Source: Oscillospiraceae bacterium
GTDB taxonomy: Bacteria > Bacillota > Clostridia > Oscillospirales > Acutalibacteraceae
Assembly (NCBI GenBank): GCA_015065685.1
Contig: SVPU01000001.1
Coordinates: 1 to 64,000, forward strand
DNA: 64,000 nt
Direction: 5' to 3'
The notes under the pieces are model-generated. The model was not told the DNA's origin and searched no databases. It saw only the letters and a list, made by a program, of their open reading frames with translations. A program made the translations under genes and the position numbers. This document shows positions 1-64,000 of the stretch, in pieces. How positions within the stretch are numbered: the first letter of the stretch is position 1; every line of letters starts with the position of its first letter.

Positions 1-458
1 TTCGCGCTAAGCAGACCGCAAGACGTTTCTATGGCGTTCAGGAAAATCAGTTCCATCATTATTTCGAGATTGCTGAAAGAAAACAAGGCGTTACAGGCGA
101 TAACTTGTTAAGAATTCTTGAAAGCCGTCTTGACAATGTAGTTTACAGAGTAGGCTTTGCTTCTTCTCGTGCAGAAGCAAGACAGCTCGTTGGTCACGGT
201 CATTTTGAGGTTAACGGTAAGCGTGTAGATATCGCTTCTTATCTCTTGAAGGCCGGTGATGTAGTATCAATCTGCGAAAAGGCTCGCGGTCTTGAGAAGA
301 TTAAGGCTGTGGTTGAGGCTAACAGTGCAAGACCTGTTCCCCAGTGGATTGATGTTGATAGAGAAGCTCTCTCAGCAAAGGTTATCAATCTTCCTAACAG
401 AGATCAGATTGAAGCTCCTGTTGAAGAACAGCTCATCGTCGAATTCTATTCTAAGTAA
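1..458 (+). CDS. rpsD: 30S ribosomal protein S4, 5' end cut by window
   Basis: Primary 16S rRNA-binding protein that nucleates assembly of the small subunit body. The reading frame is already open at base 3 and the window begins inside the gene, so the N-terminal part is missing. The visible part contains the S4 RNA-binding domain (SRLDNVVYRVGFASSRAEAR, then a conserved LVGHGHFEVNGK), which is diagnostic. It is followed 80 bases later by rpoA and then rplQ, the usual order at the end of the alpha operon in Clostridia. S4 is known to regulate its own operon in several bacteria; a stem in the gap before rpoA could serve this, but that is inference. Confidence 0.97.
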   Translation, partial: RAKQTARRFYGVQENQFHHYFEIAERKQGVTGDNLLRILESRLDNVVYRVGFASSRAEARQLVGHGHFEVNGKRVDIASYLLKAGDVVSICEKARGLEKIKAVVEANSARPVPQWIDVDREALSAKVINLPNRDQIEAPVEEQLIVEFYSK

Positions 459-478
459 TTTAGGACAGTTGTAATAGC

Positions 479-527
479 GTTTTCCGTGCCAAACGTTATT
501 ATAAAAAAATTTATTGCACGGAGAAAC
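479..527 (+). promoter_or_regulatory. Stem in rpsD-rpoA gap covering the rpoA SD region
   Basis: Bases 479-489 can pair with 516-527 (GTTTTCCGTGC with GCACGGAGAAAC, one bulge), enclosing an A/T-rich loop. The 3' arm lies just before and partly within the purine-rich region used to initiate rpoA, so it could modulate translation. Only one sequence is available, so conservation is unknown. Confidence 0.35.
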
Positions 528-538
528 GGAGCTTTTAA

Positions 539-1489
539 ATGATAGAAATTGAAAAGCCCAGAATAGACACAGTTGAATCTGCAGCAGACGGCACATACGG
601 CAAGTTCGTTATGGAGCCCTTAGAGCGCGGTTATGCAACAACACTCGGCAACAGTATGAGAAGAGTTTTACTCTCCATTCTTCCCGGTGTGGCTGTAACC
701 AATGTTAAGATTGACGGTGTGGTGCATGAGTTTTCAACAATCCCCGGTGTAAAAGAGGATGTTACAGAAATTATCCTCAACATCAAGGGACTTATTGCAA
801 AGCTTCATGCAGATACGGCAAAAAAGATTTATATTGAGGCTGAAGGACCCTGCGTGGTTACAGCAGCTTCTATTAAGGCTGATTCAGAGGTTGAAATTCT
901 CAACCCCGATATGTATATAGCAACTCTTGATGAGGGCGCAACTCTTAATATGGAGATGACTCTTGACAAGGGTAGAGGCTATGTTCCGGCTGAGCAGAAC
1001 AAACCTGCGCAGAATGTAATCGGCGTAATACCTGTAGACTCAATCTACTCACCTGTTCTCAAGGCAAACTTCACAGTTGATAACACCCGCGTTGGTAACG
1101 TTACTGATAAGGGCAAGCTCACTATGGAGGTTTGGACTGACGGTTCACTCAAGGCTAGCGAAGCTATTTCAATGGCTGCTAAAGTTTTAATTGAACACTT
1201 TGAGTTGTTCCTCAACCTTGCAGAAAATGTGAGCGAGGTTGGCAGCATTATGGCAGAAAAGAGCAATGATGAGGTATCAAAGGTTCTCGATCTAACCATT
1301 GATGAACTCGACCTATCTGTTCGTAGCTTTAACTGTCTCAAGCGTGCAGGTATAAATACGGTTGAAGACCTTATCGGCAAGTCTGAAGAAGACATGATGA
1401 AGGTAAGAAACTTGGGCCGTAAATCTCTTGAAGAGGTAATTGCAAAGCTCGATTCCTTTGGCTTTACCCTCAAGAAAGACAATGAATAA
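539..1489 (+). CDS. rpoA: DNA-directed RNA polymerase subunit alpha
   Basis: Alpha subunit of RNA polymerase; its N-terminal domain dimerises and scaffolds beta and beta', and its C-terminal domain contacts UP elements and activators. The 316-residue length is normal. The N-terminal domain shows [21 protein letters not shown] at about residues 30-50, a family hallmark. The C-terminal domain (about 245-310) shows [20 protein letters not shown] and the helix-hairpin-helix [10 protein letters not shown]. The ATG at 539 follows a GGAG about six bases upstream. It lies between rpsD and rplQ in the standard order. Confidence 0.99.
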
Positions 1490-1519
1490 AGCAAATCACT
1501 GTTTAAGGAGTGAATAGAA

Positions 1520-1861
1520 ATGCCAGGTACCCGTAAACTCGGAAGAACCAGCGATCACAGAACTGCTATGCTTAGAGCTATGGTAACATTCTTGCTCGAA
1601 AACGGCAAAATTGAGACCACTGTAACTCGTGCTAAAGAAGTTAGAGCAATGGCAGAAAAGTATATTACACTCGCTAAGACTAATACTCTCAGCAGCAAGC
1701 GTCAGGCTTTAGCATTCATTACTAAGGAAGATGTTGTAAAGAAGCTTTACGATGAAATTGCTCCTAAGTATATGGATGTTAACGGCGGTTACTGCCGTAT
1801 TACTAAGACAGGTCCCCGTCGTGGAGACGCTGCCGAGATGGCAATTATCGAGTTGATATAA
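1520..1861 (+). CDS. rplQ: 50S ribosomal protein L17
   Basis: Large-subunit protein bL17 near the exit tunnel. The 113 residues are full length and begin [20 protein letters not shown], the L17 signature; the tail [20 protein letters not shown] is equally typical. A good SD (AAGGAG at about 1504) precedes the ATG. It is the last gene of the ribosomal operon here; 3' to it are hairpins and a terminator. Confidence 0.99.
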
Positions 1862-1866
1862 CTTAA

Positions 1867-1979
1867 AACCAATAAAAGCCAAACGGCTTTTATGTGAGTT
1901 GGTTATTTTAGTGCTCACATTGTGACAGCGCGAAAAAAGTATGACACCTTGCCGTGTCTGCTTGCGCTGATAATGTGTG
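1867..1979 (+). ncRNA. Structured RNA candidate downstream of rplQ
   Basis: Directly after the rplQ stop are two structured pieces. The first is a hairpin pairing 1867-1880 with 1885-1904 (AACCAA/TTGGTT outside, AAAAGCC/GGCTTTT inside) and lacking a T-run. The second is a nested stem: 1916-1921 with 1972-1977, 1926-1931 (CAGCGC) with 1964-1969 (GCGCTG), and 1943-1947 (GACAC) with 1954-1958 (GTGTC). It ends 20 bases before a clear terminator. The position resembles the reported L17 downstream element motif of Firmicutes, but I cannot confirm membership. It could instead be a leader acting on azlCD. No obvious ORF covers it. Confidence 0.45.
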
Positions 1980-1998
1980 TACTAAAGCATAAAAATAG

Positions 1999-2038
1999 AA
2001 TCTCCGTATCAAATGATACGGAGATTTTTAATTTTTTT
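1999..2038 (+). terminator. Rho-independent terminator
   Basis: AATCTCCGTATC and GATACGGAGATT form a 12-bp stem around a four-base loop, followed by TTAATTTTTTT. It ends the rpsD-rpoA-rplQ transcript or acts as an attenuator for azlCD. Confidence 0.9.
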
Positions 2039-2111
2039 AGGTAAATTGTTTGACTAATCACACCTATTGGGGTAAAATGTGAAGAGCGGAATTGAATGTG
2101 AGGTGATTTTT

Positions 2112-2828
2112 TTGACAGAAAATTTTAAATGGTATAAAAAGGGTATGCGCGATGGCATACCGATAGCCTTAGGTTATTTTGCGGTGGCCTTCACCCTTGG
2201 AATAGTTGCAAAAAAAGCGGGGCTTACGGCCTTTCAGGCAATGCTTGCCGCGGGGCTTACAAATGCCTCTGCGGGTGGCTATGCGGGGTTTGCGCTTATA
2301 GCAGAAAATGCAGGCTATTTAGAGGTTGCAATAACCGAGCTTATAGTTAATGCCAGATATTTGCTTATGTCCTGTGCACTTAGTCAAAAATTATCACCTA
2401 ACACATCACTCCTTCACAGAGCGATTATCGGCTTTGATGTTACCGATGAAATTTTTGGAATTTCGGTATCGGTTAAAGGAACACTTAACCCATACTATAA
2501 TTACGGCGCAATGTCGGTTTCGATTCCGGGTTGGGCTTTGGGCGCCTTTTTAGGCGTTGTTATGGGAAATGTTATGCCGCCGAGCATCGTGAGTGCGTTA
2601 AGCGTTGGGCTTTATGGAATGTTCCTTGCAATAATAATTCCAAAAGCGCGTGAGAATAAGGTTATTGCGGCAATAATTTTAATTTCAATGTCATTAAGCC
2701 TTGCGCTTGCTAAGCTGCCGGTTATAAGCCAAGTTTCTTCGGGAATAAGGGTTATTATACTAACGGTGGTAATTTCCCTTGCAGCAGCAATACTTTTTCC
2801 TGTTAAGGAGGAAGAAAATGAAGCATAA
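2112..2828 (+). CDS. azlC: AzlC family branched-chain amino acid exporter, large subunit
   Basis: Integral membrane protein of the AzlC/BrnF family, which with the small AzlD/BrnE partner exports branched-chain amino acids and analogues. It begins with the family motif GMRDGIPIALGYFAVAFTLG and has about seven hydrophobic segments, with conserved FQAMLAAGLTNASAGGYAGF in the second. Start choice: an upstream in-frame GTG exists at 2079, but AGGTGA at 2101-2106 sits five bases before TTG 2112, giving 238 residues. The 3' end overlaps azlD by 11 bases, implying coupled translation. The substrate is inferred from the family only. Confidence 0.92.
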   Translation: MTENFKWYKKGMRDGIPIALGYFAVAFTLGIVAKKAGLTAFQAMLAAGLTNASAGGYAGFALIAENAGYLEVAITELIVNARYLLMSCALSQKLSPNTSLLHRAIIGFDVTDEIFGISVSVKGTLNPYYNYGAMSVSIPGWALGAFLGVVMGNVMPPSIVSALSVGLYGMFLAIIIPKARENKVIAAIILISMSLSLALAKLPVISQVSSGIRVIILTVVISLAAAILFPVKEEENEA

Positions 2829-3135
2829 TGTTTATATTTACATATTGGTGATGGCGGCGGTTATATATTTAATAAGACTTTTGCCACTCACTTTGATTCG
2901 CAAAAAAATAACTAACATAACATTAAGGTCATTTCTTTTTTATATGCCTTATGTTACATTAGCTGTTATGACCTTTCCTGCTATTATTGAAGCAACCGAG
3001 AGTATTTGGTCGGGAACAGCGGCGCTGCTTGTGGGCGCAGTTCTCGCGTATTTTGGAATTGGTCTTTTCGGAGTTGCAGTTTCATCCTGCGCGGTGGTTT
3101 TTGTGGTAGAATTAATAATCCGTAGCTTCTCTTGA
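2818..3135 (+). CDS. azlD: AzlD family branched-chain amino acid exporter, small subunit
   Basis: Small hydrophobic partner of AzlC, 105 residues with about four membrane segments. The motif YLIRLLPLTLIRKKI and the proline-rich first helix region are typical of AzlD. AAGGAGG at 2805-2811 precedes the ATG at 2818 inside the end of azlC, so the two genes are translationally linked. Upstream in-frame codons from 2779 lie within azlC and lack an SD. A hairpin overlapping the stop ends transcription. Confidence 0.9.
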   Translation: MKHNVYIYILVMAAVIYLIRLLPLTLIRKKITNITLRSFLFYMPYVTLAVMTFPAIIEATESIWSGTAALLVGAVLAYFGIGLFGVAVSSCAVVFVVELIIRSFS

Positions 3136-3152
3136 AGTTACGGATTATTAAT
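3110..3152. terminator. Bidirectional terminator between azlD and a carboxypeptidase gene
   Basis: AATTAATAATCCGTA and its near-perfect complement at about 3138-3152 form a long stem around a short loop overlapping the azlD stop. A/T-rich flanks on both sides suit termination in both directions for the converging genes. Confidence 0.8.
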
Positions 3153-4262
3153 TTATTTTACAAATTCTTTATAAAGGTCTATCTGACCGTAAAAGGCGGG
3201 CCAACGCGAAGAGTTACCGAGTGTTACAACAATATATTCGGATTTGTTTTGGTTATTCTCTCCGTAAGAGGCAATGCAATAGCCGGATTCGTTAACAAAA
3301 CCGGTTTTGCCGCCCAATATGGTCGCGGTTTTTGGCTCTGTGCCATACATATAACTGAACAATGTGCTCGAAAGTAAAATTCCCTCGGGGTGCTGCGGTG
3401 TTATTGAGGTTGTGTATTGATAGGTTGAAAGAACCTTTTTGCACATGCTGTTGTGAAGCGCCGCATCCAGAATTACTGCCATATCATAAGCGGTGGAATA
3501 GTTATCCTCATCGTGAAGCCCCGTTGTGTTTGCAAAGTGGGTGTTTTTAAGACCGAGTTCTTTCACCTTTTCATTCATCAGTTTGACAAAGTTTTCTTCA
3601 CTGCCTGCAATTTTAATTGCAAGACCCATAGCAGCATCAGCGCCCGACGGTAAAATAAGTCCGTAGAGCATATCCTCCATAGTGATGGTTTCGTTATTTA
3701 AAAATTGCGCTACCGAAGCCTCGGCCACAAACAGAGGGTCGGTAATGTCAAGCGTCATAGTAAAGGTATCGCTTAAATCTTGAATGTGCTCCACCGCAAC
3801 AAGCAAGGTCATAATTTTTGTGGTTGAAGCGGGGTATGCCTTTTCGGTTGCATTTCTTGCCGCTATAACCTTATTTGTGCTTTTGTCAATGATAATCACA
3901 TTTTTAGCATCATTACTTGTTGGAATATCGGCGGTATCATCTGTGAATTTATAAGCAATTTTAAGTTTTTCGGGCTTCTTTTCTGAGGTGATATTCTGGT
4001 CGGTAGTCTGAGTGTCGGGTTTTGCGGTGTTTTTGTTTTTACCGCCCGAAATAACCACCGCCGAAATAACAACTGCTAAGACAAGAACTATTGCTATCAC
4101 AGATTTTCTGAGCCTTATAACCTTGTATAAGCCTTTGCGCTTTTTTGATTTGCGCTCTGGCGTAGGGGATACAACATCCACCGGTTTTGACGGTTTATTC
4201 AATTGTCTTTCAAGGGCTTGGAAATAGTCGTTATAGCCCTTGTTATCAAACTGGTGTGACAT
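3153..4262 (-). CDS. D-alanyl-D-alanine carboxypeptidase (S11 family)
   Basis: Low-molecular-weight penicillin-binding protein that trims the terminal D-Ala of peptidoglycan stem peptides outside the membrane. The 369 residues comprise a charged cytoplasmic tail (1-52), one membrane segment (about 53-72), a linker and the S11 domain. The catalytic tetrad STTK is near residue 147 and the KTG motif (GGKTGFVNESGYC) near 320. The second motif reads SGADAA where most S11 enzymes have SGN or SAN, so the usual Asn is Ala. The N-terminal anchor is unusual, because many homologues are instead secreted and held by a C-terminal helix. It follows the TPM and lemA genes with a 30-base gap and may be co-transcribed. 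Confidence 0.88.
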   Translation of the reverse strand: MSHQFDNKGYNDYFQALERQLNKPSKPVDVVSPTPERKSKKRKGLYKVIRLRKSVIAIVLVLAVVISAVVISGGKNKNTAKPDTQTTDQNITSEKKPEKLKIAYKFTDDTADIPTSNDAKNVIIIDKSTNKVIAARNATEKAYPASTTKIMTLLVAVEHIQDLSDTFTMTLDITDPLFVAEASVAQFLNNETITMEDMLYGLILPSGADAAMGLAIKIAGSEENFVKLMNEKVKELGLKNTHFANTTGLHDEDNYSTAYDMAVILDAALHNSMCKKVLSTYQYTTSITPQHPEGILLSSTLFSYMYGTEPKTATILGGKTGFVNESGYCIASYGENNQNKSEYIVVTLGNSSRWPAFYGQIDLYKEFVK

Positions 4263-4292
4263 TGATAATACTCCTGAAATTTATTTTAAACT

Positions 4293-5096
4293 TTAAAAAC
4301 CGCGACCTGCGCCGCCGCCACCGAATGAGCCTCCGCCACCGCGGAAACCACCGCCGGCAAATCCGCCCGAACTTCCGCTGCCGAAAGAACCGCCGTGGAA
4401 ACTTCCACCACGATAGCCCGAACCGCCGCGTGGGCCGCCAAAGAAGAAAAAGAATGGGAAGAATTTTTTGGGGAAGAGGTTAAATAAAATGATAAGAACA
4501 ATCAAAATAACCCAAGCGATTGCAACCGAGCCACCATTTTCGGTTAGCTCTGTTGATTCGCCGATACTGTCAATCGGAACATAGCCGACTTCGGGGGTTA
4601 AGCCGTATTCGAGATAGGTCTCATTGATAACGGCCTTCGAAATTTCTAAAAGTCCCTTAGAAAAATCATCATTTCTTAGATATTCGAGCCCGTAAACATC
4701 GATTATTCGCCCTGTTTTGCTGTCGGGCAAGGCGCCCTCGAGTCCGTAACCCACAGAAACAAAAATCTCACGGTCGCCGCTTGAGAGTAATATAACAATG
4801 CCGTTATCTTTCTCCTTGTCGCCCACACCCCATTCTCTGCCGATTTCTAAAGCAAGGTCTGCGGGAGTGTAGCCGTTTAAATCTTCAACCGTTACCACAA
4901 CAACCTGTGCGGTGGTGGCATCGTTTAGAGCTACTGCGCGCGAAAGTATTTCGTTTTCATCGCTGTCATTTATAACATCGGCAAAATCGTTAACATAAAA
5001 TGCCTCGGTGTGAGCGAGAAACTTTTCCTCCTCTGTGCACCCGCAAAGGCAAAGAATAAGAGCAATAACTGCCGCAATACTAATTATTCTTTTCAT
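4293..5096 (-). CDS. TPM-domain (YgcG-like) lipoprotein with Gly-rich tail
   Basis: Secreted membrane-anchored protein of the TPM_phosphatase/YgcG family. The 267 residues show a signal peptide ending in a lipobox-like LCLCGC (Cys about 19), a TPM domain (about 30-175, with YVNDFADVINDSDENEI and a conserved VSVGYGLEG) and a membrane helix near 195-215. They end in a low-complexity Gly/Ser/Phe tail from about 220. TPM proteins paired with LemA are widespread; the function is poorly defined and linked by some to photosystem repair or envelope stress. The gene sits five bases after lemA, so the two form an operon. Confidence 0.85.
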   Translation of the reverse strand: MKRIISIAAVIALILCLCGCTEEEKFLAHTEAFYVNDFADVINDSDENEILSRAVALNDATTAQVVVVTVEDLNGYTPADLALEIGREWGVGDKEKDNGIVILLSSGDREIFVSVGYGLEGALPDSKTGRIIDVYGLEYLRNDDFSKGLLEISKAVINETYLEYGLTPEVGYVPIDSIGESTELTENGGSVAIAWVILIVLIILFNLFPKKFFPFFFFFGGPRGGSGYRGGSFHGGSFGSGSSGGFAGGGFRGGGGSFGGGGAGRGF

Positions 5097-5101
5097 TTTG
5101 C

Positions 5102-5674
5102 TTAATTAAAATTAACGATAGGTGCGTTTTCGGTTCCTGCCTGTGCTTCGAAATAATCATAAGCATCAAATCCGAAAATACCTGCTAAAATGCTTGTTGG
5201 GAACTTTTTGATTTCAGCGTTAAATTCTCTTGCATCTTCGTTGTAATCTCTTCTTGCTACAGCAATTCTGTTTTCTGTGCCGCTGAGCTCATCGGTTAAA
5301 GCCGTGAACTGTGTGTTTGCTTTAAGCTCGGGGTAAGCTTCTGTAACAGCATTAACCCAAACATTGAGAGCACTGTCCAAACGGTTGGAAGCGGTTATCT
5401 GGTCGTTTATAGAGCCTGCGTTTTTAAGAGCATTTCGAGCTTCGGTTACTGCGGTGAGTGTGCTCTGCTCATACTCGGTATAGCCCTTTACTGTATTAAC
5501 AAGGTTTGGAATAAGGTCTGCTCTTCTTTGAAGCTGAACAGAAATCTGCGACCAAGAGGTTTCAACCTCTTCGCGATCTTCAACCAAATCGTTATAAGAA
5601 CTGATAACAGAGCCTGCAAGCAAAGCAATAATTGCAATAACAGCAATTAAAATTATTAAACCTTTTTTCTTCAT
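5102..5674 (-). CDS. lemA: LemA family membrane protein
   Basis: LemA-type protein of 190 residues: a short N-terminal tail, one membrane helix (about 5-26) and an extracytoplasmic helical bundle. The motifs SYNDLVEDREEVETSWSQI, LQRRADLIPNLVNTVKGY and ARRDYNEDAREFNAEIKKFP are family hallmarks. A GGAGTG SD precedes the ATG on the minus strand. The biochemical role is unknown. The adjacent TPM-domain gene is the common partner. LemA-TPM pairs are seen across many bacteria, which supports a joint envelope function. Confidence 0.93.
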   Translation of the reverse strand: MKKKGLIILIAVIAIIALLAGSVISSYNDLVEDREEVETSWSQISVQLQRRADLIPNLVNTVKGYTEYEQSTLTAVTEARNALKNAGSINDQITASNRLDSALNVWVNAVTEAYPELKANTQFTALTDELSGTENRIAVARRDYNEDAREFNAEIKKFPTSILAGIFGFDAYDYFEAQAGTENAPIVNFN

Positions 5675-5808
5675 AAGTTACACTCCTTTTATTTTTACAG
5701 GATATTATTATTGTACTATATTTTCACGATAATTTCCACATTTAATTTGTTAATTTTTAGTGTACAAAAAGAAAGATGCAAAAAAGTTGCAAAGGTATTA
5801 AATAATGG

Positions 5809-5837
5809 TTGCTTTTTAACAAAAAAATGGGTATTAT
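5809..5837 (+). promoter_or_regulatory. Sigma-A-type promoter for sufC-sufB
   Basis: TTGCTT at 5809-5814 and TATTAT at 5832-5837 are separated by 17 bases, about 40 bases before the sufC start. Confidence 0.6.
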
Positions 5838-5877
5838 ATTTATATATAGATAAGGAATTCAAATATTGGAGGATTTA

Positions 5878-6609
5878 ATGCTAGAACTTAAAAATATTTC
5901 TTTTGCGGCTGAAGCCGAAAACGGAAAAAAAGAAATACTTAAAAATATCAATTTAAAAATCGAAGACGGTTTTTCTGTTATAACAGGCCCTAATGGCGGT
6001 GGAAAATCAACACTCGCCAAAATCATTGCGGGCATTATTACCCCCACTTCGGGACGGATTTTGTTAGACGGTGAGGATATAACAGACCTTTCAATAACCG
6101 AGCGCGCAAAAAAGGGAATCAGCTTTGCTTTTCAGCAGCCTGTTCGCTTTAAGGGCATTACTGTGCACGACCTTATAAGTCTCGCAGCAGGAAAAGAAAT
6201 TTCAATAAGCGAGGCGTGCAATTTTCTTTCAGAGGTGGGCCTTTGCGCCAGGGATTACATTAATCGCGAGGTTAATGCCTCTCTTTCGGGCGGCGAGTTA
6301 AAGAGAATTGAGATTGCAACCGTTCTTGCTCGTTCCACCAAAATTTCACTTTTCGATGAGCCCGAGGCCGGCATCGACCTTTGGAGCTTTAATAGTCTTA
6401 TTAAGGTTTTTGAAAAAATGCACGGAAACTTAGGCGGCTCTATTATTATTATCTCCCATCAAGAGAGAATACTCAATATTGCCGATAGGATAATTGTGGT
6501 ATCTGCAGGCTCTATTGAGCAAACGGGCACTAAGGATGATATTTTGCCCTCCCTTTTAGGCAAGGCAGATGTCGGTTGCCGAGTGCTTACCTCAAAGGCG
6601 GAGGTGTAG
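5878..6609 (+). CDS. sufC: SufC-like Fe-S cluster assembly ATPase
   Basis: Cytosolic ABC-type ATPase that drives Fe-S cluster assembly on the SufB-type scaffold. Of 243 residues, Walker A is GPNGGGKST (about 39-47), the signature LSGGELKRIEIA is near 139-150 and Walker B is ISLFDEPEAGID; the SufC-specific DEPEAGIDLWS pattern is clear. GGAGG at 5868-5872 precedes ATG 5878; an in-frame TTG at 5866 overlaps the SD and is rejected. sufB follows three bases after the stop. No sufS, sufU or sufD is adjacent, so this is a two-gene system. Confidence 0.92.
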   Translation: MLELKNISFAAEAENGKKEILKNINLKIEDGFSVITGPNGGGKSTLAKIIAGIITPTSGRILLDGEDITDLSITERAKKGISFAFQQPVRFKGITVHDLISLAAGKEISISEACNFLSEVGLCARDYINREVNASLSGGELKRIEIATVLARSTKISLFDEPEAGIDLWSFNSLIKVFEKMHGNLGGSIIIISHQERILNIADRIIVVSAGSIEQTGTKDDILPSLLGKADVGCRVLTSKAEV

Positions 6610-6612
6610 ACT

Positions 6613-7530
6613 ATGAATAACACACAGTTAGAGCTTTTAAAAATCGTTGCTGATATGGAAGGCACACCCGAGGGAGCTTTTAATATCAGAGCAAACGGCG
6701 GTCTTGAAGAACGCCATGTAACAGAGAATGTTGATATTCGCACCAAAATCGATAAAAGCGGAATTGATATCATTATAAAGCCCAACACCAAGGGCGAAAA
6801 GGTGCACATCCCCGTAATCATTAGCGAGAGCGGACTTACAGAGCTTGTTTACAACGATTTTTATATTGGCGACAATGCCGAGGTAGAAATTGTTGCGGGT
6901 TGCGGAATCCATAACTGCGGTGGCGAGGAATCGAGACACGATGGAATTCATAGCTTTTTCGTGGGCAAGAACGCAAGGGTTAAATACACCGAAAAGCATT
7001 ACGGCTCGGGTGATGGTAATGGCGAGCGGAATATGAATCCCACAACCGTAATAAATATAGCCGAGGGCGGCTATATGGAAATGGATACGACACAGATTGA
7101 GGGTATTGACTCGACAAAAAGAGTAACCACAGCCAAGCTATCGGATGATGCAACACTAATTATTCGCGAGAAGCTGATGACTCACGGTAAGCAAAGAGCA
7201 GATACCGATTTCACGGTTGATTTAAACGGTAAAAATTCAGCTGCAAATGTTATTTCGCGTTCGGTTGCCAAGGATGAGTCATATCAGCTGTTTATTTCTA
7301 AAATCAACGGTAATAATACTTGTAACGGCCATACAGAGTGTGATGCAATTATTATGGACAATGCGCATGTTTCTGCTGTGCCTGAAATCACGGCAAACCA
7401 TATAGATGCATCCCTCATTCACGAAGCAGCAATAGGCAAAATTGCTGGCGAGCAGTTAATAAAATTGATGACATTAGGTCTTACTGATCAAGAAGCCGAA
7501 GAACAAATTGTTAACGGCTTTTTAAAATAA
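6613..7530 (+). CDS. Short SufB/SufD-family Fe-S assembly scaffold
   Basis: Scaffold subunit of the SUF family, partner of the SufC ATPase encoded just upstream. At 305 residues it is much shorter than classical SufB (about 465) or SufD (about 400), matching the compact SufB-like proteins of strict anaerobes described as a minimal SUF-like (SMS) system. The beta-helix region contains CGIHNCGGEESRHDGIHSFF and the conserved C-terminal HVSAVPEITANHIDASLIHE, including the Glu-Ala/His region retained by scaffolds. A weak SD (GGAGGTG) precedes the ATG. Whether one protein fills both SufB and SufD roles is inference. Confidence 0.85.
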   Translation: MNNTQLELLKIVADMEGTPEGAFNIRANGGLEERHVTENVDIRTKIDKSGIDIIIKPNTKGEKVHIPVIISESGLTELVYNDFYIGDNAEVEIVAGCGIHNCGGEESRHDGIHSFFVGKNARVKYTEKHYGSGDGNGERNMNPTTVINIAEGGYMEMDTTQIEGIDSTKRVTTAKLSDDATLIIREKLMTHGKQRADTDFTVDLNGKNSAANVISRSVAKDESYQLFISKINGNNTCNGHTECDAIIMDNAHVSAVPEITANHIDASLIHEAAIGKIAGEQLIKLMTLGLTDQEAEEQIVNGFLK

Positions 7531-7549
7531 ATTTTGAAAGGTGATTAAA

Positions 7550-8083
7550 ATGGAATTAAAAGGCAGCAAAACAGAAAAAAATTTGATGGCAGCATTCTCA
7601 GGTGAGAGCGAAGCGAGAAATAAATATACTTATTTCGCTTCGGTTGCAAAAAAAGAAGGCTTTGAGCAGATTTCCGAGCTGTTTCTCGACACCGCAAAAA
7701 ACGAAAAAGAGCATGCAAAAATGTGGTTTAAAGAGCTCGGCGCTTTGGGCAACACGGCTGACAATTTAAAGGCAGCGGCTGCGGGCGAGAATTATGAATG
7801 GACCGATATGTATGCAACCTTTGCAAAGGAAGCTGAAGAAGAAGGCTTCACAGAGATTGCAAGAAAATTCAGAATGGTGGCAGCTATTGAGAAAACACAC
7901 GAAGAAAGATATTTAAAGCTTCTTAACAATGTTGAGATGCAGCAGGTTTTCGAAAAGGCTGAGGAGACTATGTGGGAATGCCGCAATTGTGGACATTTGG
8001 TTATCGGCAAAAAGGCTCCGCAGATTTGCCCTGTTTGTGCACATCCTCAAAGTTATTTTGAGGTTAGAAAAGAAAATTATTAA
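7550..8083 (+). CDS. Rubrerythrin
   Basis: Non-heme iron peroxidase protecting anaerobes from hydrogen peroxide. The 177 residues contain a ferritin-like diiron domain (about 5-135; ligands in [21 protein letters not shown] and EKTHEERY) and a C-terminal rubredoxin-like FeS4 site with two CxxC pairs (WECRNCGH and CPVCAHPQ). GAAAGGTG precedes ATG 7550; the GTG at 7541 is part of that SD. It is closely followed by its own terminator. Its place after sufCB fits an oxidative-stress and iron-sulfur neighbourhood. Confidence 0.96.
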
Positions 8084-8085
8084 TG

Positions 8086-8113
8086 GAAAAGTGCTTCGGC
8101 ACTTTTCTTTATA
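8086..8113 (+). terminator. Rubrerythrin terminator
   Basis: AAAAGTGC, a TTCG tetraloop and GCACTTTT form an 8-bp stem followed by CTTTAT. Confidence 0.85.
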
Positions 8114-8227
8114 ATCATTATTATTCCCCGCGCGAAAAAAGTTTTATTTTGTAATAATTTGTAGTATTAAATTCTTTAAAAGTGTGTTATAATATAGAAA
8201 ATGAAACGTTTAAAAAGGGGAATTGTA

Positions 8228-9433
8228 ATGAATATTGCTGTTGCACAGTCGGGTGGACCCACAAGCGCCATAAATGCATCGTTACTCGGTGTAATAAATG
8301 CCGCTTTGGATTCAAAAGAAATTGAAACTGTTTTCGGGTCCTTTTATGGCATTGAGGGAGTTATAAATAACAATTTTGTTAATTTGAATGAAATATTTGA
8401 AAGCGAGTATAACAGGCAACTTTTAAGGCAAACTCCATCAACCTATCTTGGCTCTTGCAGATATAAGTTGCCCGATTTTGAAAAGAACCCACCAGTTTAT
8501 GAGGTTATTGCAGACCGATTCAAAGAAAAGAATATCGGCGCATTCTTTTATATCGGCGGTAACGATTCTATGGACACAACCGATAAACTCAGCAATTATT
8601 TTAAACAAATAGGAAGCGATATAAAGGTTATCGGCGTGCCGAAGACTATTGACAACGACCTTTACTGTACCGACCATACTCCAGGTTTTGGTTCTGCCGC
8701 TAAATATTTAACCGCATGTCTTCAGGAAATAACAAGAGATGCTTCGGTTTATAATATGAAATCGGTGGTTATTGCCGAAACAATGGGCAGAAATGCGGGT
8801 TGGCTTGCGGCATCTTCCTGTGTGCTTCATAAGTGCGGTAACAAAGCACCCCACCTTATTTATTTGCCCGAAGTGGAATTCAGCGTGGAAAAATTTGTAA
8901 ATGATGTTAAAGCCCAACTTTCAAAGAATGATACCGTTATCGTTGTTCTCTCAGAGGGCATTGATATTGAGGGTTCCACCTATATGTCCGAAAACCGCGA
9001 TGAATTCGGTCACGGATTTTTATCGGGCGGCGGCAAGTTTTTGGAAAACGTGGTTAAAAAGGAAATCGGTTGCAAGGTGCGTTCGATGGAACTAAGTGTT
9101 CTTCAAAGATGTTCGGCGTTTATGAGTTCTCTTACCGATATAAAAGAAGCCGAACAAATAGGCTCGGCAGCGGTTAAAGAAGCACTTCGCGGCACAACAG
9201 GTGTTATGATGTGTTTCGAGAGAATAAGCAATTCTCCTTATGAGGTGAAAATAACTACTGTGCCCGCAGGCAAGGTTGCAAATTATGAGAAAAAAGTGCC
9301 AACCGAATGGATTAATAAAGAAAAAAACAATGTAAAAGATATTGCTATAGAGTATTTCCTGCCTCTTATTCAGGGCGAACAAGAATTTATAATGGAAAAC
9401 GGAATACCCAAGCATATAATTGCAAATAACTAA
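8228..9433 (+). CDS. 6-phosphofructokinase, probably PPi-dependent
   Basis: Phosphorylates fructose 6-phosphate in glycolysis. At 401 residues it is longer than ATP-PFK (about 320) and resembles the PPi-dependent class. It starts NIAVAQSGGPTSAINASLLG, has GGNDSMDT near residue 110 where ATP-using enzymes have GGDGS, and carries the catalytic PKTIDNDL. Asp in place of the second Gly of that loop is associated with PPi use, so PPi dependence is inferred from this motif. ATG 8228 has AAAGGGG upstream; an earlier in-frame ATG at 8201 lacks an SD and overlaps that signal. A TATAAT box lies at about 8190. Confidence 0.88.
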   Translation: MNIAVAQSGGPTSAINASLLGVINAALDSKEIETVFGSFYGIEGVINNNFVNLNEIFESEYNRQLLRQTPSTYLGSCRYKLPDFEKNPPVYEVIADRFKEKNIGAFFYIGGNDSMDTTDKLSNYFKQIGSDIKVIGVPKTIDNDLYCTDHTPGFGSAAKYLTACLQEITRDASVYNMKSVVIAETMGRNAGWLAASSCVLHKCGNKAPHLIYLPEVEFSVEKFVNDVKAQLSKNDTVIVVLSEGIDIEGSTYMSENRDEFGHGFLSGGGKFLENVVKKEIGCKVRSMELSVLQRCSAFMSSLTDIKEAEQIGSAAVKEALRGTTGVMMCFERISNSPYEVKITTVPAGKVANYEKKVPTEWINKEKNNVKDIAIEYFLPLIQGEQEFIMENGIPKHIIANN

Positions 9434-9463
9434 TTAAAGATAAAGGAATTTAAAGAAAGGCAG

Positions 9464-10486
9464 GTGAAAAAAAGAGTGGGCGTTTCTAAAAAATTGAGCA
9501 ATATAATTTTTGTTTCGGTGATTGTTTTATTAGTGGCGGCTTTGGTTTGTTCATCACTTGTGATTTTAAAGAAAAACAGCCAAATTTCAGAAATGAATGA
9601 AGAAATCTCTCAAAATGAGACTGAAATAAAAGAGAAGGATGAAAAAATCGCAGGACTCGAGACCGATATTGCCAACAGTAATGCCGAAAAAGAGCAGATA
9701 AAATCCCAACTTGAGACTGAGCAGAACGAAAAAACAAGGCTCGAGCAAGAAAACAGCAACTTAAAGGCGGAGATTGAACAACTGCGAAACAAGGCTAACA
9801 AGGGGGCGCAAACCGCAGTTAACAACTATGCGCCTCCTGTGATTCCAACCACGGGCAACAAGGTGTGTTATCTCACCTTTGATGATGGCCCATCCGACAG
9901 AACGCTCGAAATTTTAGAAATTCTCAGAAGATACGGCGTTAAAGCAACATTTTTTGTTACGAATACTTCTAAAACAGACTATTTAATAAATGTACACAAC
10001 GAGGGCCACGCAATCGGCTTGCACACGGCCTCGCACAGATATGAACAAATTTATTCAAGTTTAGATAATTATTTTGCCGATTTACAGGCAATTTCAAATA
10101 TAGTTGAAGCAAAAACAGGTGTAAAGACTAACATAATGCGATTCCCCGGAGGAAGTAATAATGCAGTAAGCGCAAGGCATTGTTCGGGTATTATGACGCA
10201 GCTTGTAACCGAGGTGCAAAACAGAGGATATTATTATTTTGACTGGAATGTGGATTCACAAGATGCTTCGGGAACAAGCCCGAGTTACACAAAAATCGTT
10301 AACAGTGTGTTAGCTCAAGCCAACACAAAAAACGAAATTTGCGTGCTTATGCACGATGCCTCGGCAAAAAGAACCACCGTTCAGGCATTGCCGAGAATTA
10401 TTGAGGGCTTAGCGCAGCGCGGATTCAGATTTGAAACCTTAAAACCTGAATCTCCAGGCTTTAGATTTGCCAAGCTCAATAACTAA
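9464..10486 (+). CDS. Membrane-anchored polysaccharide deacetylase with coiled coil
   Basis: Probable extracytoplasmic peptidoglycan or chitin-type N-deacetylase (NodB domain). The 340 residues run cytoplasmic tail, membrane helix (about 13-34), Glu/Lys-rich coiled coil (about 38-110), short linker and deacetylase domain (about 125-325). Catalytic motifs are visible: TFDDGPS, the metal-binding HTASH, RFPGGS, DWNVDSQD and VLMHDAS. The GTG at 9464 has AGGCAG upstream and begins with a basic MKKRVG. The long coiled coil between anchor and enzyme suggests the domain is held away from the membrane or multimerises. Confidence 0.92.
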   Translation: MKKRVGVSKKLSNIIFVSVIVLLVAALVCSSLVILKKNSQISEMNEEISQNETEIKEKDEKIAGLETDIANSNAEKEQIKSQLETEQNEKTRLEQENSNLKAEIEQLRNKANKGAQTAVNNYAPPVIPTTGNKVCYLTFDDGPSDRTLEILEILRRYGVKATFFVTNTSKTDYLINVHNEGHAIGLHTASHRYEQIYSSLDNYFADLQAISNIVEAKTGVKTNIMRFPGGSNNAVSARHCSGIMTQLVTEVQNRGYYYFDWNVDSQDASGTSPSYTKIVNSVLAQANTKNEICVLMHDASAKRTTVQALPRIIEGLAQRGFRFETLKPESPGFRFAKLNN

Positions 10487-10490
10487 CCTC

Positions 10491-10519
10491 TTGACATAAT
10501 TATAAAAAGTAAGTAAAAT
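10491..10519 (+). promoter_or_regulatory. Promoter upstream of the EamA-IspE fusion gene
   Basis: TTGACA at 10491-10496 and TAAAAT at 10514-10519 are separated by 17 bases. Transcription would begin at or inside the hairpin that follows. Confidence 0.6.
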
Positions 10520-10520
10520 T

Positions 10521-10555
10521 AGTGGGTAGTTTTAATGCTATCCACTATTTTTTGT
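10521..10555 (+). terminator. Terminator-like hairpin before the EamA-IspE fusion
   Basis: AGTGGGTAG pairs with CTATCCACT (one G-T) around an 8-base loop, followed by ATTTTTT. It may end the deacetylase transcript or, given the promoter just upstream, attenuate the next gene. Confidence 0.6.
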
Positions 10556-10568
10556 GAGGTGAAGAATA

Positions 10569-12284
10569 ATGACAAAAAAGATAAATCTGCATTTTATTTC
10601 TGTTTTGCTTGCGGCTGTTTTTTGGGGAATGGCAGGGCTTTTTGTGCGCAATGTTGAAGGTCAAATCGGCGAAATGCAGTTAGCTTTTTGCAGGTCGCTA
10701 TTTTCCTCAGTTATCTTGACGGTTATTATTCTTTTCAAGGATGTTTCTCTTTTTAGAATAAAGCTTAAAGACCTTTGGCTTTTTGCGGCAACGGGAGTTT
10801 ACAGCATAGTTTTGTTTAACTTTTCTTATTACAAAACAATGTCGCTCACAACCCTTTCTGTTGCGGCGGTTTTGCTTTATACCGCACCTTTTTTTGTGGT
10901 TATTATTTCACTTTTCTTGTTTAAAGAAAAATTAACATTGGCGAAATTCATCTCGCTCATAGTTGCATTTCTGGGGTGTTGCCTTGTTACCGGTGCGTTT
11001 AGCGAGGTTTCAAAAATTGGCGGCAAAGCAATCGCTTTCGGACTTCTCACAGGCTTTGGTTATGCGCTTTACACCATTTTCGGTGAATTGCTGATTAGAA
11101 AAGGCTATAAAACCTTAACCATAACCTTTTATGTTTTTTTAATGGCAACCTTTGGCAGTCTGCCGTTTTCAAGTGTTGGCGCTTTGGCACAAAACGCTTT
11201 AAATGGCGGCAAGACCATCATAATAGTGTTTTTAATGGCACTTTTCAATACGGTTTTACCATATCTTTTTTATACATACGGTCTTCGTGGGGTTGCACCG
11301 ACAACAGCGCCCATTATTGCGGTGGTTGAGCCGGTTGTGGCAACCATTGTTGGTGTTGCGGTTTTTGGCGAGGCTATAGGGCTTGGCGGCATAGTCGGTA
11401 TAATTTTGGTTTTATCTGCGGTGGTTTTGCTGAATAGCAGCCCATTAAAGCTTAAAGCGGCAGCAAAAATCAACCTTGTGCTTTCGGTAGTGGGCAAACG
11501 GGATGACGGTTACCACATGATAGACACCGTTATGCAAAGCGTTTCTTTAAGCGATACGGTTTCGGTAAGATTAGCAAAAAGCATCACGGTTAAATGCAAT
11601 AACTCAATAATCGAGCCCCAAGAAAACATTGCCTTTCGGGCGGCTAAAGAGTTTTTTGCCTTCACTCAGCTTGAAGGCGGCGCACATATTCACATAATCA
11701 AAAAAATTCCAATGGCGGCGGGTCTTGGCGGCGGCAGCGCAGATGCGGCGGCGGTGATTTTGGCACTTAATAAGCTCTATAAAACCGAGCTTAGCACAAT
11801 AGAACTTGAAAAAATTGCAATAAAGCTCGGTGCAGATGTTCCTTTCTTTATAACGGGCGGAACAAAGCGTGCAGAGGGCGTCGGCGATATTTTAACCGAC
11901 ATAAAGCCCCTGCAAAACGGCTATTTCATACTCGCCAAAGAGGGAGAAAAGCCCTCAACTGCCGAGATGTATAAAAAGCTTGATGAGAGCGGTTATGAGA
12001 GGTTTAGCGTGCAGAATACAATTTCTGCCATTGAAAATGAAAATCAAGAGGAATTGTGCCAAAGCTTTGGCAATTCCTTTGAAAAACTATGGGAGAATGA
12101 CCCCTTAAAAGCAAGGCTTATAGAGCTCGGGGCAGATGCAGTTTGCCTTTCGGGTAGCGGACCCACATTTTTTGCTTATTTTAAGAATAAGGCTAAGGCT
12201 AAAAAAGCCTTTAAGGTGCTAAGGCTTGAAGGTAAAGTGTGCTTTTTAGCCAAACCTCTCAAAAAGGCAATAGCTTTTGTATAA
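10569..12284 (+). CDS. ispE: EamA/DMT transporter fused in frame to IspE (CDP-ME kinase)
   Basis: One 571-codon frame encodes two complete proteins. Residues 1-290 are a ten-helix drug/metabolite (EamA) transporter beginning with a typical FWGMAGLFVRNV helix. Residues 294-571 are 4-diphosphocytidyl-2-C-methyl-D-erythritol kinase of the MEP isoprenoid pathway: KLKAAAKINLVLSVVGKRDD, the GHMP ATP loop PMAAGLGGGSADAA (about 381-394) and LSGSGPTFFAYF near 527. At the junction the codons read AGC-AGC-CCA-TTA-AAG-CTT; there is no stop, no ATG/GTG/TTG at the expected IspE start and no internal SD. Both halves appear intact, so decay is unlikely. DMT proteins have a cytosolic C-terminus, so the kinase would be cytosolic. 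Alternatives are a real fusion or a sequencing/assembly error. Confidence 0.85.
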   Translation: MTKKINLHFISVLLAAVFWGMAGLFVRNVEGQIGEMQLAFCRSLFSSVILTVIILFKDVSLFRIKLKDLWLFAATGVYSIVLFNFSYYKTMSLTTLSVAAVLLYTAPFFVVIISLFLFKEKLTLAKFISLIVAFLGCCLVTGAFSEVSKIGGKAIAFGLLTGFGYALYTIFGELLIRKGYKTLTITFYVFLMATFGSLPFSSVGALAQNALNGGKTIIIVFLMALFNTVLPYLFYTYGLRGVAPTTAPIIAVVEPVVATIVGVAVFGEAIGLGGIVGIILVLSAVVLLNSSPLKLKAAAKINLVLSVVGKRDDGYHMIDTVMQSVSLSDTVSVRLAKSITVKCNNSIIEPQENIAFRAAKEFFAFTQLEGGAHIHIIKKIPMAAGLGGGSADAAAVILALNKLYKTELSTIELEKIAIKLGADVPFFITGGTKRAEGVGDILTDIKPLQNGYFILAKEGEKPSTAEMYKKLDESGYERFSVQNTISAIENENQEELCQSFGNSFEKLWENDPLKARLIELGADAVCLSGSGPTFFAYFKNKAKAKKAFKVLRLEGKVCFLAKPLKKAIAFV

Positions 12285-12305
12285 AACCTTGAATTTCGGT
12301 TAATA

Positions 12306-12341
12306 TTCCCTTTGTAAAACTTTTGCAAAGGGGATTTTTTT
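12306..12341 (+). terminator. Terminator whose 3' arm carries the spoIIR SD
   Basis: TCCCTTTG pairs with CAAAGGGGA around a short loop, followed by seven Ts that end at the spoIIR ATG (12342). The AAGGGG of the 3' arm is the only SD candidate for spoIIR. Confidence 0.8.
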
Positions 12342-12962
12342 ATGAAGCTTAAGGCTTTAATTTCCAAAAAGACACTTAATATGGCATTGGCATTCGGTCT
12401 TATAAGCGCGATTTTCTTATCGGTGGCTGATTTTAATGCCTCGTGCGATGATTTGCGGAATAACGTTTTGCGGTTACATATAATCGCAAATTCCGATAGC
12501 ACAGAGGATCAGGCACTAAAGCTTAAAATAAGAGACAGAATTTTAGAAAACAGCGTTATTATGTTCGATGATGTTGTGGATATTGATTCGGCATATAATG
12601 TTACAAAGGAAAAGCTTCCCTTAATAGAAGAATTGGCAAACGCGGTGATTAAGGAAGAGGGCTTTTCCTATAAAGCCACCGCAGAAATAGGGGTTAGCTA
12701 TTTCGAGACAAGGGAATATGATGATTTCACACTTCCGGCAGGAGAATATAATTCTCTAATTATAAAACTCGGCAAAGCGGACGGAAAAAATTGGTGGTGT
12801 GTTATTTTCCCTCAAATTTGTGTTGGAACTGCGACCTGCGGAAAGCTTGAGGACACCGTGAAAAACGAAAGCGCAGAGGTTGCTTACGGGTCCGACCGCT
12901 ATATATTGCGGTTTAAGGCAGTAGAGATATACGAGGATATAAAAAAATTAATAAGAAAGTAA
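12342..12962 (+). CDS. spoIIR: Stage II sporulation protein R
   Basis: Forespore-produced signalling protein needed to activate SpoIIGA, which processes pro-sigma-E in the mother cell. The 206-residue protein has an N-terminal signal/anchor segment (about 13-30) and the diagnostic [20 protein letters not shown] near residues 44-63, followed by the KIRDRIL pattern. The conserved [11 protein letters not shown] occurs around 147. The start ATG is placed directly after a terminator T-run and uses that hairpin's 3' arm as SD. Its presence supports an endospore-forming host. Confidence 0.95.
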
Positions 12963-13032
12963 AAAACACTTGCATTTTTCGTTCTTTTATGATATTATTC
13001 ATATGTTAATCACACAGAAAGGGGTGACTATA

Positions 13033-13236
13033 ATGAAAGAAGGAATACATCCGCAGTATGAAAAGGTAACCGTTAAGTGCGCTTGCGGTGCGGAATTTGA
13101 AACACGCTCAACAAAAAAGGATATCCGTTTGGATATTTGCTCTAAATGTCATCCGTTCTTTACAGGTAAGCAGAAATTGGTTGATACCGGCGGACGCGTT
13201 GATAGATTTAAAAAGCGTTTCAATATTGGAGAATAA
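13033..13236 (+). CDS. rpmE: 50S ribosomal protein L31 (zinc form)
   Basis: Large-subunit protein bL31 bridging the subunits. The 67 residues begin [20 protein letters not shown]. Cysteines in CAC and CSKC form the zinc-binding set of the C+ type that also serves as zinc reserve. ATG 13033 follows GAAAGGGGTGA; an in-frame extension to 12970 has no SD and is not L31-like. A terminator follows directly. Confidence 0.97.
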
Positions 13237-13245
13237 CCTTTATTC

Positions 13246-13278
13246 CGCAGCCGCCTAATAGGCGGCTGCGATTTTTTT
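13246..13278 (+). terminator. rpmE terminator
   Basis: CGCAGCCGCC and GGCGGCTGCG form a perfect 10-bp stem with a 5-base loop and an A-T7 tail. The SD of the next gene begins immediately after the T-run. Confidence 0.92.
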
Positions 13279-13288
13279 GAGGTGAGTT

Positions 13289-13930
13289 ATGGGTGAATAT
13301 TTAACGGCGGTTGGCGAATCGGTTGCCGAATACAGCGAAAAGCATTCGCGATTTATTGCAACCCTGCGCCATTGCGAAACCGAGCAAGAGGCAAATAGCT
13401 TTATTGAGGAAATGCGCTCGAAATATTGGGATGCTCGGCACAACTGTTTTGCTTATTCGGTTTGCAAGGGTGCGCGAAGCCGCTTTTCTGATGATGGCGA
13501 GCCGCACGGAACAGCAGGCAAACCGATACTCGATGTTATAACAGGTAGCGGGGTTACGGACATTGCCATTGTGGTTACAAGATACTTCGGCGGTATACTT
13601 TTGGGCACAGGCGGTCTTGTGCGGGCGTATTCAAAGTCCTCGAAGGAGGCTTTGCAAAATGCAGAGATTGCCGAAATGGTTTCGGCCACGGTTTATGAAA
13701 CAAAATGCCACTATACTGACCACGCAAGACTTTTGAAGCTTATTGAATCTTATAACGGAATTATTAAGGATACAGAATTTACAGACAATATCACCTTAAC
13801 CTATGTTTTAACCGATGATGTAACAGAGGATTTTTTATTAAAGCTTTCGGAAACCTTCTCGGCAAAAATAACTGCAAAGGAAATTTGCAAACAAATTTTG
13901 CCTTTTGTTAAAAAAAATAAAGGAATTTAA
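13289..13930 (+). CDS. YigZ/IMPACT family protein
   Basis: Member of the UPF0029/YigZ family, related to eukaryotic IMPACT; proposed to act on translation or nucleic acids, without a settled function. The 213 residues show the N-terminal IMPACT domain with the family signature RFSDDGEPHGTAGKPILDVI (about residues 65-84), VVTRYFGGILLGTGGLVRAY and a C-terminal ferredoxin-like half. AGGTGAG precedes the ATG and abuts the rpmE terminator, so a separate promoter or readthrough is needed. Confidence 0.9.
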   Translation: MGEYLTAVGESVAEYSEKHSRFIATLRHCETEQEANSFIEEMRSKYWDARHNCFAYSVCKGARSRFSDDGEPHGTAGKPILDVITGSGVTDIAIVVTRYFGGILLGTGGLVRAYSKSSKEALQNAEIAEMVSATVYETKCHYTDHARLLKLIESYNGIIKDTEFTDNITLTYVLTDDVTEDFLLKLSETFSAKITAKEICKQILPFVKKNKGI

Positions 13931-14002
13931 AGGTTTTTGTCTAATAAATAAAATAGAACAACTTTTTAAGGTTTTTACCGCTTTTGAGGAGGGTGAAAAA
14001 AT

Positions 14003-14998
14003 ATGCTTATCAGAGAACGAATAGAGCAAAACGAGAAACTCATTCTTTCAGAGCGCGCTATGCTCGCAAGTGAGAGCAAGGGCAGAAAAAGAAAGGAAGA
14101 AAAATGTCCGATAAGAACAGATTTCCAGCGCGATAGGGATAGAATTATTCACAGCCGCGCTTTCAGGCGACTCAAGCATAAAACACAGGTTTTCTTATCC
14201 CCTGAATCTGACCATTACCGAACACGACTCACCCACACATTAGAGGTTGCGCAAATAGCAAGAACTATCGCGCGAGCACTTGGCCTTAATGAAGATTTAA
14301 CCGAGGCAATAGCCTTAGGGCATGATTTGGGGCATACCCCCTTCGGCCATGCGGGCGAGAGAGCGATAAATGAAATTGTGAGCTTCGACTTTGCACATTA
14401 CGAACAAAGCGTGAGGGTTTGCGAGCTGCTCGAAAAAGAGGGAAGAGGGCTTAACCTCACTTATGAAGTTTTGAACGGAATAGACAGGCACACCTGCGGC
14501 GAGTGGTCAGAAACACTTGAGGGCAAGGTTGTTCGTATGTCTGATAGAATCGCTTATATGAATCACGATATAAATGACGCCGTGAGAGCGGGTGTTATTT
14601 CGGAAAATGATTTACCGCGTGAGGTTATAGAGGTTTTGGGTAACACCAAAACCAAACGTATCAGCACCCTTGTGAATTCAATAATCCAAAACAGCGGTAA
14701 AGATATTGTGATGGATGAGGAAACCGAAAAGTATTACAATATGCTTCATACATACCTTTATGATTCGGTTTATAAAAACCCCGTTGCAAAGAAGGAAGAA
14801 ACCAAGGTTTTGGGAATTGTTGAAGGTTTGTTCAGATATTTTATGAAAATGCCCGAGAAAATGTCGGCAGAATATTTGAAAATTTGCGAAAAAGAGGGAG
14901 TAGAACGCGCAGTTGCCGATTATATTGCAGGTATGACCGACCATTATGCAATAACGGTTTACTCTGATATTTACATACCAAAGGCCTGGAAAATCTAA
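14003..14998 (+). CDS. dgt: dGTPase-like HD-domain triphosphohydrolase
   Basis: Hydrolyses dNTPs to nucleosides and tripolyphosphate. The 331 residues carry the HD site: HTLEVAQIARTIA (first His), then GHDLGHTPFGHAGE. Family motifs DFQRDRDRIIHSRAFRRLKH and DRIAYMNHDINDA are also clear. GGAGGGTG precedes the ATG. The dgt-dnaG-rpoD order is common in Clostridia, linking nucleotide pool control to primase and the main sigma factor. Substrate range is not evident from sequence. Confidence 0.93.
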   Translation: MLIRERIEQNEKLILSERAMLASESKGRKRKEEKCPIRTDFQRDRDRIIHSRAFRRLKHKTQVFLSPESDHYRTRLTHTLEVAQIARTIARALGLNEDLTEAIALGHDLGHTPFGHAGERAINEIVSFDFAHYEQSVRVCELLEKEGRGLNLTYEVLNGIDRHTCGEWSETLEGKVVRMSDRIAYMNHDINDAVRAGVISENDLPREVIEVLGNTKTKRISTLVNSIIQNSGKDIVMDEETEKYYNMLHTYLYDSVYKNPVAKKEETKVLGIVEGLFRYFMKMPEKMSAEYLKICEKEGVERAVADYIAGMTDHYAITVYSDIYIPKAWKI

Positions 14999-15061
14999 AG
15001 TACCGTTTTTGGTACAGTGATTATATTATAATTAATTTAAGATGATAGAGAGGTGGTTTAA

Positions 15062-16846
15062 GTGGCAATCCCGGAGGAAATTATACAGGAACTGAAATAC
15101 CGTAACGATATTGAAACAACGATTTCTCAATATGTAAACCTTAAAAGGCGTGGCAAAAACCTTGTGGGGCTTTGCCCGTTCCATAGTGAAAAAACCCCCT
15201 CGTTCACGGTTTATCCCGAATCAGCATCGTTCTATTGCTTCGGTTGCGGTGCAGGCGGCGATGTTTTCACCTTTACGGGACTTATGGAAAACCTTGATTA
15301 TATTGAATCGGTAAAGCTTTTGGCAGAGCGCTCGGGAGTGTCGCTTCCCGAGGATGGCTATAACGATTCAATGCAGCGCCTTAAAAACACGGTTTATGAA
15401 ATAAACCGCGAAAGTGCCAAGTTTTTTCACAGTTATTTAATGTCGGAGGGTGGAAAATGGGCGCGCGAGTATCTTTTATCGCGTGGGCTAGCGCTTTCCA
15501 CCATCAAAAAATTCGGGTTGGGTGCCGCGCCTGACAGTTGGGATGCACTTATAAACCACCTTAAAGAAAAAGGCTTTAGTCTTAACGATATGCTCACTGC
15601 TAATGTTGTGGGCAAAAGTCAAAGAGGGAGCTATTATGACCGTTTCAGAAAACGCGTTATGTTCCCCATAATCAATATCAGAGGAAATGTGGTGGCCTTC
15701 AGCGGCAGAGCAATGCCGGGTGATGACAAGGCGGGAGGCAAGTATGTTAACACATCTGATACTCCCGTTTATAAAAAGAGCGAAAACCTTTTTGGCATAA
15801 ATTATGCTAAAAACCACTGCCAAGAAAATGTGATTTTGGTTGAAGGAAATATGGATGTTATTTCTCTTCATCAAGCGGGCTTTTGCAATGCCGTTGCTCC
15901 GCTTGGCACAGCCTTTACAATGGAGCAGGTTAATCTGCTCGCTCGTTACACTAAAGAGATTATTCTAATGCTTGATGCCGATGCCGCGGGTCAAAAGGCG
16001 GCAAAAAGAGCATCCGAGCTTTTGCAGAATACGGGGCTTGATGTCAGAGTAGTGGTGATTCCCGATGGCAAGGACCCCGATGAATATATCAAGAAAAACG
16101 GCACTGAAAGATTTAAGGCTCTCTTAGAGGGCGCTGTTAGTGATATGGAATATAAGCTGCTTATGGCTTCGAAGGATATTGAGCTTAATTCCGACGAGGG
16201 AAAGCTTAAATATCTTGCCAAAGCGGCAGAGATTATAGCATCAAGCGATGATGTTATGACGAGGGATATTTACATTGGCCGACTCTGTGATAAATACGGT
16301 GTTTCGAGAGCGGCACTTACCGCTAAGGTGGACGAGCTTCGAAAACGCACCAATAGCTATCGCAAAAAGCAGGAGATTGCAGATATTATAAGACCGAAAT
16401 TTACAAGGGACGATATAAACCCCGAGCGGCGCATTTCGCAAAAAGCCACTGCGGCGGAGGAGAGTCTTTTAGCGGTGCTTTTGCAACACCCCGATTTTTA
16501 CAATGAAGCCAAAAACAGTCTGCCGAGTGATAAAATGATAACTTCACTCAACAGGCGGATATATGAGATACTTATTTCTGCTCTGGATTCGGGCAAGAGC
16601 CTTGATATTTCGGTTTTTGCCGAAAAGCTGATACCCGCCGAAATCGGATATTTAGTTTCGCTTCAAAACAGCGAAAGGGCGGGTAAAAACGCAAAAGCGG
16701 TATTAACTGACTGCATTGCGGTAATATTAGAGGAAGGAAGTCTTTTAAATTCTTCAAAAAATGCCGATGCTTCGGTTGAGGATTGGGCTTCAAATTTGCA
16801 GAATATTATAAACAAAAAAGCGAAAGGAAACTCTCAAAATGGATAA
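15062..16846 (+). CDS. dnaG: DNA primase
   Basis: Synthesises RNA primers at the fork with DnaB helicase. The 594 residues run zinc finger (about 36-64: [16 protein letters not shown] with [13 protein letters not shown]), TOPRIM catalytic core ([40 protein letters not shown]) and a C-terminal helicase-binding region. The GTG start at 15062 has AGAGGTGG upstream. The 3' end overlaps rpoD by eight bases, so the genes are translationally coupled. Confidence 0.98.
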
Positions 16847-17900
16847 GACAAAAGAAAAGGATAAAAAAATAACAGCCGAGGAAGAAAATAAGCTTTATGA
16901 AACCGAAAAAGAGGTTTCTATTGATGATTTAGATGCTCCCGAAGACCCTGATGAGTTGTTTTCTGAGCCCTCTGCGTTAGAGCTCGATTTTGATGAAGAG
17001 CCCACCGATGATGAACTAAAGCTTGAGGAAATGGATGTTGAAAAGCTCAGCGAAGAGGACTTGTCGTTTGAAAATATTTCACTTGATGACCCGGTTAAGG
17101 TTTATTTAAGAGAAATTGGCCGCGTGCCGCTGCTTAGCACCGATGAAGAAATTGAACTTGCGGTTAAAATTGGTGAGGGCGACCAATATGCAAAGCAAAG
17201 ATTAACCGAGGCAAATCTTCGTCTTGTTGTAAGTATTGCTAAAAAGTATGTAGGACGCGGAATGTATTTCCTTGACCTTATTCAAGAGGGCAATGTTGGT
17301 CTTATCAAAGCGGTTGATAAGTTTGATTACACTAAGGGCTTTAAGTTTTCAACCTATGCTACTTGGTGGATTCGCCAAGCAATAACCCGTGCTATTGCGG
17401 ATCAGGCAAGAACTATAAGAATTCCTGTTCATATGGTTGAAACCATTAATCGACTCAAGAAGGTGCAGAGTCAGCTCTTGCACGAAAACGGCGTTGAGCC
17501 GAGCGAAGAGCTTATTGCCGAAAAGATGGATTTACCGGTTGACAGAGTGCGCGAGATTATGCGCGTGGCACAAGAGCCGGTTTCAATGGAAACACCCATA
17601 GGCCCTGAGGAAGATTCGCGTCTTATGGACTTTATTCGCGATGAGGATGCACTTGCTCCCGATGAGGCGGCATTAAAGGCAATAACAAACGAAGATATTG
17701 ACGGTGTTTTAAAAACCCTCACACCAAGGGAAGAGGCGGTTATAAGACTCCGCTTTGGCCTTAAGGATGGCAGATGCCACACACTTGAAGAGGTTGGCAG
17801 CGAATTTAATGTTACAAGAGAGCGTATTCGCCAGATAGAAGCAAAGGCACTTCGCAAGCTTCGCCATCCTGTTAGAAGTAACAGATTTAAGGACAGATAG
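16839..17900 (+). CDS. rpoD: RNA polymerase primary sigma factor
   Basis: Housekeeping sigma-70 (SigA) recognising TTGACA/TATAAT promoters, which matches the promoters seen across this window. The 353 residues comprise an acidic N-terminal extension (about 1-75), region 1.2 ([12 protein letters not shown]), region 2 ([20 protein letters not shown] and [20 protein letters not shown]), region 3, and region 4 ending [26 protein letters not shown] precedes the ATG inside dnaG. Confidence 0.98.
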
Positions 17901-17915
17901 AAAGGAATGTTTTAT

Positions 17916-18173
17916 ATGGAATTTGCATATAAAACTAATGGGGTATGTTCGAGAAAAATAATTATATCTATGGAAGACGATATCGTTAAAACCATTCGTT
18001 TCGAAGGCGGCTGTAACGGCAACACAAAGGGTGTTGCGGCACTCGCCGAGGGAATGAAGGCGGAAGATATAATTAGCAAGCTCGAGGGTATCAAATGCGG
18101 ATTTAAAAACACATCGTGCCCAGACCAGTTGGCACAGGCACTAAAAGGATATTTAGCAGCAAAGGGTGAATGA
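17916..18173 (+). CDS. TSCPD-domain protein (TIGR03905-type)
   Basis: Small protein of 85 residues related to the C-terminal TSCPD domain of vitamin B12-dependent ribonucleotide reductases; the stand-alone version is common in Clostridia and has no known function. It shows GGCNGNTKGVAALAEGM and the terminal motif NTSCPDQLAQAL, with four conserved cysteines suggesting metal binding. GAAAGGA at 17899-17906 fits ATG 17916 (nine-base spacing) better than ATG 17907, which abuts it. It follows rpoD by 15 bases and likely shares its transcript. Confidence 0.88.
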   Translation: MEFAYKTNGVCSRKIIISMEDDIVKTIRFEGGCNGNTKGVAALAEGMKAEDIISKLEGIKCGFKNTSCPDQLAQALKGYLAAKGE

Positions 18174-18174
18174 A

Positions 18175-18714
18175 TTGTTGTTTGATAACGATGTTAAAAT
18201 TGCGAGTGACAAGCCATCGCGTGATTTTAAAAAGAATGATGATTTTGTAAACCAAAAAAGCCCCGATAAACAGGCAATAAAAAACGCTAAGGATTGGGGA
18301 AAATTTGTTGCGCAAAAATTTATTGAGGATTCAAAAGAAGCAGACCAAACCGAAAAGGAATCTGATGGTGAAATGCTTATTCAGCGCAGAATGTTGCTTT
18401 CCTTTACTGCAACGGTTGGATTCGAGCAGCTCTGCAATGATGATGCTTTAAGCGGCGTGGCGCAAAAAAGCTTTTTGGATACGCTAAAGCAGTGTGATTC
18501 TGAGCTTTACCGCACATCATCCGATACGGGCGCATTTTCGTTTTACTATCTTGCATTCCGCCGCGGCGGTGAGGTTGACCGAAGAATAGGTCAAACCTTT
18601 GCAATGCTTTGCTCGCATGATGGCGACCCGATTTATCAAGAACTCGGCGAAGCGCTTTACTGTTGGTTTTTATCCGAGGTTAAAAAAGGCGCAACAAAAT
18701 TCGGCTTGATTTAA
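18175..18714 (+). CDS. Conserved-looking hypothetical protein
   Basis: I do not recognise a family. About 179 residues, soluble and charged: a Lys/Asp-rich, probably disordered first third followed by a helical region with LLSFTATVGFEQLCN, FYYLAFRRGGEVDRRIGQTF and a hydrophobic end. No membrane segment, signal peptide or metal motif is visible. GGGTGA at 18164-18169 positions TTG 18175 (five-base spacing) as the likeliest start; GTG 18166 overlaps that SD. The gene starts one base after the TSCPD stop, so it belongs to the dnaG-rpoD transcript, and ends before a terminator. Confidence 0.7.
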   Translation: MLFDNDVKIASDKPSRDFKKNDDFVNQKSPDKQAIKNAKDWGKFVAQKFIEDSKEADQTEKESDGEMLIQRRMLLSFTATVGFEQLCNDDALSGVAQKSFLDTLKQCDSELYRTSSDTGAFSFYYLAFRRGGEVDRRIGQTFAMLCSHDGDPIYQELGEALYCWFLSEVKKGATKFGLI

Positions 18715-18729
18715 AAAATAACATAAAAA

Positions 18730-18781
18730 TCCCTCTCGATTCATATTTTAGTTTAGCAATGAATCGAAAGGGAGTTTTTTT
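18730..18781 (+). terminator. Terminator whose 3' arm carries the amidase SD
   Basis: Bases 18730-18743 pair with 18760-18773 (14 bp, one mismatch; CGATTCA with TGAATCG at the core) and are followed by T7 running into the ATG at 18782. AAGGGAG of the 3' arm is the only SD for the next gene. Confidence 0.85.
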
Positions 18782-19516
18782 ATGCCAATAATTTATTTAA
18801 GCCCATCCACTCAGGAATTTAACCCATACAACGGCGGTGGTAATGAGGAATATTATATGAACCGAATTGCCGATGCAATGGAGCCATATCTTGCCGCGAG
18901 CGGAATAAGATATGTGCGAAATACCCCTGAAATGACAGCGGCAACATCAATCGCGGCTTCGAACAGCGGTAATTATGATTTGCATTTTGCGCTTCACTCA
19001 AACGCAACGGGCAGCGGCGACGGCTCTGTGCGTGGGTCTGAGGTTTATTATTATCCCACGAGTCAGTCGGGTAAAAGATTTGCCGATATTGTGGCTCAAA
19101 ACCTCAAACAAATTTATCCTCTGCCAAATAATGTTAAAACCGTTCCCACAACAACACTCGGTGAGGTAAGAAGAGTAAAAGCACCTGGTGTGTTGGTTGA
19201 AATCGCTTATCACGACAACGCACAGGATGCTGATTTTATTAGAAATAATATAGACGCCATAGCCGCAAACCTTGTGCTATCACTGACCGAGTATTTCGGC
19301 ATACCCTTTAACACACCTCAGAATATATTCACCGCCAACGTGGCAACAATGGGCTCAAATCTTAATGTGAGATATAACCCCTCTATTGAAGCACAAATTG
19401 TTGGGAAAATTCCAAACGGTGCCGAGGTGGTGGTTTATAATTTGGGTCCCGATTGGTCGGTTGTGGGTTATGGGGATATAGTCGGATATGTCAGCACGAG
19501 GTATCTTCAGTATTAA
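18782..19516 (+). CDS. N-acetylmuramoyl-L-alanine amidase with SH3-like domain
   Basis: Zinc amidase (Amidase_3) cleaving the glycan-peptide bond of peptidoglycan. Of 244 residues, the catalytic domain spans about 1-175 with metal ligands in NGGGNEEYYMN, LHFALHSNATG and VLVEIAYHDN. An SH3b-like domain follows (about 180-244; ANVATMGSNLNVRYNPS, VVGYVSTRYL). There is no signal peptide, as in sporulation or phage-type amidases released by lysis or another route; a role in spore cortex or mother-cell lysis is possible but unproven. The start is fixed by the terminator-embedded SD. Confidence 0.88.
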   Translation: MPIIYLSPSTQEFNPYNGGGNEEYYMNRIADAMEPYLAASGIRYVRNTPEMTAATSIAASNSGNYDLHFALHSNATGSGDGSVRGSEVYYYPTSQSGKRFADIVAQNLKQIYPLPNNVKTVPTTTLGEVRRVKAPGVLVEIAYHDNAQDADFIRNNIDAIAANLVLSLTEYFGIPFNTPQNIFTANVATMGSNLNVRYNPSIEAQIVGKIPNGAEVVVYNLGPDWSVVGYGDIVGYVSTRYLQY

Positions 19517-20166
19517 TAGCCCAAATCCTCGCCGCAGATTATAACGGTTATGCGCCCTTTTTTCTGTTGGCGACCGCTTATAAGATAATTAGCGCAAATT
19601 CTGCGCTCAAAATCGCAACCGTCGGTTATAGAGGGTGTATCGGTTTTAAGAAGCGAAACACAGTGACCGAGTTTTGCGCAAGGCGCATTTATGCCAAGGC
19701 GCACACAGTTTTTGGGCGCTGCGATTTTTTTAACCCGCAAGAAACCCTCTTCTAAATCTTTAACGATTTTATTTGCGCCAACCACCATAATAACCTTTTT
19801 CGGACCAAAGGCGATGGCGGCAATGCGGTTTGCAAAACCATCAACATTTATAAGCTCTCCGTTTTCGGTTAGAGCATTGGTGGAACAAAAATAAAAATCG
19901 CTGCCAATCACGGTTTTAAAAACATTCTGTCGCTCATCTTCGGTTATGCCCTCGCGGTTGCGGTCATAAAAATTATAGTCTTCCCGATTTATTAAATCCC
20001 ACACGCCGCTTTCTTTAAGCGAAACAGAGCCGCCGGCTGTGATAACACAATTAGGGTAAAGCATAGCTTCAACAGTCTTCACAATATCATTAATGGAGGG
20101 TATATAAATACCCTCCATGTTGTTTTTCTGAAGAGCTGTTATAACGCGCTTAATACGTTCGTTCAT
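19513..20166 (-). CDS. LUD-domain (LutC-like) protein
   Basis: Belongs to the LUD/DUF162 family, which includes LutC of lactate utilisation; stand-alone members in anaerobes are of unknown substrate. The 217 residues show VITAGGSVSLKESGVWDLI, FYFCSTNALTENGELINVDG and GPKKVIMVVGANKIVKDLEE, the hallmark series. No lutA or lutB is adjacent, so lactate oxidation is not supported by context. GTGAGGA fits ATG 20166; a TTG further upstream (20199) would overlap rny. The 3' end overlaps the converging amidase by four bases. Confidence 0.87.
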   Translation of the reverse strand: MNERIKRVITALQKNNMEGIYIPSINDIVKTVEAMLYPNCVITAGGSVSLKESGVWDLINREDYNFYDRNREGITEDERQNVFKTVIGSDFYFCSTNALTENGELINVDGFANRIAAIAFGPKKVIMVVGANKIVKDLEEGFLRVKKIAAPKNCVRLGINAPCAKLGHCVSLLKTDTPSITDGCDFERRICANYLISGRQQKKGRITVIICGEDLGY

Positions 20167-20182
20167 AACAACATTCCTCACT

Positions 20183-21733
20183 TTATTTTGCGTAATCAAC
20201 CGCTCTGCTTTCTCTGATTACGTTTACTTTAATCTGACCCGGATATTCAAGTTCATTTTCAATGCGCTCTGCAATCTGGTGAGACATAAGAACCATCTGG
20301 TCATCCGAAACTGTTTCGGGTTTTACCACTATGCGGATTTCACGACCTGCCTGAATAGCGAACGATGTATCAACACCGGTAAAGGAATTGGCGATTTCCT
20401 CAAGCTTTTCAAGGCGCTTAATATAGTTTTCAATGTTTTCTCTTCTAGCCCCTGGGCGTGCTGCAGAAATAGCATCAGCGGCCTGAACGATGAATGCGAT
20501 AACAGATTTTGCCTCAACATCACCGTGGTGAGCGTGAATGGCGTTGATAATGGTATCGTTTTCACGGCATTTTTTAGCAGCCTCAACACCAAGTTGAATG
20601 TGTGAACCTTCTTGCTCGTGGTCAAGCGCTTTACCGATATCATGCAATAAACCTGCGCGTTTTGCGAGAGTAACATCTGCACCCATTTCGGCAGCCAAAA
20701 GACCTGAAAGGTGAGCAACCTCTAAAGAGTGCTTGAGCACATTCTGACCGTAACTTGTGCGGTAATGGAGTTTGCCCAACAATTTAATGAGTTCAGAATT
20801 AAGGCCGTGAATACCAACCTCAATCATAGCGCGTTCGCCTTCTTGCTTAATTGTTGCCTCAACCTCGGCGGTTGCCTTTGCAACCATTTCTTCAATTCTA
20901 CCGGGATGAATTCTACCGTCAAGAATAAGTTTTTCAAGGCAAACACGAGCGATTTCGCGCCTTACAGGGTCAAAGCTTGAAAGGGTGATGGTTTCGGGTG
21001 TATCGTCAATAATAAGGTCAACACCTGTTGCGGTCTCAAGAGCTCGGATATTTCTTCCCTCTCTACCAATGATACGGCCTTTCATCTCATCATTGGGCAA
21101 TGCAACAACCGAAACGGTCATTTCAGAAGAATGGTCAGCCGCACAGCGCTGAATAGCATGACCGATTATGTTTTTAGCAATCTTATCGGCCTCATCTCTG
21201 GTCTGCTGCTCAAAATCAAGAATCTTAACAGCCTTTTCGTGAGTGAGCTCACCATCCAACATCTCAAGCAAATGAGCCTTTGCCTGTTCCTTTGTGAAAC
21301 CTGAAATTTTTTCAAGCAAATCCATCTGGCTTTGCTTAATGCGGTCGCACTCTTCGAGTTTAACTTCGATTTCTTTTGCCTTCTGGGCTAACTTTTCTTC
21401 CTTAGCCTCGAGGTTGTCAGTCTTGCGGTCAAGAGACTCTTCTTTTTGTTGAATTCTGTGCTCTTGGCGCTGCACCTCACTGCGACGCTCTCTAAGGTCG
21501 CGCTCGGTCTCCTGACGGAGTTGATGAATTTCATCTTTTGCTTCTATTAAAGCTTCTTTTTTCTTTGATTCGGCATTCTTCATTGCTTCGCTTAAAATGC
21601 GTCTTGCTTCTTCTTCGGCAGAGCCAATGGTTGCTTCTGCAGATTTGCGACGGTGCAACGAACCGGAAATAAATCCGATTACCGCAAATGCGATAGCAAT
21701 AATGCCGCCTATAATATAGGGCATATAGGGCAT
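20183..21733 (-). CDS. rny: Ribonuclease Y
   Basis: Membrane-anchored endoribonuclease initiating mRNA decay. The 516 residues match the family exactly: N-terminal membrane helix (about 4-24), long coiled coil (about 30-180), KH domain with [15 protein letters not shown], and HD domain with [17 protein letters not shown] and [19 protein letters not shown] lies before ATG 21733 on the minus strand. Its 5' leader contains a terminator-like hairpin. The yaaT gene in this window encodes a homologue of a Y-complex subunit known to steer RNase Y in Bacillus. Confidence 0.98.
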
Positions 21734-21780
21734 AAAAGCACCTCCAATATAATTAAACACGGAATTTTTATTGTTTTTAT

Positions 21781-21811
21781 AACAAAACGGGAGCCGTGCG
21801 TTTACCTCCCG
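21781..21811 (-). terminator. Terminator-like hairpin in the rny leader
   Basis: On the minus strand CGGGAG pairs with CTCCCG around a 12-base loop and is followed by TTTTGTT. It lies about 50 bases before the rny start. A longer pairing (GTTTTAA with TTAAAAC) occurs just upstream at about 21824-21855, giving the leader two hairpins. This could attenuate rny transcription. Confidence 0.5.
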
Positions 21812-21961
21812 CGATATAATCAACCAAGTTTTAAGCGGTTCGCCACCCGTTTAAAACACAAGCTGTTTTACAACAACTATTACAGCAATTTTATCATATT
21901 AATTTTACCACTATATATAAAATATGTCAAGCAATACATGCATATATATTGTATGAAATTA

Positions 21962-21996
21962 GAAAAAGGAATGGAAATTTTTCCATTCCTTTTTTG
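21962..21996. terminator. Terminator between rny leader and the membrane-protein gene
   Basis: AAAAAGGAATGGAA and TTCCATTCCTTTTT form a 14-bp stem with A- and T-rich flanks. It mainly serves the minus-strand gene ending at 22003. Confidence 0.85.
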
Positions 21997-22002
21997 AATA
22001 TT

Positions 22003-22794
22003 TTATGAGTTGCAAGCGTTTTCCCTAGAAAAATGCAAAAAAACAAAGGTTAAAATGAAAAATCCGAACACTAAAAGGCTTATGTTTGCCATTAGTGAAG
22101 TGTGCAGATAAGAAAATCCCGTGAAAGCATTATATATAAGATATGCTAAGGGTTGGCTCACACACAAAATACCTGCCGAAAGTCCTGTTGCCATTAGCTT
22201 GCGGAAATTGGTTTCCGATTCAACACCATTATAAAGCTTTGCAAAGCTTATCATAAAAAGAAGCACTGCACAGTAGGATGCGGTGAATATAAGGTTATCC
22301 GAAATAATGGCGAGTGCGGAGATTGCCGAGAAATTATAAATTATTCTGAACACAACATAAAGAGAGGGGATAATGATTAAATATTTAAGATACTTCGTGC
22401 CGTATTTTTCTTTGTAAGCAAAGTAAACAAAGAATGCCGCAGTTAAAAAGCCGAATATTTTAAGAAAAGAAATCTGCCAGCCGTTAACCAAATCAGAAAA
22501 TTTTTCTGTAAATAATTCAACCAATAGAGAAACCGAAAGCAGCAACGAGCAAACCGATAAAATTGGGTTAGATTTGGGCGGATGGTCGGGTCTTCTGTGA
22601 GAAATGAGACAAAAAACCGCGGTAGCTATTGTGAACAGCAAAATGATTATTAAAATGTAAATTCCAAAATCATTGAAATCGTGATTAAAAAATCCGGTTT
22701 GGTCTTCAATGGTAAACCATAGCTGAAGCACCCGCAAAACAGTGCTCACCACTAAACCAACCCCGAAAAACAACAAAATTTTATTATATTTCAA
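22003..22794 (-). CDS. Polytopic membrane protein of unknown function
   Basis: Not recognised. 263 residues with about eight hydrophobic segments separated by short loops, and a His/Arg/Pro-rich cytoplasmic-looking loop (SHRRPDHPPKSNP) after the second. No transporter or enzyme motif is visible. The start MKYNKILLFFG is preceded by A/T-rich sequence with a poor SD. The gene is monocistronic, divergent from spoIID with a 118-base gap. Because of that gap it could share sporulation-linked expression, but nothing in the sequence proves it. Confidence 0.7.
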   Translation of the reverse strand: MKYNKILLFFGVGLVVSTVLRVLQLWFTIEDQTGFFNHDFNDFGIYILIIILLFTIATAVFCLISHRRPDHPPKSNPILSVCSLLLSVSLLVELFTEKFSDLVNGWQISFLKIFGFLTAAFFVYFAYKEKYGTKYLKYLIIIPSLYVVFRIIYNFSAISALAIISDNLIFTASYCAVLLFMISFAKLYNGVESETNFRKLMATGLSAGILCVSQPLAYLIYNAFTGFSYLHTSLMANISLLVFGFFILTFVFLHFSRENACNS

Positions 22795-22912
22795 TTAAAA
22801 CACTCCGAACATTTTCTTTTTAAGATAAGCATATAAATATATTAAATACATTTCAATTTTATAATGCACAGGTTTAAAAGTCAACAAAATAAGTAAAAAA
22901 AGAGGCAGACAT

Positions 22913-23878
22913 ATGAAAAAAACAGTCTTTGCAACAATCCTTGTGATTATTTTAATGTTCCTTTTGCCCATTGGAAAGGTTTCGACCGCCCGCGAAACCA
23001 CACCTGTATCGGCAAAGGTAGAGGAGAGCTCCGAAAGAATTAAAGACATTGAAAAAATCAAGGTTTTAATGAACGATGGCTCGGTAATAGAGACGGGCTT
23101 AGAAGAATATATCTTCGGAGTGGTGGCGGCAGAAATGCCTGCGCTTTATGAAAAGGAGGCGCTCAAGGCACAAGCCGTGGCAGCGCATAGCTTTGCGTTG
23201 TCCCGAACTGCTTCGAACACATCGCGTGAATATAGCATAACCTCAAGCACTGCAACCGACCAAGGCTTCATAACCGAAGAAGAGGCGCGGGAAAAATGGG
23301 GCGAAAAAGCAGATGAATATATTGAGAAAATCAAGGGTGCTGTAAGCGAGACCGCAAACTACATTGTAACCTATAACGGCAAGGTGGCAACAACGGTTTT
23401 TCACGCGCTTTCATCAGGAAAAACAGAAAACGGCGCGGATATATGGGGTGGTAACACACCCTATTTAACCTCGGTTTCGAGCGAAGGGGATAAGCTGGCA
23501 AATAATTATATTACCGAGAATATCTTTTCAAAAGAAGAGCTGAAAGAAAAATTAAGTGAAGAGGTAACACTCACGGGCGAGCCGGCTGAATATTTTGGTG
23601 AAGCCGAGCGAACAAGTGTGGGAACAGTCAAGAAAATAACCGTGTGCGGCAAACAACTCACGGGTGAAAAGTTGCGGAATCTTTTGAATTTGCGTTCTGC
23701 AAATTTCACCGTCACATACAAGGATGAAAAATTCTGCTTCAAGGTTTTGGGGTATGGGCATGGCGTTGGAATGAGTCAAAACGGGGCGAATTATATGGCA
23801 AAGCAGGGAAGCGATTTTAAAGAGATTTTAATGCACTATTACAAGGGGTGTAAAATAGAAACCATCAAAGCCGACTGA
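22913..23878 (+). CDS. spoIID: Stage II sporulation protein D
   Basis: Lytic transglycosylase of the DMP complex that drives engulfment during sporulation. The 321 residues have an N-terminal membrane segment (about 4-23) and the SpoIID domain: LEEYIFGVVAAEMPALYEKE with the catalytic Glu, then LKAQAVAAHSFALSRT, ATDQGF, and near the end GYGHGVGMSQNGANYMAKQG. AGAGGCA lies before the ATG. Together with spoIIR it supports a spore former. A terminator overlaps the stop. Confidence 0.96.
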   Translation: MKKTVFATILVIILMFLLPIGKVSTARETTPVSAKVEESSERIKDIEKIKVLMNDGSVIETGLEEYIFGVVAAEMPALYEKEALKAQAVAAHSFALSRTASNTSREYSITSSTATDQGFITEEEAREKWGEKADEYIEKIKGAVSETANYIVTYNGKVATTVFHALSSGKTENGADIWGGNTPYLTSVSSEGDKLANNYITENIFSKEELKEKLSEEVTLTGEPAEYFGEAERTSVGTVKKITVCGKQLTGEKLRNLLNLRSANFTVTYKDEKFCFKVLGYGHGVGMSQNGANYMAKQGSDFKEILMHYYKGCKIETIKAD

Positions 23879-23899
23879 TAACAGTCGGCTTTGATTTTA
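23864..23899 (+). terminator. spoIID terminator
   Basis: ATCAAAGCCGACTG and CAGTCGGCTTTGAT form a 14-bp perfect stem with an ATAA loop and a TTTTAA tail; the spoIID stop is in the loop side. Confidence 0.88.
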
Positions 23900-23939
23900 A
23901 CATAAAAAGAAAAGCTTCATATAATATAAATGGGCGAAA

Positions 23940-24065
23940 CTAATAGCCAAAGAAAAATTCGGCCAAAAAATAACCTATAAAAAAGAGAATCAGGGCAGAA
24001 GCTGTGAAAATTGCGGATTTTATAAAAACCGTAATCGCACTGGTTTGCTTTTTTTGATATTTCAT
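23940..24065 (-). CDS. 41-residue single-span membrane peptide
   Basis: Short minus-strand gene: ATG at 24065, stop at 23940. A strong GAGGTG SD lies seven bases upstream. The peptide starts MKYQKKQTSAITVFIKSAIF, then a hydrophobic helix rich in Ala, Leu, Ile and Phe, ending YFLAEFFFGY. A basic N-terminus and one helix suggest an N-in membrane peptide. It sits between spoIID and a mecA-like gene. Function unknown; small membrane peptides are common in sporulation, but no match to a named one is claimed. Confidence 0.65.
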   Translation of the reverse strand: MKYQKKQTSAITVFIKSAIFTASALILFFIGYFLAEFFFGY

Positions 24066-24134
24066 TTTTAACACCTCAAGGTTAGTTTTAACAAATATGA
24101 TAAATTTAAACAAGGCGTCAGGGTGGGTGAGTTT

Positions 24135-24689
24135 ATGAATGTTTTAAGGGTGGCGGAAAACAGGATTAAAATCTTTTTGACCGACTGTGAAGTAATAAAC
24201 AGCTTTGGAAATTATGAAAATTTATATTATATGTCCGAAAAAGGCAAGATAATTATGTCGGCGCTTTTAAGGGATGTTATTTTTAAAAATTATTCTTTAA
24301 ACGGAAGTGAGAGCTTTAAAACCAAAATAAAGGCGCAAAAAAACCGCGGCTGCGAGATAACGGTTTCGTTAATCGAAAAAAAGCGCGGTTTTGAAAGTGA
24401 AAACTTAATATTGATATTTAGTGAAGAAGAAAATCTGAATCGGTTGCTAAGCTTTATTTTCGGTTCAAATAACAGCTTTATCAAAGAATTAGAGCTTTAT
24501 AAAATAAATCGCCAATATGTTCTGATTATAAAACACACCGATGATGGTCGGGTGGCTCTTTTAAATGAATTTTGCTTTTTCAAATCAAAAGACAGCATTC
24601 TGCTTGAGTTTATAAAAGAGCACGGCAAAAGCCTGCTTTGCACCAATGGTCTTGAAAAATATGCCAAATGCTTAATTAAAGGCTTTTAA
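24135..24689 (+). CDS. MecA-like adaptor protein
   Basis: Resembles the MecA/YpbH adaptors that deliver substrates to ClpC-ClpP. The 184 residues have the two-part layout: N-terminal region NVLRVAENRIKIFLTDCEV followed by a basic linker, and a C-terminal domain with FSEEENLNRLLSF, ELYKINRQYVLIIKHTDD and the terminal EHGKSLLCTNGLEKYAKCL (MecA proteins end similarly in HGK..N..E.L). GGGTGAG precedes ATG 24135; GTG 24123 overlaps the SD. The 3' end overlaps the converging rpe by 14 bases. Similarity is at pattern level, hence moderate confidence. Confidence 0.72.
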   Translation: MNVLRVAENRIKIFLTDCEVINSFGNYENLYYMSEKGKIIMSALLRDVIFKNYSLNGSESFKTKIKAQKNRGCEITVSLIEKKRGFESENLILIFSEEENLNRLLSFIFGSNNSFIKELELYKINRQYVLIIKHTDDGRVALLNEFCFFKSKDSILLEFIKEHGKSLLCTNGLEKYAKCLIKGF

Positions 24690-25320
24690 GAAAGGCTATA
24701 TTCTCATTCATTTTGTCCGAGAAAAGAAAGCTTCCCGCAACCAAAACATCTGCGCCGGCATTAACCGCATCGGCGGCAGTTTCCTTGTTAATACCGCCAT
24801 CAACCTCGAGCAAGATATTAAGGCCTTGTCTTTCAATTTCGTTTTTTAAGGCGGTTAGCTTGTCAAGTGCGCTTGGCATAAAGCTTTGTCCGCCAAAGCC
24901 CGGCTCAACCGACATAACAAGCACCATATCGCAAAGGGGAAGAAGGGGAAAAATTTCTTGCGGCTTTGTGCAGGGCTTAATCGTAAGACAAGCCTTTGGG
25001 CCGCACTCGCGAATTTTTTTAAGCGTTTCGGCAACATCACTGCCTGCCTCAAAATGAATTCCGAGATAATCGGCGTATTTTGCAAAGGCTTCTATGTATC
25101 GGTGAGGCCTATCTATCATAAGGTGAATATCAAGCGGCAGAGAGGTGTGCTTTTTTATTGAATCAATCACCGGCACACCGAAAGAAATGTTCGGCACAAA
25201 GATACCGTCCATAACATCGAGATGCAACATATCTATCCCCGCATCTTCAAGTCTTTTTATATCGGGAATAAGATTCAAAAAATCGGAACTTAGAATAGAT
25301 GGAGAAATTTTAACTGACAT
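24676..25320 (-). CDS. rpe: Ribulose-phosphate 3-epimerase
   Basis: Interconverts ribulose 5-phosphate and xylulose 5-phosphate in the pentose phosphate pathway. TIM-barrel of 214 residues: KISPSILSSDF, LHLDVMDGIFVPNISFG (metal-binding), IHLMIDRPHRY, VMSVEPGFGGQSF and LEVDGGINKETA are all family signatures. AAGGTGA precedes ATG 25320; an upstream in-frame start at 25341 overlaps it. Monocistronic here. Confidence 0.97.
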   Translation of the reverse strand: MSVKISPSILSSDFLNLIPDIKRLEDAGIDMLHLDVMDGIFVPNISFGVPVIDSIKKHTSLPLDIHLMIDRPHRYIEAFAKYADYLGIHFEAGSDVAETLKKIRECGPKACLTIKPCTKPQEIFPLLPLCDMVLVMSVEPGFGGQSFMPSALDKLTALKNEIERQGLNILLEVDGGINKETAADAVNAGADVLVAGSFLFSDKMNENIAFLKSL

Positions 25321-25458
25321 AGCATTCACCTTTTTAGCCAAAACATTTATAATTCAATTTTAAACCAAAGCGCTTTTTTTGTCAATCGCATTTAAAAATT
25401 ATGTATGAAAACACGGTTTTAACAAATAATTAAAATAAAAGAATAAAAGGTGGCTATT

Positions 25459-26139
25459 ATGAGCGAAGAAAAAAATTCCAAAAATGAAAAACGGGAAGAA
25501 ATAAAGGAAATGGGCTCGATTTCGAGCTTCGACGGCAAGCACAAAATCTATTGCCTCACAATAATCGGCGAAATCGAGGGCCACAATGTTTTGCCTGAGC
25601 AGAATAAAACCACAAAATATGAGCATGTTATTCCGCAGCTTGTGGCTGTTGAAGAAAGCGATGAAATTGAGGGTTTACTCATTATTCTCAACACTGTGGG
25701 CGGAGATGTTGAGGCGGGACTTGCCATTGCCGAGCTGATTTCGGGTATGAAAAAGCCCACGGTTTCGTTTGTGCTCGGGGGAGGACATTCAATCGGTGTG
25801 CCGCTTGCGGTTTCGGCCAAGCGGTCTTATATTGCTCCCTCTGCCACAATGACAGTGCACCCTGTCAGAACCAATGGGCTTGTGATAGGCGTGCCGCAAA
25901 TGATGAACCACTTTGCAAAAATGCAATCGAGAATAACCGATTTTGTTGCGCGAAATTCCAAGGTCTCTTCTGAACGCTTCACAGAGCTTATAATGAACAC
26001 TGGTGAAATGGTAACAGATGTTGGCTCGGTGCTTTCGGGCGAGAAGGCGGTAAAAGAAGGCCTTATTGATGAAATCGGCTCGCTTTCCACCGTGATAGAG
26101 GGTCTTTATGATTTAATAGAACAAAAAAACAAAGCCTGA
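25459..26139 (+). CDS. tepA: TepA-like ClpP-family serine protease
   Basis: Clp-protease-fold protein of the TepA/YmfB group, thought to degrade signal peptides or act during sporulation in Bacillus. 226 residues; ClpP core with [17 protein letters not shown], nucleophile Ser in [11 protein letters not shown] and His in TMTVHPVR. A charged N-terminal extension (Glu/Lys-rich, about 1-25) precedes the core. AAAGGTGG fits ATG 25459; GTG 25450 is within the SD. The gene ends inside a terminator facing the lipoprotein gene. Confidence 0.9.
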
Positions 26140-26160
26140 CTTTCGTCAGGCTTTTAGTTT
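26129..26160. terminator. Terminator of tepA, shared with converging gene
   Basis: AAAGCCTGAC and GTCAGGCTTT form a 10-bp stem with a TTTC loop, followed by TAGTTT; A-run on the other side. Confidence 0.85.
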
Positions 26161-27256
26161 AATTATATTCCGGTTCTTTAATCTTCTTAACCTTGAATTG
26201 ACCTACTGCATATTTATTGATTTCAAGCTCGATGTCTTTTTTGTATTCATCCATATTCTTTTCGAAATCTTCGTCTGCAATAAGGTGTCTTGCATCGGGG
26301 TCTAACATTTCAAGATAATAGGGGTCTGCTGTGATATCCTGCTTAACCGCTAAAACGATGCCTGATTTATCTTCAAGCTCGATAACCTTGATTTCGCCAA
26401 GCGCCAAGGCTTTAACAGATGAATAATAAGCAGCTTCATAAGATGTACCCTCTGCACCGATAACTGAAGCATATTCATCCAACGGCTTCGACTGCTCATC
26501 GGCAGAATCGGTAGTCTCGGTGTTTTCCTCGGCATTTTCCTCTTCCTTGATTCCGTTGAAGAGATTGTAAACCTCTTTAAAGGTCATAGCACCACTTAAA
26601 AGGTCTTCCTTGTAATTTTCAAACTCGGTTTTAAGAGAAGCCTTTTTGGATTCATCCATATCTGTAGTGTAATTACCGGTTAAGATGTTTGCGATAACAA
26701 AGTTATCATAAACCTTTTGCTTTATTTGGTCATCCTTAATGGCTTTTTCGCCTTCGGGTCCGTAAATGTGCTGGAAATAAAGCTCTGAATAATATGTATC
26801 AACCATATAATCAATATAAGTTTGCTTGCCAACACCGTTGATTTCGAAATAAGGTCCGTAACCCGACCAATAATAATCTGCATAAGCCTGAGCATTCTTG
26901 AGTGTTTCTTCATCAAGCTTAAGGTCGTTTTCTTTGCAGATGAGCTTATAAGCGGCAATGGTTTTAATATTTTCTAAAGCGGTGTCTTCAACCCATTCGA
27001 CAAAGCTCTTGTCTTCAATTTTCTTTGAAAAATAATCAATTTCGGTTTTTCCTGATTTTTCATCATCTGTCAAGGATTCTTGAGCCATGCTTTTTGCGGT
27101 TGAATCAGCGTTAACGAGAGCGCACATATAATAAGCAGATGTAAACTCCAAGCCATTAACCTTTATAGCAATTTCGCCTTTTTTGTGGCAGCCCGCAAAA
27201 GAGAGCGCCAACATAGCTACTAACACAATAGCAATAATTCTTTTAAACATTTTCAT
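26159..27256 (-). CDS. Lipoprotein, PrsA/SurA-like foldase family (tentative)
   Basis: 365-residue secreted lipoprotein: signal peptide with lipobox LSFAGC (Cys about 23) and a helical extracytoplasmic body. The organisation KVNGLEFTSAYYMCALV followed by long helices and an acidic Glu/Asp/Thr linker (about 238-262) resembles SurA_N/PrsA-type proteins that help folding after secretion. I see no convincing parvulin PPIase motif, so isomerase activity is unlikely or lost. GGAGGA precedes the ATG. Family placement is inference from layout. Confidence 0.65.
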   Translation of the reverse strand: MKMFKRIIAIVLVAMLALSFAGCHKKGEIAIKVNGLEFTSAYYMCALVNADSTAKSMAQESLTDDEKSGKTEIDYFSKKIEDKSFVEWVEDTALENIKTIAAYKLICKENDLKLDEETLKNAQAYADYYWSGYGPYFEINGVGKQTYIDYMVDTYYSELYFQHIYGPEGEKAIKDDQIKQKVYDNFVIANILTGNYTTDMDESKKASLKTEFENYKEDLLSGAMTFKEVYNLFNGIKEEENAEENTETTDSADEQSKPLDEYASVIGAEGTSYEAAYYSSVKALALGEIKVIELEDKSGIVLAVKQDITADPYYLEMLDPDARHLIADEDFEKNMDEYKKDIELEINKYAVGQFKVKKIKEPEYN

Positions 27257-27399
27257 TTTATCCTCCGAATAAGGTTTATATAATAAAAATATTATATAAC
27301 ATAAATTATAAAATGTCTATAGATTTTTTGTGAATTTGTTTGTTTGAATTTTGGGGATTACTCTAAGGTAATAATGAAAAGTGAAGAGAGAAGAGGTAA

Positions 27400-27433
27400 A
27401 AAAAGACAAGCTTTAAAGAAGCTTGTCTTTTTG
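27400..27433 (-). terminator. Strong terminator, possibly the original ssrA terminator
   Basis: AAAAAGACAAGCTT and AAGCTTGTCTTTTT form a 14-bp stem; on the minus strand it is followed by T7. No minus-strand gene lies immediately upstream except, across the island, ssrA. It may be the terminator displaced by the insertion (inference). Confidence 0.6.
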
Positions 27434-27459
27434 GGTGTCGAGCCCCTCGACCGGTGGAG
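27433..27459. repeat. 27-bp repeat copy 1 with internal palindrome
   Basis: GGGTGTCGAGCCCCTCGACC then GGTGGAG. It matches the copy at 27532 in 24 of 27 bases; two of the changes are compensatory within GTCGAG...CTCGAC. Confidence 0.75.
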
Positions 27460-27531
27460 CTTTAACACCTAAATCCAAACCATTCGGTCGAGCCGCTAAT
27501 TTTAGATTAGCAGTGGACTTCAGAACGGATT

Positions 27532-27558
27532 GGGTGCCGAGCCCCTCGGCTGGTGGAG
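27532..27558. repeat. 27-bp repeat copy 2 with internal palindrome
   Basis: GGGTGCCGAGCCCCTCGGCT then GGTGGAG; pairs GCCGAG with CTCGGC. Its 3' end overlaps the att duplication at 27551. Confidence 0.75.
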
Positions 27559-27573
27559 ATGAGGAGAATCGAA
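27551..27573. repeat. att direct repeat, left (displaced ssrA 3' end)
   Basis: 23 bases beginning TGGTGGAGATGAGGAGAATC, identical to 32101-32123 inside ssrA. Identity stops sharply afterward (AGAATGG here, CTCCTGT in ssrA). Confidence 0.9.
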
Positions 27574-27690
27574 AGAATGGTTTACGTCAGTTTATTGGGA
27601 TTGTTTCGGATGCGCTAAAAGTGGCTTAAATAGGTGGTTTAAAGGCATTTACACATAAATGCGATTTATTGCAAAAAACACACAGTTTAG

Positions 27691-27714
27691 AAAATTCGTG
27701 TAAAATTCGTGTAA
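27691..27714. repeat. Tandem arm-type repeats, left end
   Basis: Two tandem copies of AAAATTCGTGT, with a nearly identical pair (AAAATTCGTGC twice) at 32036-32059. Position just inside each att site suggests integrase arm-binding sites. Confidence 0.7.
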
Positions 27715-27717
27715 TTT

Positions 27718-28839
27718 TTATATGCTATCGAGCACTTTGATTGCGCGTTCCTCTTCGCGTGGGTAAAGGTGAGCATAAACCTTTAAGGTTGTTTGTATAT
27801 CACTGTGGCCAAGTCTACGGGCAATTTCTTGAATATTAATACCCTCGTTTATAAGTAGGGTGGCGTGGGTATGTCTGAAATCATGTATACGAATGGTTTT
27901 AAGTCCTGCCTTTTTAGCCAATTCAATATTTTTGTTTGAAATAGCTGTATCGCTTAAACATTTTTCTCCCCCGCAAATTAAAAAATCCTCTGTCCAATTA
28001 GAATAATTTTTCTGTTGTATTTCCTTTTGCATTTTTAGAATTTCAATGAGCGGTTTGGGTATTTGCAACTTTCGATAACTTGCCTTGTTTTTGGGTGGTG
28101 TAAAAACATAACCTTTTCCTTTTAACTTTTGTGTTACTGAGCGGCGTATATTTAAAACATTATTGTTTAATTCTTTCCAACTCACAGCATTATTTTCACC
28201 TTTTCTTACACCGGTATAAAAGGCAATAGAAAAGAAGGTGTAATAAGCCCAATCTTTAACAGTATTGAGTTCTAGCCCAGATATAAACTTTCTATATTCT
28301 TCTGCAGTATAGTATTGTATTTTTTCTTCTGATATATCAAAGCTATATGGGTCTTTAAAATTTCCAATCTTGAGTAAGGGATTTTCTTTAATATATCCAA
28401 CGCGGAGTCCATAGTTGAGCATTGCACGAAATTCTTTATATGCGTTTTGTTTGGTGGTGACCTTAATCTTTTTTTTGGATATAATATTTTTCCATTCTTC
28501 AAGTTTTTTAATTGTCAGGTTTTTTAACCGAACATTTTTTAAACAAGGTAGAATGTGGTTATTTAAAATTCCCTCTGTTTTTCTCAGTGAACTTTCTCTC
28601 ACTTCATTGGATTTACTTGAAATATATAAATCATAAAGAGTTTGAATGGTTATAGAGGAGGTTTCGTCTATAATCTCTTTTTGTGATTCTAATTTTGAGA
28701 GAGCGGTTTTTGCTTCGGCGTAACCGTAAACGAGTTTGGATTTTTGACGGTAGTTGCCATCCGTATCGGTATAGTTATAGGTGACTCGATATTGAAAATC
28801 ACCGTATTTATTTTTCTTTTTGGTTTTGTAGATAGGCAT
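27718..28839 (-). CDS. int: Phage-type tyrosine recombinase (integrase)
   Basis: Catalyses site-specific integration and excision of the island. The 373 residues comprise an N-terminal arm-binding region (about 1-55), a SAM-like core-binding domain (about 60-165) and the catalytic domain. The catalytic set is visible: Arg in YTGVRKGE, HDFRHTHATLL (His-x-x-Arg), LGHSDIQTTLKVYAHL with the His and the Tyr nucleophile. It reads toward the left att site, 144 bases away. GGGCGGTG precedes ATG 28839. All catalytic residues are intact, so the enzyme may still work. Confidence 0.95.
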   Translation of the reverse strand: MPIYKTKKKNKYGDFQYRVTYNYTDTDGNYRQKSKLVYGYAEAKTALSKLESQKEIIDETSSITIQTLYDLYISSKSNEVRESSLRKTEGILNNHILPCLKNVRLKNLTIKKLEEWKNIISKKKIKVTTKQNAYKEFRAMLNYGLRVGYIKENPLLKIGNFKDPYSFDISEEKIQYYTAEEYRKFISGLELNTVKDWAYYTFFSIAFYTGVRKGENNAVSWKELNNNVLNIRRSVTQKLKGKGYVFTPPKNKASYRKLQIPKPLIEILKMQKEIQQKNYSNWTEDFLICGGEKCLSDTAISNKNIELAKKAGLKTIRIHDFRHTHATLLINEGINIQEIARRLGHSDIQTTLKVYAHLYPREEERAIKVLDSI

Positions 28840-29011
28840 AATAACACCGCCCTTTCTTTGAGGTTATAAAAATTTTATTTCTTTTATGGCCGATTATGTT
28901 ATTGTTGTGTCCACCGTTTGCATCGGTTCTGCCACTATGGGCTAGGACACCTATATTTGCAATAAATGAAATTATAACTACCACTATTGTTAGGAAAAAA
29001 CTGTACTTCAT
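28808..29011 (-). pseudogene. YHYH-type secreted protein, truncated remnant
   Basis: 67 codons: a signal-peptide-like start MKYSFFLTIVVVIISFIANI followed by AHSGRTDANGGHNNN, the N-terminal signature of small YHYH-domain proteins often carried by phages of Firmicutes. The expected His/Tyr-rich YHYH stretch is absent; after it the frame continues into unrelated Lys-rich codons and overlaps int by 32 bases. Interpreted as a decayed copy. No SD is obvious. Confidence 0.55.
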
Positions 29012-29013
29012 AA

Positions 29014-29286
29014 TTAGGTATTATTAATAAGTTTTAAAACTTCTTCATCAAAGGTGTGGGATGTTATTGAGTCCATAACTGCTTGGCATTCTATTTCGCA
29101 CATTACATTTTCCGTGAGAGTGGGCAATAAGTATGTAGGCGAATTGGATTGAAATGGAATAAGTTTGTTATTAATTAGGTCGGCTTTAATTATTGTTTTG
29201 AATTCTTCGAAAATGCAAACGAAATCGTTTTTATCGGTGTTTTCAATATATCGTTCTAAAACTTCATCGTAATATTCTACGGATAT
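29014..29286 (-). pseudogene. 5'-truncated phage gene fragment
   Basis: Minus-strand coding sequence of about 90 residues ending in ..SHTFDEEVLKLINNT, acidic and soluble (EVLERYIENTDKNDFVCIFE). No usable start codon or SD occurs at its beginning: upstream the frame runs straight into the antisense of the phosphoesterase gene at about 29287. The N-terminus was therefore probably lost in the same rearrangement that truncated that gene. Family not recognised. Confidence 0.5.
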
Positions 29287-30468
29287 ATGGACTTTGAAAA
29301 TCAAAAAATTCGTGTGATATATCTTAATACAAGCGATGCGAGTGATTGGGCGGTTGCCGATGGTGTAAAGGCACAAGCAGAATGGGTAAGTCCAACACAG
29401 ATACAATGGCTAGCTGATACGGCGCTTAATTTTACAGATAAGGCAACCCCGAGCGAATGGGGTATTGTGATTGTGGGGCATCATCCTTTGCATTATGCTT
29501 TAAGTTGTTTTGATAGCGTAATGAAACTTCTTGAAGCCTACAAAGACGGTTTAAGCGGTTCTTTATCTTGTACCATACGAACAGATACGGCAGAGGACGG
29601 AACAAAAACTTATCCGCAGCAAAAAGTAACTTATGATTTTTCTGCTACTGAAAGGGCAGAAATCATCTGTAATATTCACGGACATAATCACAATTGTGGC
29701 GCTTCTCAAATAAGTTCTACCATTCGCACAGGTTCAACAGAGGTTGAGCCGTGGTTATGGCGTTTTTGCATTCCTAATCTTTGTGCAAACCGATATAACA
29801 CAGGCGCAGAAGAAAGTGCAAATGAACAGTTTAAACAAAACTACGGTGAGTTTGACGAAGACGGAAATCCTGTATATTGGATTAAAGAAACAGGAACTGC
29901 AAAGGCAACAAGTTTTTGTGTGGTTAATATTGACCGCAAGAACAAGAAAATCTATGCTCACATTTTCGGTGCGGGTAAAGACCGAGTGATTGACTATGGG
30001 GTTATAAAGCCAACATATACAAATCAACTAATTGCAGCGGGTTATACTGAAAACCAAAAAATCAGCAGTTCGGGCGGCGGTCTTACAAGTGCAACAGGCT
30101 ACAACACAACAGGGTTTATTCCTATTGGGTATGGCTCAAGTCCATCAGCAAGAGGCGAACAAGTAATCTATTTGGCTAATATTGAAGGACTACCGACAGA
30201 CAGTAATTTTAGACTTGCTTTTTATGATGCAAATAAAGAGTTTATTGTATTACAAACTGCTAGTGGTTGGGAATCTGAGGATAATGGCGAAGCAATAAAT
30301 TTATACACGACAAACACAGACGGTTATGTTGATAGTATTGATGTTTCAGGATATACATTCTATTTACACGCTAACAGCAGTTATCTAAAAGATGTCGCAT
30401 ATTTCCGTATCTGTGCACCCGGTATTGATGCAGAATCAATTATCACTGTAAATGAGCCTATTGAATAA
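29287..30468 (+). pseudogene. 5'-truncated calcineurin-like phosphoesterase / phage tail protein
   Basis: 393 codons open from an ATG without SD. The first part is the C-terminal half of a metallophosphoesterase: FENQKIRVIYLNTSD, VIVGHHPLHYA and NIHGHNHNCGA carry the late metal-binding His residues. The N-terminal motifs (DxH, GDxxD, GNHD) are missing, so catalysis is not expected. The rest (about 255-393) is a Gly/Ser/Thr-rich beta domain (GYGSSPSARGEQVIYLANI) like a carbohydrate-binding module of tail fibres. In-frame sequence upstream reads FYGY then a stop at 29257. It likely began as a tail-associated protein and was cut by deletion. Confidence 0.7.
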
Positions 30469-30484
30469 AGGGAGGTTAAATTAA

Positions 30485-30763
30485 ATGTCAGCAGAACAAC
30501 TTGAATTTATAAAACTCCTTATTACCGAAATTACAATGATGTTGCCTGTTATTGTTGCGATATTTCTTATCATACAAGGCATCAAATGTTTGCTTCGTAG
30601 TGAGATGTTGCGTACATATTATCACAACAAAGATAAGGAAGAAATAAGGCAATATGAACTTGAAAATTTTATAGCCTTATACAAGGCATACAAGGCTCTC
30701 AAAGGCAACTCTTTCATAGATAAGATTCACAAAGAGGTTATGTCTTGGGAAGTAATAACATAA
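30485..30763 (+). CDS. Small phage membrane protein, holin-like
   Basis: 92 residues: a hydrophobic helix (about 14-34, ITMMLPVIVAIFLIIQGIKC) followed by a charged helical tail rich in Lys, Glu and Tyr. A GGGAGG SD precedes the ATG. It sits directly between the tail-protein remnant and the endolysin, the usual place of XhlA- or holin-associated proteins in phages of Firmicutes. Its role in lysis is inferred from position. Confidence 0.6.
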   Translation: MSAEQLEFIKLLITEITMMLPVIVAIFLIIQGIKCLLRSEMLRTYYHNKDKEEIRQYELENFIALYKAYKALKGNSFIDKIHKEVMSWEVIT

Positions 30764-30775
30764 GGAGTAATTTGT

Positions 30776-31753
30776 ATGAAAATTAAAATTGCGCTCGATG
30801 CAGGCCACGGTTTAAAAACTGTCGGAAAACAAACGCCCGATGGCATCAAAGAGTGGGCGCTTAATGATGCGGTATGTGATTACATAACAGAAATTCTCAA
30901 AAATTACGATTGCGAGATTATCCGCACCGATAATAACGAGGGGAATATTGATGAGAGCCTCACAAATAGGCTTAATACGGCGATTAACAAAGGAGCTAAG
31001 GTTCTTGTCTCCGTTCATCACAACGCTTACAAGGGCATTTTTGGAACACATACGGGCGTTGAGGTCTACACCGATAACAAACCCACTGCAGAGGATTCTA
31101 AGCTTGCCAATTTGATTTATGACAATTTGGTTGCAAACACAGGTTTAAAAGGTCGCAAAGTGAAGAAAGCGGCGTTTACTGTTATTAATACCAACAAGAT
31201 AACCGCCGTGCTTTGCGAAGGTGGTTTTATGGATGGTTCCATAGACTATAAAATCATAACAAGCGTATCGGGTCAACAAGCCTATGCTAAAGCGGTTGCA
31301 GATGCTTTAATTGAGTGCTACAAACTTCAAAAAGTGCAAGACCAAACAACCGATAAAATATCCGTTACATACCAAGTGTATGACAACAAGAGTAAGCGTT
31401 GGCTTCCTAATGTAGTTAACTTATCCGACTATGCGGGTATATATGGGCGTGATATTGGCGGTGTGTTTGCCAGTCTTTCAAAAGGTAACATTACATATAA
31501 AGTGCATCTCAAGGGCGGCAAATGGCTGCCTGCGGTATCAAACCGCGAAGATTATGCGGGTATAAAAGGCAAAGCCATTGACGGACTTATGATGTGCACT
31601 GACACCGGGAAAACAATTTATTATGCAGCGCACTTGAAAAAGAGAAATAAATGGTTACCTTATGTAACGGGATATAACACCGCAGATGCCAATAACGGAT
31701 ATGCGGGAATTCTCGGCCAAGAAATTGATGCAATTAAAATTTATATAAAGTGA
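30776..31753 (+). CDS. Phage endolysin, N-acetylmuramoyl-L-alanine amidase
   Basis: Lyses host peptidoglycan. 325 residues: Amidase_3 domain (about 1-178) with zinc ligands in ALDAGHG, a Glu in the early helix and VSVHHNA, plus CEGGFMDGS. It is followed by three tandem cell-wall-binding repeats (about 195-325), each with a W-LP motif and DYAGI.G..I (KRWLPNVVN.., KWLPAVSN.., KWLPYVTG..). AAGGAG precedes the ATG. It has no signal peptide, as expected for a holin-dependent endolysin. The gene is complete. Confidence 0.92.
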   Translation: MKIKIALDAGHGLKTVGKQTPDGIKEWALNDAVCDYITEILKNYDCEIIRTDNNEGNIDESLTNRLNTAINKGAKVLVSVHHNAYKGIFGTHTGVEVYTDNKPTAEDSKLANLIYDNLVANTGLKGRKVKKAAFTVINTNKITAVLCEGGFMDGSIDYKIITSVSGQQAYAKAVADALIECYKLQKVQDQTTDKISVTYQVYDNKSKRWLPNVVNLSDYAGIYGRDIGGVFASLSKGNITYKVHLKGGKWLPAVSNREDYAGIKGKAIDGLMMCTDTGKTIYYAAHLKKRNKWLPYVTGYNTADANNGYAGILGQEIDAIKIYIK

Positions 31754-31763
31754 GGTTTTAAAA

Positions 31764-31967
31764 ATGAACAAAGAAAAGATTTTAAAATGGATTAAGGCTG
31801 CGGGAGTCAGAGCAATTAAAACAGTGGCGCAAACCGCCGTTGCAACAATAGGCACAGCGGCAATACTTAGCTCTGTTGATTGGAAACTTGTGATATCCGC
31901 TTCGCTGCTTGCGGGTCTACTCTCAATACTTACTTCAGTTGGAGGTTTGCCTGAGGTGAAGGAATAA
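31764..31967 (+). CDS. Phage holin
   Basis: 67 residues: a basic N-terminus (NKEKILKWIKAAGVRAIKT), then two hydrophobic segments (TAVATIGTAAILSS and LVISASLLAGLLSILTSVGG) and an acidic end PEVKE. This matches the common small holin of Clostridial phages. It follows the endolysin by ten bases with a GAGG SD, completing a lysis cassette. A terminator follows. Confidence 0.85.
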   Translation: MNKEKILKWIKAAGVRAIKTVAQTAVATIGTAAILSSVDWKLVISASLLAGLLSILTSVGGLPEVKE

Positions 31968-31972
31968 AATAA

Positions 31973-32009
31973 AAGCCGCCCTTCCTTCTTTTTGGAGGGG
32001 CGGTGTTTT
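31973..32009 (+). terminator. Terminator of the lysis cassette
   Basis: CCGCCCTTCC and GGAGGGGCGG pair over 10 bp (one G-T), followed by TGTTTTC. Confidence 0.8.
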
Positions 32010-32035
32010 CATATTAAAAAGTAATATTTTTAAAC

Positions 32036-32059
32036 AAAATTCGTGCAAAATTCGTGCAA
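32036..32059. repeat. Tandem arm-type repeats, right end
   Basis: Two tandem copies of AAAATTCGTGC, same orientation as the pair at 27691-27714 and differing only at the C/T position. Confidence 0.7.
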
Positions 32060-32092
32060 GAAAAAAGAAAACCGCTACTTTAAGCGGTTTTC
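32060..32092 (-). terminator. ssrA terminator supplied by the island
   Basis: On the minus strand AAAACCGC and GCGGTTTT flank a short loop and are followed by CTTTTTTC, nine bases beyond the tmRNA 3' end. It lies inside the island. Confidence 0.8.
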
Positions 32093-32100
32093 AGCGTAGT

Positions 32101-32123
32101 TGGTGGAGATGAGGAGAATCGAA
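32101..32123. repeat. att direct repeat, right (within ssrA)
   Basis: Functional copy of the 23-bp duplication; covers the acceptor 3' strand and part of the T arm of tmRNA. Confidence 0.9.
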
Positions 32124-32446
32124 CTCCTGTCCGAAAATCTATCCATACGGGCGTCTCCGAGCGCAGACGCATTTTTAAATTCCCTTATAAAACCGTCAAG
32201 CGTCGAACTGTTTTACTCGGTAGCCTCTAATGCGTGACCGCGGCTGAGACATTCCGCTGTTCACGTTCACCACTAAAATGACACCCTCCCAAAGCCGTGG
32301 TACTCCTTGGTTGGATGAGCCGCCTAATTAGGCAGCTAAAGCAACTTTATTGTTGTTAGTTAATTTTTTATGCGGATTTTAAAGCGGTTCCGCACCGCTG
32401 CTCGCTTCCCATATTTCAAAATCCCCGTCGAAACCTTTACATCCCC
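32101..32446 (-). ncRNA. ssrA: tmRNA
   Basis: Rescues stalled ribosomes together with SmpB. The 346-nt RNA begins GGGGATGTAAAGGTTTCGAC and ends with the T arm GGAGTTCGATTCTCC and CATCTCCACCA; the first and last seven bases pair as acceptor stem. The tag frame (codons at about 32328-32369) encodes K-K-L-T-N-N-N-K-V-A-L-A-A followed by TAA, ending in the ALAA degron. The resume codon is not certain: a GCA in the usual place is out of frame with this tag. The 3' end is the attachment site of the neighbouring island and is intact. smpB lies 45 bases upstream. Confidence 0.96.
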
Positions 32447-32491
32447 AAATAGATTAATTCGTAATGCGTAATTCGTAATGCATAATTGAAT

Positions 32492-32950
32492 TTATCGGTT
32501 TTGTTCTTTCATTGCGCGGTCGATAGCGCGGTTGGCATCTCGTTTTGCGGCAACATCGCGTTTATCATAAAGCTTTTTACCCTTGCACAACCCTAATTGC
32601 ACCTTAACCAGCGACCCCTTGAAATAAAGTGAAAGGGGGATAAGCGCCAAGCCCTCTTGCTTAACTGCACCGAAAAGCCGCATAATCTCTCGCTTGTGAA
32701 GCAGAAGCTTGCGGTTGCGGTCGGGCTTGCGGTTGAAAATGTTACCGTGCTCATAAGGGCTTATGTGCATTTGCTTGATAATCATTTCACCGTTATCAAT
32801 GCTGCACCAGGCATCCTTGAGATTAACCCCGCCTTGTCTTATCGACTTTACCTCTGTGCCCGAAAGTGAAATTCCGGCTTCAAAGCTTTCAAGCACAAAA
32901 TATTCGTGATATGCCTTTTTGTTGGTTGCAATTGTTTTTGTGTTCTCCAC
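32492..32950 (-). CDS. smpB: SsrA-binding protein
   Basis: Binds tmRNA and places it on stalled ribosomes. The 152 residues match the family: [48 protein letters not shown] and the C-terminal [19 protein letters not shown]. The ATG follows GGAGGG on the minus strand. Located immediately upstream of ssrA, so both partners of trans-translation are co-located and likely co-transcribed. Confidence 0.98.
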
Positions 32951-33004
32951 CGAAATCCCTCCTTTAGCATTTTAGCACATAGAAAATAAAAACAATGTCG
33001 AAAA

Positions 33005-33032
33005 ACAAACGCCCGTAAAAACTACGGGCGTT
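33005..33032 (-). terminator. Ferredoxin gene terminator
   Basis: ACGCCCGTA and TACGGGCGT form a 9-bp stem; on the minus strand it is followed by TTGTTTTT. Confidence 0.85.
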
Positions 33033-33055
33033 CAAAGATTCTATTTCTATGTAGA

Positions 33056-33226
33056 TTAACCTTCGGAAATAGCCTCTACAGGACAACCTGCTGCACAAGC
33101 ACCGCAATCGCAGCATGCATCTGCGTCGATAACATATTGTCCATCACCCTCAGAAATAGCGTCTACAGGGCAACCTGCTGCACAAGCACCACAGTTGATG
33201 CAAGCATCTGAAATAACGTAAGCCAT
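33056..33226 (-). CDS. Clostridial 2[4Fe-4S] ferredoxin
   Basis: Low-potential electron carrier for anaerobic metabolism. A 56-residue protein with two cluster motifs, CINCGACAAGCP and CCDCGACAAGCP, giving all eight cysteine ligands, and the symmetrical halves typical of clostridial ferredoxin. GGAGGTG precedes the ATG at 33226. Monocistronic with its own terminator. Likely electron partner for hydrogenases or pyruvate:ferredoxin oxidoreductase elsewhere in the genome (inference). Confidence 0.97.
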   Translation of the reverse strand: MAYVISDACINCGACAAGCPVDAISEGDGQYVIDADACCDCGACAAGCPVEAISEG

Positions 33227-33328
33227 AAATACACCTCCATAGCTTTATTAATTTTATTTTAGCAATTATTATATAAAAAAGCAAGAAAAATATTAAATAA
33301 TAAAAAAATTCTCAAAATATCAAACTTT

Positions 33329-34162
33329 TTATTCTTTTTCGGCGCTTTTTTTCTTATGCGGTGCAAACTTAACCTGACTTCTGTGAATCTTGTAGGGAAT
33401 TGAATCACTGTCCACCGGTTTCACAAAAAGGTTTCCGGTAACAAGGTTTGCATCGGTAACGGTCATAACGCCATCGGCAGTTTTAACGTTTGAGCCAACC
33501 TTGGGGGTTATTGTGTTGAGATATTCATAAGCGTTTTGCTCATATTTAAGGCAACACATAAGTCTGCCGCAGCTGCCCGAAACCTTTGTGGGATTAAGAG
33601 AGAGTCCCTGCTCCTTTGCCATTTTGATGGAAACGGTTTGAAAATCACCCAGAAAACGCTTGCAGCAATATGGCTGACCGCAAATTCCGATTCCACCGAG
33701 CATTTTTGCCTCATCGCGAACACCTATCTGCCGAAGCTCGATTCTCTTGTGAAAATGAGCGGCCAAATCCTTAACAAGCTCGCGGAAATCAACGCGACCG
33801 TCAGATGTGAAGAAAAACACAATTCGGCTGCAATCAAATGAATATTCCGCTCTCACAAGCTTCATATCAAGCTCGTGCTCTGCAACCATTTTTTCGCAAA
33901 CCTCAAGTGCCTCCTGTTCCTTTTCGGCATTCTCGGCAACCTTTTTCAAATCCTTCTCGGTTGCAATTCTAAGCATTTTGCAAAGGGGCTTAACAATATC
34001 TTCATCCTTAACCGAATGGTTTGCCTCGGAAACTCTGCCGAGTTCCTTTCCGCTTTGCATTTCAACAACAACCACATCGCCCTCTTTAACGGTATGACCG
34101 GCGGGGTCGAAAAAATATGGTTTTCCGTTGTCCTTAAATTTAACGGATATAACTTCTGTCAT
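33329..34162 (-). CDS. yaaT: PSP1-domain protein YaaT (RicT-like)
   Basis: Homologue of Bacillus YaaT/RicT, a subunit of the Fe-S-containing Y-complex that directs RNase Y and affects sporulation, competence and biofilm formation. The 277 residues include the PSP1 domain (about 60-150) with RIVFFFTSDGRVDFRELVKD and a Cys-rich stretch GGIGICGQPYCCKRFLGDF and GSCGRLMCCLKYE. GGAGGT fits ATG 34162; TTG 34174 overlaps it. The yaaT-holB order is conserved from Bacillus. rny lies elsewhere in the window. Confidence 0.93.
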   Translation of the reverse strand: MTEVISVKFKDNGKPYFFDPAGHTVKEGDVVVVEMQSGKELGRVSEANHSVKDEDIVKPLCKMLRIATEKDLKKVAENAEKEQEALEVCEKMVAEHELDMKLVRAEYSFDCSRIVFFFTSDGRVDFRELVKDLAAHFHKRIELRQIGVRDEAKMLGGIGICGQPYCCKRFLGDFQTVSIKMAKEQGLSLNPTKVSGSCGRLMCCLKYEQNAYEYLNTITPKVGSNVKTADGVMTVTDANLVTGNLFVKPVDSDSIPYKIHRSQVKFAPHKKKSAEKE

Positions 34163-34181
34163 AAAGACCTCCAAGTCAATT

Positions 34182-35108
34182 TTATTGCTTAAAAATCTCG
34201 GAAGAGCGGCTTATAAGAGCCGAAAAAAGAAGACCGAGATTGATATTTGTTATAAGTGATTTTTCCAAATCGCACAGTTCGCTATAAAACAAAGAAAGAG
34301 CCTTTGCTTTTTCGCCGTAAATATTTTCCCTCAAATGACGCGCCACTGTGATTTTCATTTTTTTGAAAAATGCGGCCGCTTCGTTTCGGCTTTTTTCTAA
34401 TTTGGAAACACAGGTAAAGCATCCCCAAGAATCGCCTCTTAATGCACAATCCAAAAAAAGCTCGCAAGCCTCATCCTGAGCGTTTTCCTCGTTTGCCAAA
34501 AGACCCAGCGCTTTTCCTATGTTGTTTTGTGAGCTATGAAGTGCTGAAGCGACATCCTCTTCACTGTAATCGTGTGTTGCTTTTATATATTCTGCCGCCG
34601 ATTCGCTATCGGGTGCAGAAAGGGTCAAGCAAAGGCAACGCGAAATAACGGTGGGAAGAAGAGAAGACTTGCTTTCGGCAATCAAAATAAACTTAACTGC
34701 CTGCGGCGGCTCCTCAAGCACCTTGAGCAACGCATTTTGAGATTGCTCGTTCATGGTGTCGGCAAAATCTATAATAAAAACCTTGTGCTCTGCGGTGTGC
34801 GGTTTGATAAAAGCATCTTCACGAAGCTCTCTTATCTGCGCAACGGCAATGCTCTTTTTGTTCTCTTCGGGCGCAACCACTGTGATATCAGGGTGGTTGC
34901 CGCTTTTTTGCAGCTCACAGCCGCGACAGCTTTCGCAAGGTATTTTATCACCCTCGCAAACGGCGGCACGCGCGATGAAATTCGCCAAGGTGTGTCTGCC
35001 GGAGCCGATTTCACCCTCAATTAAAATTGCGTGGGGAATATGCTTTTGCGAGAGCGCGTTTAAAACGGCGTCTCTTAATTTCAAATTTCCAACAAGCGGG
35101 AAACTCAT
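34182..35108 (-). CDS. holB: DNA polymerase III subunit delta'
   Basis: Clamp-loader subunit. 308 residues with an AAA+ fold: EGEIGSGRHTLANFIARAA in the P-loop position, a zinc module with four cysteines (CEGDKIPCESCRGCELQ), FIIDFADTMNEQSQNALLKV and LEEPPQAVKFILIAES, then PTVISRC. It overlaps trpS by four bases upstream and lies 19 bases before yaaT, forming a trpS-holB-yaaT operon. Confidence 0.94.
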   Translation of the reverse strand: MSFPLVGNLKLRDAVLNALSQKHIPHAILIEGEIGSGRHTLANFIARAAVCEGDKIPCESCRGCELQKSGNHPDITVVAPEENKKSIAVAQIRELREDAFIKPHTAEHKVFIIDFADTMNEQSQNALLKVLEEPPQAVKFILIAESKSSLLPTVISRCLCLTLSAPDSESAAEYIKATHDYSEEDVASALHSSQNNIGKALGLLANEENAQDEACELFLDCALRGDSWGCFTCVSKLEKSRNEAAAFFKKMKITVARHLRENIYGEKAKALSLFYSELCDLEKSLITNINLGLLFSALISRSSEIFKQ

Positions 35109-36115
35109 AGCACAAAACCAACCTTTTTCATAGCCTTGAAATAGGTTTTCTTTGCAACATATTCTGCCTTCATAGCACCCTCGGTGTATAACTGCTCGAG
35201 TGCCTTTTTGTCCTTAATTATCTCATCGTAACGCTGTTTTATGGGGGCTAATGTATCGGCAACGGTCTCACCAACGGCAAGCTTGAAATCGCCATAGCCC
35301 TTACCCTCAAATTCCTTTTCAATTTCCTCTGTGGTTTTACCTGTAACCGCAGAGTAAATTGTGATAAGATTAGAAATTCCGGGCTGTTCCTCTCTAAAAC
35401 GGACTGCTGCCTCGGAATCGGTAACAGCGCGCTTGAATTTTCTTATGATGTCATCCTTAGAATCCAAAATTGCAACCCAAGCGTTTGCGTTTTCGTCTGA
35501 TTTCGACATTTTCTTTGCGGGGTCTTGAAGCGACATAACTCTAGCGCCCGTTTTGGGAATATAAGGCTCGGGAATAGTGAAGACATCGCCGTAAATATTG
35601 TTAAAACGGGTTGCAATGTCTCGTGCAATTTCAAGATGCTGCTTCTGGTCTGCTCCAACCGGAACGAAATCGGGTTTATAAAGCAAAATATCTGCCGCCA
35701 TAAGCACGGGGTAAGAGAAAAGACCAACATTAACATTTTCGGGGTGCTTTTGGGATTTATCCTTAAACTGAGTCATGCGAGCCATTTCGCCAAACTGCGT
35801 GTTGCATGAAAGCAACCAAGAAAGCTGGGTATGAAAGGGCACGTGCGACTGAATGAAAACGGTGTTTTTCTCAGGGTCAATTCCAAGCGCTAAAAGCAGC
35901 GCATAGGTTGAATAAATTTGTTGTCTGAGTGCTGCAGGCTCTTGCCTTACAGTTATGGCGTGAAGGTCGGCAACTGCAAATGTACAGTCAAACTCATCCT
36001 GCATAGCCACCCAGTTTTTAAGAGCACCGAGATAATTGCCAAGAGTGAGCATACCGCTCGGCTGAATGCAGCTTAAAACCTTTTTCTTGTTTGGTTGTAT
36101 AATTTGTTCGCTCAT
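35105..36115 (-). CDS. trpS: Tryptophanyl-tRNA synthetase
   Basis: Class I aminoacyl-tRNA synthetase charging tRNA-Trp. The 336 residues include the HIGH-equivalent in QPSGMLTLGNYLGAL, the AVADLHAIT segment and KMSKS (QDPAKKMSKSDENA near residue 200). The ATG lies after GAGGCGG on the minus strand. Only 75 bases separate it from yfhO, and I see no T-box there. Start of the trpS-holB-yaaT operon. Confidence 0.97.
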   Translation of the reverse strand: MSEQIIQPNKKKVLSCIQPSGMLTLGNYLGALKNWVAMQDEFDCTFAVADLHAITVRQEPAALRQQIYSTYALLLALGIDPEKNTVFIQSHVPFHTQLSWLLSCNTQFGEMARMTQFKDKSQKHPENVNVGLFSYPVLMAADILLYKPDFVPVGADQKQHLEIARDIATRFNNIYGDVFTIPEPYIPKTGARVMSLQDPAKKMSKSDENANAWVAILDSKDDIIRKFKRAVTDSEAAVRFREEQPGISNLITIYSAVTGKTTEEIEKEFEGKGYGDFKLAVGETVADTLAPIKQRYDEIIKDKKALEQLYTEGAMKAEYVAKKTYFKAMKKVGFVL

Positions 36116-36190
36116 AATTTCCGCCTCAATATATAAACTAATTTATATCTATTTTATAATATTACATATAATAACACACTTGGGCGCGGT

Positions 36191-38812
36191 TTACAAGTTC
36201 GAATTTTTGTCATCCTCAAGGTTGATTTTAAAACCGCCCACGAAACCGTTTTCAAGCTTTGGAATCTCTGTGCGCTCAGGTCTTACAGCGCCTGCGCTAA
36301 GGGTGGTTTCCTCATCCTGCTCAACGCTTTTGCGAATTTCGCGAAGCTCCTGCTTTTTCCATTCCTTAAGCAGTGCATCCCCCTCGGGATAACATTCCTT
36401 ATCGGTGCGCTTGCGGTTGTAAATTGCAAAAATCAAAATATAAAGCAAGAATAAAGCTGCACCAACAACCGTGATTTTAGCACCATCTATAAGACCGGGT
36501 GTCATATAATTAAATCTTATGTCGCTGATTCCCTCGGGCACCTTAACTGCCATGAATCCAACATTCACTTTTTCAATTTCGGTTTCCTTTCCGTTAACCG
36601 TGGCACGCCAACCTTTGTCATAGGGGATTGAGAAAAACACAAGAGATTCTTTATCGCGCGAAACGGTTGCCGAAAAACCGTTGTTATCAAACTCAAACTC
36701 CATTGCAGAGGTTTCTGCAAGTCGTGCACAGTCAAATTTCATATCCTCATCGGTCATCGAAAGCGAAGGCTCAAATGGGGAATCCACGCTATAATCAAGG
36801 TCTTGCGCATTCTCGAACATATAGCCGTATTTTTTTATCTGCTCATCGGTTAGCAAAATAGCCTTGAGCATCATTTGAGCACGGCTCTTTTCGGTATATT
36901 CATCACAAAAATCATAGCTCATATAATAATCGTATGAAAAACCGTATGGCACATAGTTTTTGTTTTCATAAACATAATATCCGCCCTCGGTGCGAAGGTA
37001 TTTATAGCCCGACATTTCGGTCTCGCGCGTGGCTTCATCAACAAAGCTCTTGCCTTCTGTTCTGTCAAGCAGATATTTAACCGAAAGCAGCGGTCTTATA
37101 GCAAAGAGGCTTGTATCCGGTCTGCTTGCAACCGAGCGTTCCATACCTATATAATCATAAAATTCCATAACAGATGCAGGAACAATCGAGTGGAATGCGT
37201 TTATTCCCGAGTAGCCCAAAAACATTGCGGTGTTGTCAACGCCGTCATAAACATCAATTCTAAATTCCTCATCATCGCCGAGCTTTACCTCGCCCTCAAT
37301 CAGTTGGTCAATCATAACCTCTTTAATTTCATAAGAATGTGAACGTCCGCTTGCAATAAAGAAGTTGGCATAAAGAATAGTTATAATGCAAACGAGAGCG
37401 GTTGCGGTTTTAAAGAATTTCTTTTTGTTTTTGTTAACAATTCGAAGTAAAAGACCTAAAACAATAAGGCTTATGATTGCTATCAAGCAGGTTATCCAGA
37501 AGCGGCAGAAATACATAAAGAATTCATCTTCATTGTTGCCTCTTGTGAAAAGTCCGAAAAGCAATTCATCTTCGCTTGATTTCTGTGGGAATAGGCCAAT
37601 CACTAAGGACACGGCAATGGTAATTCCCAAAACCCATTTATAACCGAACGACCAGTTAACCTTGCTGTCCTCACAGAGAACAACCGTGGCAAGACACATC
37701 ATAAGAATAGGCATATAAAACCATCTTGCGTAATAGGCTGTATTGAAGGCGTAGAAGGCGCTGTTGAGAATCGGCACCATCGACATAAAAACACAAATTC
37801 CGATAAGCCTTTTGAGCCAATGTCCCTTGCGGTTTTTAAAGAAGGTGAAAACTCCAACCGTGCTGAAAAGAGGCAACCAGCCGCCAAGTGAAGACCACTT
37901 AACATTAGCGCCTGGGAAGAAAACAGGGCGCGCAGGGATATCGGGCGGGAAAAAGAAGCATTGCAGAACATTTGCATAAATCTGCTCCTTGCCATACATA
38001 ATGGCGCTCCAACCGAGCAGGGTGCTCGAAACGCGCGAATTGTCGGTTATAGCAAGAATAGCGGGAAGCAGCAGAATTGCCGCAAGCAAGAGTCCCAAAA
38101 CCGCCTCGAAAATAATCACGCAAAAACGCGAAAACTTCGGTTTTATTGCGCCCGAGAATAATCTCACAAAGAAATAAATAACTGTGAAAACAACCATTCC
38201 GAAAAAGAAGAAATAGTTGGAAATCGCACAAAGTGCTACGGTAAGCGCAAACACAAAACGGCGGTTCTCGGTTATCAGCAATTCGAACGAGAGAAGTAAT
38301 AACGGAAAGAAGATAATCGCTTCGTGGAAATGGTTGAAGAAAATGTTATAAATCGAAAAGCCCGAAAAAGCATAAAGAATTCCGCCAAGGCGTGCGGCAT
38401 CGGGGGTTCTTGTGAAGCGGCGGATAAAAGCATAGCCCGCGATTGCGGCCAAGCCGAACTTTAAAATAAAGAGCGGGCCCATAAGATAGGGTATAACATT
38501 GTTGGGGAAGGGAATGGTCAGCCAGAAAAACGGACTGCCCAAAAGATAGAAGCTGTAAGACCCGATAAAGTTAGCGCCAAGGTCGGTGGTGGTGCTCCAA
38601 AAAATGTTGCCCTCGCGAATTGCCTCATGGCATTGCTGATAAAAGGGAATCTGCTGAACATTAAAATCACCGTAAAAGGTGAAATAACCCTCACTCATCA
38701 GCATATAAGGCACAAAAAACGCCGCCGATACAAATAACGCTATCAAAAAGGTTGAAAAATACATTTCTTTCCGCGGTTTTAAAACTGCCGCTTTTGAAAC
38801 CGAAAACTTCAT
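36191..38812 (-). CDS. YfhO family membrane protein
   Basis: Large polytopic membrane protein of the YfhO family (GT-C-like fold); a Bacillus homologue is linked to glycosylation of lipoteichoic acid, so a glycosyltransferase role at the outer membrane face is inferred. The 873 residues have about 13 membrane segments in the first 480 residues, a conserved first external loop (EGYFTFYGDFNVQQIPFYQQ), an extracytoplasmic domain (about 500-790) and one more helix. The end is cytosolic and acidic. AAGGAG fits ATG 38812; the earlier ATG at 38839 has none. Confidence 0.9.
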   Translation of the reverse strand: MKFSVSKAAVLKPRKEMYFSTFLIALFVSAAFFVPYMLMSEGYFTFYGDFNVQQIPFYQQCHEAIREGNIFWSTTTDLGANFIGSYSFYLLGSPFFWLTIPFPNNVIPYLMGPLFILKFGLAAIAGYAFIRRFTRTPDAARLGGILYAFSGFSIYNIFFNHFHEAIIFFPLLLLSFELLITENRRFVFALTVALCAISNYFFFFGMVVFTVIYFFVRLFSGAIKPKFSRFCVIIFEAVLGLLLAAILLLPAILAITDNSRVSSTLLGWSAIMYGKEQIYANVLQCFFFPPDIPARPVFFPGANVKWSSLGGWLPLFSTVGVFTFFKNRKGHWLKRLIGICVFMSMVPILNSAFYAFNTAYYARWFYMPILMMCLATVVLCEDSKVNWSFGYKWVLGITIAVSLVIGLFPQKSSEDELLFGLFTRGNNEDEFFMYFCRFWITCLIAIISLIVLGLLLRIVNKNKKKFFKTATALVCIITILYANFFIASGRSHSYEIKEVMIDQLIEGEVKLGDDEEFRIDVYDGVDNTAMFLGYSGINAFHSIVPASVMEFYDYIGMERSVASRPDTSLFAIRPLLSVKYLLDRTEGKSFVDEATRETEMSGYKYLRTEGGYYVYENKNYVPYGFSYDYYMSYDFCDEYTEKSRAQMMLKAILLTDEQIKKYGYMFENAQDLDYSVDSPFEPSLSMTDEDMKFDCARLAETSAMEFEFDNNGFSATVSRDKESLVFFSIPYDKGWRATVNGKETEIEKVNVGFMAVKVPEGISDIRFNYMTPGLIDGAKITVVGAALFLLYILIFAIYNRKRTDKECYPEGDALLKEWKKQELREIRKSVEQDEETTLSAGAVRPERTEIPKLENGFVGGFKINLEDDKNSNL

Positions 38813-38965
38813 TTTCTTCTCCTTAATATTAAAAATCAAAACTTATGTAACAATAATCATTATAACCTCATTATACCAACAAGTAAGACAATATTCAATA
38901 AATGATGAAAAAATTCTAAAGAATAATTTCAAATTTTTTAAAAATAAAAAAATACAAAATAACTC

Positions 38966-38994
38966 TTGCAATTTGACAAAGGGTTTGCTATAAT
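38966..38994 (+). promoter_or_regulatory. Promoter of secreted-protein gene 1
   Basis: TTGCAA at 38966-38971 and TATAAT at 38989-38994 with 17-base spacing. The following bases (GAGTCATAGG.AGAAG) match those after the promoter of the paralogue at 43815. Confidence 0.75.
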
Positions 38995-39000
38995 TACTGT

Positions 39001-39090
39001 GAGTCATAGGAAGAAGTGTGTTTTTTTGAGTTTTATCCCTAAGCTTTTAAAACTATGACACTTATCAATTTTAGGCCTAAAGGCCAGTTA
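39001..39090 (+). promoter_or_regulatory. Structured 5' leader of secreted-protein gene 1
   Basis: GTCATAG (39003-39009) pairs with CTATGAC (39053-39059); a second hairpin GGCC-TAAA-GGCC lies at 39074-39085 just before the SD. Both elements recur, with sequence changes that preserve pairing, in the leader of the paralogue (43852-43936). It does not match a riboswitch I know. Confidence 0.5.
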
Positions 39091-39101
39091 GGAGAATTTT
39101 T

Positions 39102-41426
39102 ATGAAAAAGTTTTTCAAAAAATCTCTCGCTATCTGCTTAATGGCAGCCCTCGTGCTTAGTGCAATTATGGGCGCTATGGTAGTAAGCGCAGAGGGTGTT
39201 GTAGCAACTAAAGGAACTTTAACAGGTTCACTTCAGTTTAAGTATAACACACCAATTAATTTCGAAGAAGTTGCAGGTGCAACAGCTTACGGTGCAGAAG
39301 TTTACCGCACAGACATGGGTGCAAGTTCTGCAGTTGACGTTGAGTTTGATTCTATTGATACCGCAGTTGTTGGTATTTCTAACATCTCTCTCAACAACAT
39401 CGATAAGAATTTCACATTCAAACCTTATGCAGTTGTATCAGGCGCTAAAGTTTACGCAGAAACTTTCACATCATCTTATGCCGAGTGGCTTATTATGAAC
39501 AAGAACGGTGAAAGAGCAAATGCGGAAATCAACAATATCCTTGATACTGCCGCAACTGTTTTGGGCAAACAGCTTTATTACAATCACCAACCAAACTTAG
39601 AAGCTGCTCCCACAGTTGATGGCAAATGGGTTGCTGCAAACGCAGGCACTGCTGATGTTAAGGGTAGCTTTAACACTGCTGAAGGCAAAAACGCTTTACA
39701 GGTCGGTCTTGGTGTTGAATATCCTCAAGCACCTAACTATTTCCCTGCAGGTGATTTTGAAAACTTCACAAGCAACGGTAATATCACTGTAGAAACAAAT
39801 CCCAACACGGCTTCAAATGCTTGGAAACTTCCTGCTAACAAATGGGTAGGAACAGGCACACCTATCACAGTTAAAGCAAACACACAATACAAAATCGAGT
39901 TAAAAGCTTGGTTAACCGGTAATATATATTTCCGTATGAGTTATAATGCAGAACCCAGCTCAAATGAGTATTCGGGCAGTGCGACCTACTCAACGGGTGG
40001 TATTCACTATAACGCATTCAACGGCGCAACAGGTTACCAAGAACTTACTGTTACATTCACAACAGGTTCTTCAACAGAACTTTACATGAGTGCTTATCAA
40101 TTGGCTGGCGGCACATACATTGATGATATCACCGTTAGAGAAGCTGGAGCTGAGTTTGTTGAGCCCGCGCTTAACAACGGTTTTGATAGCAATGCATTAT
40201 ATTATGAATGGATTGGTCAGGGCAAAAATTTCACCGGTGTAGTAGGTACTTATGACGGTGGTAAAACTGCTTACGGCAGAAATCCCATCGATAACAGTAT
40301 CACATGGGCTTGGTTATCAGGCAACGATATTTCTAACGGTACAAAATTCAACATTGAAGCTAACACATATTACACTTTCAGTGCTGATATTTATGTTCCG
40401 CAAGGAAAAACAATAGGCTTTGCTATTCATAATGGCGACGCTTATAATAATATTGACAATGATTCATTGGTTACCAGCAGATATTATGAATCAATCGACA
40501 ACGGCAGTTGGAGAAGCATTTCTTGGATCTTCTATTCAGGTGAACATGAAGGTCAATATTGGTTAACTATTACCAATGGCGGAAACTTCACAGGCACAGC
40601 TGTTAACTCAATGGATAACCGTGTTCGTTATGACAGTGTTAAGATTATGCCTGTTTTAGTTAGCGCAGATGTTTACAAGCCCGCTTCAACAGAGGCGGAC
40701 GCTACCGTTATGTTCGGCAGTAAAGACACACTTGCTGTTTCAATCAGCAACATCTCATTTGCCAACCTTGCAAAACAATATAAGGTTGTTCCTTATGTTG
40801 CAAATGAAAATGCTGAATTAGTTGCAGGCGAAGAAGTGGTTGCTTCTTATGCTGATTTCTTAGCACACGCTCTTAACAACGGTAATGACGGCCAGAAAGC
40901 TATCGCTTATGCAATCGTTAAGGCTTACAAAGCAGCTTACGGTGTAGACCTTGTTACTATTCAGGCTCCCGTAAACCTTATTGTTAACGGTTCTTTCGAA
41001 GAGGGAATTACCGGTTGGAAAACAGGTAAAACTTGGGAAGCAGACAACTATGTTGACTGGCATGTAGTTGAAGGCGAAGAAGCAACAGATGGCACACATT
41101 ACATCGAAGCTTGTGCTAGCAATACAGCAAAATTCTGGCAGTGGGTTGAACTTGAGTCCAACACAAATTATAAACTTTCTGTAGATGTTTATTGCGATGA
41201 TTCGGGTTGGGATCAGGTAAGACTTGAGCTCGGAAACGAAAACCGCGGTGTTGAACCTGATGGCGGAACAGCAATCGGTAACCAGCCCGGTACAGACGGT
41301 CAATGGACCACATTTACCTATAGCTTCAATTCAGGCAGCAACACATGGGCTGGTATTCGTATGACTGTTTCGGCTTGTGGCGAAGTACCCAGTAAGTACG
41401 ACAACTTCAAGCTTATCGCTCAATAA
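39102..41426 (+). CDS. Secreted multi-domain beta-sandwich protein, paralogue 1
   Basis: 774 residues with a classical signal peptide (MKKFFKKSLAICLMAALVLS, cleavage near VVSAEG). The body has two related modules, one at about 34-160 (FKPYAVVSGAKVYAETFTSS) and one at about 520-625 (YKVVPYVANENAELVAGEEV). Between them lie two jelly-roll-like regions resembling carbohydrate-binding modules, and the C-terminus is a CBM4/9-like domain (NLIVNGSFEEGITGWKTG.. ending DNFKLIAQ). There is no catalytic motif, LPXTG or S-layer anchor. RBS AGGAG is present. A 39-residue peptide gene follows after 41 bases, and a kinase-PqqD-peptidase operon further on. The central 1285 bases are identical to paralogue 2. 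Family not recognised; a secreted or surface glycan-binding role is inferred. Confidence 0.8.
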   Translation: MKKFFKKSLAICLMAALVLSAIMGAMVVSAEGVVATKGTLTGSLQFKYNTPINFEEVAGATAYGAEVYRTDMGASSAVDVEFDSIDTAVVGISNISLNNIDKNFTFKPYAVVSGAKVYAETFTSSYAEWLIMNKNGERANAEINNILDTAATVLGKQLYYNHQPNLEAAPTVDGKWVAANAGTADVKGSFNTAEGKNALQVGLGVEYPQAPNYFPAGDFENFTSNGNITVETNPNTASNAWKLPANKWVGTGTPITVKANTQYKIELKAWLTGNIYFRMSYNAEPSSNEYSGSATYSTGGIHYNAFNGATGYQELTVTFTTGSSTELYMSAYQLAGGTYIDDITVREAGAEFVEPALNNGFDSNALYYEWIGQGKNFTGVVGTYDGGKTAYGRNPIDNSITWAWLSGNDISNGTKFNIEANTYYTFSADIYVPQGKTIGFAIHNGDAYNNIDNDSLVTSRYYESIDNGSWRSISWIFYSGEHEGQYWLTITNGGNFTGTAVNSMDNRVRYDSVKIMPVLVSADVYKPASTEADATVMFGSKDTLAVSISNISFANLAKQYKVVPYVANENAELVAGEEVVASYADFLAHALNNGNDGQKAIAYAIVKAYKAAYGVDLVTIQAPVNLIVNGSFEEGITGWKTGKTWEADNYVDWHVVEGEEATDGTHYIEACASNTAKFWQWVELESNTNYKLSVDVYCDDSGWDQVRLELGNENRGVEPDGGTAIGNQPGTDGQWTTFTYSFNSGSNTWAGIRMTVSACGEVPSKYDNFKLIAQ
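39672..40956 (+). repeat. 1285-bp perfect repeat, copy 1
   Basis: By line-by-line reading, identical to 44529-45813 (offset 4857). Sequence on both sides is homologous but clearly diverged, so the boundaries are sharp. Confidence 0.85.
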
Positions 41427-41467
41427 TCCTCTGATTATTGAAGTAAATATAAGGAGTGATTATAATT

Positions 41468-41587
41468 ATGAAATTTGAAATGCCTAGAATCGACATTTTA
41501 TCATTCAATATGAATGAAAATATCGCTGCAGACTTGGGCGATAAAGAAGAAATCGGCGGAGCAATTTTCGATTCCACCATTTTCTAA
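41468..41587 (+). CDS. 39-residue peptide, RiPP-precursor-like, copy 1
   Basis: Short gene with AAGGAGTG ten bases before ATG 41468. The peptide starts MKFEMPRIDILSFNMNENIA, continues acidic (DLGDKEEIGG) and ends AIFDSTIF. Copy 2 at 46323 has the same length and pattern (MKFEMPKFDMYSFDMNENIA, a GG near residue 30, ending GSSIF). A conserved N-terminal half with a variable acidic middle and a short C-terminal part after GG is the layout of a leader-core precursor. The partners 0.5-2 kb away (kinase, PqqD, peptidase) suit a modified peptide. It ends at a terminator. Processing and modification are inferred. Confidence 0.7.
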   Translation: MKFEMPRIDILSFNMNENIAADLGDKEEIGGAIFDSTIF

Positions 41588-41606
41588 TAAAAGTTAAAAG
41601 CATTAA

Positions 41607-41639
41607 GCGGCAACGGATTTCCCGTTGCCGCGTTTTTTT
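41607..41639 (+). terminator. Terminator after peptide 1
   Basis: GCGGCAACGG and CCGTTGCCGC form a 10-bp stem followed by GTTTTTTT. A near-identical hairpin follows peptide 2. Confidence 0.92.
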
Positions 41640-41647
41640 GTTTATAA

Positions 41648-41678
41648 CCGTAGGGGCGATTCTTAATCGCCCTTACGG
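41648..41678. repeat. REP-like palindrome
   Basis: CCGTAGGGGCGATT and AATCGCCCTTACGG form an inverted repeat; related GGGCGATT/AATCGCCC units recur at 41895-41914 and 43612-43634. Confidence 0.75.
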
Positions 41679-41680
41679 GT

Positions 41681-41819
41681 TGCCTCCCTCTGACGAGGGA
41701 GGTGGATTTTGCAAAGCAAAAGACGGAGGGAGAGAATAACTAAGGATTATATCGAAATTTACTATTTTTTCTCCCTCAGTTTCGCTAACGCTCAACAGCT
41801 CCCTCGTCAGAGGGAGCCT
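41681..41819. repeat. MITE-like element with 20-bp terminal inverted repeats
   Basis: About 139 bp. The ends, GCCTCCCTCTGACGAGGGAG and the reverse complement of CTCCCTCGTCAGAGGGAGCC, agree in 19 of 20 positions. No ORF inside. The sequence type (CTCCCTC..GTCAGAGGGAG with GCAAAGCAAAAGACGGAGGG) is a common clostridial intergenic repeat. This and its neighbours fill the 480-base gap before the kinase gene. Confidence 0.75.
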
Positions 41820-41845
41820 TTATAGAGTGAACAATGTCGATTGTG

Positions 41846-41920
41846 CACGGGCGGTCGAGGACCGCACCTACGATACACAGTGTAAACTGATAAAGGGCGA
41901 TTGCGAATCGCCCCTACAGG
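41846..41920. repeat. REP-like unit, copy A, left of the tailoring operon
   Basis: GCGGTCGAGGACCGC, then CAGTGTAAACTGATAAAGGG, then CGATTGCGAATCG and CCCCTACA. A closely related unit with the same orientation lies at 43590-43642, right of the operon. Confidence 0.7.
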
Positions 41921-41961
41921 TTGGGCCTTCGGTTTGCAAACCACAATCGTTATAAATGTTC

Positions 41962-41990
41962 TTGCTTTTTATAAAATGCTTTGATATAAT
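41962..41990 (+). promoter_or_regulatory. Promoter of the kinase-PqqD-peptidase operon
   Basis: TTGCTT at 41962-41967 and TATAAT at 41985-41990 with 17-base spacing. Confidence 0.7.
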
Positions 41991-42070
41991 AACAGTGTAT
42001 ATGTGTATATATAATCAAATTTTTCAAAAATAGCACCCCGATTTTAAAATAAAACCGAAAAGGAACGCTT

Positions 42071-42775
42071 ATGAAATATAAAATTGCTGATTTGATTGTT
42101 GAAATGGAGCCTGATGAAAAAACTCGCATTCAGGCGGAGAAATATCTGACCGACCAAAACGCAAAGGTCGATATTTATGCCGTGGCTCAAAGCAGAAAGG
42201 AATATGAAGAGCGCAAATATAACGGCTCTTTCGAATCGTTCAGATATATAACCCTCGGTTCTTCTTTTTACCGCCATCTGCTTGATTTCGGCGGTTGTAT
42301 GCTTCATTCTTCCGCGGTTGTGGTTGATGGCAAGGCTTATCTTTTCTCGGCCCCTTGCGGCACAGGGAAATCCACCCACACGCAGTTTTATCTTGAACTT
42401 TTCGGAAGCGACAGAGCGTTTATTATTAATGATGATAAACCTGCAATAAAACGCGGGGAAGACGGTAAGTTTTATGTTCACGGCACCCCTTGGAGCGGTA
42501 AGGATGATTTAAGCGCTGATACATCGGCTTTGCTGCAGGGTATCTGCTTCTTGCAACGCGATAAGGAAAACTGGATAAGAAGAATTGACCCTCAGGATGC
42601 GTTCATCAGAATGTATCACCAGTGCATTCGCAATCTCGATAAAGAATATATGGTTAAGCAACTCAATTTGTTCGAAGAAATAACCAAGAAAGTTCCGATT
42701 TTTGAAATGGGTTGCAATCCCACGGTTGATGCCGCAAAGGTGTCTTTTGGGGAAATGTCAAAGGCAGAAATTTAA
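42071..42775 (+). CDS. HPr-kinase/PEPCK-fold protein kinase-like protein
   Basis: 234 residues with the P-loop APCGTGKSTHTQ (about residues 96-107), FIINDDKPAIKR and HGTPWSGKDDLS, the pattern of HprK-related and PEP-carboxykinase-fold kinases rather than of HPr kinase proper. The N-terminal 80 residues are a separate domain. Relatives occur beside PqqD-like proteins in peptide-modification clusters; the lasso-peptide kinase PadeK phosphorylates the C-terminal Ser of its peptide. Here pqqD-like and peptidase genes follow in one operon, and both nearby peptides end in S/T-I-F. Function as a peptide kinase is inference. AAAGGAA precedes the ATG. Confidence 0.82.
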   Translation: MKYKIADLIVEMEPDEKTRIQAEKYLTDQNAKVDIYAVAQSRKEYEERKYNGSFESFRYITLGSSFYRHLLDFGGCMLHSSAVVVDGKAYLFSAPCGTGKSTHTQFYLELFGSDRAFIINDDKPAIKRGEDGKFYVHGTPWSGKDDLSADTSALLQGICFLQRDKENWIRRIDPQDAFIRMYHQCIRNLDKEYMVKQLNLFEEITKKVPIFEMGCNPTVDAAKVSFGEMSKAEI

Positions 42776-42790
42776 GGGAGATTTCAGAAA

Positions 42791-43057
42791 ATGAAAAGAA
42801 ATGAAGAGTTTGTTTTAAGAGAATTGGCAGATAAAAACGTTTTAATTCCGTTTGGCAAAAAGGCGCTTGATTTCAACGGCGTTATAACCATTAACGATAC
42901 CGCTAAATTTTTGTGGGAGAGAAGTGAAGACGAAATCGTTCCCGAAAAATTGGCAGATGCCTTGGTTGAGGAATTCGGCATTGATTTGAATACCGCAAAC
43001 GAGGCGGTTAAGGTGTTTATTGAGCAGTTGAGGGAAGCCGGTTGCATCAATGAATGA
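42791..43057 (+). CDS. PqqD-family peptide-binding protein
   Basis: 88 residues of the PqqD fold, the RiPP recognition element that presents leader peptides to tailoring enzymes. It shows LIPFGKKALDFNGVITINDT, AKFLWERSEDE and a winged-helix C-terminal half ending EQLREAGCINE. AGGGAGA lies before the ATG. It starts 15 bases after the kinase gene and overlaps the peptidase gene by eight bases. The two 39-residue peptides are candidate ligands, which is inference. Confidence 0.85.
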   Translation: MKRNEEFVLRELADKNVLIPFGKKALDFNGVITINDTAKFLWERSEDEIVPEKLADALVEEFGIDLNTANEAVKVFIEQLREAGCINE

Positions 43058-43508
43058 GCGAATTGACCTGCGCGAAATGGAACCGCTGATTGAAGAAATG
43101 CTCGAAAAAAGCGGCAATGTTACGCTGACTGTTGCGGGAATGAGTATGCAACCGATGATTTATCATCGCCGCGATACCTTCACTCTCGAAAGACCCGAAT
43201 TTCCTTTGAAGAAATATGATTTGCCGCTTTATAAGCGCGAGGACGGAAGCTTTATTCTTCACCGAATAATAAAGGTGCATAAGGATGGCAGTTATACCTG
43301 CCGAGGAGATAACCAAAGGCAAAAGGAATATCCCGTTTTAGAAAATCAGATTATCGGCGTGGTGGAAAAATTTACCCGAAACGGCAAGGAAATCGTGGTT
43401 GGGCGTTCGTTTGGATATTTTGTTTACACAAGAATGTGGGGTTTTTTGCGCCATTTTAAAAAGTATTATAAATATGTAGCGCCAATAATGAGAAAATTTA
43501 AAAGGTAA
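43050..43508 (+). CDS. S26B-type (SipW-like) signal peptidase family protein
   Basis: 152 residues of the S24/S26 serine peptidase fold. The nucleophile region is TVAGMSMQPMIYHRRDT. The second catalytic region reads SFILHRIIKVHKDGSYTCRG with His where bacterial type I signal peptidases have Lys, then GDNQRQKEYPV. Ser-His with GDN is the pattern of the SipW/ER-type S26B group. There is no N-terminal membrane helix; the Tyr/Phe/Arg-rich C-terminus (YKYVAPIMRKFKR) could bind the membrane. Cleavage of the 39-residue peptides or of the secreted proteins is possible but unproven. Translationally coupled to the PqqD gene. Confidence 0.8.
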   Translation: MNERIDLREMEPLIEEMLEKSGNVTLTVAGMSMQPMIYHRRDTFTLERPEFPLKKYDLPLYKREDGSFILHRIIKVHKDGSYTCRGDNQRQKEYPVLENQIIGVVEKFTRNGKEIVVGRSFGYFVYTRMWGFLRHFKKYYKYVAPIMRKFKR

Positions 43509-43515
43509 AAATTAT

Positions 43516-43544
43516 ACGGGCGGTCTTTGACCGCCCGTTGTTTT
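43516..43544 (+). terminator. Terminator of the kinase-PqqD-peptidase operon
   Basis: ACGGGCGGTC and GACCGCCCGT form a perfect 10-bp stem with a TTT loop, then TGTTTT. Confidence 0.88.
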
Positions 43545-43589
43545 ATGCAATGTGAATTGTACAATTCCGTAGGGGAGACCCTCGGTATC

Positions 43590-43642
43590 CCGTGCACAGT
43601 GTAAATTGATAACAGGCGATTACGAATCGCCCCTACGATGTA
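43590..43642. repeat. REP-like unit, copy B, right of the tailoring operon
   Basis: CGTGCACAGTGTAAATTGAT followed by GGCGATTACGAATCGCCCC, closely matching 41866-41918. A shorter variant (CAATGTGGATTGATAACGGG) continues to 43670. These repeats and the promoter below occupy the 444 bases before paralogue 2; no gene is seen there. Confidence 0.7.
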
Positions 43643-43814
43643 CAATGTGGATTGATAACGGGCGGTTATCCGAAAACACAACATAAATGAATAATTTTGA
43701 ATCGGGCACAATATATTGAAAACAGGACATACCCGCACCTCGTTTTTCGGCAAAGTGCACAAATTGGCTTGGAAAAATTTTAATAATTCACCTAAAAAAA
43801 TACAAAAATTATTC

Positions 43815-43843
43815 TTGAAATTTGGAATGCGGTTTGTTATAAT
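43815..43843 (+). promoter_or_regulatory. Promoter of secreted-protein gene 2
   Basis: TTGAAA at 43815-43820 and TATAAT at 43838-43843, 17-base spacing; followed by GAGTCATAGGGAGAAG as in gene 1. Confidence 0.75.
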
Positions 43844-43851
43844 GATTATGA

Positions 43852-43936
43852 GTCATAGGGAGAAGTATGTTTTTTACGATGTCCCATTATACAACTTAAT
43901 TCTATGGCACAAAAAAATATTTTGGCTAAACGCCAA
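43852..43936 (+). promoter_or_regulatory. Structured 5' leader of secreted-protein gene 2
   Basis: GTCATAG (43852-43858) pairs with CTATGGC (43902-43908, one G-T), and TTGGC-TAAA-CGCCAA forms a hairpin at 43922-43936 before the SD. Same layout as in gene 1. Confidence 0.5.
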
Positions 43937-43952
43937 GAGAGGAGAAAACTTT

Positions 43953-46283
43953 ATGAAAAAGCTTTTCAAAAAGTCTCTCGCTGTCTGCTTAATGGCAGCT
44001 CTCGTGCTTAGTGCAATGATGGGTGCTATGGTAGTTAGCGCAGAGGGTGTTGTAGCTGCAAAAGGTGCTTTAACAGGTAACATTGCATTCGGTTACAATA
44101 CCAAAATCAATTTTGAGCCGGTTGACGGCGCAACAGCTTACGGTGCTGAAGTTTACCGTACAGACAAGGGTGAAGGAAAAGCTGTTGATGTTGTTTTTGA
44201 TTCAATCAACAAAGCAGTTGTTGGTATTTCCAACATCTCACTCAACAACATTAATAAGACATTCACCTTCAAACCCTACGCAGTTGTAGAAGAAGTTAAA
44301 GTTTATGCAGAAACTTTCACTTCATCTTATGCTGAGTGGCTTGTTTCAAGAAAAGATGGCGAAAAATTCAACGCTGAAGTTAACAACATTCTTGATACAT
44401 ATGCTGCTGTAACAGGTGAGACTGTTTACGAAGGTCAAGAAATTGACTTAGAAGCAGCTCCCGCAATTGGTGAAGAAGACAAATGGGTAGCTACAGAAGC
44501 AGGTAATGCTGAAGTTAAGGGTAGTTTCAACACTGCTGAAGGCAAAAACGCTTTACAGGTCGGTCTTGGTGTTGAATATCCTCAAGCACCTAACTATTTC
44601 CCTGCAGGTGATTTTGAAAACTTCACAAGCAACGGTAATATCACTGTAGAAACAAATCCCAACACGGCTTCAAATGCTTGGAAACTTCCTGCTAACAAAT
44701 GGGTAGGAACAGGCACACCTATCACAGTTAAAGCAAACACACAATACAAAATCGAGTTAAAAGCTTGGTTAACCGGTAATATATATTTCCGTATGAGTTA
44801 TAATGCAGAACCCAGCTCAAATGAGTATTCGGGCAGTGCGACCTACTCAACGGGTGGTATTCACTATAACGCATTCAACGGCGCAACAGGTTACCAAGAA
44901 CTTACTGTTACATTCACAACAGGTTCTTCAACAGAACTTTACATGAGTGCTTATCAATTGGCTGGCGGCACATACATTGATGATATCACCGTTAGAGAAG
45001 CTGGAGCTGAGTTTGTTGAGCCCGCGCTTAACAACGGTTTTGATAGCAATGCATTATATTATGAATGGATTGGTCAGGGCAAAAATTTCACCGGTGTAGT
45101 AGGTACTTATGACGGTGGTAAAACTGCTTACGGCAGAAATCCCATCGATAACAGTATCACATGGGCTTGGTTATCAGGCAACGATATTTCTAACGGTACA
45201 AAATTCAACATTGAAGCTAACACATATTACACTTTCAGTGCTGATATTTATGTTCCGCAAGGAAAAACAATAGGCTTTGCTATTCATAATGGCGACGCTT
45301 ATAATAATATTGACAATGATTCATTGGTTACCAGCAGATATTATGAATCAATCGACAACGGCAGTTGGAGAAGCATTTCTTGGATCTTCTATTCAGGTGA
45401 ACATGAAGGTCAATATTGGTTAACTATTACCAATGGCGGAAACTTCACAGGCACAGCTGTTAACTCAATGGATAACCGTGTTCGTTATGACAGTGTTAAG
45501 ATTATGCCTGTTTTAGTTAGCGCAGATGTTTACAAGCCCGCTTCAACAGAGGCGGACGCTACCGTTATGTTCGGCAGTAAAGACACACTTGCTGTTTCAA
45601 TCAGCAACATCTCATTTGCCAACCTTGCAAAACAATATAAGGTTGTTCCTTATGTTGCAAATGAAAATGCTGAATTAGTTGCAGGCGAAGAAGTGGTTGC
45701 TTCTTATGCTGATTTCTTAGCACACGCTCTTAACAACGGTAATGACGGCCAGAAAGCTATCGCTTATGCAATCGTTAAGGCTTACAAAGCAGCTTACGGT
45801 GTAGACCTTGTTAAAGTTCAAGGCCCTGTAAACCTTATTGTTAACGGTTCTTTCGAAGAGGGAATTACTGGTTGGAAAACAGGTAAAACTTGGGAAGCAG
45901 ACAACTATGTTGACTGGCAAGTAGTTGAAGGCGAAGAAGCAACAGATGGCACACATTACATCGAAGCTTGTGCTAGCAATACAGCAAAATTCTGGCAGTG
46001 GGTTGAGCTTGAAGCTAATACCGATTATAAATTCTCTGTTGACGTTTACTGCGGTGACCCCGGTTGGGATCAGGTAAGACTTGAGCTCGGAACTGAAAAT
46101 CGCGGCGTTGAACCTGATGGAGGTACAGCAATCGGTAACCAGCCCGGTACAGACGGTCAGTGGACCACATTCACTTATAGCTTCAACTCAGGCAGCAACA
46201 CATGGGCAGGTTTCCGTATGACAGTTTCGGCTTGTGGTGAAAAGCCGGCTAAATACGATAACTTCAAGCTTATCGCACAATAA
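43953..46283 (+). CDS. Secreted multi-domain beta-sandwich protein, paralogue 2
   Basis: 776 residues, same architecture as paralogue 1: signal peptide MKKLFKKSLAVCLMAALVLS with cleavage near VVSAEG, N-terminal module, two jelly-roll-like regions, the duplicated module, and the C-terminal CBM4/9-like domain ending DNFKLIAQ. The N-terminal module is diverged (for example NINKTFTFKPYAVVEEVKV), whereas the protein segment starting SFNTAEGKNALQVGLG through YGVDLV is identical. The frame is open upstream to 43716, but ATG 43953 has GAGAGGAG and begins the signal peptide. A second 39-residue peptide gene follows. Absence of a cell-wall anchor suggests release, or binding via its own modules. Confidence 0.8.
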   Translation: MKKLFKKSLAVCLMAALVLSAMMGAMVVSAEGVVAAKGALTGNIAFGYNTKINFEPVDGATAYGAEVYRTDKGEGKAVDVVFDSINKAVVGISNISLNNINKTFTFKPYAVVEEVKVYAETFTSSYAEWLVSRKDGEKFNAEVNNILDTYAAVTGETVYEGQEIDLEAAPAIGEEDKWVATEAGNAEVKGSFNTAEGKNALQVGLGVEYPQAPNYFPAGDFENFTSNGNITVETNPNTASNAWKLPANKWVGTGTPITVKANTQYKIELKAWLTGNIYFRMSYNAEPSSNEYSGSATYSTGGIHYNAFNGATGYQELTVTFTTGSSTELYMSAYQLAGGTYIDDITVREAGAEFVEPALNNGFDSNALYYEWIGQGKNFTGVVGTYDGGKTAYGRNPIDNSITWAWLSGNDISNGTKFNIEANTYYTFSADIYVPQGKTIGFAIHNGDAYNNIDNDSLVTSRYYESIDNGSWRSISWIFYSGEHEGQYWLTITNGGNFTGTAVNSMDNRVRYDSVKIMPVLVSADVYKPASTEADATVMFGSKDTLAVSISNISFANLAKQYKVVPYVANENAELVAGEEVVASYADFLAHALNNGNDGQKAIAYAIVKAYKAAYGVDLVKVQGPVNLIVNGSFEEGITGWKTGKTWEADNYVDWQVVEGEEATDGTHYIEACASNTAKFWQWVELEANTDYKFSVDVYCGDPGWDQVRLELGTENRGVEPDGGTAIGNQPGTDGQWTTFTYSFNSGSNTWAGFRMTVSACGEKPAKYDNFKLIAQ
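44529..45813 (+). repeat. 1285-bp perfect repeat, copy 2
   Basis: Identical to 39672-40956. Beyond 45813 the copies differ at many mostly synonymous sites. Confidence 0.85.
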
Positions 46284-46322
46284 TCCTCTGGATTTGATAT
46301 TATATAAGGAGTGATTATGATT

Positions 46323-46442
46323 ATGAAATTTGAAATGCCTAAATTTGATATGTATTCATTCGACATGAATGAAAACATTGCTTTAATGGCAGAAGATGAA
46401 GAAAACATTGGTGGCGGACTCACCGGTTCATCAATCTTCTAA
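46323..46442 (+). CDS. 39-residue peptide, RiPP-precursor-like, copy 2
   Basis: Counterpart of the peptide at 41468, same length: MKFEMPKFDMYSFDMNENIA, acidic middle (LMAEDEENIGGG), end LTGSSIF. AAGGAGTG lies upstream; an in-frame ATG at 46317 could add two residues, but copy 1 has no equivalent and supports 46323. It lies 39 bases after secreted protein 2 and ends before a terminator. Conserved positions between copies are concentrated in the first 20 residues and at GG and S/T-I-F, suggesting leader and tail constraints. Confidence 0.7.
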   Translation: MKFEMPKFDMYSFDMNENIALMAEDEENIGGGLTGSSIF

Positions 46443-46463
46443 TTAAAGATTTAAACTAATAGA

Positions 46464-46498
46464 ATTGGCAACGGATTTTCCGTTGCCAATTTTTCTTT
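46464..46498 (+). terminator. Terminator after peptide 2
   Basis: ATTGGCAACGG and CCGTTGCCAAT form an 11-bp stem around a short ATTTT loop, followed by TTTTTC. Confidence 0.92.
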
Positions 46499-46649
46499 TA
46501 TATTGGTAATTTCAAAGTATAATTTGCAAGAAATACTAAAGTTTTCTGTTTGTTATTTTGTGGGTAGGTAATCAACTACCCGCATTTTATATTTTTTGAA
46601 AAAACGGGCAGAATAAAAATAGTAAAATTTCAGTTAAGGAGAAAAAATA

Positions 46650-46883
46650 ATGAAAAAGCAAAAATTCCCTAAAGAACCGTCGGTTTTTGCACCCGCCGAT
46701 TTGCCCGAAACTGCAGAGGCGATGGTTAACAAATATGGCACCTATGAGATTCAGTCCACCGCCGAAACCGAAAACCAATACCCCGCAATAGCACAAGGCT
46801 TTAACAAAAAAATCATTGAAACCAACTGTGATAACCCACGCAAAAACCCGCCCGATGAAACAAAACAGCAGGGCGAGATTTAA
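46650..46883 (+). CDS. Small hypothetical protein
   Basis: 77 residues, hydrophilic, no membrane segment: KKQKFPKEPSVFAPADLPET, then TAEAMVNKYGTYEIQST and a Pro/Lys-rich end (NPRKNPPDETKQQGEI). AAGGAG ten bases before the ATG supports it as a real gene. It stands alone between the secreted-protein locus and efp, each with its own promoter. No family recognised; composition suggests a partly disordered protein. Confidence 0.65.
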   Translation: MKKQKFPKEPSVFAPADLPETAEAMVNKYGTYEIQSTAETENQYPAIAQGFNKKIIETNCDNPRKNPPDETKQQGEI

Positions 46884-46919
46884 TTTGTGAATAAGCGGTG
46901 CATATTGACCCGCCAACTC

Positions 46920-46948
46920 TTGACAAATCGCCTTTTTAGTTTTATAAT
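46920..46948 (+). promoter_or_regulatory. Promoter of efp
   Basis: TTGACA at 46920-46925 and TATAAT at 46943-46948, 17-base spacing; near-consensus. Confidence 0.8.
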
Positions 46949-46997
46949 AATCATATAATATAAACTAGGAAACTTATGTTTTGGAGGAATTAAAAAT

Positions 46998-47555
46998 ATG
47001 ATTAGTGCAGGCGATTTCAGAAACGGCGTAACCTTTGAGGAAGACGGTAACGTTCTTCAGGTTGTTGAATTCCAACATGTTAAACCCGGTAAAGGTGCCG
47101 CTTTTGTTAGAACAAAAACAAAGAATGTAATTACAGGTGCGGTTATTGAAAAGAGCTATAACCCAACTGCTAAATTCCCCACCGCTTTTATTGAGCGCAA
47201 GGATATGGAATATTCTTATTCTGATAGCGGACTTTATTACTTTATGGATCAGGAAACCTATGATATGGTGCCTATCAACGAGAGCGATTTAGGTGATAAC
47301 TTCAAGTTCGTTAAAGAAAACATGATTTGTAAGATTCTTTCTTACAAGGGCAATGTTTTCGGCGTTGAGCCACCAACATTTGTTGAATTAGCAGTTACTC
47401 AGACCGACCCCGGTTTTGCAGGTAACACCGCAACTAACGCTACCAAACCCGCTACACTCGAAACAGGTGCTGAAATTCGCGTGCCTTTATTCATTAACGA
47501 GGGCGATATGGTTAGAATTGATACACGCACAGGCGAATATATGGAACGCGCATAA
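46998..47555 (+). CDS. efp: Elongation factor P
   Basis: Relieves ribosome stalling at polyproline. Full length at 185 residues with three OB-like domains. The modification loop reads [16 protein letters not shown], with Lys at the tip residue used for post-translational modification or left unmodified in many Firmicutes. [12 protein letters not shown] and the C-terminal [20 protein letters not shown] are signatures. GGAGGA precedes the ATG. The CD1247-type gene follows after 14 bases. Confidence 0.98.
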
Positions 47556-47569
47556 GGAGAATTTTTAAT

Positions 47570-48019
47570 ATGGATATTTGTGAAAAGATTGCTTACATTA
47601 AGGGCTTGGCTGAAGGCTTAGGTCTTGATGAAACCACTAAGGAAGGCAAGGTTCTTGCTGCTATTATCGACCTTTTGGGCGATATCACAGAAGAAATTTG
47701 CGATATTGAAGACGGTTGCGATGAGCTTATGGAGCAAATCGATGCTGTTGATGAAGATCTCTCTGCATTGGAAGAAATCATCTATGAAGATGATGAAGAA
47801 GACGAAGAAGACGATGATGACATCGTTGATGATGAGGTTTATGAAATTGAGTGCCCCGCTTGCAATGATATTATTTATCTTGACAGCGAGATGCTCGCAG
47901 AGGAGGGTATGACCTGCCCCAACTGCGGAACCGATTTGGAATTTGATTTCGATTTTGATTGCGAGTGCGGTTGCGATGAATGCGACTGTGGCTGTGAATC
48001 AGACGAGACAGAAGAATAA
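47570..48019 (+). CDS. CD1247-type protein with acidic linker and zinc ribbon
   Basis: 149 residues: N-terminal helical CD1247 domain (MDICEKIAYIKGLAEGLGLD.., about 1-60), a run of Asp/Glu (about 68-90), a zinc-ribbon-like ECPACND..CPNCGTD, and a Cys/Asp-rich tail (CECGCDECDCGC). The four CxxC-type cysteines suggest zinc or Fe-S binding; the tail could bind metal as well. It follows efp closely and likely shares its transcript. Function unknown. Confidence 0.85.
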   Translation: MDICEKIAYIKGLAEGLGLDETTKEGKVLAAIIDLLGDITEEICDIEDGCDELMEQIDAVDEDLSALEEIIYEDDEEDEEDDDDIVDDEVYEIECPACNDIIYLDSEMLAEEGMTCPNCGTDLEFDFDFDCECGCDECDCGCESDETEE

Positions 48020-48023
48020 AATT

Positions 48024-48055
48024 TTAAGGGCTGTCTTGCGACAGCCCTATTTTAA
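48024..48055 (+). terminator. efp operon terminator
   Basis: AGGGCTGTC and GACAGCCCT pair over 9 bp with a TTGC loop, followed by ATTTTAAAAT. Confidence 0.85.
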
Positions 48056-48075
48056 AATATTGAGGATTTTTATTG

Positions 48076-48813
48076 ATGATTGAAGCTTTAAATAAATTAG
48101 ACTCAAGGCTCAGATATGAAATAGCCGAAGCCCCACAAAAAAGCGTTTCTGTTATTGTGGTTGCGGCAGGCTCTTCAAGCAGAATGCAGGGTGTGAACAA
48201 GCAGCTTTTAGAGATAAATTCGGTGCCCGTTATCATTAAAACCTTGCTTTGCTTTGAAGCCTGCGCGGCGGTTAAAAGCATTGTGCTTGTAACCCGTAGC
48301 AATGATATTTTCGAAATGCAGCGGCTCACACAAAAATTCGGAATTTCAAAGCTTAGCGACATTGTTTGCGGCGGAAACAGCCGTCAAGAATCGGTGCTGA
48401 ACGGTCTTGAGAGAGTGAAAAGTGAAGAGCTTGTGCTTATTCACGATGGCGCCCGTCCCTTTGTTTCGCAAAGTGTGATTTCGAGGGTTATAAATGCCTT
48501 GGAAAAATGCGATGCGGTAACCTGTGCGGTGAAGCTCAAGGACACTATCAAGCAGATTGATAAAAGCGGCAAGGTGATTAAAACTATTGACAGAGACTCG
48601 CTCGTTTCGGTGCAGACTCCGCAAGGGGTTAATGCTGAGAAATATCGGGCAGCGCTAAAAAAGGTTGGCGATGTTTCTGCTTTTACGGATGACACCTCAA
48701 TTATGGAGGCTGCGGGGTATAGTGTGTGCACAGTTGAAGGAAGCTATAAAAACATAAAAATCACAACGCCTGAGGATATCGCTTTGGCGGCGGCTTTGGA
48801 GGAAGAAGAATGA
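48076..48813 (+). CDS. ispD: 2-C-methyl-D-erythritol 4-phosphate cytidylyltransferase
   Basis: Third step of the MEP isoprenoid pathway, forming CDP-methylerythritol. About 245 residues: [20 protein letters not shown] holds the CTP-binding loop, then [13 protein letters not shown] and the terminal [13 protein letters not shown]. There is an N-terminal extension of about 25 residues compared with typical IspD. TTG 48073 precedes ATG 48076; GAGGA fits either. Overlaps ispF by four bases. The next enzyme, IspE, is the fusion at 10569. Confidence 0.95.
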
Positions 48814-49277
48814 GAATAGGCCACGGATATGATGTTCACAGACTCGTTGAGTGCAGAGAACTGATTTTGGGTGGGGTTAAGGTGCCTTTTGAATTGGGGC
48901 TGCTTGGCCACTCTGATGCAGATGTGCTCTTGCATGCTGTTTGTGATGCCTTGCTTGGCGCTGCGGCGCTCGGCGATATTGGCAAGCACTTTCCTGATAA
49001 TGATAATTCACTCAAAAATATTGACAGCCGAATTTTGCTTCGAAAAACTGTTGAGATGCTAACCGAAAAAGGCTATAAAATTGGCAACATTGATGCAACA
49101 ATTATTGCGCAAAAGCCAAAGCTTAAGGATTTTATATCGCAGATGGTTGAAAACATTGCAAACGACTGTGGTATTGCAAAGGAAAATGTGAATGTTAAAG
49201 CCACCACCGAGGAGGGTCTTGGATTTACAGGCGAAATGCTTGGCATATCGGCTCACGCGGTGTGCATAATTGAGTAA
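48810..49277 (+). CDS. ispF: 2-C-methyl-D-erythritol 2,4-cyclodiphosphate synthase
   Basis: Cyclises CDP-ME 2-phosphate to MEcDP. Full length at 155 residues: [20 protein letters not shown] with the Asp-x-His zinc site, [20 protein letters not shown] with the second His, and the terminal [20 protein letters not shown]. Starts within the last codons of ispD with GGAGGA as SD, so the pair is translationally coupled. Confidence 0.97.
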
Positions 49278-49319
49278 TATTCGCCGATTTATCACCATAG
49301 TATTATTTAGGTGATAAGT

Positions 49320-49745
49320 TTGCGGTTATTTGTTACATTATCAAAAAAGAGCCTTGCGATAATGCTCGCGGCGGTTGTTTTATGTGTCATAATCACGGGC
49401 AGGGTTTATTCGGTTAAGCTTTCCAGAATCGAGGGCTCAACCAATGCTCAGCGTGTGGAATATCTTGAAAGCCTTGGCATAAATGTTGATAGCACTGATG
49501 TTACCTTCAAGCAAACGGTTATTCCATCGGATTTTAGCGATGTTTATAAGCAATATAACAAGCTGCAGAAAAAGGCGGGGTTTGATTTATCGCGCTATAA
49601 GGGAAAGCCCGTTAAGGTTTATACCTATTTTTTAAACGACACGACCGAGGTGCACCTTATTGTGCAGAACGGTTGCATAATCGGTGGCGATATCGCCGAT
49701 ATAAGATTAGATGGCGAAATGAAACCGCTTTTGAATCAAAAATGA
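49320..49745 (+). CDS. DUF4830-type membrane-anchored protein
   Basis: About 141 residues: an N-terminal membrane segment (AIMLAAVVLCVIITG) and an extracytoplasmic domain with YKQYNKLQKKAGFDLSRYKG followed by KVYTYFLNDTTEVHLIVQNG, the DUF4830 pattern common in Clostridia. Function unknown. AGGTGAT at about 49309 fits TTG 49320; GTG 49311 is part of that SD. Located between ispF and the pseudouridine synthase, 13 bases from the latter. Confidence 0.78.
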   Translation: MRLFVTLSKKSLAIMLAAVVLCVIITGRVYSVKLSRIEGSTNAQRVEYLESLGINVDSTDVTFKQTVIPSDFSDVYKQYNKLQKKAGFDLSRYKGKPVKVYTYFLNDTTEVHLIVQNGCIIGGDIADIRLDGEMKPLLNQK

Positions 49746-49758
49746 GAGTAATGAATGT

Positions 49759-50469
49759 ATGAAATTGGAAAGATTAGATAAAATAATATCATTACAATTC
49801 AATATTTCCCGAAGTGTTGCCCGAAAAGCAGTGTTTTCGGGAAGGGTTACGCTTGGTGGACAAGTGGTGAGAGACCCGTCGATGAGGCTTAACCCCGAAG
49901 AGTCCGATATTTGTTATGAGGGACAGGCAGTTGAATATAAAAAATATATTTATATCGTTATGAACAAGCCAAAGGGCGTGCTTTCGGCCTCGAATGACAA
50001 GCGAAGAGAAACGGTGGTTGATTTGGTGCCCGAAAGGCTCAAGCGAAACAATCTTTTCCCTGTTGGCAGACTCGACCGCGACACAACGGGGTTGCTTATT
50101 ATAACCGATGACGGCGACTTTGCGCACAACGCGATTTCACCCAAGAAAAAGGTTAGCAAAACATACATTGCCGAGCTTGACGGCGCAGTTACAGATGATA
50201 TGATAAAACTATTTGCCGAGGGTGTTACCTTGGCGGACGGTACGGCTTGTGCATCGGCGAAGCTCGAGAGGGTCGGTGAAACAGAGGCTAAAATCACCAT
50301 CACCGAAGGAAAATACCACCAAATAAAGCGCATGTTCGGTGTGGTGGGTCTTGGAGTGAACAACTTAAGGCGAGTTTCGTTCGGAGGGCTTCAGTTACCC
50401 GAGGATTTAGACGAGGGCGAATGCCGAGAGCTCACTTCTGAGGAATTTGCTTTGATTATTGATAAATAG
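49759..50469 (+). CDS. RsuA-family 16S rRNA pseudouridine synthase
   Basis: Isomerises a uridine in rRNA. 236 residues: S4 domain (about 1-60; LERLDKIISLQFNISRSVAR) and the catalytic domain with FPVGRLDRDTTGLLIITDDG containing the catalytic Asp, then ITEGKYHQIKRMFGVVG. Target inferred from the RsuA/RluB/RluF group; specific uridine not determinable here. Weak SD. Confidence 0.93.
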   Translation: MKLERLDKIISLQFNISRSVARKAVFSGRVTLGGQVVRDPSMRLNPEESDICYEGQAVEYKKYIYIVMNKPKGVLSASNDKRRETVVDLVPERLKRNNLFPVGRLDRDTTGLLIITDDGDFAHNAISPKKKVSKTYIAELDGAVTDDMIKLFAEGVTLADGTACASAKLERVGETEAKITITEGKYHQIKRMFGVVGLGVNNLRRVSFGGLQLPEDLDEGECRELTSEEFALIIDK

Positions 50470-50588
50470 TATGCATACTTAACAAAACATTCACTATAAT
50501 ATTGGATATATTTTGCATAGCAATTTTTAAAGTATTTTGTTATAATGTTTAAACGTAAGATAATTTTATTTTTTAGGAGGCATTTGTA

Positions 50589-51731
50589 ATGGCAAGCTTA
50601 TCTTTGCGTAATGTTTACAAAAAGTATCCCGGCGGCGTTACCGCTGTTTCTGATTTCAATCTTGAAATCAAGGATAAAGAATTTATCATTCTTGTTGGTC
50701 CTTCAGGTTGTGGTAAGTCGACCACTCTCAGAATGGTTGCAGGTCTTGAAGAGATTACTGACGGTGAGGTTTACATCGGCGACCGTCTCGTTAACGACGT
50801 AGCACCTAAGGATCGTGATATAGCAATGGTGTTCCAGAACTATGCACTTTATCCTCATATGACTGTTTATGACAACATGGCTTTTGGTCTTAAGCTTCGT
50901 AAAACTCCGAAGGAAGAAATCAAGCGCCGTGTTGAAGAAGCTGCAAGAATTCTTGACATTGAGCATTTGCTCGAGCGTAAGCCTAAGGCTTTGTCAGGTG
51001 GTCAGCGTCAGCGTGTGGCTTTGGGCCGTGCTATCGTTCGTGAGCCTAAGGTATTCTTGCTTGACGAACCTCTTTCAAACTTGGATGCTAAGCTTCGTGC
51101 ACAGATGCGTACCGAGATTTCAAAGCTCCACCAGAGACTTGGTACAACATTCATTTACGTTACACACGACCAGACCGAAGCTATGACAATGGGTACTCGT
51201 ATCGTTGTTATGAAGAGCGGTCTTATCCAGCAGGTTGATACACCTAACAATCTTTATCTCTATCCTTGCAACCTCTTCGTTGCAGGCTTCATCGGTTCTC
51301 CTCAGATGAACTTTATCGAGTGTAAGGTTCTTAAAGAGGGCGAAGATTTCTTCGTTGAGTTTGGCTCTGAAGACACCAAAACAAGAGCAGGTGTTAAGTA
51401 TAAGATTAAGCTTCCTGCAGAGAAGAACAAGGATGACCGTTTAGTTCCTTATATTGACAAGGAAGTTATTATGGGTATCCGTCCTGAGAACGTTCACAAC
51501 GAGGAAGATTTACTTGTTACCTTTAAAGATGGTCTTGTTGAGGCTAATGTTGAAGTTACAGAACTTATGGGTGCTGAAACCTACCTCTATATGAACTGCG
51601 AAGGTCAAGCAATCAATGCTCGTGTTGCTCCTACAAACACAGCTAAACCCGGTGACAAGATTGAAATCGCTCTCGAGCCTGCAAAGATTCACCTCTTTGA
51701 TAAGGACACAGAGATTACAATCACAAACTAA
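50589..51731 (+). CDS. Sugar ABC transporter ATPase, UgpC/MsmX type
   Basis: Cytosolic ATPase energising CUT1-type sugar importers. 380 residues: Walker [14 protein letters not shown] (about 38-50), Q-loop [12 protein letters not shown], signature [15 protein letters not shown], Walker [17 protein letters not shown], His-loop [12 protein letters not shown], and a C-terminal TOBE/OB domain. No permease or binding-protein genes are near and it has its own promoter region and double terminator, matching a multitask ATPase shared by several importers, as MsmX is. AGGAGG precedes the ATG. Confidence 0.95.
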
Positions 51732-51741
51732 TGAATATTTT

Positions 51742-51770
51742 AAAGAGCGCCTTATAGGCGCTCTTTTTTT
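51742..51770 (+). terminator. Terminator 1 of the MsmX-type gene
   Basis: AAAGAGCGCC and GGCGCTCTTT pair over 10 bp around a short TTATA loop, followed by Ts. Confidence 0.92.
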
Positions 51771-51772
51771 GG

Positions 51773-51803
51773 AGATACTCTTTAATGAGTATCTTTTTTT
51801 ATG
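51773..51803 (+). terminator. Terminator 2, tandem
   Basis: AGATACTC and GAGTATCT with a TTTAAT loop and T7 follow directly after terminator 1, making a double terminator. Confidence 0.85.
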
Positions 51804-51995
51804 TACAAAATATCTTTGCAAACTTTTAATGTCGAAAAAATCCCAAAAAAGCTTTAAATTTTTAAAAATCTGTTCAAATTTTTAAGCTTTTGCAACCAAA
51901 GGTTGCGAAAATATCAATGTAAAGTTGCTTGAAGAATAGTTTTCTATTTGCTATTATATAATTAAAAGTATCGGATTTAAGAAAGAGGTTTTTAT

Positions 51996-53609
51996 ATGAC
52001 AATAGGAGAGAAGATAACGAGTCTTAGAAATGCTGCCAATATTTCCCAAGAACAGCTTGCTGAAAAAATCTCGGTTTCGAGACAGTCGGTTTCTAAATGG
52101 GAGATGGATCAGGCGGCTCCTCAAATAGACAAAATCGTGCAGCTTTGCGAATTGTTTGATATTTCTACCGATGAATTGCTTCACGATAAAATCGCTATAA
52201 AGAAAATTTCTACTTCAAAAAACAAATATTTCGGAACTGACGGTTTTCGCGGCGAAGCAAATATGGGACTCACCTCAATGCATGCTTACAAGGTGGGCAG
52301 ATTCCTTGGTTGGTATTATTCCTCCGAGCTTTCGGGTTGCACAAAGGCTAATTACCGTCCCCGCATAGTAATAGGTAAGGACACCCGCCGTTCAAGCTAT
52401 ATGCTAGAATATTCGCTCGTGGCAGGAATCACCGCTTCGGGTGCAGATGCATATATGCTTCATGTTACCACAACTCCGAGTGTTTCTTATGTTACACGCC
52501 AGGATGAGTTCGATTGCGGAATTATGATTACTGCATCGCACAATCCTTTTTATGATAACGGCATCAAGGTTATTAATCGCTATGGCGAGAAGCTTGATGA
52601 TAGCACAACTGCGCTGATTGAAGCTTATCTTGATGGAGACTTAAAGGCACTAGGCGTGGCGGGCAATGATTTGCCTTTGGCGGTGCGAGAAAAAATCGGT
52701 TGCATTGTTGACCATGTTGCAGGAAGAAATCGCTATGTTGGTTATCTTATCTCGCTCGCATCAAATTCCTATAAAAAGCTCAGAATCGGTCTTGATTGTG
52801 CAAACGGTGCTTCTTGGATGATTGCAAGATCTGTTTTCAGTGCGCTCGGTGCGCAAACATTTATTATCGGTGCAGAGCCTGACGGCCTTAATGTTAACAA
52901 CAACTGCGGTTCAACACATATAGAAAACCTTTGCCGCCTTGTTAAAGAGCAGCATCTTGATTTAGGATTTGCTTTTGATGGCGACTGCGACCGCTGTATT
53001 GCCGTTGATGAAAACGGAAATGTTGTTGATGGTGATGCAATGCTTTATATACTTGGCAAAAGACTTAAATCTCGCGGTATGCTTAACGGCGACACTGTTG
53101 TTGCGACCGTTATGTCTAATAGCGGACTCTTTGAAAGCCTTAAGGATGTGGGTATTCGCTGTGAGCAGACAACTGTTGGCGACCGCTTTGTATATGAATG
53201 TATGCAACAGAATGATTATTGCCTTGGAGGAGAGCAATCGGGACATATTATACTCAAAAAATATGCTACCACAGGCGATGGACTTCTTACAGCAATAATG
53301 ATTACAGAAGAAATTTGTGATACGAAAAGCTCGTTAGCTTCTTTGGCAGAGCCTGTGAAATGTTATCCTCAATATATAAAAAATATTCGCGTTAAGGATA
53401 AGGCCGCAGTGCTTTCGGATAGTGAGGTGCTTTCGGCTCGTGAGAAGGTTGAAGAGCTTATTGCAGGAAAGGGAAGAGCGTTACTCAGACAAAGCGGCAC
53501 AGAACCGGTTATACGCGTTATGATTGAGGCAAAAACACAAGAAAAATGCGAAGAATATGCAGATATCATTGCAAATAAAATAATCGAAAGAGGTCATAGC
53601 GTTGAATAG
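51996..53609 (+). CDS. glmM: XRE-type HTH fused to phosphoglucosamine mutase (GlmM)
   Basis: 537 residues. Residues 1-62 are a Cro/C1-type helix-turn-helix: MTIGEKITSLRNAANISQEQ, LAEKISVSRQSVSKWE, then LCELFDISTDELL. From about 75 the protein is a complete phosphohexose mutase of the GlmM type: YFGTDGFRGEANMG, phospho-Ser loop ITASHNPFYDNGIK (about 178), metal loop FDGDCDRC (about 328), GGEQSGHI and RQSGTEPVIRVMIEA. GlmM makes glucosamine 1-phosphate for UDP-GlcNAc. GAGG precedes the ATG, and the HTH and enzyme share one frame without a break. Coupling of sugar-phosphate state to transcription is inferred. It overlaps the next gene by eight bases. Confidence 0.88.
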   Translation: MTIGEKITSLRNAANISQEQLAEKISVSRQSVSKWEMDQAAPQIDKIVQLCELFDISTDELLHDKIAIKKISTSKNKYFGTDGFRGEANMGLTSMHAYKVGRFLGWYYSSELSGCTKANYRPRIVIGKDTRRSSYMLEYSLVAGITASGADAYMLHVTTTPSVSYVTRQDEFDCGIMITASHNPFYDNGIKVINRYGEKLDDSTTALIEAYLDGDLKALGVAGNDLPLAVREKIGCIVDHVAGRNRYVGYLISLASNSYKKLRIGLDCANGASWMIARSVFSALGAQTFIIGAEPDGLNVNNNCGSTHIENLCRLVKEQHLDLGFAFDGDCDRCIAVDENGNVVDGDAMLYILGKRLKSRGMLNGDTVVATVMSNSGLFESLKDVGIRCEQTTVGDRFVYECMQQNDYCLGGEQSGHIILKKYATTGDGLLTAIMITEEICDTKSSLASLAEPVKCYPQYIKNIRVKDKAAVLSDSEVLSAREKVEELIAGKGRALLRQSGTEPVIRVMIEAKTQEKCEEYADIIANKIIERGHSVE

Positions 53610-54264
53610 AATGGTTAAAACGAGAGAGCTGTTTGAATGCAATACAGAATATTTAAAGCCGCTTTTCGATTCTTATGAATACCCTTGGGAGATACTGCCC
53701 AATATCAAGGACTATATACTCGCGCTTATCGAAGAGGGTATAGAAGGCTACACGCTTCTTAAAGAAAATGTGCTTATAGGGGAAAATGTGAAAATATATC
53801 CCACCGCCGTTATTGAAGGACCCACCATTATCGGAAGCGGAACCGAAATAAGACCTGGGGCATTTTTAAGGGGCTCTGTTATCACGGGCGAAAACTGTGT
53901 TATAGGCAATTCAAGTGAGCTTAAAAACTGCGTTTTGCTTGAGAAGGTTCAGGTTCCGCACTATAACTATGTTGGGGATTCTGTGCTTGGAAACCGCGCT
54001 CATATGGGTGCAGGGTCTATATGCTCAAATCTTAAATCAGATGGCAAGCCCGTTGTTATAAAGGGTGAAACAAATTACGAAACAGGGCTTCGCAAAATAG
54101 GCGCAATTTTAGCCGACGGCGCAGATATAGGCTGCGGTTGTGTTTTAAATCCGGGAACAGTTATCGGAAAAAACACATCGGTTTATCCGCTCAACGCATT
54201 AAGAGGTGTATTCCCCGCCGATTCCATTGTAAAATCACCCGAGAATATAGTTTTACGTAGATAG
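53602..54264 (+). CDS. GlmU-C-like hexapeptide acyltransferase
   Basis: 220 residues with a left-handed beta-helix: KIYPTAVIEGPTIIGSG, IRPGAFLRGSVITGENCVIG, and PHYNYVGDSVLGNRAHMGAG as in the acetyl-CoA-binding half of GlmU. The uridylyltransferase domain is absent. Placed after glmM with an eight-base overlap, it probably acetylates glucosamine 1-phosphate or a related sugar (inference). TTG 53602 has AGAGGT at a good distance; ATG 53611 is the alternative. Confidence 0.82.
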   Translation: MNRMVKTRELFECNTEYLKPLFDSYEYPWEILPNIKDYILALIEEGIEGYTLLKENVLIGENVKIYPTAVIEGPTIIGSGTEIRPGAFLRGSVITGENCVIGNSSELKNCVLLEKVQVPHYNYVGDSVLGNRAHMGAGSICSNLKSDGKPVVIKGETNYETGLRKIGAILADGADIGCGCVLNPGTVIGKNTSVYPLNALRGVFPADSIVKSPENIVLRR

Positions 54265-54266
54265 TA

Positions 54267-54300
54267 AAAAGCACACTCTTTTTTAGAGTGTGCTTTTAAA
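54267..54300. terminator. Terminator between converging acyltransferase and AraC genes
   Basis: AAAAGCACACTCT and AGAGTGTGCTTTT, 13-bp perfect stem, A- and T-rich flanks on both sides. Confidence 0.9.
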
Positions 54301-54302
54301 TT

Positions 54303-55055
54303 TTAGTCTTTTTTATATTCCGCGGGCGATACGCTATACACCTTTTTAAAAGAATGGCTGAAGCTATAAACATCGGGGAAGCCCGACATTTTTGCTATTT
54401 GTGAAATCGAATAGATTTCCGTTTTTAAAAGAAGCGCCGCAAAGGAAAGCCTTTTTTCTATAATATATTGTCTTGGTGTGTTGCCGTAAATTTCCTTGAA
54501 AAGAGTTGTGAACCTTCGTTCACTTAAATTGCAAAGCTCTGCTAAATGCTTGTTTGTGATTTCCTCTTGGGTATAGTTTTCTTCAATATAATCGTAGGCC
54601 TTTTTAATTTTATTTCTAATGCCCGAATTGTGATATTTTTTTTCTTCAAGACTATTTATAATACTGAAAAGCTTATACATTTCGGACATACAAAAAAATC
54701 GGTTCCCATCATCCTCTATATTTTTATGCGCAATTAATCTTTCAAATATTTTTCTGATTTGCGGAAGATTGGTGCAATCGATATAAAAGCTTTCGCAGTC
54801 AACCTCGCCCGTGAAGGCAATGCAGGGGCTCTTAGAATTTGTTCTCGAATAAACATCATACGGTATATCCTTATGAAGAAACATTAATGTGCCGCTACGA
54901 ATTTCATATTTTTTTCCGTTTATAACATGCGTTTCATCTGAAACATAATCATATGCGAGGTGGTGCACGGGTCTTGGCGCAGGCGTGTGCCAAGAGGCCT
55001 TTTCACACTCGTTCATATAGATATTAACTATTTTATCGATATTAAAAAACTTCAT
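54303..55055 (-). CDS. AraC-family transcriptional regulator
   Basis: 250 residues: N-terminal cupin-like sensing domain (about 20-120; GTLMFLHKDIPYDVY) and C-terminal double HTH (about 150-248; LAELCNLSERRFTTLFKEIY, GNTPRQYIIEKRL, ISQIAKMSGFPDVYSFSHSF). It is divergent from the glycyl radical enzyme gene with a 169-base gap, so that gene is the likely target. The ligand is unknown, perhaps a substrate of that enzyme. Confidence 0.92.
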   Translation of the reverse strand: MKFFNIDKIVNIYMNECEKASWHTPAPRPVHHLAYDYVSDETHVINGKKYEIRSGTLMFLHKDIPYDVYSRTNSKSPCIAFTGEVDCESFYIDCTNLPQIRKIFERLIAHKNIEDDGNRFFCMSEMYKLFSIINSLEEKKYHNSGIRNKIKKAYDYIEENYTQEEITNKHLAELCNLSERRFTTLFKEIYGNTPRQYIIEKRLSFAALLLKTEIYSISQIAKMSGFPDVYSFSHSFKKVYSVSPAEYKKD

Positions 55056-55144
55056 ATTATCACCAATAAAATTTTAACAAACATTTTTCAAAAAAGCAAT
55101 ATTTATTTCCGTTTTTTGCAAATTTTCTGCTTTTGCTATTGCGC

Positions 55145-55156
55145 TAACGGGCGTTA
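55145..55156. promoter_or_regulatory. Inverted repeat, candidate operator
   Basis: TAACG-GG-CGTTA, perfect 5+5 palindrome in the gap between the AraC gene and the glycyl radical enzyme gene. Confidence 0.35.
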
Positions 55157-55165
55157 AGGAGTAAT

Positions 55166-55192
55166 ATGCAAGTGTGGATTAGAAATGTTTGA
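55166..55192 (+). CDS. Possible 8-codon leader ORF
   Basis: ATG at 55166 follows AAGGAG (55156-55161) and encodes MQVWIRNV before TGA. It lies 32 bases ahead of the glycyl radical enzyme start, which has its own SD. Could be a leader peptide or a chance event. Confidence 0.3.
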   Translation: MQVWIRNV

Positions 55193-55224
55193 TCTCTTTA
55201 AAAAACTCAATAGGGGGAAAGGCT

Positions 55225-57483
55225 ATGGCAGAATTAAAAGGAAAGCGCGTGGATTTCACACCGCTGCATCTTGAATTAAAGGAATTTTACGGTGAGCAGG
55301 ATTTTAAAGCTCGCGATTTTAACGAGTTTTGTTCCAATGAACTCGAAAAAAGAGTAAACGATGATATGTCCTCTTTTACCCAAAAGGGAATTCAATATGA
55401 AACCATTGCCGAATTATGCCCAGTTGCATTATTCAAAAATTCTTCATTCTATTATGAAATAGGAACAATGAGTTCGTTGTGTAACGGACACGGCGAAAAT
55501 GCTTCTACCGCAAAGGTGCAAGGCTTGGTTCATCCGGGCGGCTGGGTTTACAGAAGAAATAAGCATTTATTTATAGATGTTGACCCCGTTTTATATAAAA
55601 AATCCCGTTCGGAGTTTTATGAGTGGAGTGCCGACTACGGCGACCCGAGATTCCACAAAGCCTTTAATATGGAGCCTGCGTTAACCAAGGGACTAAAAGG
55701 CGTTTATGAGGATGTTAAAAGCAGAATTACCGATGAATGCACCGAAAAGGAAAGAGATTTTCTTGAAAATATGTGCAAAGGTCTTTTGGCAATGAAAACC
55801 ATTAGCGAAAAGTTTTCAAAAAGGGCAAAGGAAATGCTTAAAACCGCTACCGATGAGGCCGAAATAAAACGACTCGAAAGAATTGCGGAAGCCGCTGCGC
55901 GTACCCCTTGGGAAGTGCCTCAAAACTTTTGGGAGGCGCTTAATGCTGTTTTCTTCCTCGATAAAGTGATGGGTGGACTTGAGGGCGTTGCTATTGAGAC
56001 AATGGGCAGACTTGACTGTTTGCTTAATCCCTTTTACGAGAAAGACATTGAGAACGGTGTTATCACAAGAGAAAAAGCGTATGACTTAATAGCGGAATTT
56101 TTGCTCACTTGGGATGCACACCATAACCATGAAAGAAATATAGGAATGATTACACAAGAAGGTGCTACCTATACTCTCGGCGGTTGTGATAAGGAAGGAA
56201 ATCCCGTTTTCAATGAAATGACCAAAATGTTCTTAGAGGCTACAAGTGAGCACAAAATAATAAACCCCAAAATAATGTGCCGCTATTCTGCAAGCTCGCC
56301 TAAAGAATATATCGACCTTTTAAACCACGATGTTTTAAGGGGAACTTCAACAATTCAGTATCAGAATGATGATGCATTTATCCCTGCACTTTTAAAGATA
56401 GGTGTGGAACTGCCCGATGCCAATAACTATCATTTATTGGGTTGTTGGGAGCCTGCTATTGAAAACGCAACCAATGAACACTGCACATATATGTATCTTC
56501 TCAAAATTTTCGAGCGTTCAATATATAATGATTCTACCCACGAAGAAATTAAGATTTTACCTATCGAAGATGCAAAAAGCTTTGAAGAGGTATATGATAT
56601 AACCATTCAAAATTTCAGAACTGTGCTTGAATACAAGTTCAACGCCACATATAAAGGCAGAGCAGTCTGGGAACAGGTTGACCCGCTTATGCTTGTATCC
56701 TCTGCAATGAGCAGCTGCCTTGATAAGAAAAAGGACTGCACGGGCGGCGGCGCAAAATATCAGATTGATGACCAGATTTTTGCGGGCGTGCCTAATGTGG
56801 TTGACTCTTTATTGGTTATTAAAGAGCTCTGCTTCGATAAAAAGGTTTGCACCTTGAAAGAATTGCTTTCGGCAGTTAAAAACAACTGGGAAGGTGCAGA
56901 GGATTTAAGAAAACAAGCACTTGGCTGTAGCTTCTGGGGCGATGAGAAAGAGGTTAGCGGCAAAATGATGGGAAGCCTTGTGCACGATTTGTATGAGATT
57001 TGCGATACTCTTCCTTGCCTTTATGATGGAAAGGTTGCCGTTGGTTTCATGCTCTTCTTGGAGGTATTCCGCGAAGCCAAGCACTTGCGCGCAACCCCTG
57101 ATGGCAGAAGAAATTTCGAGCATTTCGCTCGCGGACTTACACCCTCAGGCTTGCATCAGATTAATTCTCCGACGAGCTTGATTAACTCGCTTAAATATGT
57201 TGATTCAAGCGAAGTGGCAGGTAACAGCGCAATTAACTTGACTTTACCCTTCACACCCGCACACAAGGATGTATTCTCGGCTTTTGTTAAAACAACTGCT
57301 GACTCTGCGGCAGAAGCGGTACAAATAAATTGCGTTACAAAGGAAACCCTTTTAGATGCACGAAAGCACCCTGAGAATTATTGCGATTTGGTAATACGCG
57401 TTTGCGGTTATTCTGCAAGGTTTGTAACCCTTGATGAAAGAATTCAGGATGATATAATAAGCAGAAATTTCTATACAATTTAA
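55225..57483 (+). CDS. Glycyl radical enzyme of unknown substrate
   Basis: 752 residues of the PFL/GRE superfamily. The thiyl motif is GCWEP (Cys407, Glu409): Cys-x-Glu as in dehydratases, decarboxylases and lyases, not the Cys-Cys pair of pyruvate formate-lyase, with Trp where Val or similar is usual. The radical loop is RVCGYSARFVTLDERIQDDI (Gly728). GGGGGAAAGG precedes ATG 55225; TTG 55189 is less likely. No radical SAM activase, microcompartment or dehydrogenase gene is adjacent, so activation must be provided from elsewhere. Divergent AraC gene suggests induction by its substrate. Confidence 0.9.
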   Translation: MAELKGKRVDFTPLHLELKEFYGEQDFKARDFNEFCSNELEKRVNDDMSSFTQKGIQYETIAELCPVALFKNSSFYYEIGTMSSLCNGHGENASTAKVQGLVHPGGWVYRRNKHLFIDVDPVLYKKSRSEFYEWSADYGDPRFHKAFNMEPALTKGLKGVYEDVKSRITDECTEKERDFLENMCKGLLAMKTISEKFSKRAKEMLKTATDEAEIKRLERIAEAAARTPWEVPQNFWEALNAVFFLDKVMGGLEGVAIETMGRLDCLLNPFYEKDIENGVITREKAYDLIAEFLLTWDAHHNHERNIGMITQEGATYTLGGCDKEGNPVFNEMTKMFLEATSEHKIINPKIMCRYSASSPKEYIDLLNHDVLRGTSTIQYQNDDAFIPALLKIGVELPDANNYHLLGCWEPAIENATNEHCTYMYLLKIFERSIYNDSTHEEIKILPIEDAKSFEEVYDITIQNFRTVLEYKFNATYKGRAVWEQVDPLMLVSSAMSSCLDKKKDCTGGGAKYQIDDQIFAGVPNVVDSLLVIKELCFDKKVCTLKELLSAVKNNWEGAEDLRKQALGCSFWGDEKEVSGKMMGSLVHDLYEICDTLPCLYDGKVAVGFMLFLEVFREAKHLRATPDGRRNFEHFARGLTPSGLHQINSPTSLINSLKYVDSSEVAGNSAINLTLPFTPAHKDVFSAFVKTTADSAAEAVQINCVTKETLLDARKHPENYCDLVIRVCGYSARFVTLDERIQDDIISRNFYTI

Positions 57484-57520
57484 AAATAGAAACGGCAGGA
57501 AACTGCCGTTTCTATTTTTT
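57483..57520 (+). terminator. Glycyl radical enzyme terminator
   Basis: AAATAGAAACGGCAG and CTGCCGTTTCTATTT form a 15-bp stem with a GAAA loop, then TTT. Confidence 0.93.
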
Positions 57521-57547
57521 GTGTGAAATTGGCAAAACACATAAAGG

Positions 57548-57576
57548 TTGAAAAAATTCAATAAATATGGTATCAT
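57548..57576 (+). promoter_or_regulatory. Promoter of the PASTA pseudokinase gene
   Basis: TTGAAA at 57548-57553 and TATCAT at 57571-57576, 17-base spacing. Confidence 0.55.
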
Positions 57577-57606
57577 ATCATATATCATTTATTTCGGAGG
57601 CTTTTT

Positions 57607-59301
57607 ATGATAAATACCGAAAGATTATGTTTGGGTTGTATGAATGACAACGGCGGCGAGAAAATTTGTCCCGTTTGCGGATATGATTCCACACAGCATA
57701 ACCCCAGTGATTGTTTACCCACAAAATTCGTTATTAAAAACCGTTATTATTTAGGGAAAGTTGTTTCTATAAACGGCGAGGGTATTACATATATCGCTTG
57801 GGATAAGGCAAACGATGCCGTTGTGAGTGTTAAAGAATATTTCCCGAAGGGCTTTGCACACCGTAATCCTGATAAAACCGTTAGCATTATAAGTGGCGGA
57901 GAATATACCTTTAACGAAGGCTTATTGGAATTTATGGAAATAAACAAAGTGATTATGGATTCCGATTTGCCGGCACTCATTCCTGTTATCGATGTTTTCG
58001 AAGAAAACGGAACTGTGTTTGCGGTTAGTGAAAATATTCAGGGCATAACACTCGAAAAGTTTTTGGAGAAAAATGGTGGAATTTTAAAGTGGGGCCAAGT
58101 GAGAGCCTTGTTCTTGCCGCTTATTGACACAATAAAGGGTATGAATGATCTTGGCATTATTCACAGAGGAATTTCCGCTCAAACTATAATTGCAAGCCGA
58201 GATGGAAAATTCCGCATAACCGACTATAGAATAAGAAAACAAAGGCTCGATAATTCCGAACAGGAAAGCGAGCTTTATGCGGGCTATTCACCAATCGAGC
58301 TTTACGGCTTTGAGGATATGCATGATGACACCTATACCGATGTTTACGGTATAAGTGCAGTGCTATTTAGAGTGCTTATCGGAAATGTGCCCGCGGCAGC
58401 AACCGTGCGAATTCAAAACGATGCTATGAGCATTCCCGCGAGATTTGCAGAAGAGCTTCCGCGTCATGTTTTGGCTTCTCTTGCAAATGGCTTGCAGGTG
58501 TTGCCCGAAAAGCGCACACGCGATATCGAAACCTTTAAAAATGAGCTGGTTTACGGCGAAATAAACGAGGCTAAAGAGGTTAAGAGACCGAGTAAGAAAG
58601 CGACTGCCGAAGAAGAGGTGGAAGCGCCCAAGAAAAAGAAGGGCGGCTCTGCAAAATATGCTGTTATTTCGGCTGTGAGCACAGCGCTTGTGTTTGCGGT
58701 TATAGCGGCGGTTTTGGTTTTCGGCGTATTTAGAGATGAGATTTTCCCGCCTAAAGAAGACCCCAATTCAAGCGAAGAGGTAATCATTGATGCGCCCGAG
58801 GTTGATAATTTGGGCGATATTGAAAGTGGCGCAGAGGTAACTGCCAAACAATATTCTGTGCCCGACCTTAAGGGTAAATTCTATCAAGAAATAATTGAAA
58901 ACGATGATTATGAGATGTTTGAGTTTGTAATCAGTGATAAGGCGGAGTTTTCTCAAGAGGTTGAGAAGGGCGCCGTTTGCGGACAATCGGTTGCGGCAGG
59001 AACTCAGGTTGTGCGCGACACCAAGATTGAGCTTGTGCTGAGCCTCGGTAAAAAAGAGGTTAAGGTGGCAAATGTTATCGGTCTTGATGAAATTAATGCA
59101 AAACTTGAACTTTTGAAACAGGGCTTCCTTTATCAGAATATCGAAGTTCTCGAAAAATATGATGAGGAAAAGGAACCCGGTGTTGTGGTTGACCAACAAC
59201 CCAAATATAATGAAGAGGTAAATACTAATACCTCAATTAAGATTTATATTAATTCATACAAGGGAAATGAGAATTTAGAGGGTACTTCAAGCGAAAGATA
59301 A
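57607..59301 (+). CDS. Zinc-ribbon / pseudokinase / PASTA membrane protein
   Basis: 564 residues. Order: zinc ribbon (CLGCMN..CPVCGYD, about 9-26), kinase-like domain (about 40-310), basic linker, membrane helix (about 348-370), two PASTA domains (about 415-555). The kinase VAVK Lys is kept (VSVKEYFP) but HRD-KxxN reads HRGISAQT, lacking catalytic Asp and Asn, and DFG reads DYR. The Gly-rich loop is also poor (VSINGEGITY). It is thus a pseudokinase. PASTA domains bind peptidoglycan or muropeptides; a sensor/adaptor role at the division site is inferred. GGAGG precedes the ATG. Confidence 0.88.
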   Translation: MINTERLCLGCMNDNGGEKICPVCGYDSTQHNPSDCLPTKFVIKNRYYLGKVVSINGEGITYIAWDKANDAVVSVKEYFPKGFAHRNPDKTVSIISGGEYTFNEGLLEFMEINKVIMDSDLPALIPVIDVFEENGTVFAVSENIQGITLEKFLEKNGGILKWGQVRALFLPLIDTIKGMNDLGIIHRGISAQTIIASRDGKFRITDYRIRKQRLDNSEQESELYAGYSPIELYGFEDMHDDTYTDVYGISAVLFRVLIGNVPAAATVRIQNDAMSIPARFAEELPRHVLASLANGLQVLPEKRTRDIETFKNELVYGEINEAKEVKRPSKKATAEEEVEAPKKKKGGSAKYAVISAVSTALVFAVIAAVLVFGVFRDEIFPPKEDPNSSEEVIIDAPEVDNLGDIESGAEVTAKQYSVPDLKGKFYQEIIENDDYEMFEFVISDKAEFSQEVEKGAVCGQSVAAGTQVVRDTKIELVLSLGKKEVKVANVIGLDEINAKLELLKQGFLYQNIEVLEKYDEEKEPGVVVDQQPKYNEEVNTNTSIKIYINSYKGNENLEGTSSER

Positions 59302-59308
59302 ATAATGC

Positions 59309-59337
59309 TTGATTTTTCAAAAAAAGTGTGATATAAT
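59309..59337 (+). promoter_or_regulatory. Promoter of the rimP-nusA-infB operon
   Basis: TTGATT at 59309-59314 and TATAAT at 59332-59337, 17-base spacing, about 100 bases before rimP. Confidence 0.75.
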
Positions 59338-59352
59338 CTTTACAGACTAAAG

Positions 59353-59388
59353 AAAGGTGAGTGGGGCAACCCGCTCACTTTTGTTTTA
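59353..59388 (+). terminator. Attenuator-like terminator in the rimP leader
   Basis: GTGAGTGGG pairs with CCCGCTCAC (one G-T), extended by AAAG/TTTT, followed by TTGTTTTAC. It lies within the transcript, about 15 bases after the promoter. The operon encodes NusA, a termination factor, so autogenous control is plausible. Confidence 0.7.
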
Positions 59389-59435
59389 CTTGATTTGCAA
59401 GGCAAAAAAATACTGTTCAAACAGGAGATGAGAAA

Positions 59436-59888
59436 ATGGCAAACGCTGCCGAGAGGGTTTATGAGCTTATTAAAGAAACCGTTGAAACGCAGGGTGTGGA
59501 ACTCTGGGATGTTCGTTTTCTTAAAGAGGGCGCATCGTGGTATTTAAGGGTTTTTATTGATAAGAGTGAGGGTATTACTATTGATGACTGCACCAATGTT
59601 TCCCACGCGATAGACCCCATAATTGATGAGGCCGACCCTATTGACAAGGCCTATTATTTAGAGGTTTGCTCTCCGGGTCTTGAAAGAGAGCTCACACGCC
59701 CCTTCCATTATGAAAAGGTTGTGGGCCAAAAGGTAAGGGTTAAACTTTATAAAGCGATAGACGGTAAAAAAGAATTTACAGGATTACTTGAGCTTAAAAA
59801 CGAGGGAATTATCCTTAAAACAGAAGAAGCAGAGCTTGAGCTTTCCTATAAAGATATATCAAAAGCAAATTTATGCGATTTTGAATAA
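59436..59888 (+). CDS. rimP: Ribosome maturation factor RimP
   Basis: Needed for 30S maturation. 150 residues; signature VELWDVRFLKEGASWYLRVF, FIDKSEGITIDDC and LEVCSPGLERELTRPFHY; SH3-like C-terminal part. GGAGATG precedes the ATG. First gene of the rimP-nusA-ylxR-ylxQ-infB operon, the standard order in Firmicutes. Confidence 0.97.
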   Translation: MANAAERVYELIKETVETQGVELWDVRFLKEGASWYLRVFIDKSEGITIDDCTNVSHAIDPIIDEADPIDKAYYLEVCSPGLERELTRPFHYEKVVGQKVRVKLYKAIDGKKEFTGLLELKNEGIILKTEEAELELSYKDISKANLCDFE

Positions 59889-59921
59889 AACAGCAGCAAG
59901 TGTTTGGAGGAATTAAGAAAA

Positions 59922-61007
59922 ATGGCTAAAGGTAGAAAAAGTGTTAAAAAGGAAATGGATTACGCAGAGTTTTTCGAAGCGCTAAAGCTTATGGAAGAAG
60001 AACGCGGAATACCGCAGAAATTTATTGCAGAAAAAATTGCAGAGGCTATAGTTGTTGCGGCTCGTAAGGACTATGGCGGAGATGATGTTGTTTCTTGTGT
60101 TATTGATACCGAAAACAAGGTGTTCTCTGTAACTGCACGCAAGGAAATTGTTGAAGAGGTTGAGAATCCCTTCACACAAATAACCCGTGAAGAAGCTGCA
60201 AGGCTTGACCCTCAGAGCGTGGAGCAGGGCTTTGTTGAAATTAAGCTCGACCCCAGAAAATTCGGCAGAGTTGTGGCTCAAAATTCTAAGAACAACTTCC
60301 GTCAGGGAGTTAGAGAAGAAGAGCGCGGTCAAACCTTGGCTGAGTTCCAAAGCTACAACCGTGAGCTAGTTACTGCTGTTGTTCAAAAGATTGACCCTAA
60401 AACAGGCAACGCTATTTTGAGCATTGGCCACAGTGATGCAACACTTCCTAAGCTCGAGCAGGTTCCGGATGAGATTTTAAAAGAAGGCGACCATATCAAG
60501 GTTTATGTGGTTGATGTTAAGGATACCGAACGCGGTGCCAGAATTATGCTCTCGAGAACACACCCGAATCTTGTAAGACGCTTGTTTGAGACCGAGGTTC
60601 CCGAAATATTTGACGGAACAATAGAAATTAAAGCTGTATCCCGTCAAGCAGGCTCAAGAACCAAGATTGCGGTTTACTGTCAAGACCCCGAAATCGATCC
60701 CGTTGGCGCTTGTATCGGCCCTAAGGGTGTTCGTGTTAACAAGATTGTTGAAGAGCTCGCAGGAGAAAAAATCGATATTGTTAAATATAGCGAAAACCCT
60801 GTTGAATTTATTTCAGAAGCACTTTCTCCCGCAAAGGTTGTTTCGGCTGAGATACTCAGCGAAGAACCTAAGGTTTGCAAGGTTAGTGTTCCCGAAGCAC
60901 AGCTATCACTTGCTATCGGTAACAAGGGACAGAATGTTCGACTTGCCGCTAAGCTTACAGGCTGGAAGATTGATATTCACCCCGAAAGCGGATTTTTTGG
61001 TGAATAG
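59922..61007 (+). CDS. nusA: Transcription factor NusA
   Basis: Modulates pausing, termination and antitermination. 361 residues: N-terminal RNAP-binding domain, S1 domain (VTAVVQKIDPKTGNAILSIG), KH1 (GACIGPKGVRVNKIVEELAGE) and KH2 (LSLAIGNKGQNVRLAAKLTG). It lacks the C-terminal acidic repeats of Proteobacteria, normal for Firmicutes. ATG 59922 starts MAKGRKSVKKE after GGAGGA; TTG 59904 upstream lies before that SD. Confidence 0.97.
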   Translation: MAKGRKSVKKEMDYAEFFEALKLMEEERGIPQKFIAEKIAEAIVVAARKDYGGDDVVSCVIDTENKVFSVTARKEIVEEVENPFTQITREEAARLDPQSVEQGFVEIKLDPRKFGRVVAQNSKNNFRQGVREEERGQTLAEFQSYNRELVTAVVQKIDPKTGNAILSIGHSDATLPKLEQVPDEILKEGDHIKVYVVDVKDTERGARIMLSRTHPNLVRRLFETEVPEIFDGTIEIKAVSRQAGSRTKIAVYCQDPEIDPVGACIGPKGVRVNKIVEELAGEKIDIVKYSENPVEFISEALSPAKVVSAEILSEEPKVCKVSVPEAQLSLAIGNKGQNVRLAAKLTGWKIDIHPESGFFGE

Positions 61008-61051
61008 AAAAATAGAATTTATATAAATATATATTTTGGAAGGAGTTTCTT

Positions 61052-61321
61052 ATGGCTGCAAAAAAAATACCCATGAGAATGTGCACCGGCTGCAGAGAAA
61101 TGAAGCCTAAAAAAGAACTTGTGAGAGTTGTTAAAACAACCGAAAATGAAGTCAAGCTTGATTTAACGGGCAAATTAAACGGCAGAGGCGCTTATATATG
61201 CAAAAATAAGGAATGTTTGGCTAAAGCTCAAAAGACAAACGCGCTCTCACGCGCTTTTGAAATGGCGGTATCCGAAGAAATATATAATCAGCTTGAAACG
61301 GAGCTTGGGAATATTGAATAA
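61052..61321 (+). CDS. ylxR: YlxR family RNA-binding protein (RnpM)
   Basis: 89 residues: RMCTGCREMKPKKELVRVVK then GRGAYICKNKECLAKAQK, the DUF448/YlxR signature. Relatives bind RNase P RNA and may modulate it. Between nusA and ylxQ as usual. GGAAGGAG precedes the ATG. Confidence 0.95.
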   Translation: MAAKKIPMRMCTGCREMKPKKELVRVVKTTENEVKLDLTGKLNGRGAYICKNKECLAKAQKTNALSRAFEMAVSEEIYNQLETELGNIE

Positions 61322-61640
61322 TAAAATTATTTCTCTTTTAGGGTTTGCGGCCAAGGCCGGAAAATTGAGCTTCGGCTTTGATATGACCGCCCAAGCCATA
61401 AAAAGAAAAAAATCAAAACTTATTGTTATAGCAAACGATGTTTCCGAAAAAAGCAAAAAAGAAATTTTGTTTTTTAAAGGAGAACAGAAAACAGAGGTTA
61501 TTACGCTTGAGACGGTTAGTATAGCCGAGTTATCCAAAGCGGTTGGAAAAAAATGCGGAATAATTTCTGTTAACGATGAAGGCTTTGCCCAAGCGTGTTT
61601 AAAGGCACGAATTGAAGGAGGAATTGCGAATGACAAATAA
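61314..61640 (+). CDS. ylxQ: YlxQ, L7Ae-family RNA-binding protein
   Basis: L7Ae-like protein likely binding kink-turn RNA. About 108 residues beginning [20 protein letters not shown], then [17 protein letters not shown] and [17 protein letters not shown]. The frame stays open to 61257, but family length and GGAG at 61301 favour TTG 61314. Overlaps ylxR by eight bases and infB by eleven, so translation of the three is coupled. Confidence 0.92.
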
Positions 61641-64000
61641 ATACAAGGTAAGTGACCTCGCTAAAGATTTTAATATGCAATCTAAGGAAATGACCGAGAT
61701 TGTAAAAAGTGCTACCGGTGCAGAAAAGAAATCGGGAGCAACACTAAACGAGCAAGAAATCAGTGCGGTTTTCTTTTATATAACAGGCGAAAATTCTGTT
61801 AAAAATTTCGATGCTTATTTTGCAACGGGTGAGGAATCCCGCGAAAAGGCAAAAAAGGCAAGGGAAGAAGAAAAAAATAAGAAATTGCTTGAACAAATGG
61901 CAATTTTAGAGCAGTTAAAAGCAGCCGCTGCTGCACAAAACGGCGAAACAAAGGCTGAGGAAAAAACAAAGGCTCAAAAGAGTGAGAAGAGCGTTGAGCC
62001 CAAAAAGGCTGAGCCTAAAAAAGCAGAGCCCCAAAAGGCTGAGCCAAAGGCTAAAGCACCTGAGAAAAAGGCTACAGAGAAGGTAGAAGCAAAAGCAGAA
62101 AAGGCAGCCCCCAAAGAGTCTAAAAAGGAAGAAAAGGCTGTGGCAAAAGAGCACAAGCCTTCTGATCCTAAGCCATTTACTTCACAGAAAAAGGATAAAA
62201 AACCCGGTGAGGCACCCAACAGAGGTCCCGCCGAGATTCGTCATGTTGATACACGTACCTCAAACGTTAATATTGACAAATATAACGAAAAATATGAGAG
62301 TATTGCACCTGCTAACTCAATGAGAGATAACTATTCGAGAAAGCAGAAAATTAAGCAAAAATCTCAGGATTATAAGCGTCCTCAAGGTGCAAAACGCGAG
62401 ACCGAGGCTGACAAAATGCGCCGTATGCAGCTTGAGCGCATAAAGAAAACACCTATCACAGTAACCGTTGGCGATGAAATTACGGTAGGTGAGCTTGCTG
62501 CAGCAATGAAAAAGACCGCTGCCGAGGTTATTAAGGAGCTTATGAAGCTCGGTATGCTTGCAACTGTTAATCAGGTGATTGATTACGATACCGCTGAAAT
62601 CGTGGTAACCGAAATGGGTGCTAAAATTGAGAGAGCGGTTGTTGTTACAATTGAAGAGCAAATTATGGATGATACTGAGGATAATGCAGAAAACCTTAAG
62701 CCCAGAAGTCCTGTTGTTGTTGTAATGGGCCACGTTGACCACGGTAAAACCTCACTTCTTGATGCTATCCGTAACACTGCCGTTACTGATACCGAAGCAG
62801 GCGGCATTACACAGCACATCGGTGCTTATAAGGTTAACTGCAACGGAAACGAAATAACCTTCCTTGACACCCCCGGCCACGCTGCGTTTACATCGATGCG
62901 CCAGAGAGGCGCAATGGCAACCGATATTGCGGTTTTGGTTGTTGCCGCTGATGACGGTATTATGCCCCAGACCATTGAGGCTATAAACCACGCAAAAGCC
63001 GCTAAGGTTCAGGTTATTGTTGCTATAAATAAGATGGATAAACCCGAGGCAAACCCCGACCGCATTTTGCAGCAGCTCACCGAACACGAGCTTGTTCCTG
63101 AAGAATGGGGCGGTGATACAATCTGTGTGCCTGTTTCGGCAAAAACACACGACGGTATCGATAATTTGCTTCAGAGCATTCTTCTTGTTGCCGAAATGAT
63201 GGAGCTTAAGGCTAACCCCGACAGACGCGCTAAAGGTATTGTTATTGAGGCCCGTCTTGATAAGGGTAGAGGTCCTGTGGCTTCTCTGCTTGTGCAGAAC
63301 GGAACTCTCAATTCGGGTGATATTATCGTTGCGGGCACTGCTGTTGGCCGTGTTCGTGTTATGACAAATGAAAACGGCGTTGAGGTTAAGAGTGCAGGTC
63401 CCTCTGTTCCTGTTGAGATTACAGGTCTTGCTGAAACCCCGAACGCAGGCGATGTGTTCGATGCTGTTTCGGATGAAAGACTTGCCCGCCAGCTCGTTGA
63501 GCAGAGAAAGCAAAAGGCAAAAGAAGAAATCTTCAATGCAAAACAAAAGGTTACACTTGACAATCTCTTCGAAAGTCTCAGTGAGGGCGACCTTAAAGAG
63601 CTTAACATCATTGTTAAGGCAGATGTTCAGGGTAGCGTTGAGGCTGTGCGCGAGAACCTTGTTAAGCTTTCAAATGAAGAGGTGCGCGTAAATGTTATTC
63701 ACGGCGGTGTTGGTGCAGTTAATGAATCTGACGTAATGCTCGCTACCACCTCTGCAGCTATCATTGTTGGCTTTAATGTTCGTCCCGATGCGGTTGCGAA
63801 GGCAGCTGCTGAGAGAGACGGCGTTGATATGCGTATGTACCGCGTAATTTACGACTGTATCGAAGAAATTCAGGCTGCTATGAAGGGTATGCTTGCTCCT
63901 AAGTACCGCGAGAATCAGATGGGAACGGTTGAGGTTAGAAATGTTTATAAGATTTCAAGCGTTGGTACAGTTGCAGGTAGCTATGTAACAAACGGTAAAA
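61630..64000 (+). CDS. infB: Translation initiation factor IF-2, 3' end cut by window
   Basis: GTPase placing initiator tRNA on the 30S subunit. At least 790 codons; the frame is open to the last base. The N-terminal IF2_N helix ([20 protein letters not shown]) is followed by a Lys/Ala/Glu/Pro-rich stretch (about 95-185, [16 protein letters not shown] repeats). The G domain begins near 358 with [20 protein letters not shown], then DTPGHAAF and NKMD. ATG 61630 has GGAGGA upstream within ylxQ. The C-terminal tRNA-binding domain is lost beyond the edge. Confidence 0.98.

Follow-up and report, generated by a model that had tools for sequence, protein, structure and literature searches.

The window analysed here (G000:C7:1-64000, 64,000 nucleotides) belongs to a gut-type Clostridia genome (assembly of 1.48 Mb in 24 contigs, 91% complete) in which a kit of three enzymes is likely to process about eight short peptides by trimming and phosphorylation. 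We consider it likely that these genes constitute a RiPP system similar to that of the linear polyphosphorylated peptides (LPP), with each precursor gene placed singly behind that of a secreted protein. LPP are the products of lppAKBSDN from Paenibacillus alginolyticus (Popov et al. 2026, PMC13381572); the main text of that paper describes clusters with an HprK-like kinase, an RRE, a SipW-like peptidase, a nucleotidyltransferase and an MsbA-like exporter, reports RRE-dependent cleavage after T-1 and multiple phosphates on core Ser3, and states the role of the peptides as unknown.

All features of the region lie on the forward strand, and ORF calls together with a hairpin scan (16 sites, versus 6.6, sd 2.8, in shuffles) returned the genes, their order and the hairpins at the positions given by the sequence-only reading. 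Secreted protein 1 (39102..41426; 774 aa, with an N-terminus that looks signal-like by eye and a module of ~120 aa in two copies) is followed by precursor peptide 1 (41468..41587; 39 aa, AAGGAG upstream), for which we propose a leader extending to FEMPRIDILSFNMNENIA and the core ADLGDKEEIGGAIFDSTIF, and by a terminator-like hairpin with a T-run (41607..41631). The three-gene operon (42071-43508) comprises an LppK-like kinase of the HprK/PEPCK fold (42071..42775; 234 aa), an LppB-like RRE of the PqqD type (42791..43057; 88 aa) and an LppS-like S26B leader peptidase (43050..43508; 152 aa), with a terminator-like hairpin behind it (43516..43538). On its other side lies the second pair, comprising secreted protein 2 (43953..46283; 776 aa) and precursor peptide 2 (46323..46442; 39 aa, proposed leader to FEMPKFDMYSFDMNENIA, core LMAEDEENIGGGLTGSSIF), so that the operon is flanked by two such pairs, each with a hairpin 3' of it (46461..46493 for the second). 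The two secreted-protein genes have in common an identical stretch of 1285 bp (39672-40956 and 44529-45813), which is a recent duplication or conversion, and the two peptides are 59% identical.

The peptides belong to a larger family. A DNA pattern made from the peptide start, run on the window's own genome with at most 3 mismatches, gave 10 matches (2 for the reversed pattern used as control), seven of which are family members; with an eighth member from the ORF scan, the genome encodes eight FxxP peptides of 37-39 aa, in which M1, K2, F3, E4, P6, F13, I19, A20 and S36 are invariant. The profile of these eight recovers the same eight at E of 1.5e-17 or better, a result circular by construction, and a broader 19-row profile, four rows of which are own FxxP peptides or the peptide of a second operon on contig C5, retrieves from the same genome, at E<=1, only the eight and the C5 peptide. 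Most precursors end in D-S-T-[I/V]-F, and a core Ser, a feature not rare by chance, is present in 25/25 listed peptides. In all five pairs tested (28 being possible) dN was smaller than dS (dS 0.38-1.48, dN 0.05-0.29), a result which argues for peptides translated under constraint, and thus against the view that they are never translated.

Seven of the eight FxxP peptides are encoded directly behind a large secreted protein, and the ~120-aa module is common to all seven partners, three of which were scanned against Pfam and revealed a BspA-type LRR, endonuclease I and CBM_4_9, respectively. The two secreted proteins of the window had been called CBM-like, a label that Pfam does not bear out, as no CBM family matched and the best hits (HpiC1-like, 0.011; Endotoxin_C, 0.14) are under the cut-off; a clear CBM_4_9 domain (3e-15) is found in the C23 paralogue with the same module. 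A search with the module detected 12 genes, one of them at a contig end, and among the other 11 a peptide follows in 7 and is missing in 4. The eighth peptide, on contig C22, has no secreted partner and lies behind a gene read by eye as cardiolipin synthase; nearby is a gene that looks, by eye, like a LytTR-type regulator. A promoter motif common to the secreted-protein genes was seen only at the two window copies.

The pairing of peptide and secreted protein recurs in several other genera, with different partners, and accompanies two radical-SAM-type operons as well. The open-access literature searched contains no description of it, and the terms "secreted", "surface protein" and "Clostridi-" are absent from the main text of the LPP paper (PMC13381572). 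The system had been put forward as undescribed; its core chemistry was published in May 2026, and it is the dispersed, secreted-protein-coupled form that is absent from the literature searched. The recurrence across genera, including that with the radical-SAM-type operons, speaks against peptides that are free secreted RiPPs (signals or bacteriocins) borrowing the promoters of secreted proteins and having no function in common with them, as does the identity of core and tail in genome G139 discussed below. We regard this explanation as possible but rather unlikely; it would account for the partnerless C22 peptide close to a putative LytTR-type regulator (by eye), for the diversity of partners from genome to genome (the own-genome module was sought without success in the C5 partner and in 11 partners taken from other genomes) and for the LPP paper, whose main text reports no secreted partner (PMC13381572).

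Turning to the enzymes, the fold of the kinase is HprK/PEPCK, as settled by fold search, with HprK itself absent from the best 50 matches listed; a PDB sequence search returned nothing relevant, its top match (beta clamp, 0.003) being taken as spurious. The residues His79, Lys100, Asp121 and Asp122, invariant in 30 homologues, correspond to the His-Lys-Asp-Asp motif taken from PMC9266682. The PqqD protein matches Pfam PF05402 with 47.7 bits (cut-off 23.4), and an 18-row RRE profile matches the LppB chain 9x8z_B at 2.2e-5. The ScmC kinase model TIGR04249 (31.1 bits, cut-off 125) and the ScmD PqqD model TIGR04248 (14.5 bits, cut-off 100) show that the similarity of both proteins to SynChlorMet is weak and far below cut-offs. 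The third protein had been read as a Ser-His peptidase of the S24/S26 type; it is S26-like, but instead of Ser-His alone it has a conserved Ser32-His71-Asp87 triad, in which His71 and Asp87 are invariant in 17 rows and Ser32 nearly so (one row begins past it). The catalytic residues of LppS are S29/H68/D93 according to the main text of PMC13381572. With the SipW-type signal peptidase I the window peptidase has in common the S26B family and Ser-His-Asp; it differs in lacking a transmembrane-like segment (hydropathy), in being encoded in a RiPP-type operon, and in scoring far below the SipW cut-off (NCBIfam, 22.4 of 190 bits; sigpep_I_arch is also under its cut-off, 27.4 of 51.85 bits).

The window operon includes no radical SAM gene, no nucleotidyltransferase (LppN) and no transporter (LppD), and among the region's ten proteins scanned against Pfam there is neither a macrolactam cyclase nor a B2 cysteine peptidase. 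The sequence-only reading had noted the lack of radical SAM protein, cyclase and exporter. Among 97 kinase loci that we collected (window and C5 included), the three genes occur close together in 48, one of RRE and peptidase accompanies the kinase in 13, and neither does in 36; HMM matches place an ABC gene in 20 of the 48 three-gene loci (the model may catch unrelated ATPases) and a nucleotidyltransferase in 16. Because these genes are present in related operons, their absence from the window operon is a local trait.

A second operon, on contig C5 of the same genome, is arranged in the order secreted protein, peptide, kinase, RRE, lipoprotein, peptidase, nucleotidyltransferase, with 37-39% identity between its kinase, RRE and peptidase and their counterparts in the window. 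The C5 precursor, a 33-aa peptide with a YQKP leader (YxxP type), stops 6 bp short of the kinase. That one genome has two distinct operons, each with matching leaders, is hard to reconcile with a productless remnant of a phosphorylated lasso-peptide cluster that has lost its cyclase and B2 protein, and so are the intact active sites, the purifying selection on the peptides and the S26B peptidase in place of B2, as in LPP. We consider such a remnant very improbable, even though the kinase, RRE and (in C5) nucleotidyltransferase families are those of paeninodin/pseudomycoidin clusters and the RRE resembles lasso B1 proteins. The likeness to PadeK, PsmK and PsmN systems extends to the kinase His-Lys-Asp-Asp motif, the PqqD-like B1, a Ser near the C-terminus as the likely acceptor and, in the C5 operon only, the nucleotidyltransferase; the differences are S26B instead of B2, an operon without cyclase, and FxxP/YxxP instead of WxxP leaders.

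The link between the dispersed FxxP peptides and the window operon comes from the RRE. In LppB, according to the main text of PMC13381572, the kink at the leader Pro is held by N33, with F74 packing against it, and the leader Tyr is hydrogen-bonded by D70; in our profile alignment these residues correspond, by our own count, to columns 35, 76 and 72. N35 and F76 are invariant in the 18 RRE rows, but not in every RRE examined later. The window RRE retains Asn35 and Phe76 and has Ala72 where the RREs of Tyr-type leaders have Asp/Glu. All 14 loci with a Tyr leader have an acidic residue at column 72, and all 5 with a Phe leader have a non-acidic one (A, A, A, Y, S; Fisher 8.6e-5 over these 19 loci with known leader, which are related to one another). 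L091-L093 were counted once, through L162, and RREs without known leader, several of which are non-acidic at column 72, were not counted. The Tyr loci L080 and L125 have the same peptide and are probably from one genome, the RRE of L116 is on the other strand and away from the kinase, and for L162 and L243, two of the five Phe rows, the peptide lies elsewhere in the genome, which makes the link a genome-level one. The 19 leave out L078, L108 and L111 (peptide, but no RRE in the stretch) and the radical-SAM-type loci L106 and L107; the latter two, checked later, both have a Tyr leader and Asp, in agreement with the co-variation. In an RRE tree calculated without LppB, whose backbone is weak, the Phe/Tyr label needs three changes, only one of which is forced by well-supported branches. 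Both leader types occur with two operons inside one genome in G000 and G139. At the level of sequence, then, the co-variation of RRE and leader ties the FxxP peptides to the window operon.

It is this residue-level co-variation, together with the [Y/F]xxP leader motif and the C5 precursor that stops 6 bp before its kinase, that makes it distinctly improbable that the enzymes act on other substrates and that the small ORFs encode small proteins in their own right or take part in regulating the secreted proteins. The distribution of the genes provides some points for that explanation, since kinase homologues with neither RRE nor peptidase nearby are common (36/97 loci), and PqqD-S26 pairs without a visible peptide are frequent in the genus. 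Where 1.5 kb or more of upstream sequence is available, 13/41 kinase-RRE-peptidase loci and 3/36 solo-kinase loci have a leader-type peptide (Fisher 0.013). The 13 include both seeds (window and C5) as well as L180, which is best disregarded, and among the three solo matches L094 is doubtful. The L180 peptide we take to resemble a spore protein. By a rough hydropathy test, the protein preceding the peptide has a signal-like N-terminus in 11 of these 13 three-gene loci. The narrow peptide profile has matches in 3/41 genomes of the genus, in which the kinase (33/41), PqqD (39/41) and S26 (35/41) are nearly universal; with base rates this high, co-occurrence at the genus level is uninformative. 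In the family, the peptide profile matches 5/150 genomes at E<=0.01, strongly only in the own genome, and is unfit as a family-level test because the peptides diverge too fast. One genome, G150, has FxxP peptides and a PqqD-S26 pair with no kinase beside it.

We therefore describe the system as an LPP-like variant and not as a member of LPP, because the leader does not follow the consensus YxxPxVLxHQxIxFETxxS and the window operon has neither LppN nor LppD. The features in common are the HprK-like kinase, the discrete PqqD-type RRE, the SipW-like Ser-His-Asp leader peptidase, a short precursor with an aromatic-x-x-P leader, an operon without cyclase and, in some relatives of the window operon, an ABC gene and a nucleotidyltransferase. 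The differences concern the leaders, which are FxxP in the window and YxxP in C5, without HQ or the FET consensus and with A/T at +17 from the leader aromatic instead of +15; the RRE, with Ala in place of LppB Asp70; the precursors, which are 37-39 aa long, mostly DST[I/V]F-ending, dispersed, and nearly all behind a secreted protein; and the gene content, the nucleotidyltransferase being found in the C5 operon. We counted against the LPP-like reading the exporter and nucleotidyltransferase missing from the window operon, the leader without LPP consensus, the partnerless C22 peptide, the 4/11 module genes without peptide, the kinase gap in G150, the leader-type peptides beside only 13/41 three-gene loci, and the relatedness of the co-variation loci.

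The C-termini of the precursors offer a further observation. In the relative G139 the precursor ends in STEDLDKGWSDWWTPEF and the adjoining secreted protein in NSEDPDEGWSDWWTPEY (core against partner tail: score 86; shuffles 27.7, sd 5.2); on another contig, GWSSWYEPEY and GWSSWWEPEY form the C-termini of two small lipoproteins, so that the pattern GWSxW[WY]xPE[YF] is common to all four. Comparison of cores with partner proteins yielded 1/24 pairs that stands out. A general rule that lipoprotein tails mirror cores was rejected: over seven loci, of which L074 and the pair called G139 are from one genome, the same-locus sum ranked 218/5040 permutations, and only the G139 tail stands, because without it the rank is 218/720. 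In the window's own genome, the tail pattern [DEGN]-S/T-S/T-[IV]-F gave 17 matches (8 in the reversed control), six of them known peptides; of the 11 others, the seven that were read yielded nothing beyond chance ORFs, 20 and 27 aa in length. The one other exact DSTVF, on C12, is not at the end of an ORF; the surrounding sequence is presumably RNase P RNA-like. Such a tail is also missing from all 702 ORFs with a length of 60 aa or more in 14 own-genome stretches. One could imagine surface proteins with a C-terminal docking tail, of which the RiPP core would be a soluble and phosphorylated copy; lipoproteins would anchor this tail and secreted proteins would bear or bind it, with the modified peptide capping, priming or competing in surface assembly; we consider this a long shot.

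For the LPP-like system we propose that one modification operon would serve several precursors in trans. The PqqD-type RRE would bind the F-x-x-P leader of each precursor through the structure-mapped residues, the HprK/PEPCK-fold kinase would phosphorylate a core serine, and the cytosolic S26B peptidase would cut after the leader ...N-I-A, freeing an acidic phosphopeptide of 17-19 aa; judged from the sequences, these three steps taken together are highly probable. That the peptides are bound by PqqD, phosphorylated and cleaved had been suggested before, and is well supported by homology to LPP clusters, as presented in the main text of PMC13381572, and by the RRE/leader co-variation. The predicted cleavage site follows from LppA T-1 and from the A/T that is nearly constant two positions later. 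The most likely acceptor, by analogy with PadeK acting on the C-terminal Ser of paeninodin, is the invariant Ser near the C-terminus, to which we give an even chance. The phosphopeptide would exit by a putative transporter encoded elsewhere, and may then act outside the cell with its secreted protein, e.g. in surface assembly or attachment, a joint function read from gene order only and given slightly less than even chances.

The coupling of precursors to individual secreted proteins, observed in several genera, provides a concrete partner and a hint at the role of the peptides. The switch between Phe and Tyr in the leader, with the matching residue in the RRE, amounts to a one-residue specificity rule, which parallels the published Tyr/Trp insulation. 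One set of enzymes for dispersed substrates linked to secreted proteins would represent a genome-wide modification system, and not a classical natural-product cluster.

The two secreted-protein genes of the window share an identical stretch of 1285 bp (39672-40956 vs 44529-45813). The same genome carries a second, diverged operon on contig C5 (locus L014, 9034-12510), which encodes its own YxxP peptide, together with a lipoprotein and a nucleotidyltransferase, and an orphan FxxP peptide on contig C22 (L019, 7033-7143), which has no secreted partner and whose upstream neighbor is, by eye, a putative cardiolipin synthase gene. A LytTR-type regulator (by eye) lies near this orphan.

In another two-operon genome, G139, a RiPP precursor, a secreted protein and two lipoproteins have in common the C-terminal tail GWSxW[WY]xPE[YF] (carriers: G139:C16, L225 6223-6513 and L216 1249-1563; L101 5986-7202). 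At five loci (L109 2206-2595, L111 1164-1634, L116 5699-5935, L123 5813-5992 and L103 2956-3396), the gene directly 5' of the kinase encodes a lipoprotein of low complexity that ends in a short aromatic tail; the tails are GWGDLM, GWGPLLG, DWGDFEVVG, EWDDA and WSGWY.

In the genus of the window genome, PqqD-S26 pairs lie immediately 3' of a YfhO-like membrane protein, as judged by eye (L246, L251, L253, L254, L256 and L260), and at these six loci neither a kinase nor a visible peptide was found; a YfhO gene (36191-38839) adjoins the window system too. Kinase homologs without RRE or peptidase, in neighborhoods recurring in the genus (L164-L166, L169, L171, L173-L175 and L179), possibly have a different role.

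Wzz/BY-kinase-like polysaccharide genes (by eye) adjoin the operons at L084, L095 and L135, a neighborhood also reported for the linear polyphosphorylated peptides of Bacilli.

At L106 (2483-12187) and L107 (114-6764), the gene order is secreted protein, Cys-containing peptide with a YxKP leader, kinase, radical SAM protein and PqqD, and column 72, the RRE residue co-varying with the leader aromatic, is Asp in both. These loci represent the same secreted-protein/peptide pairing, here with radical SAM machinery.
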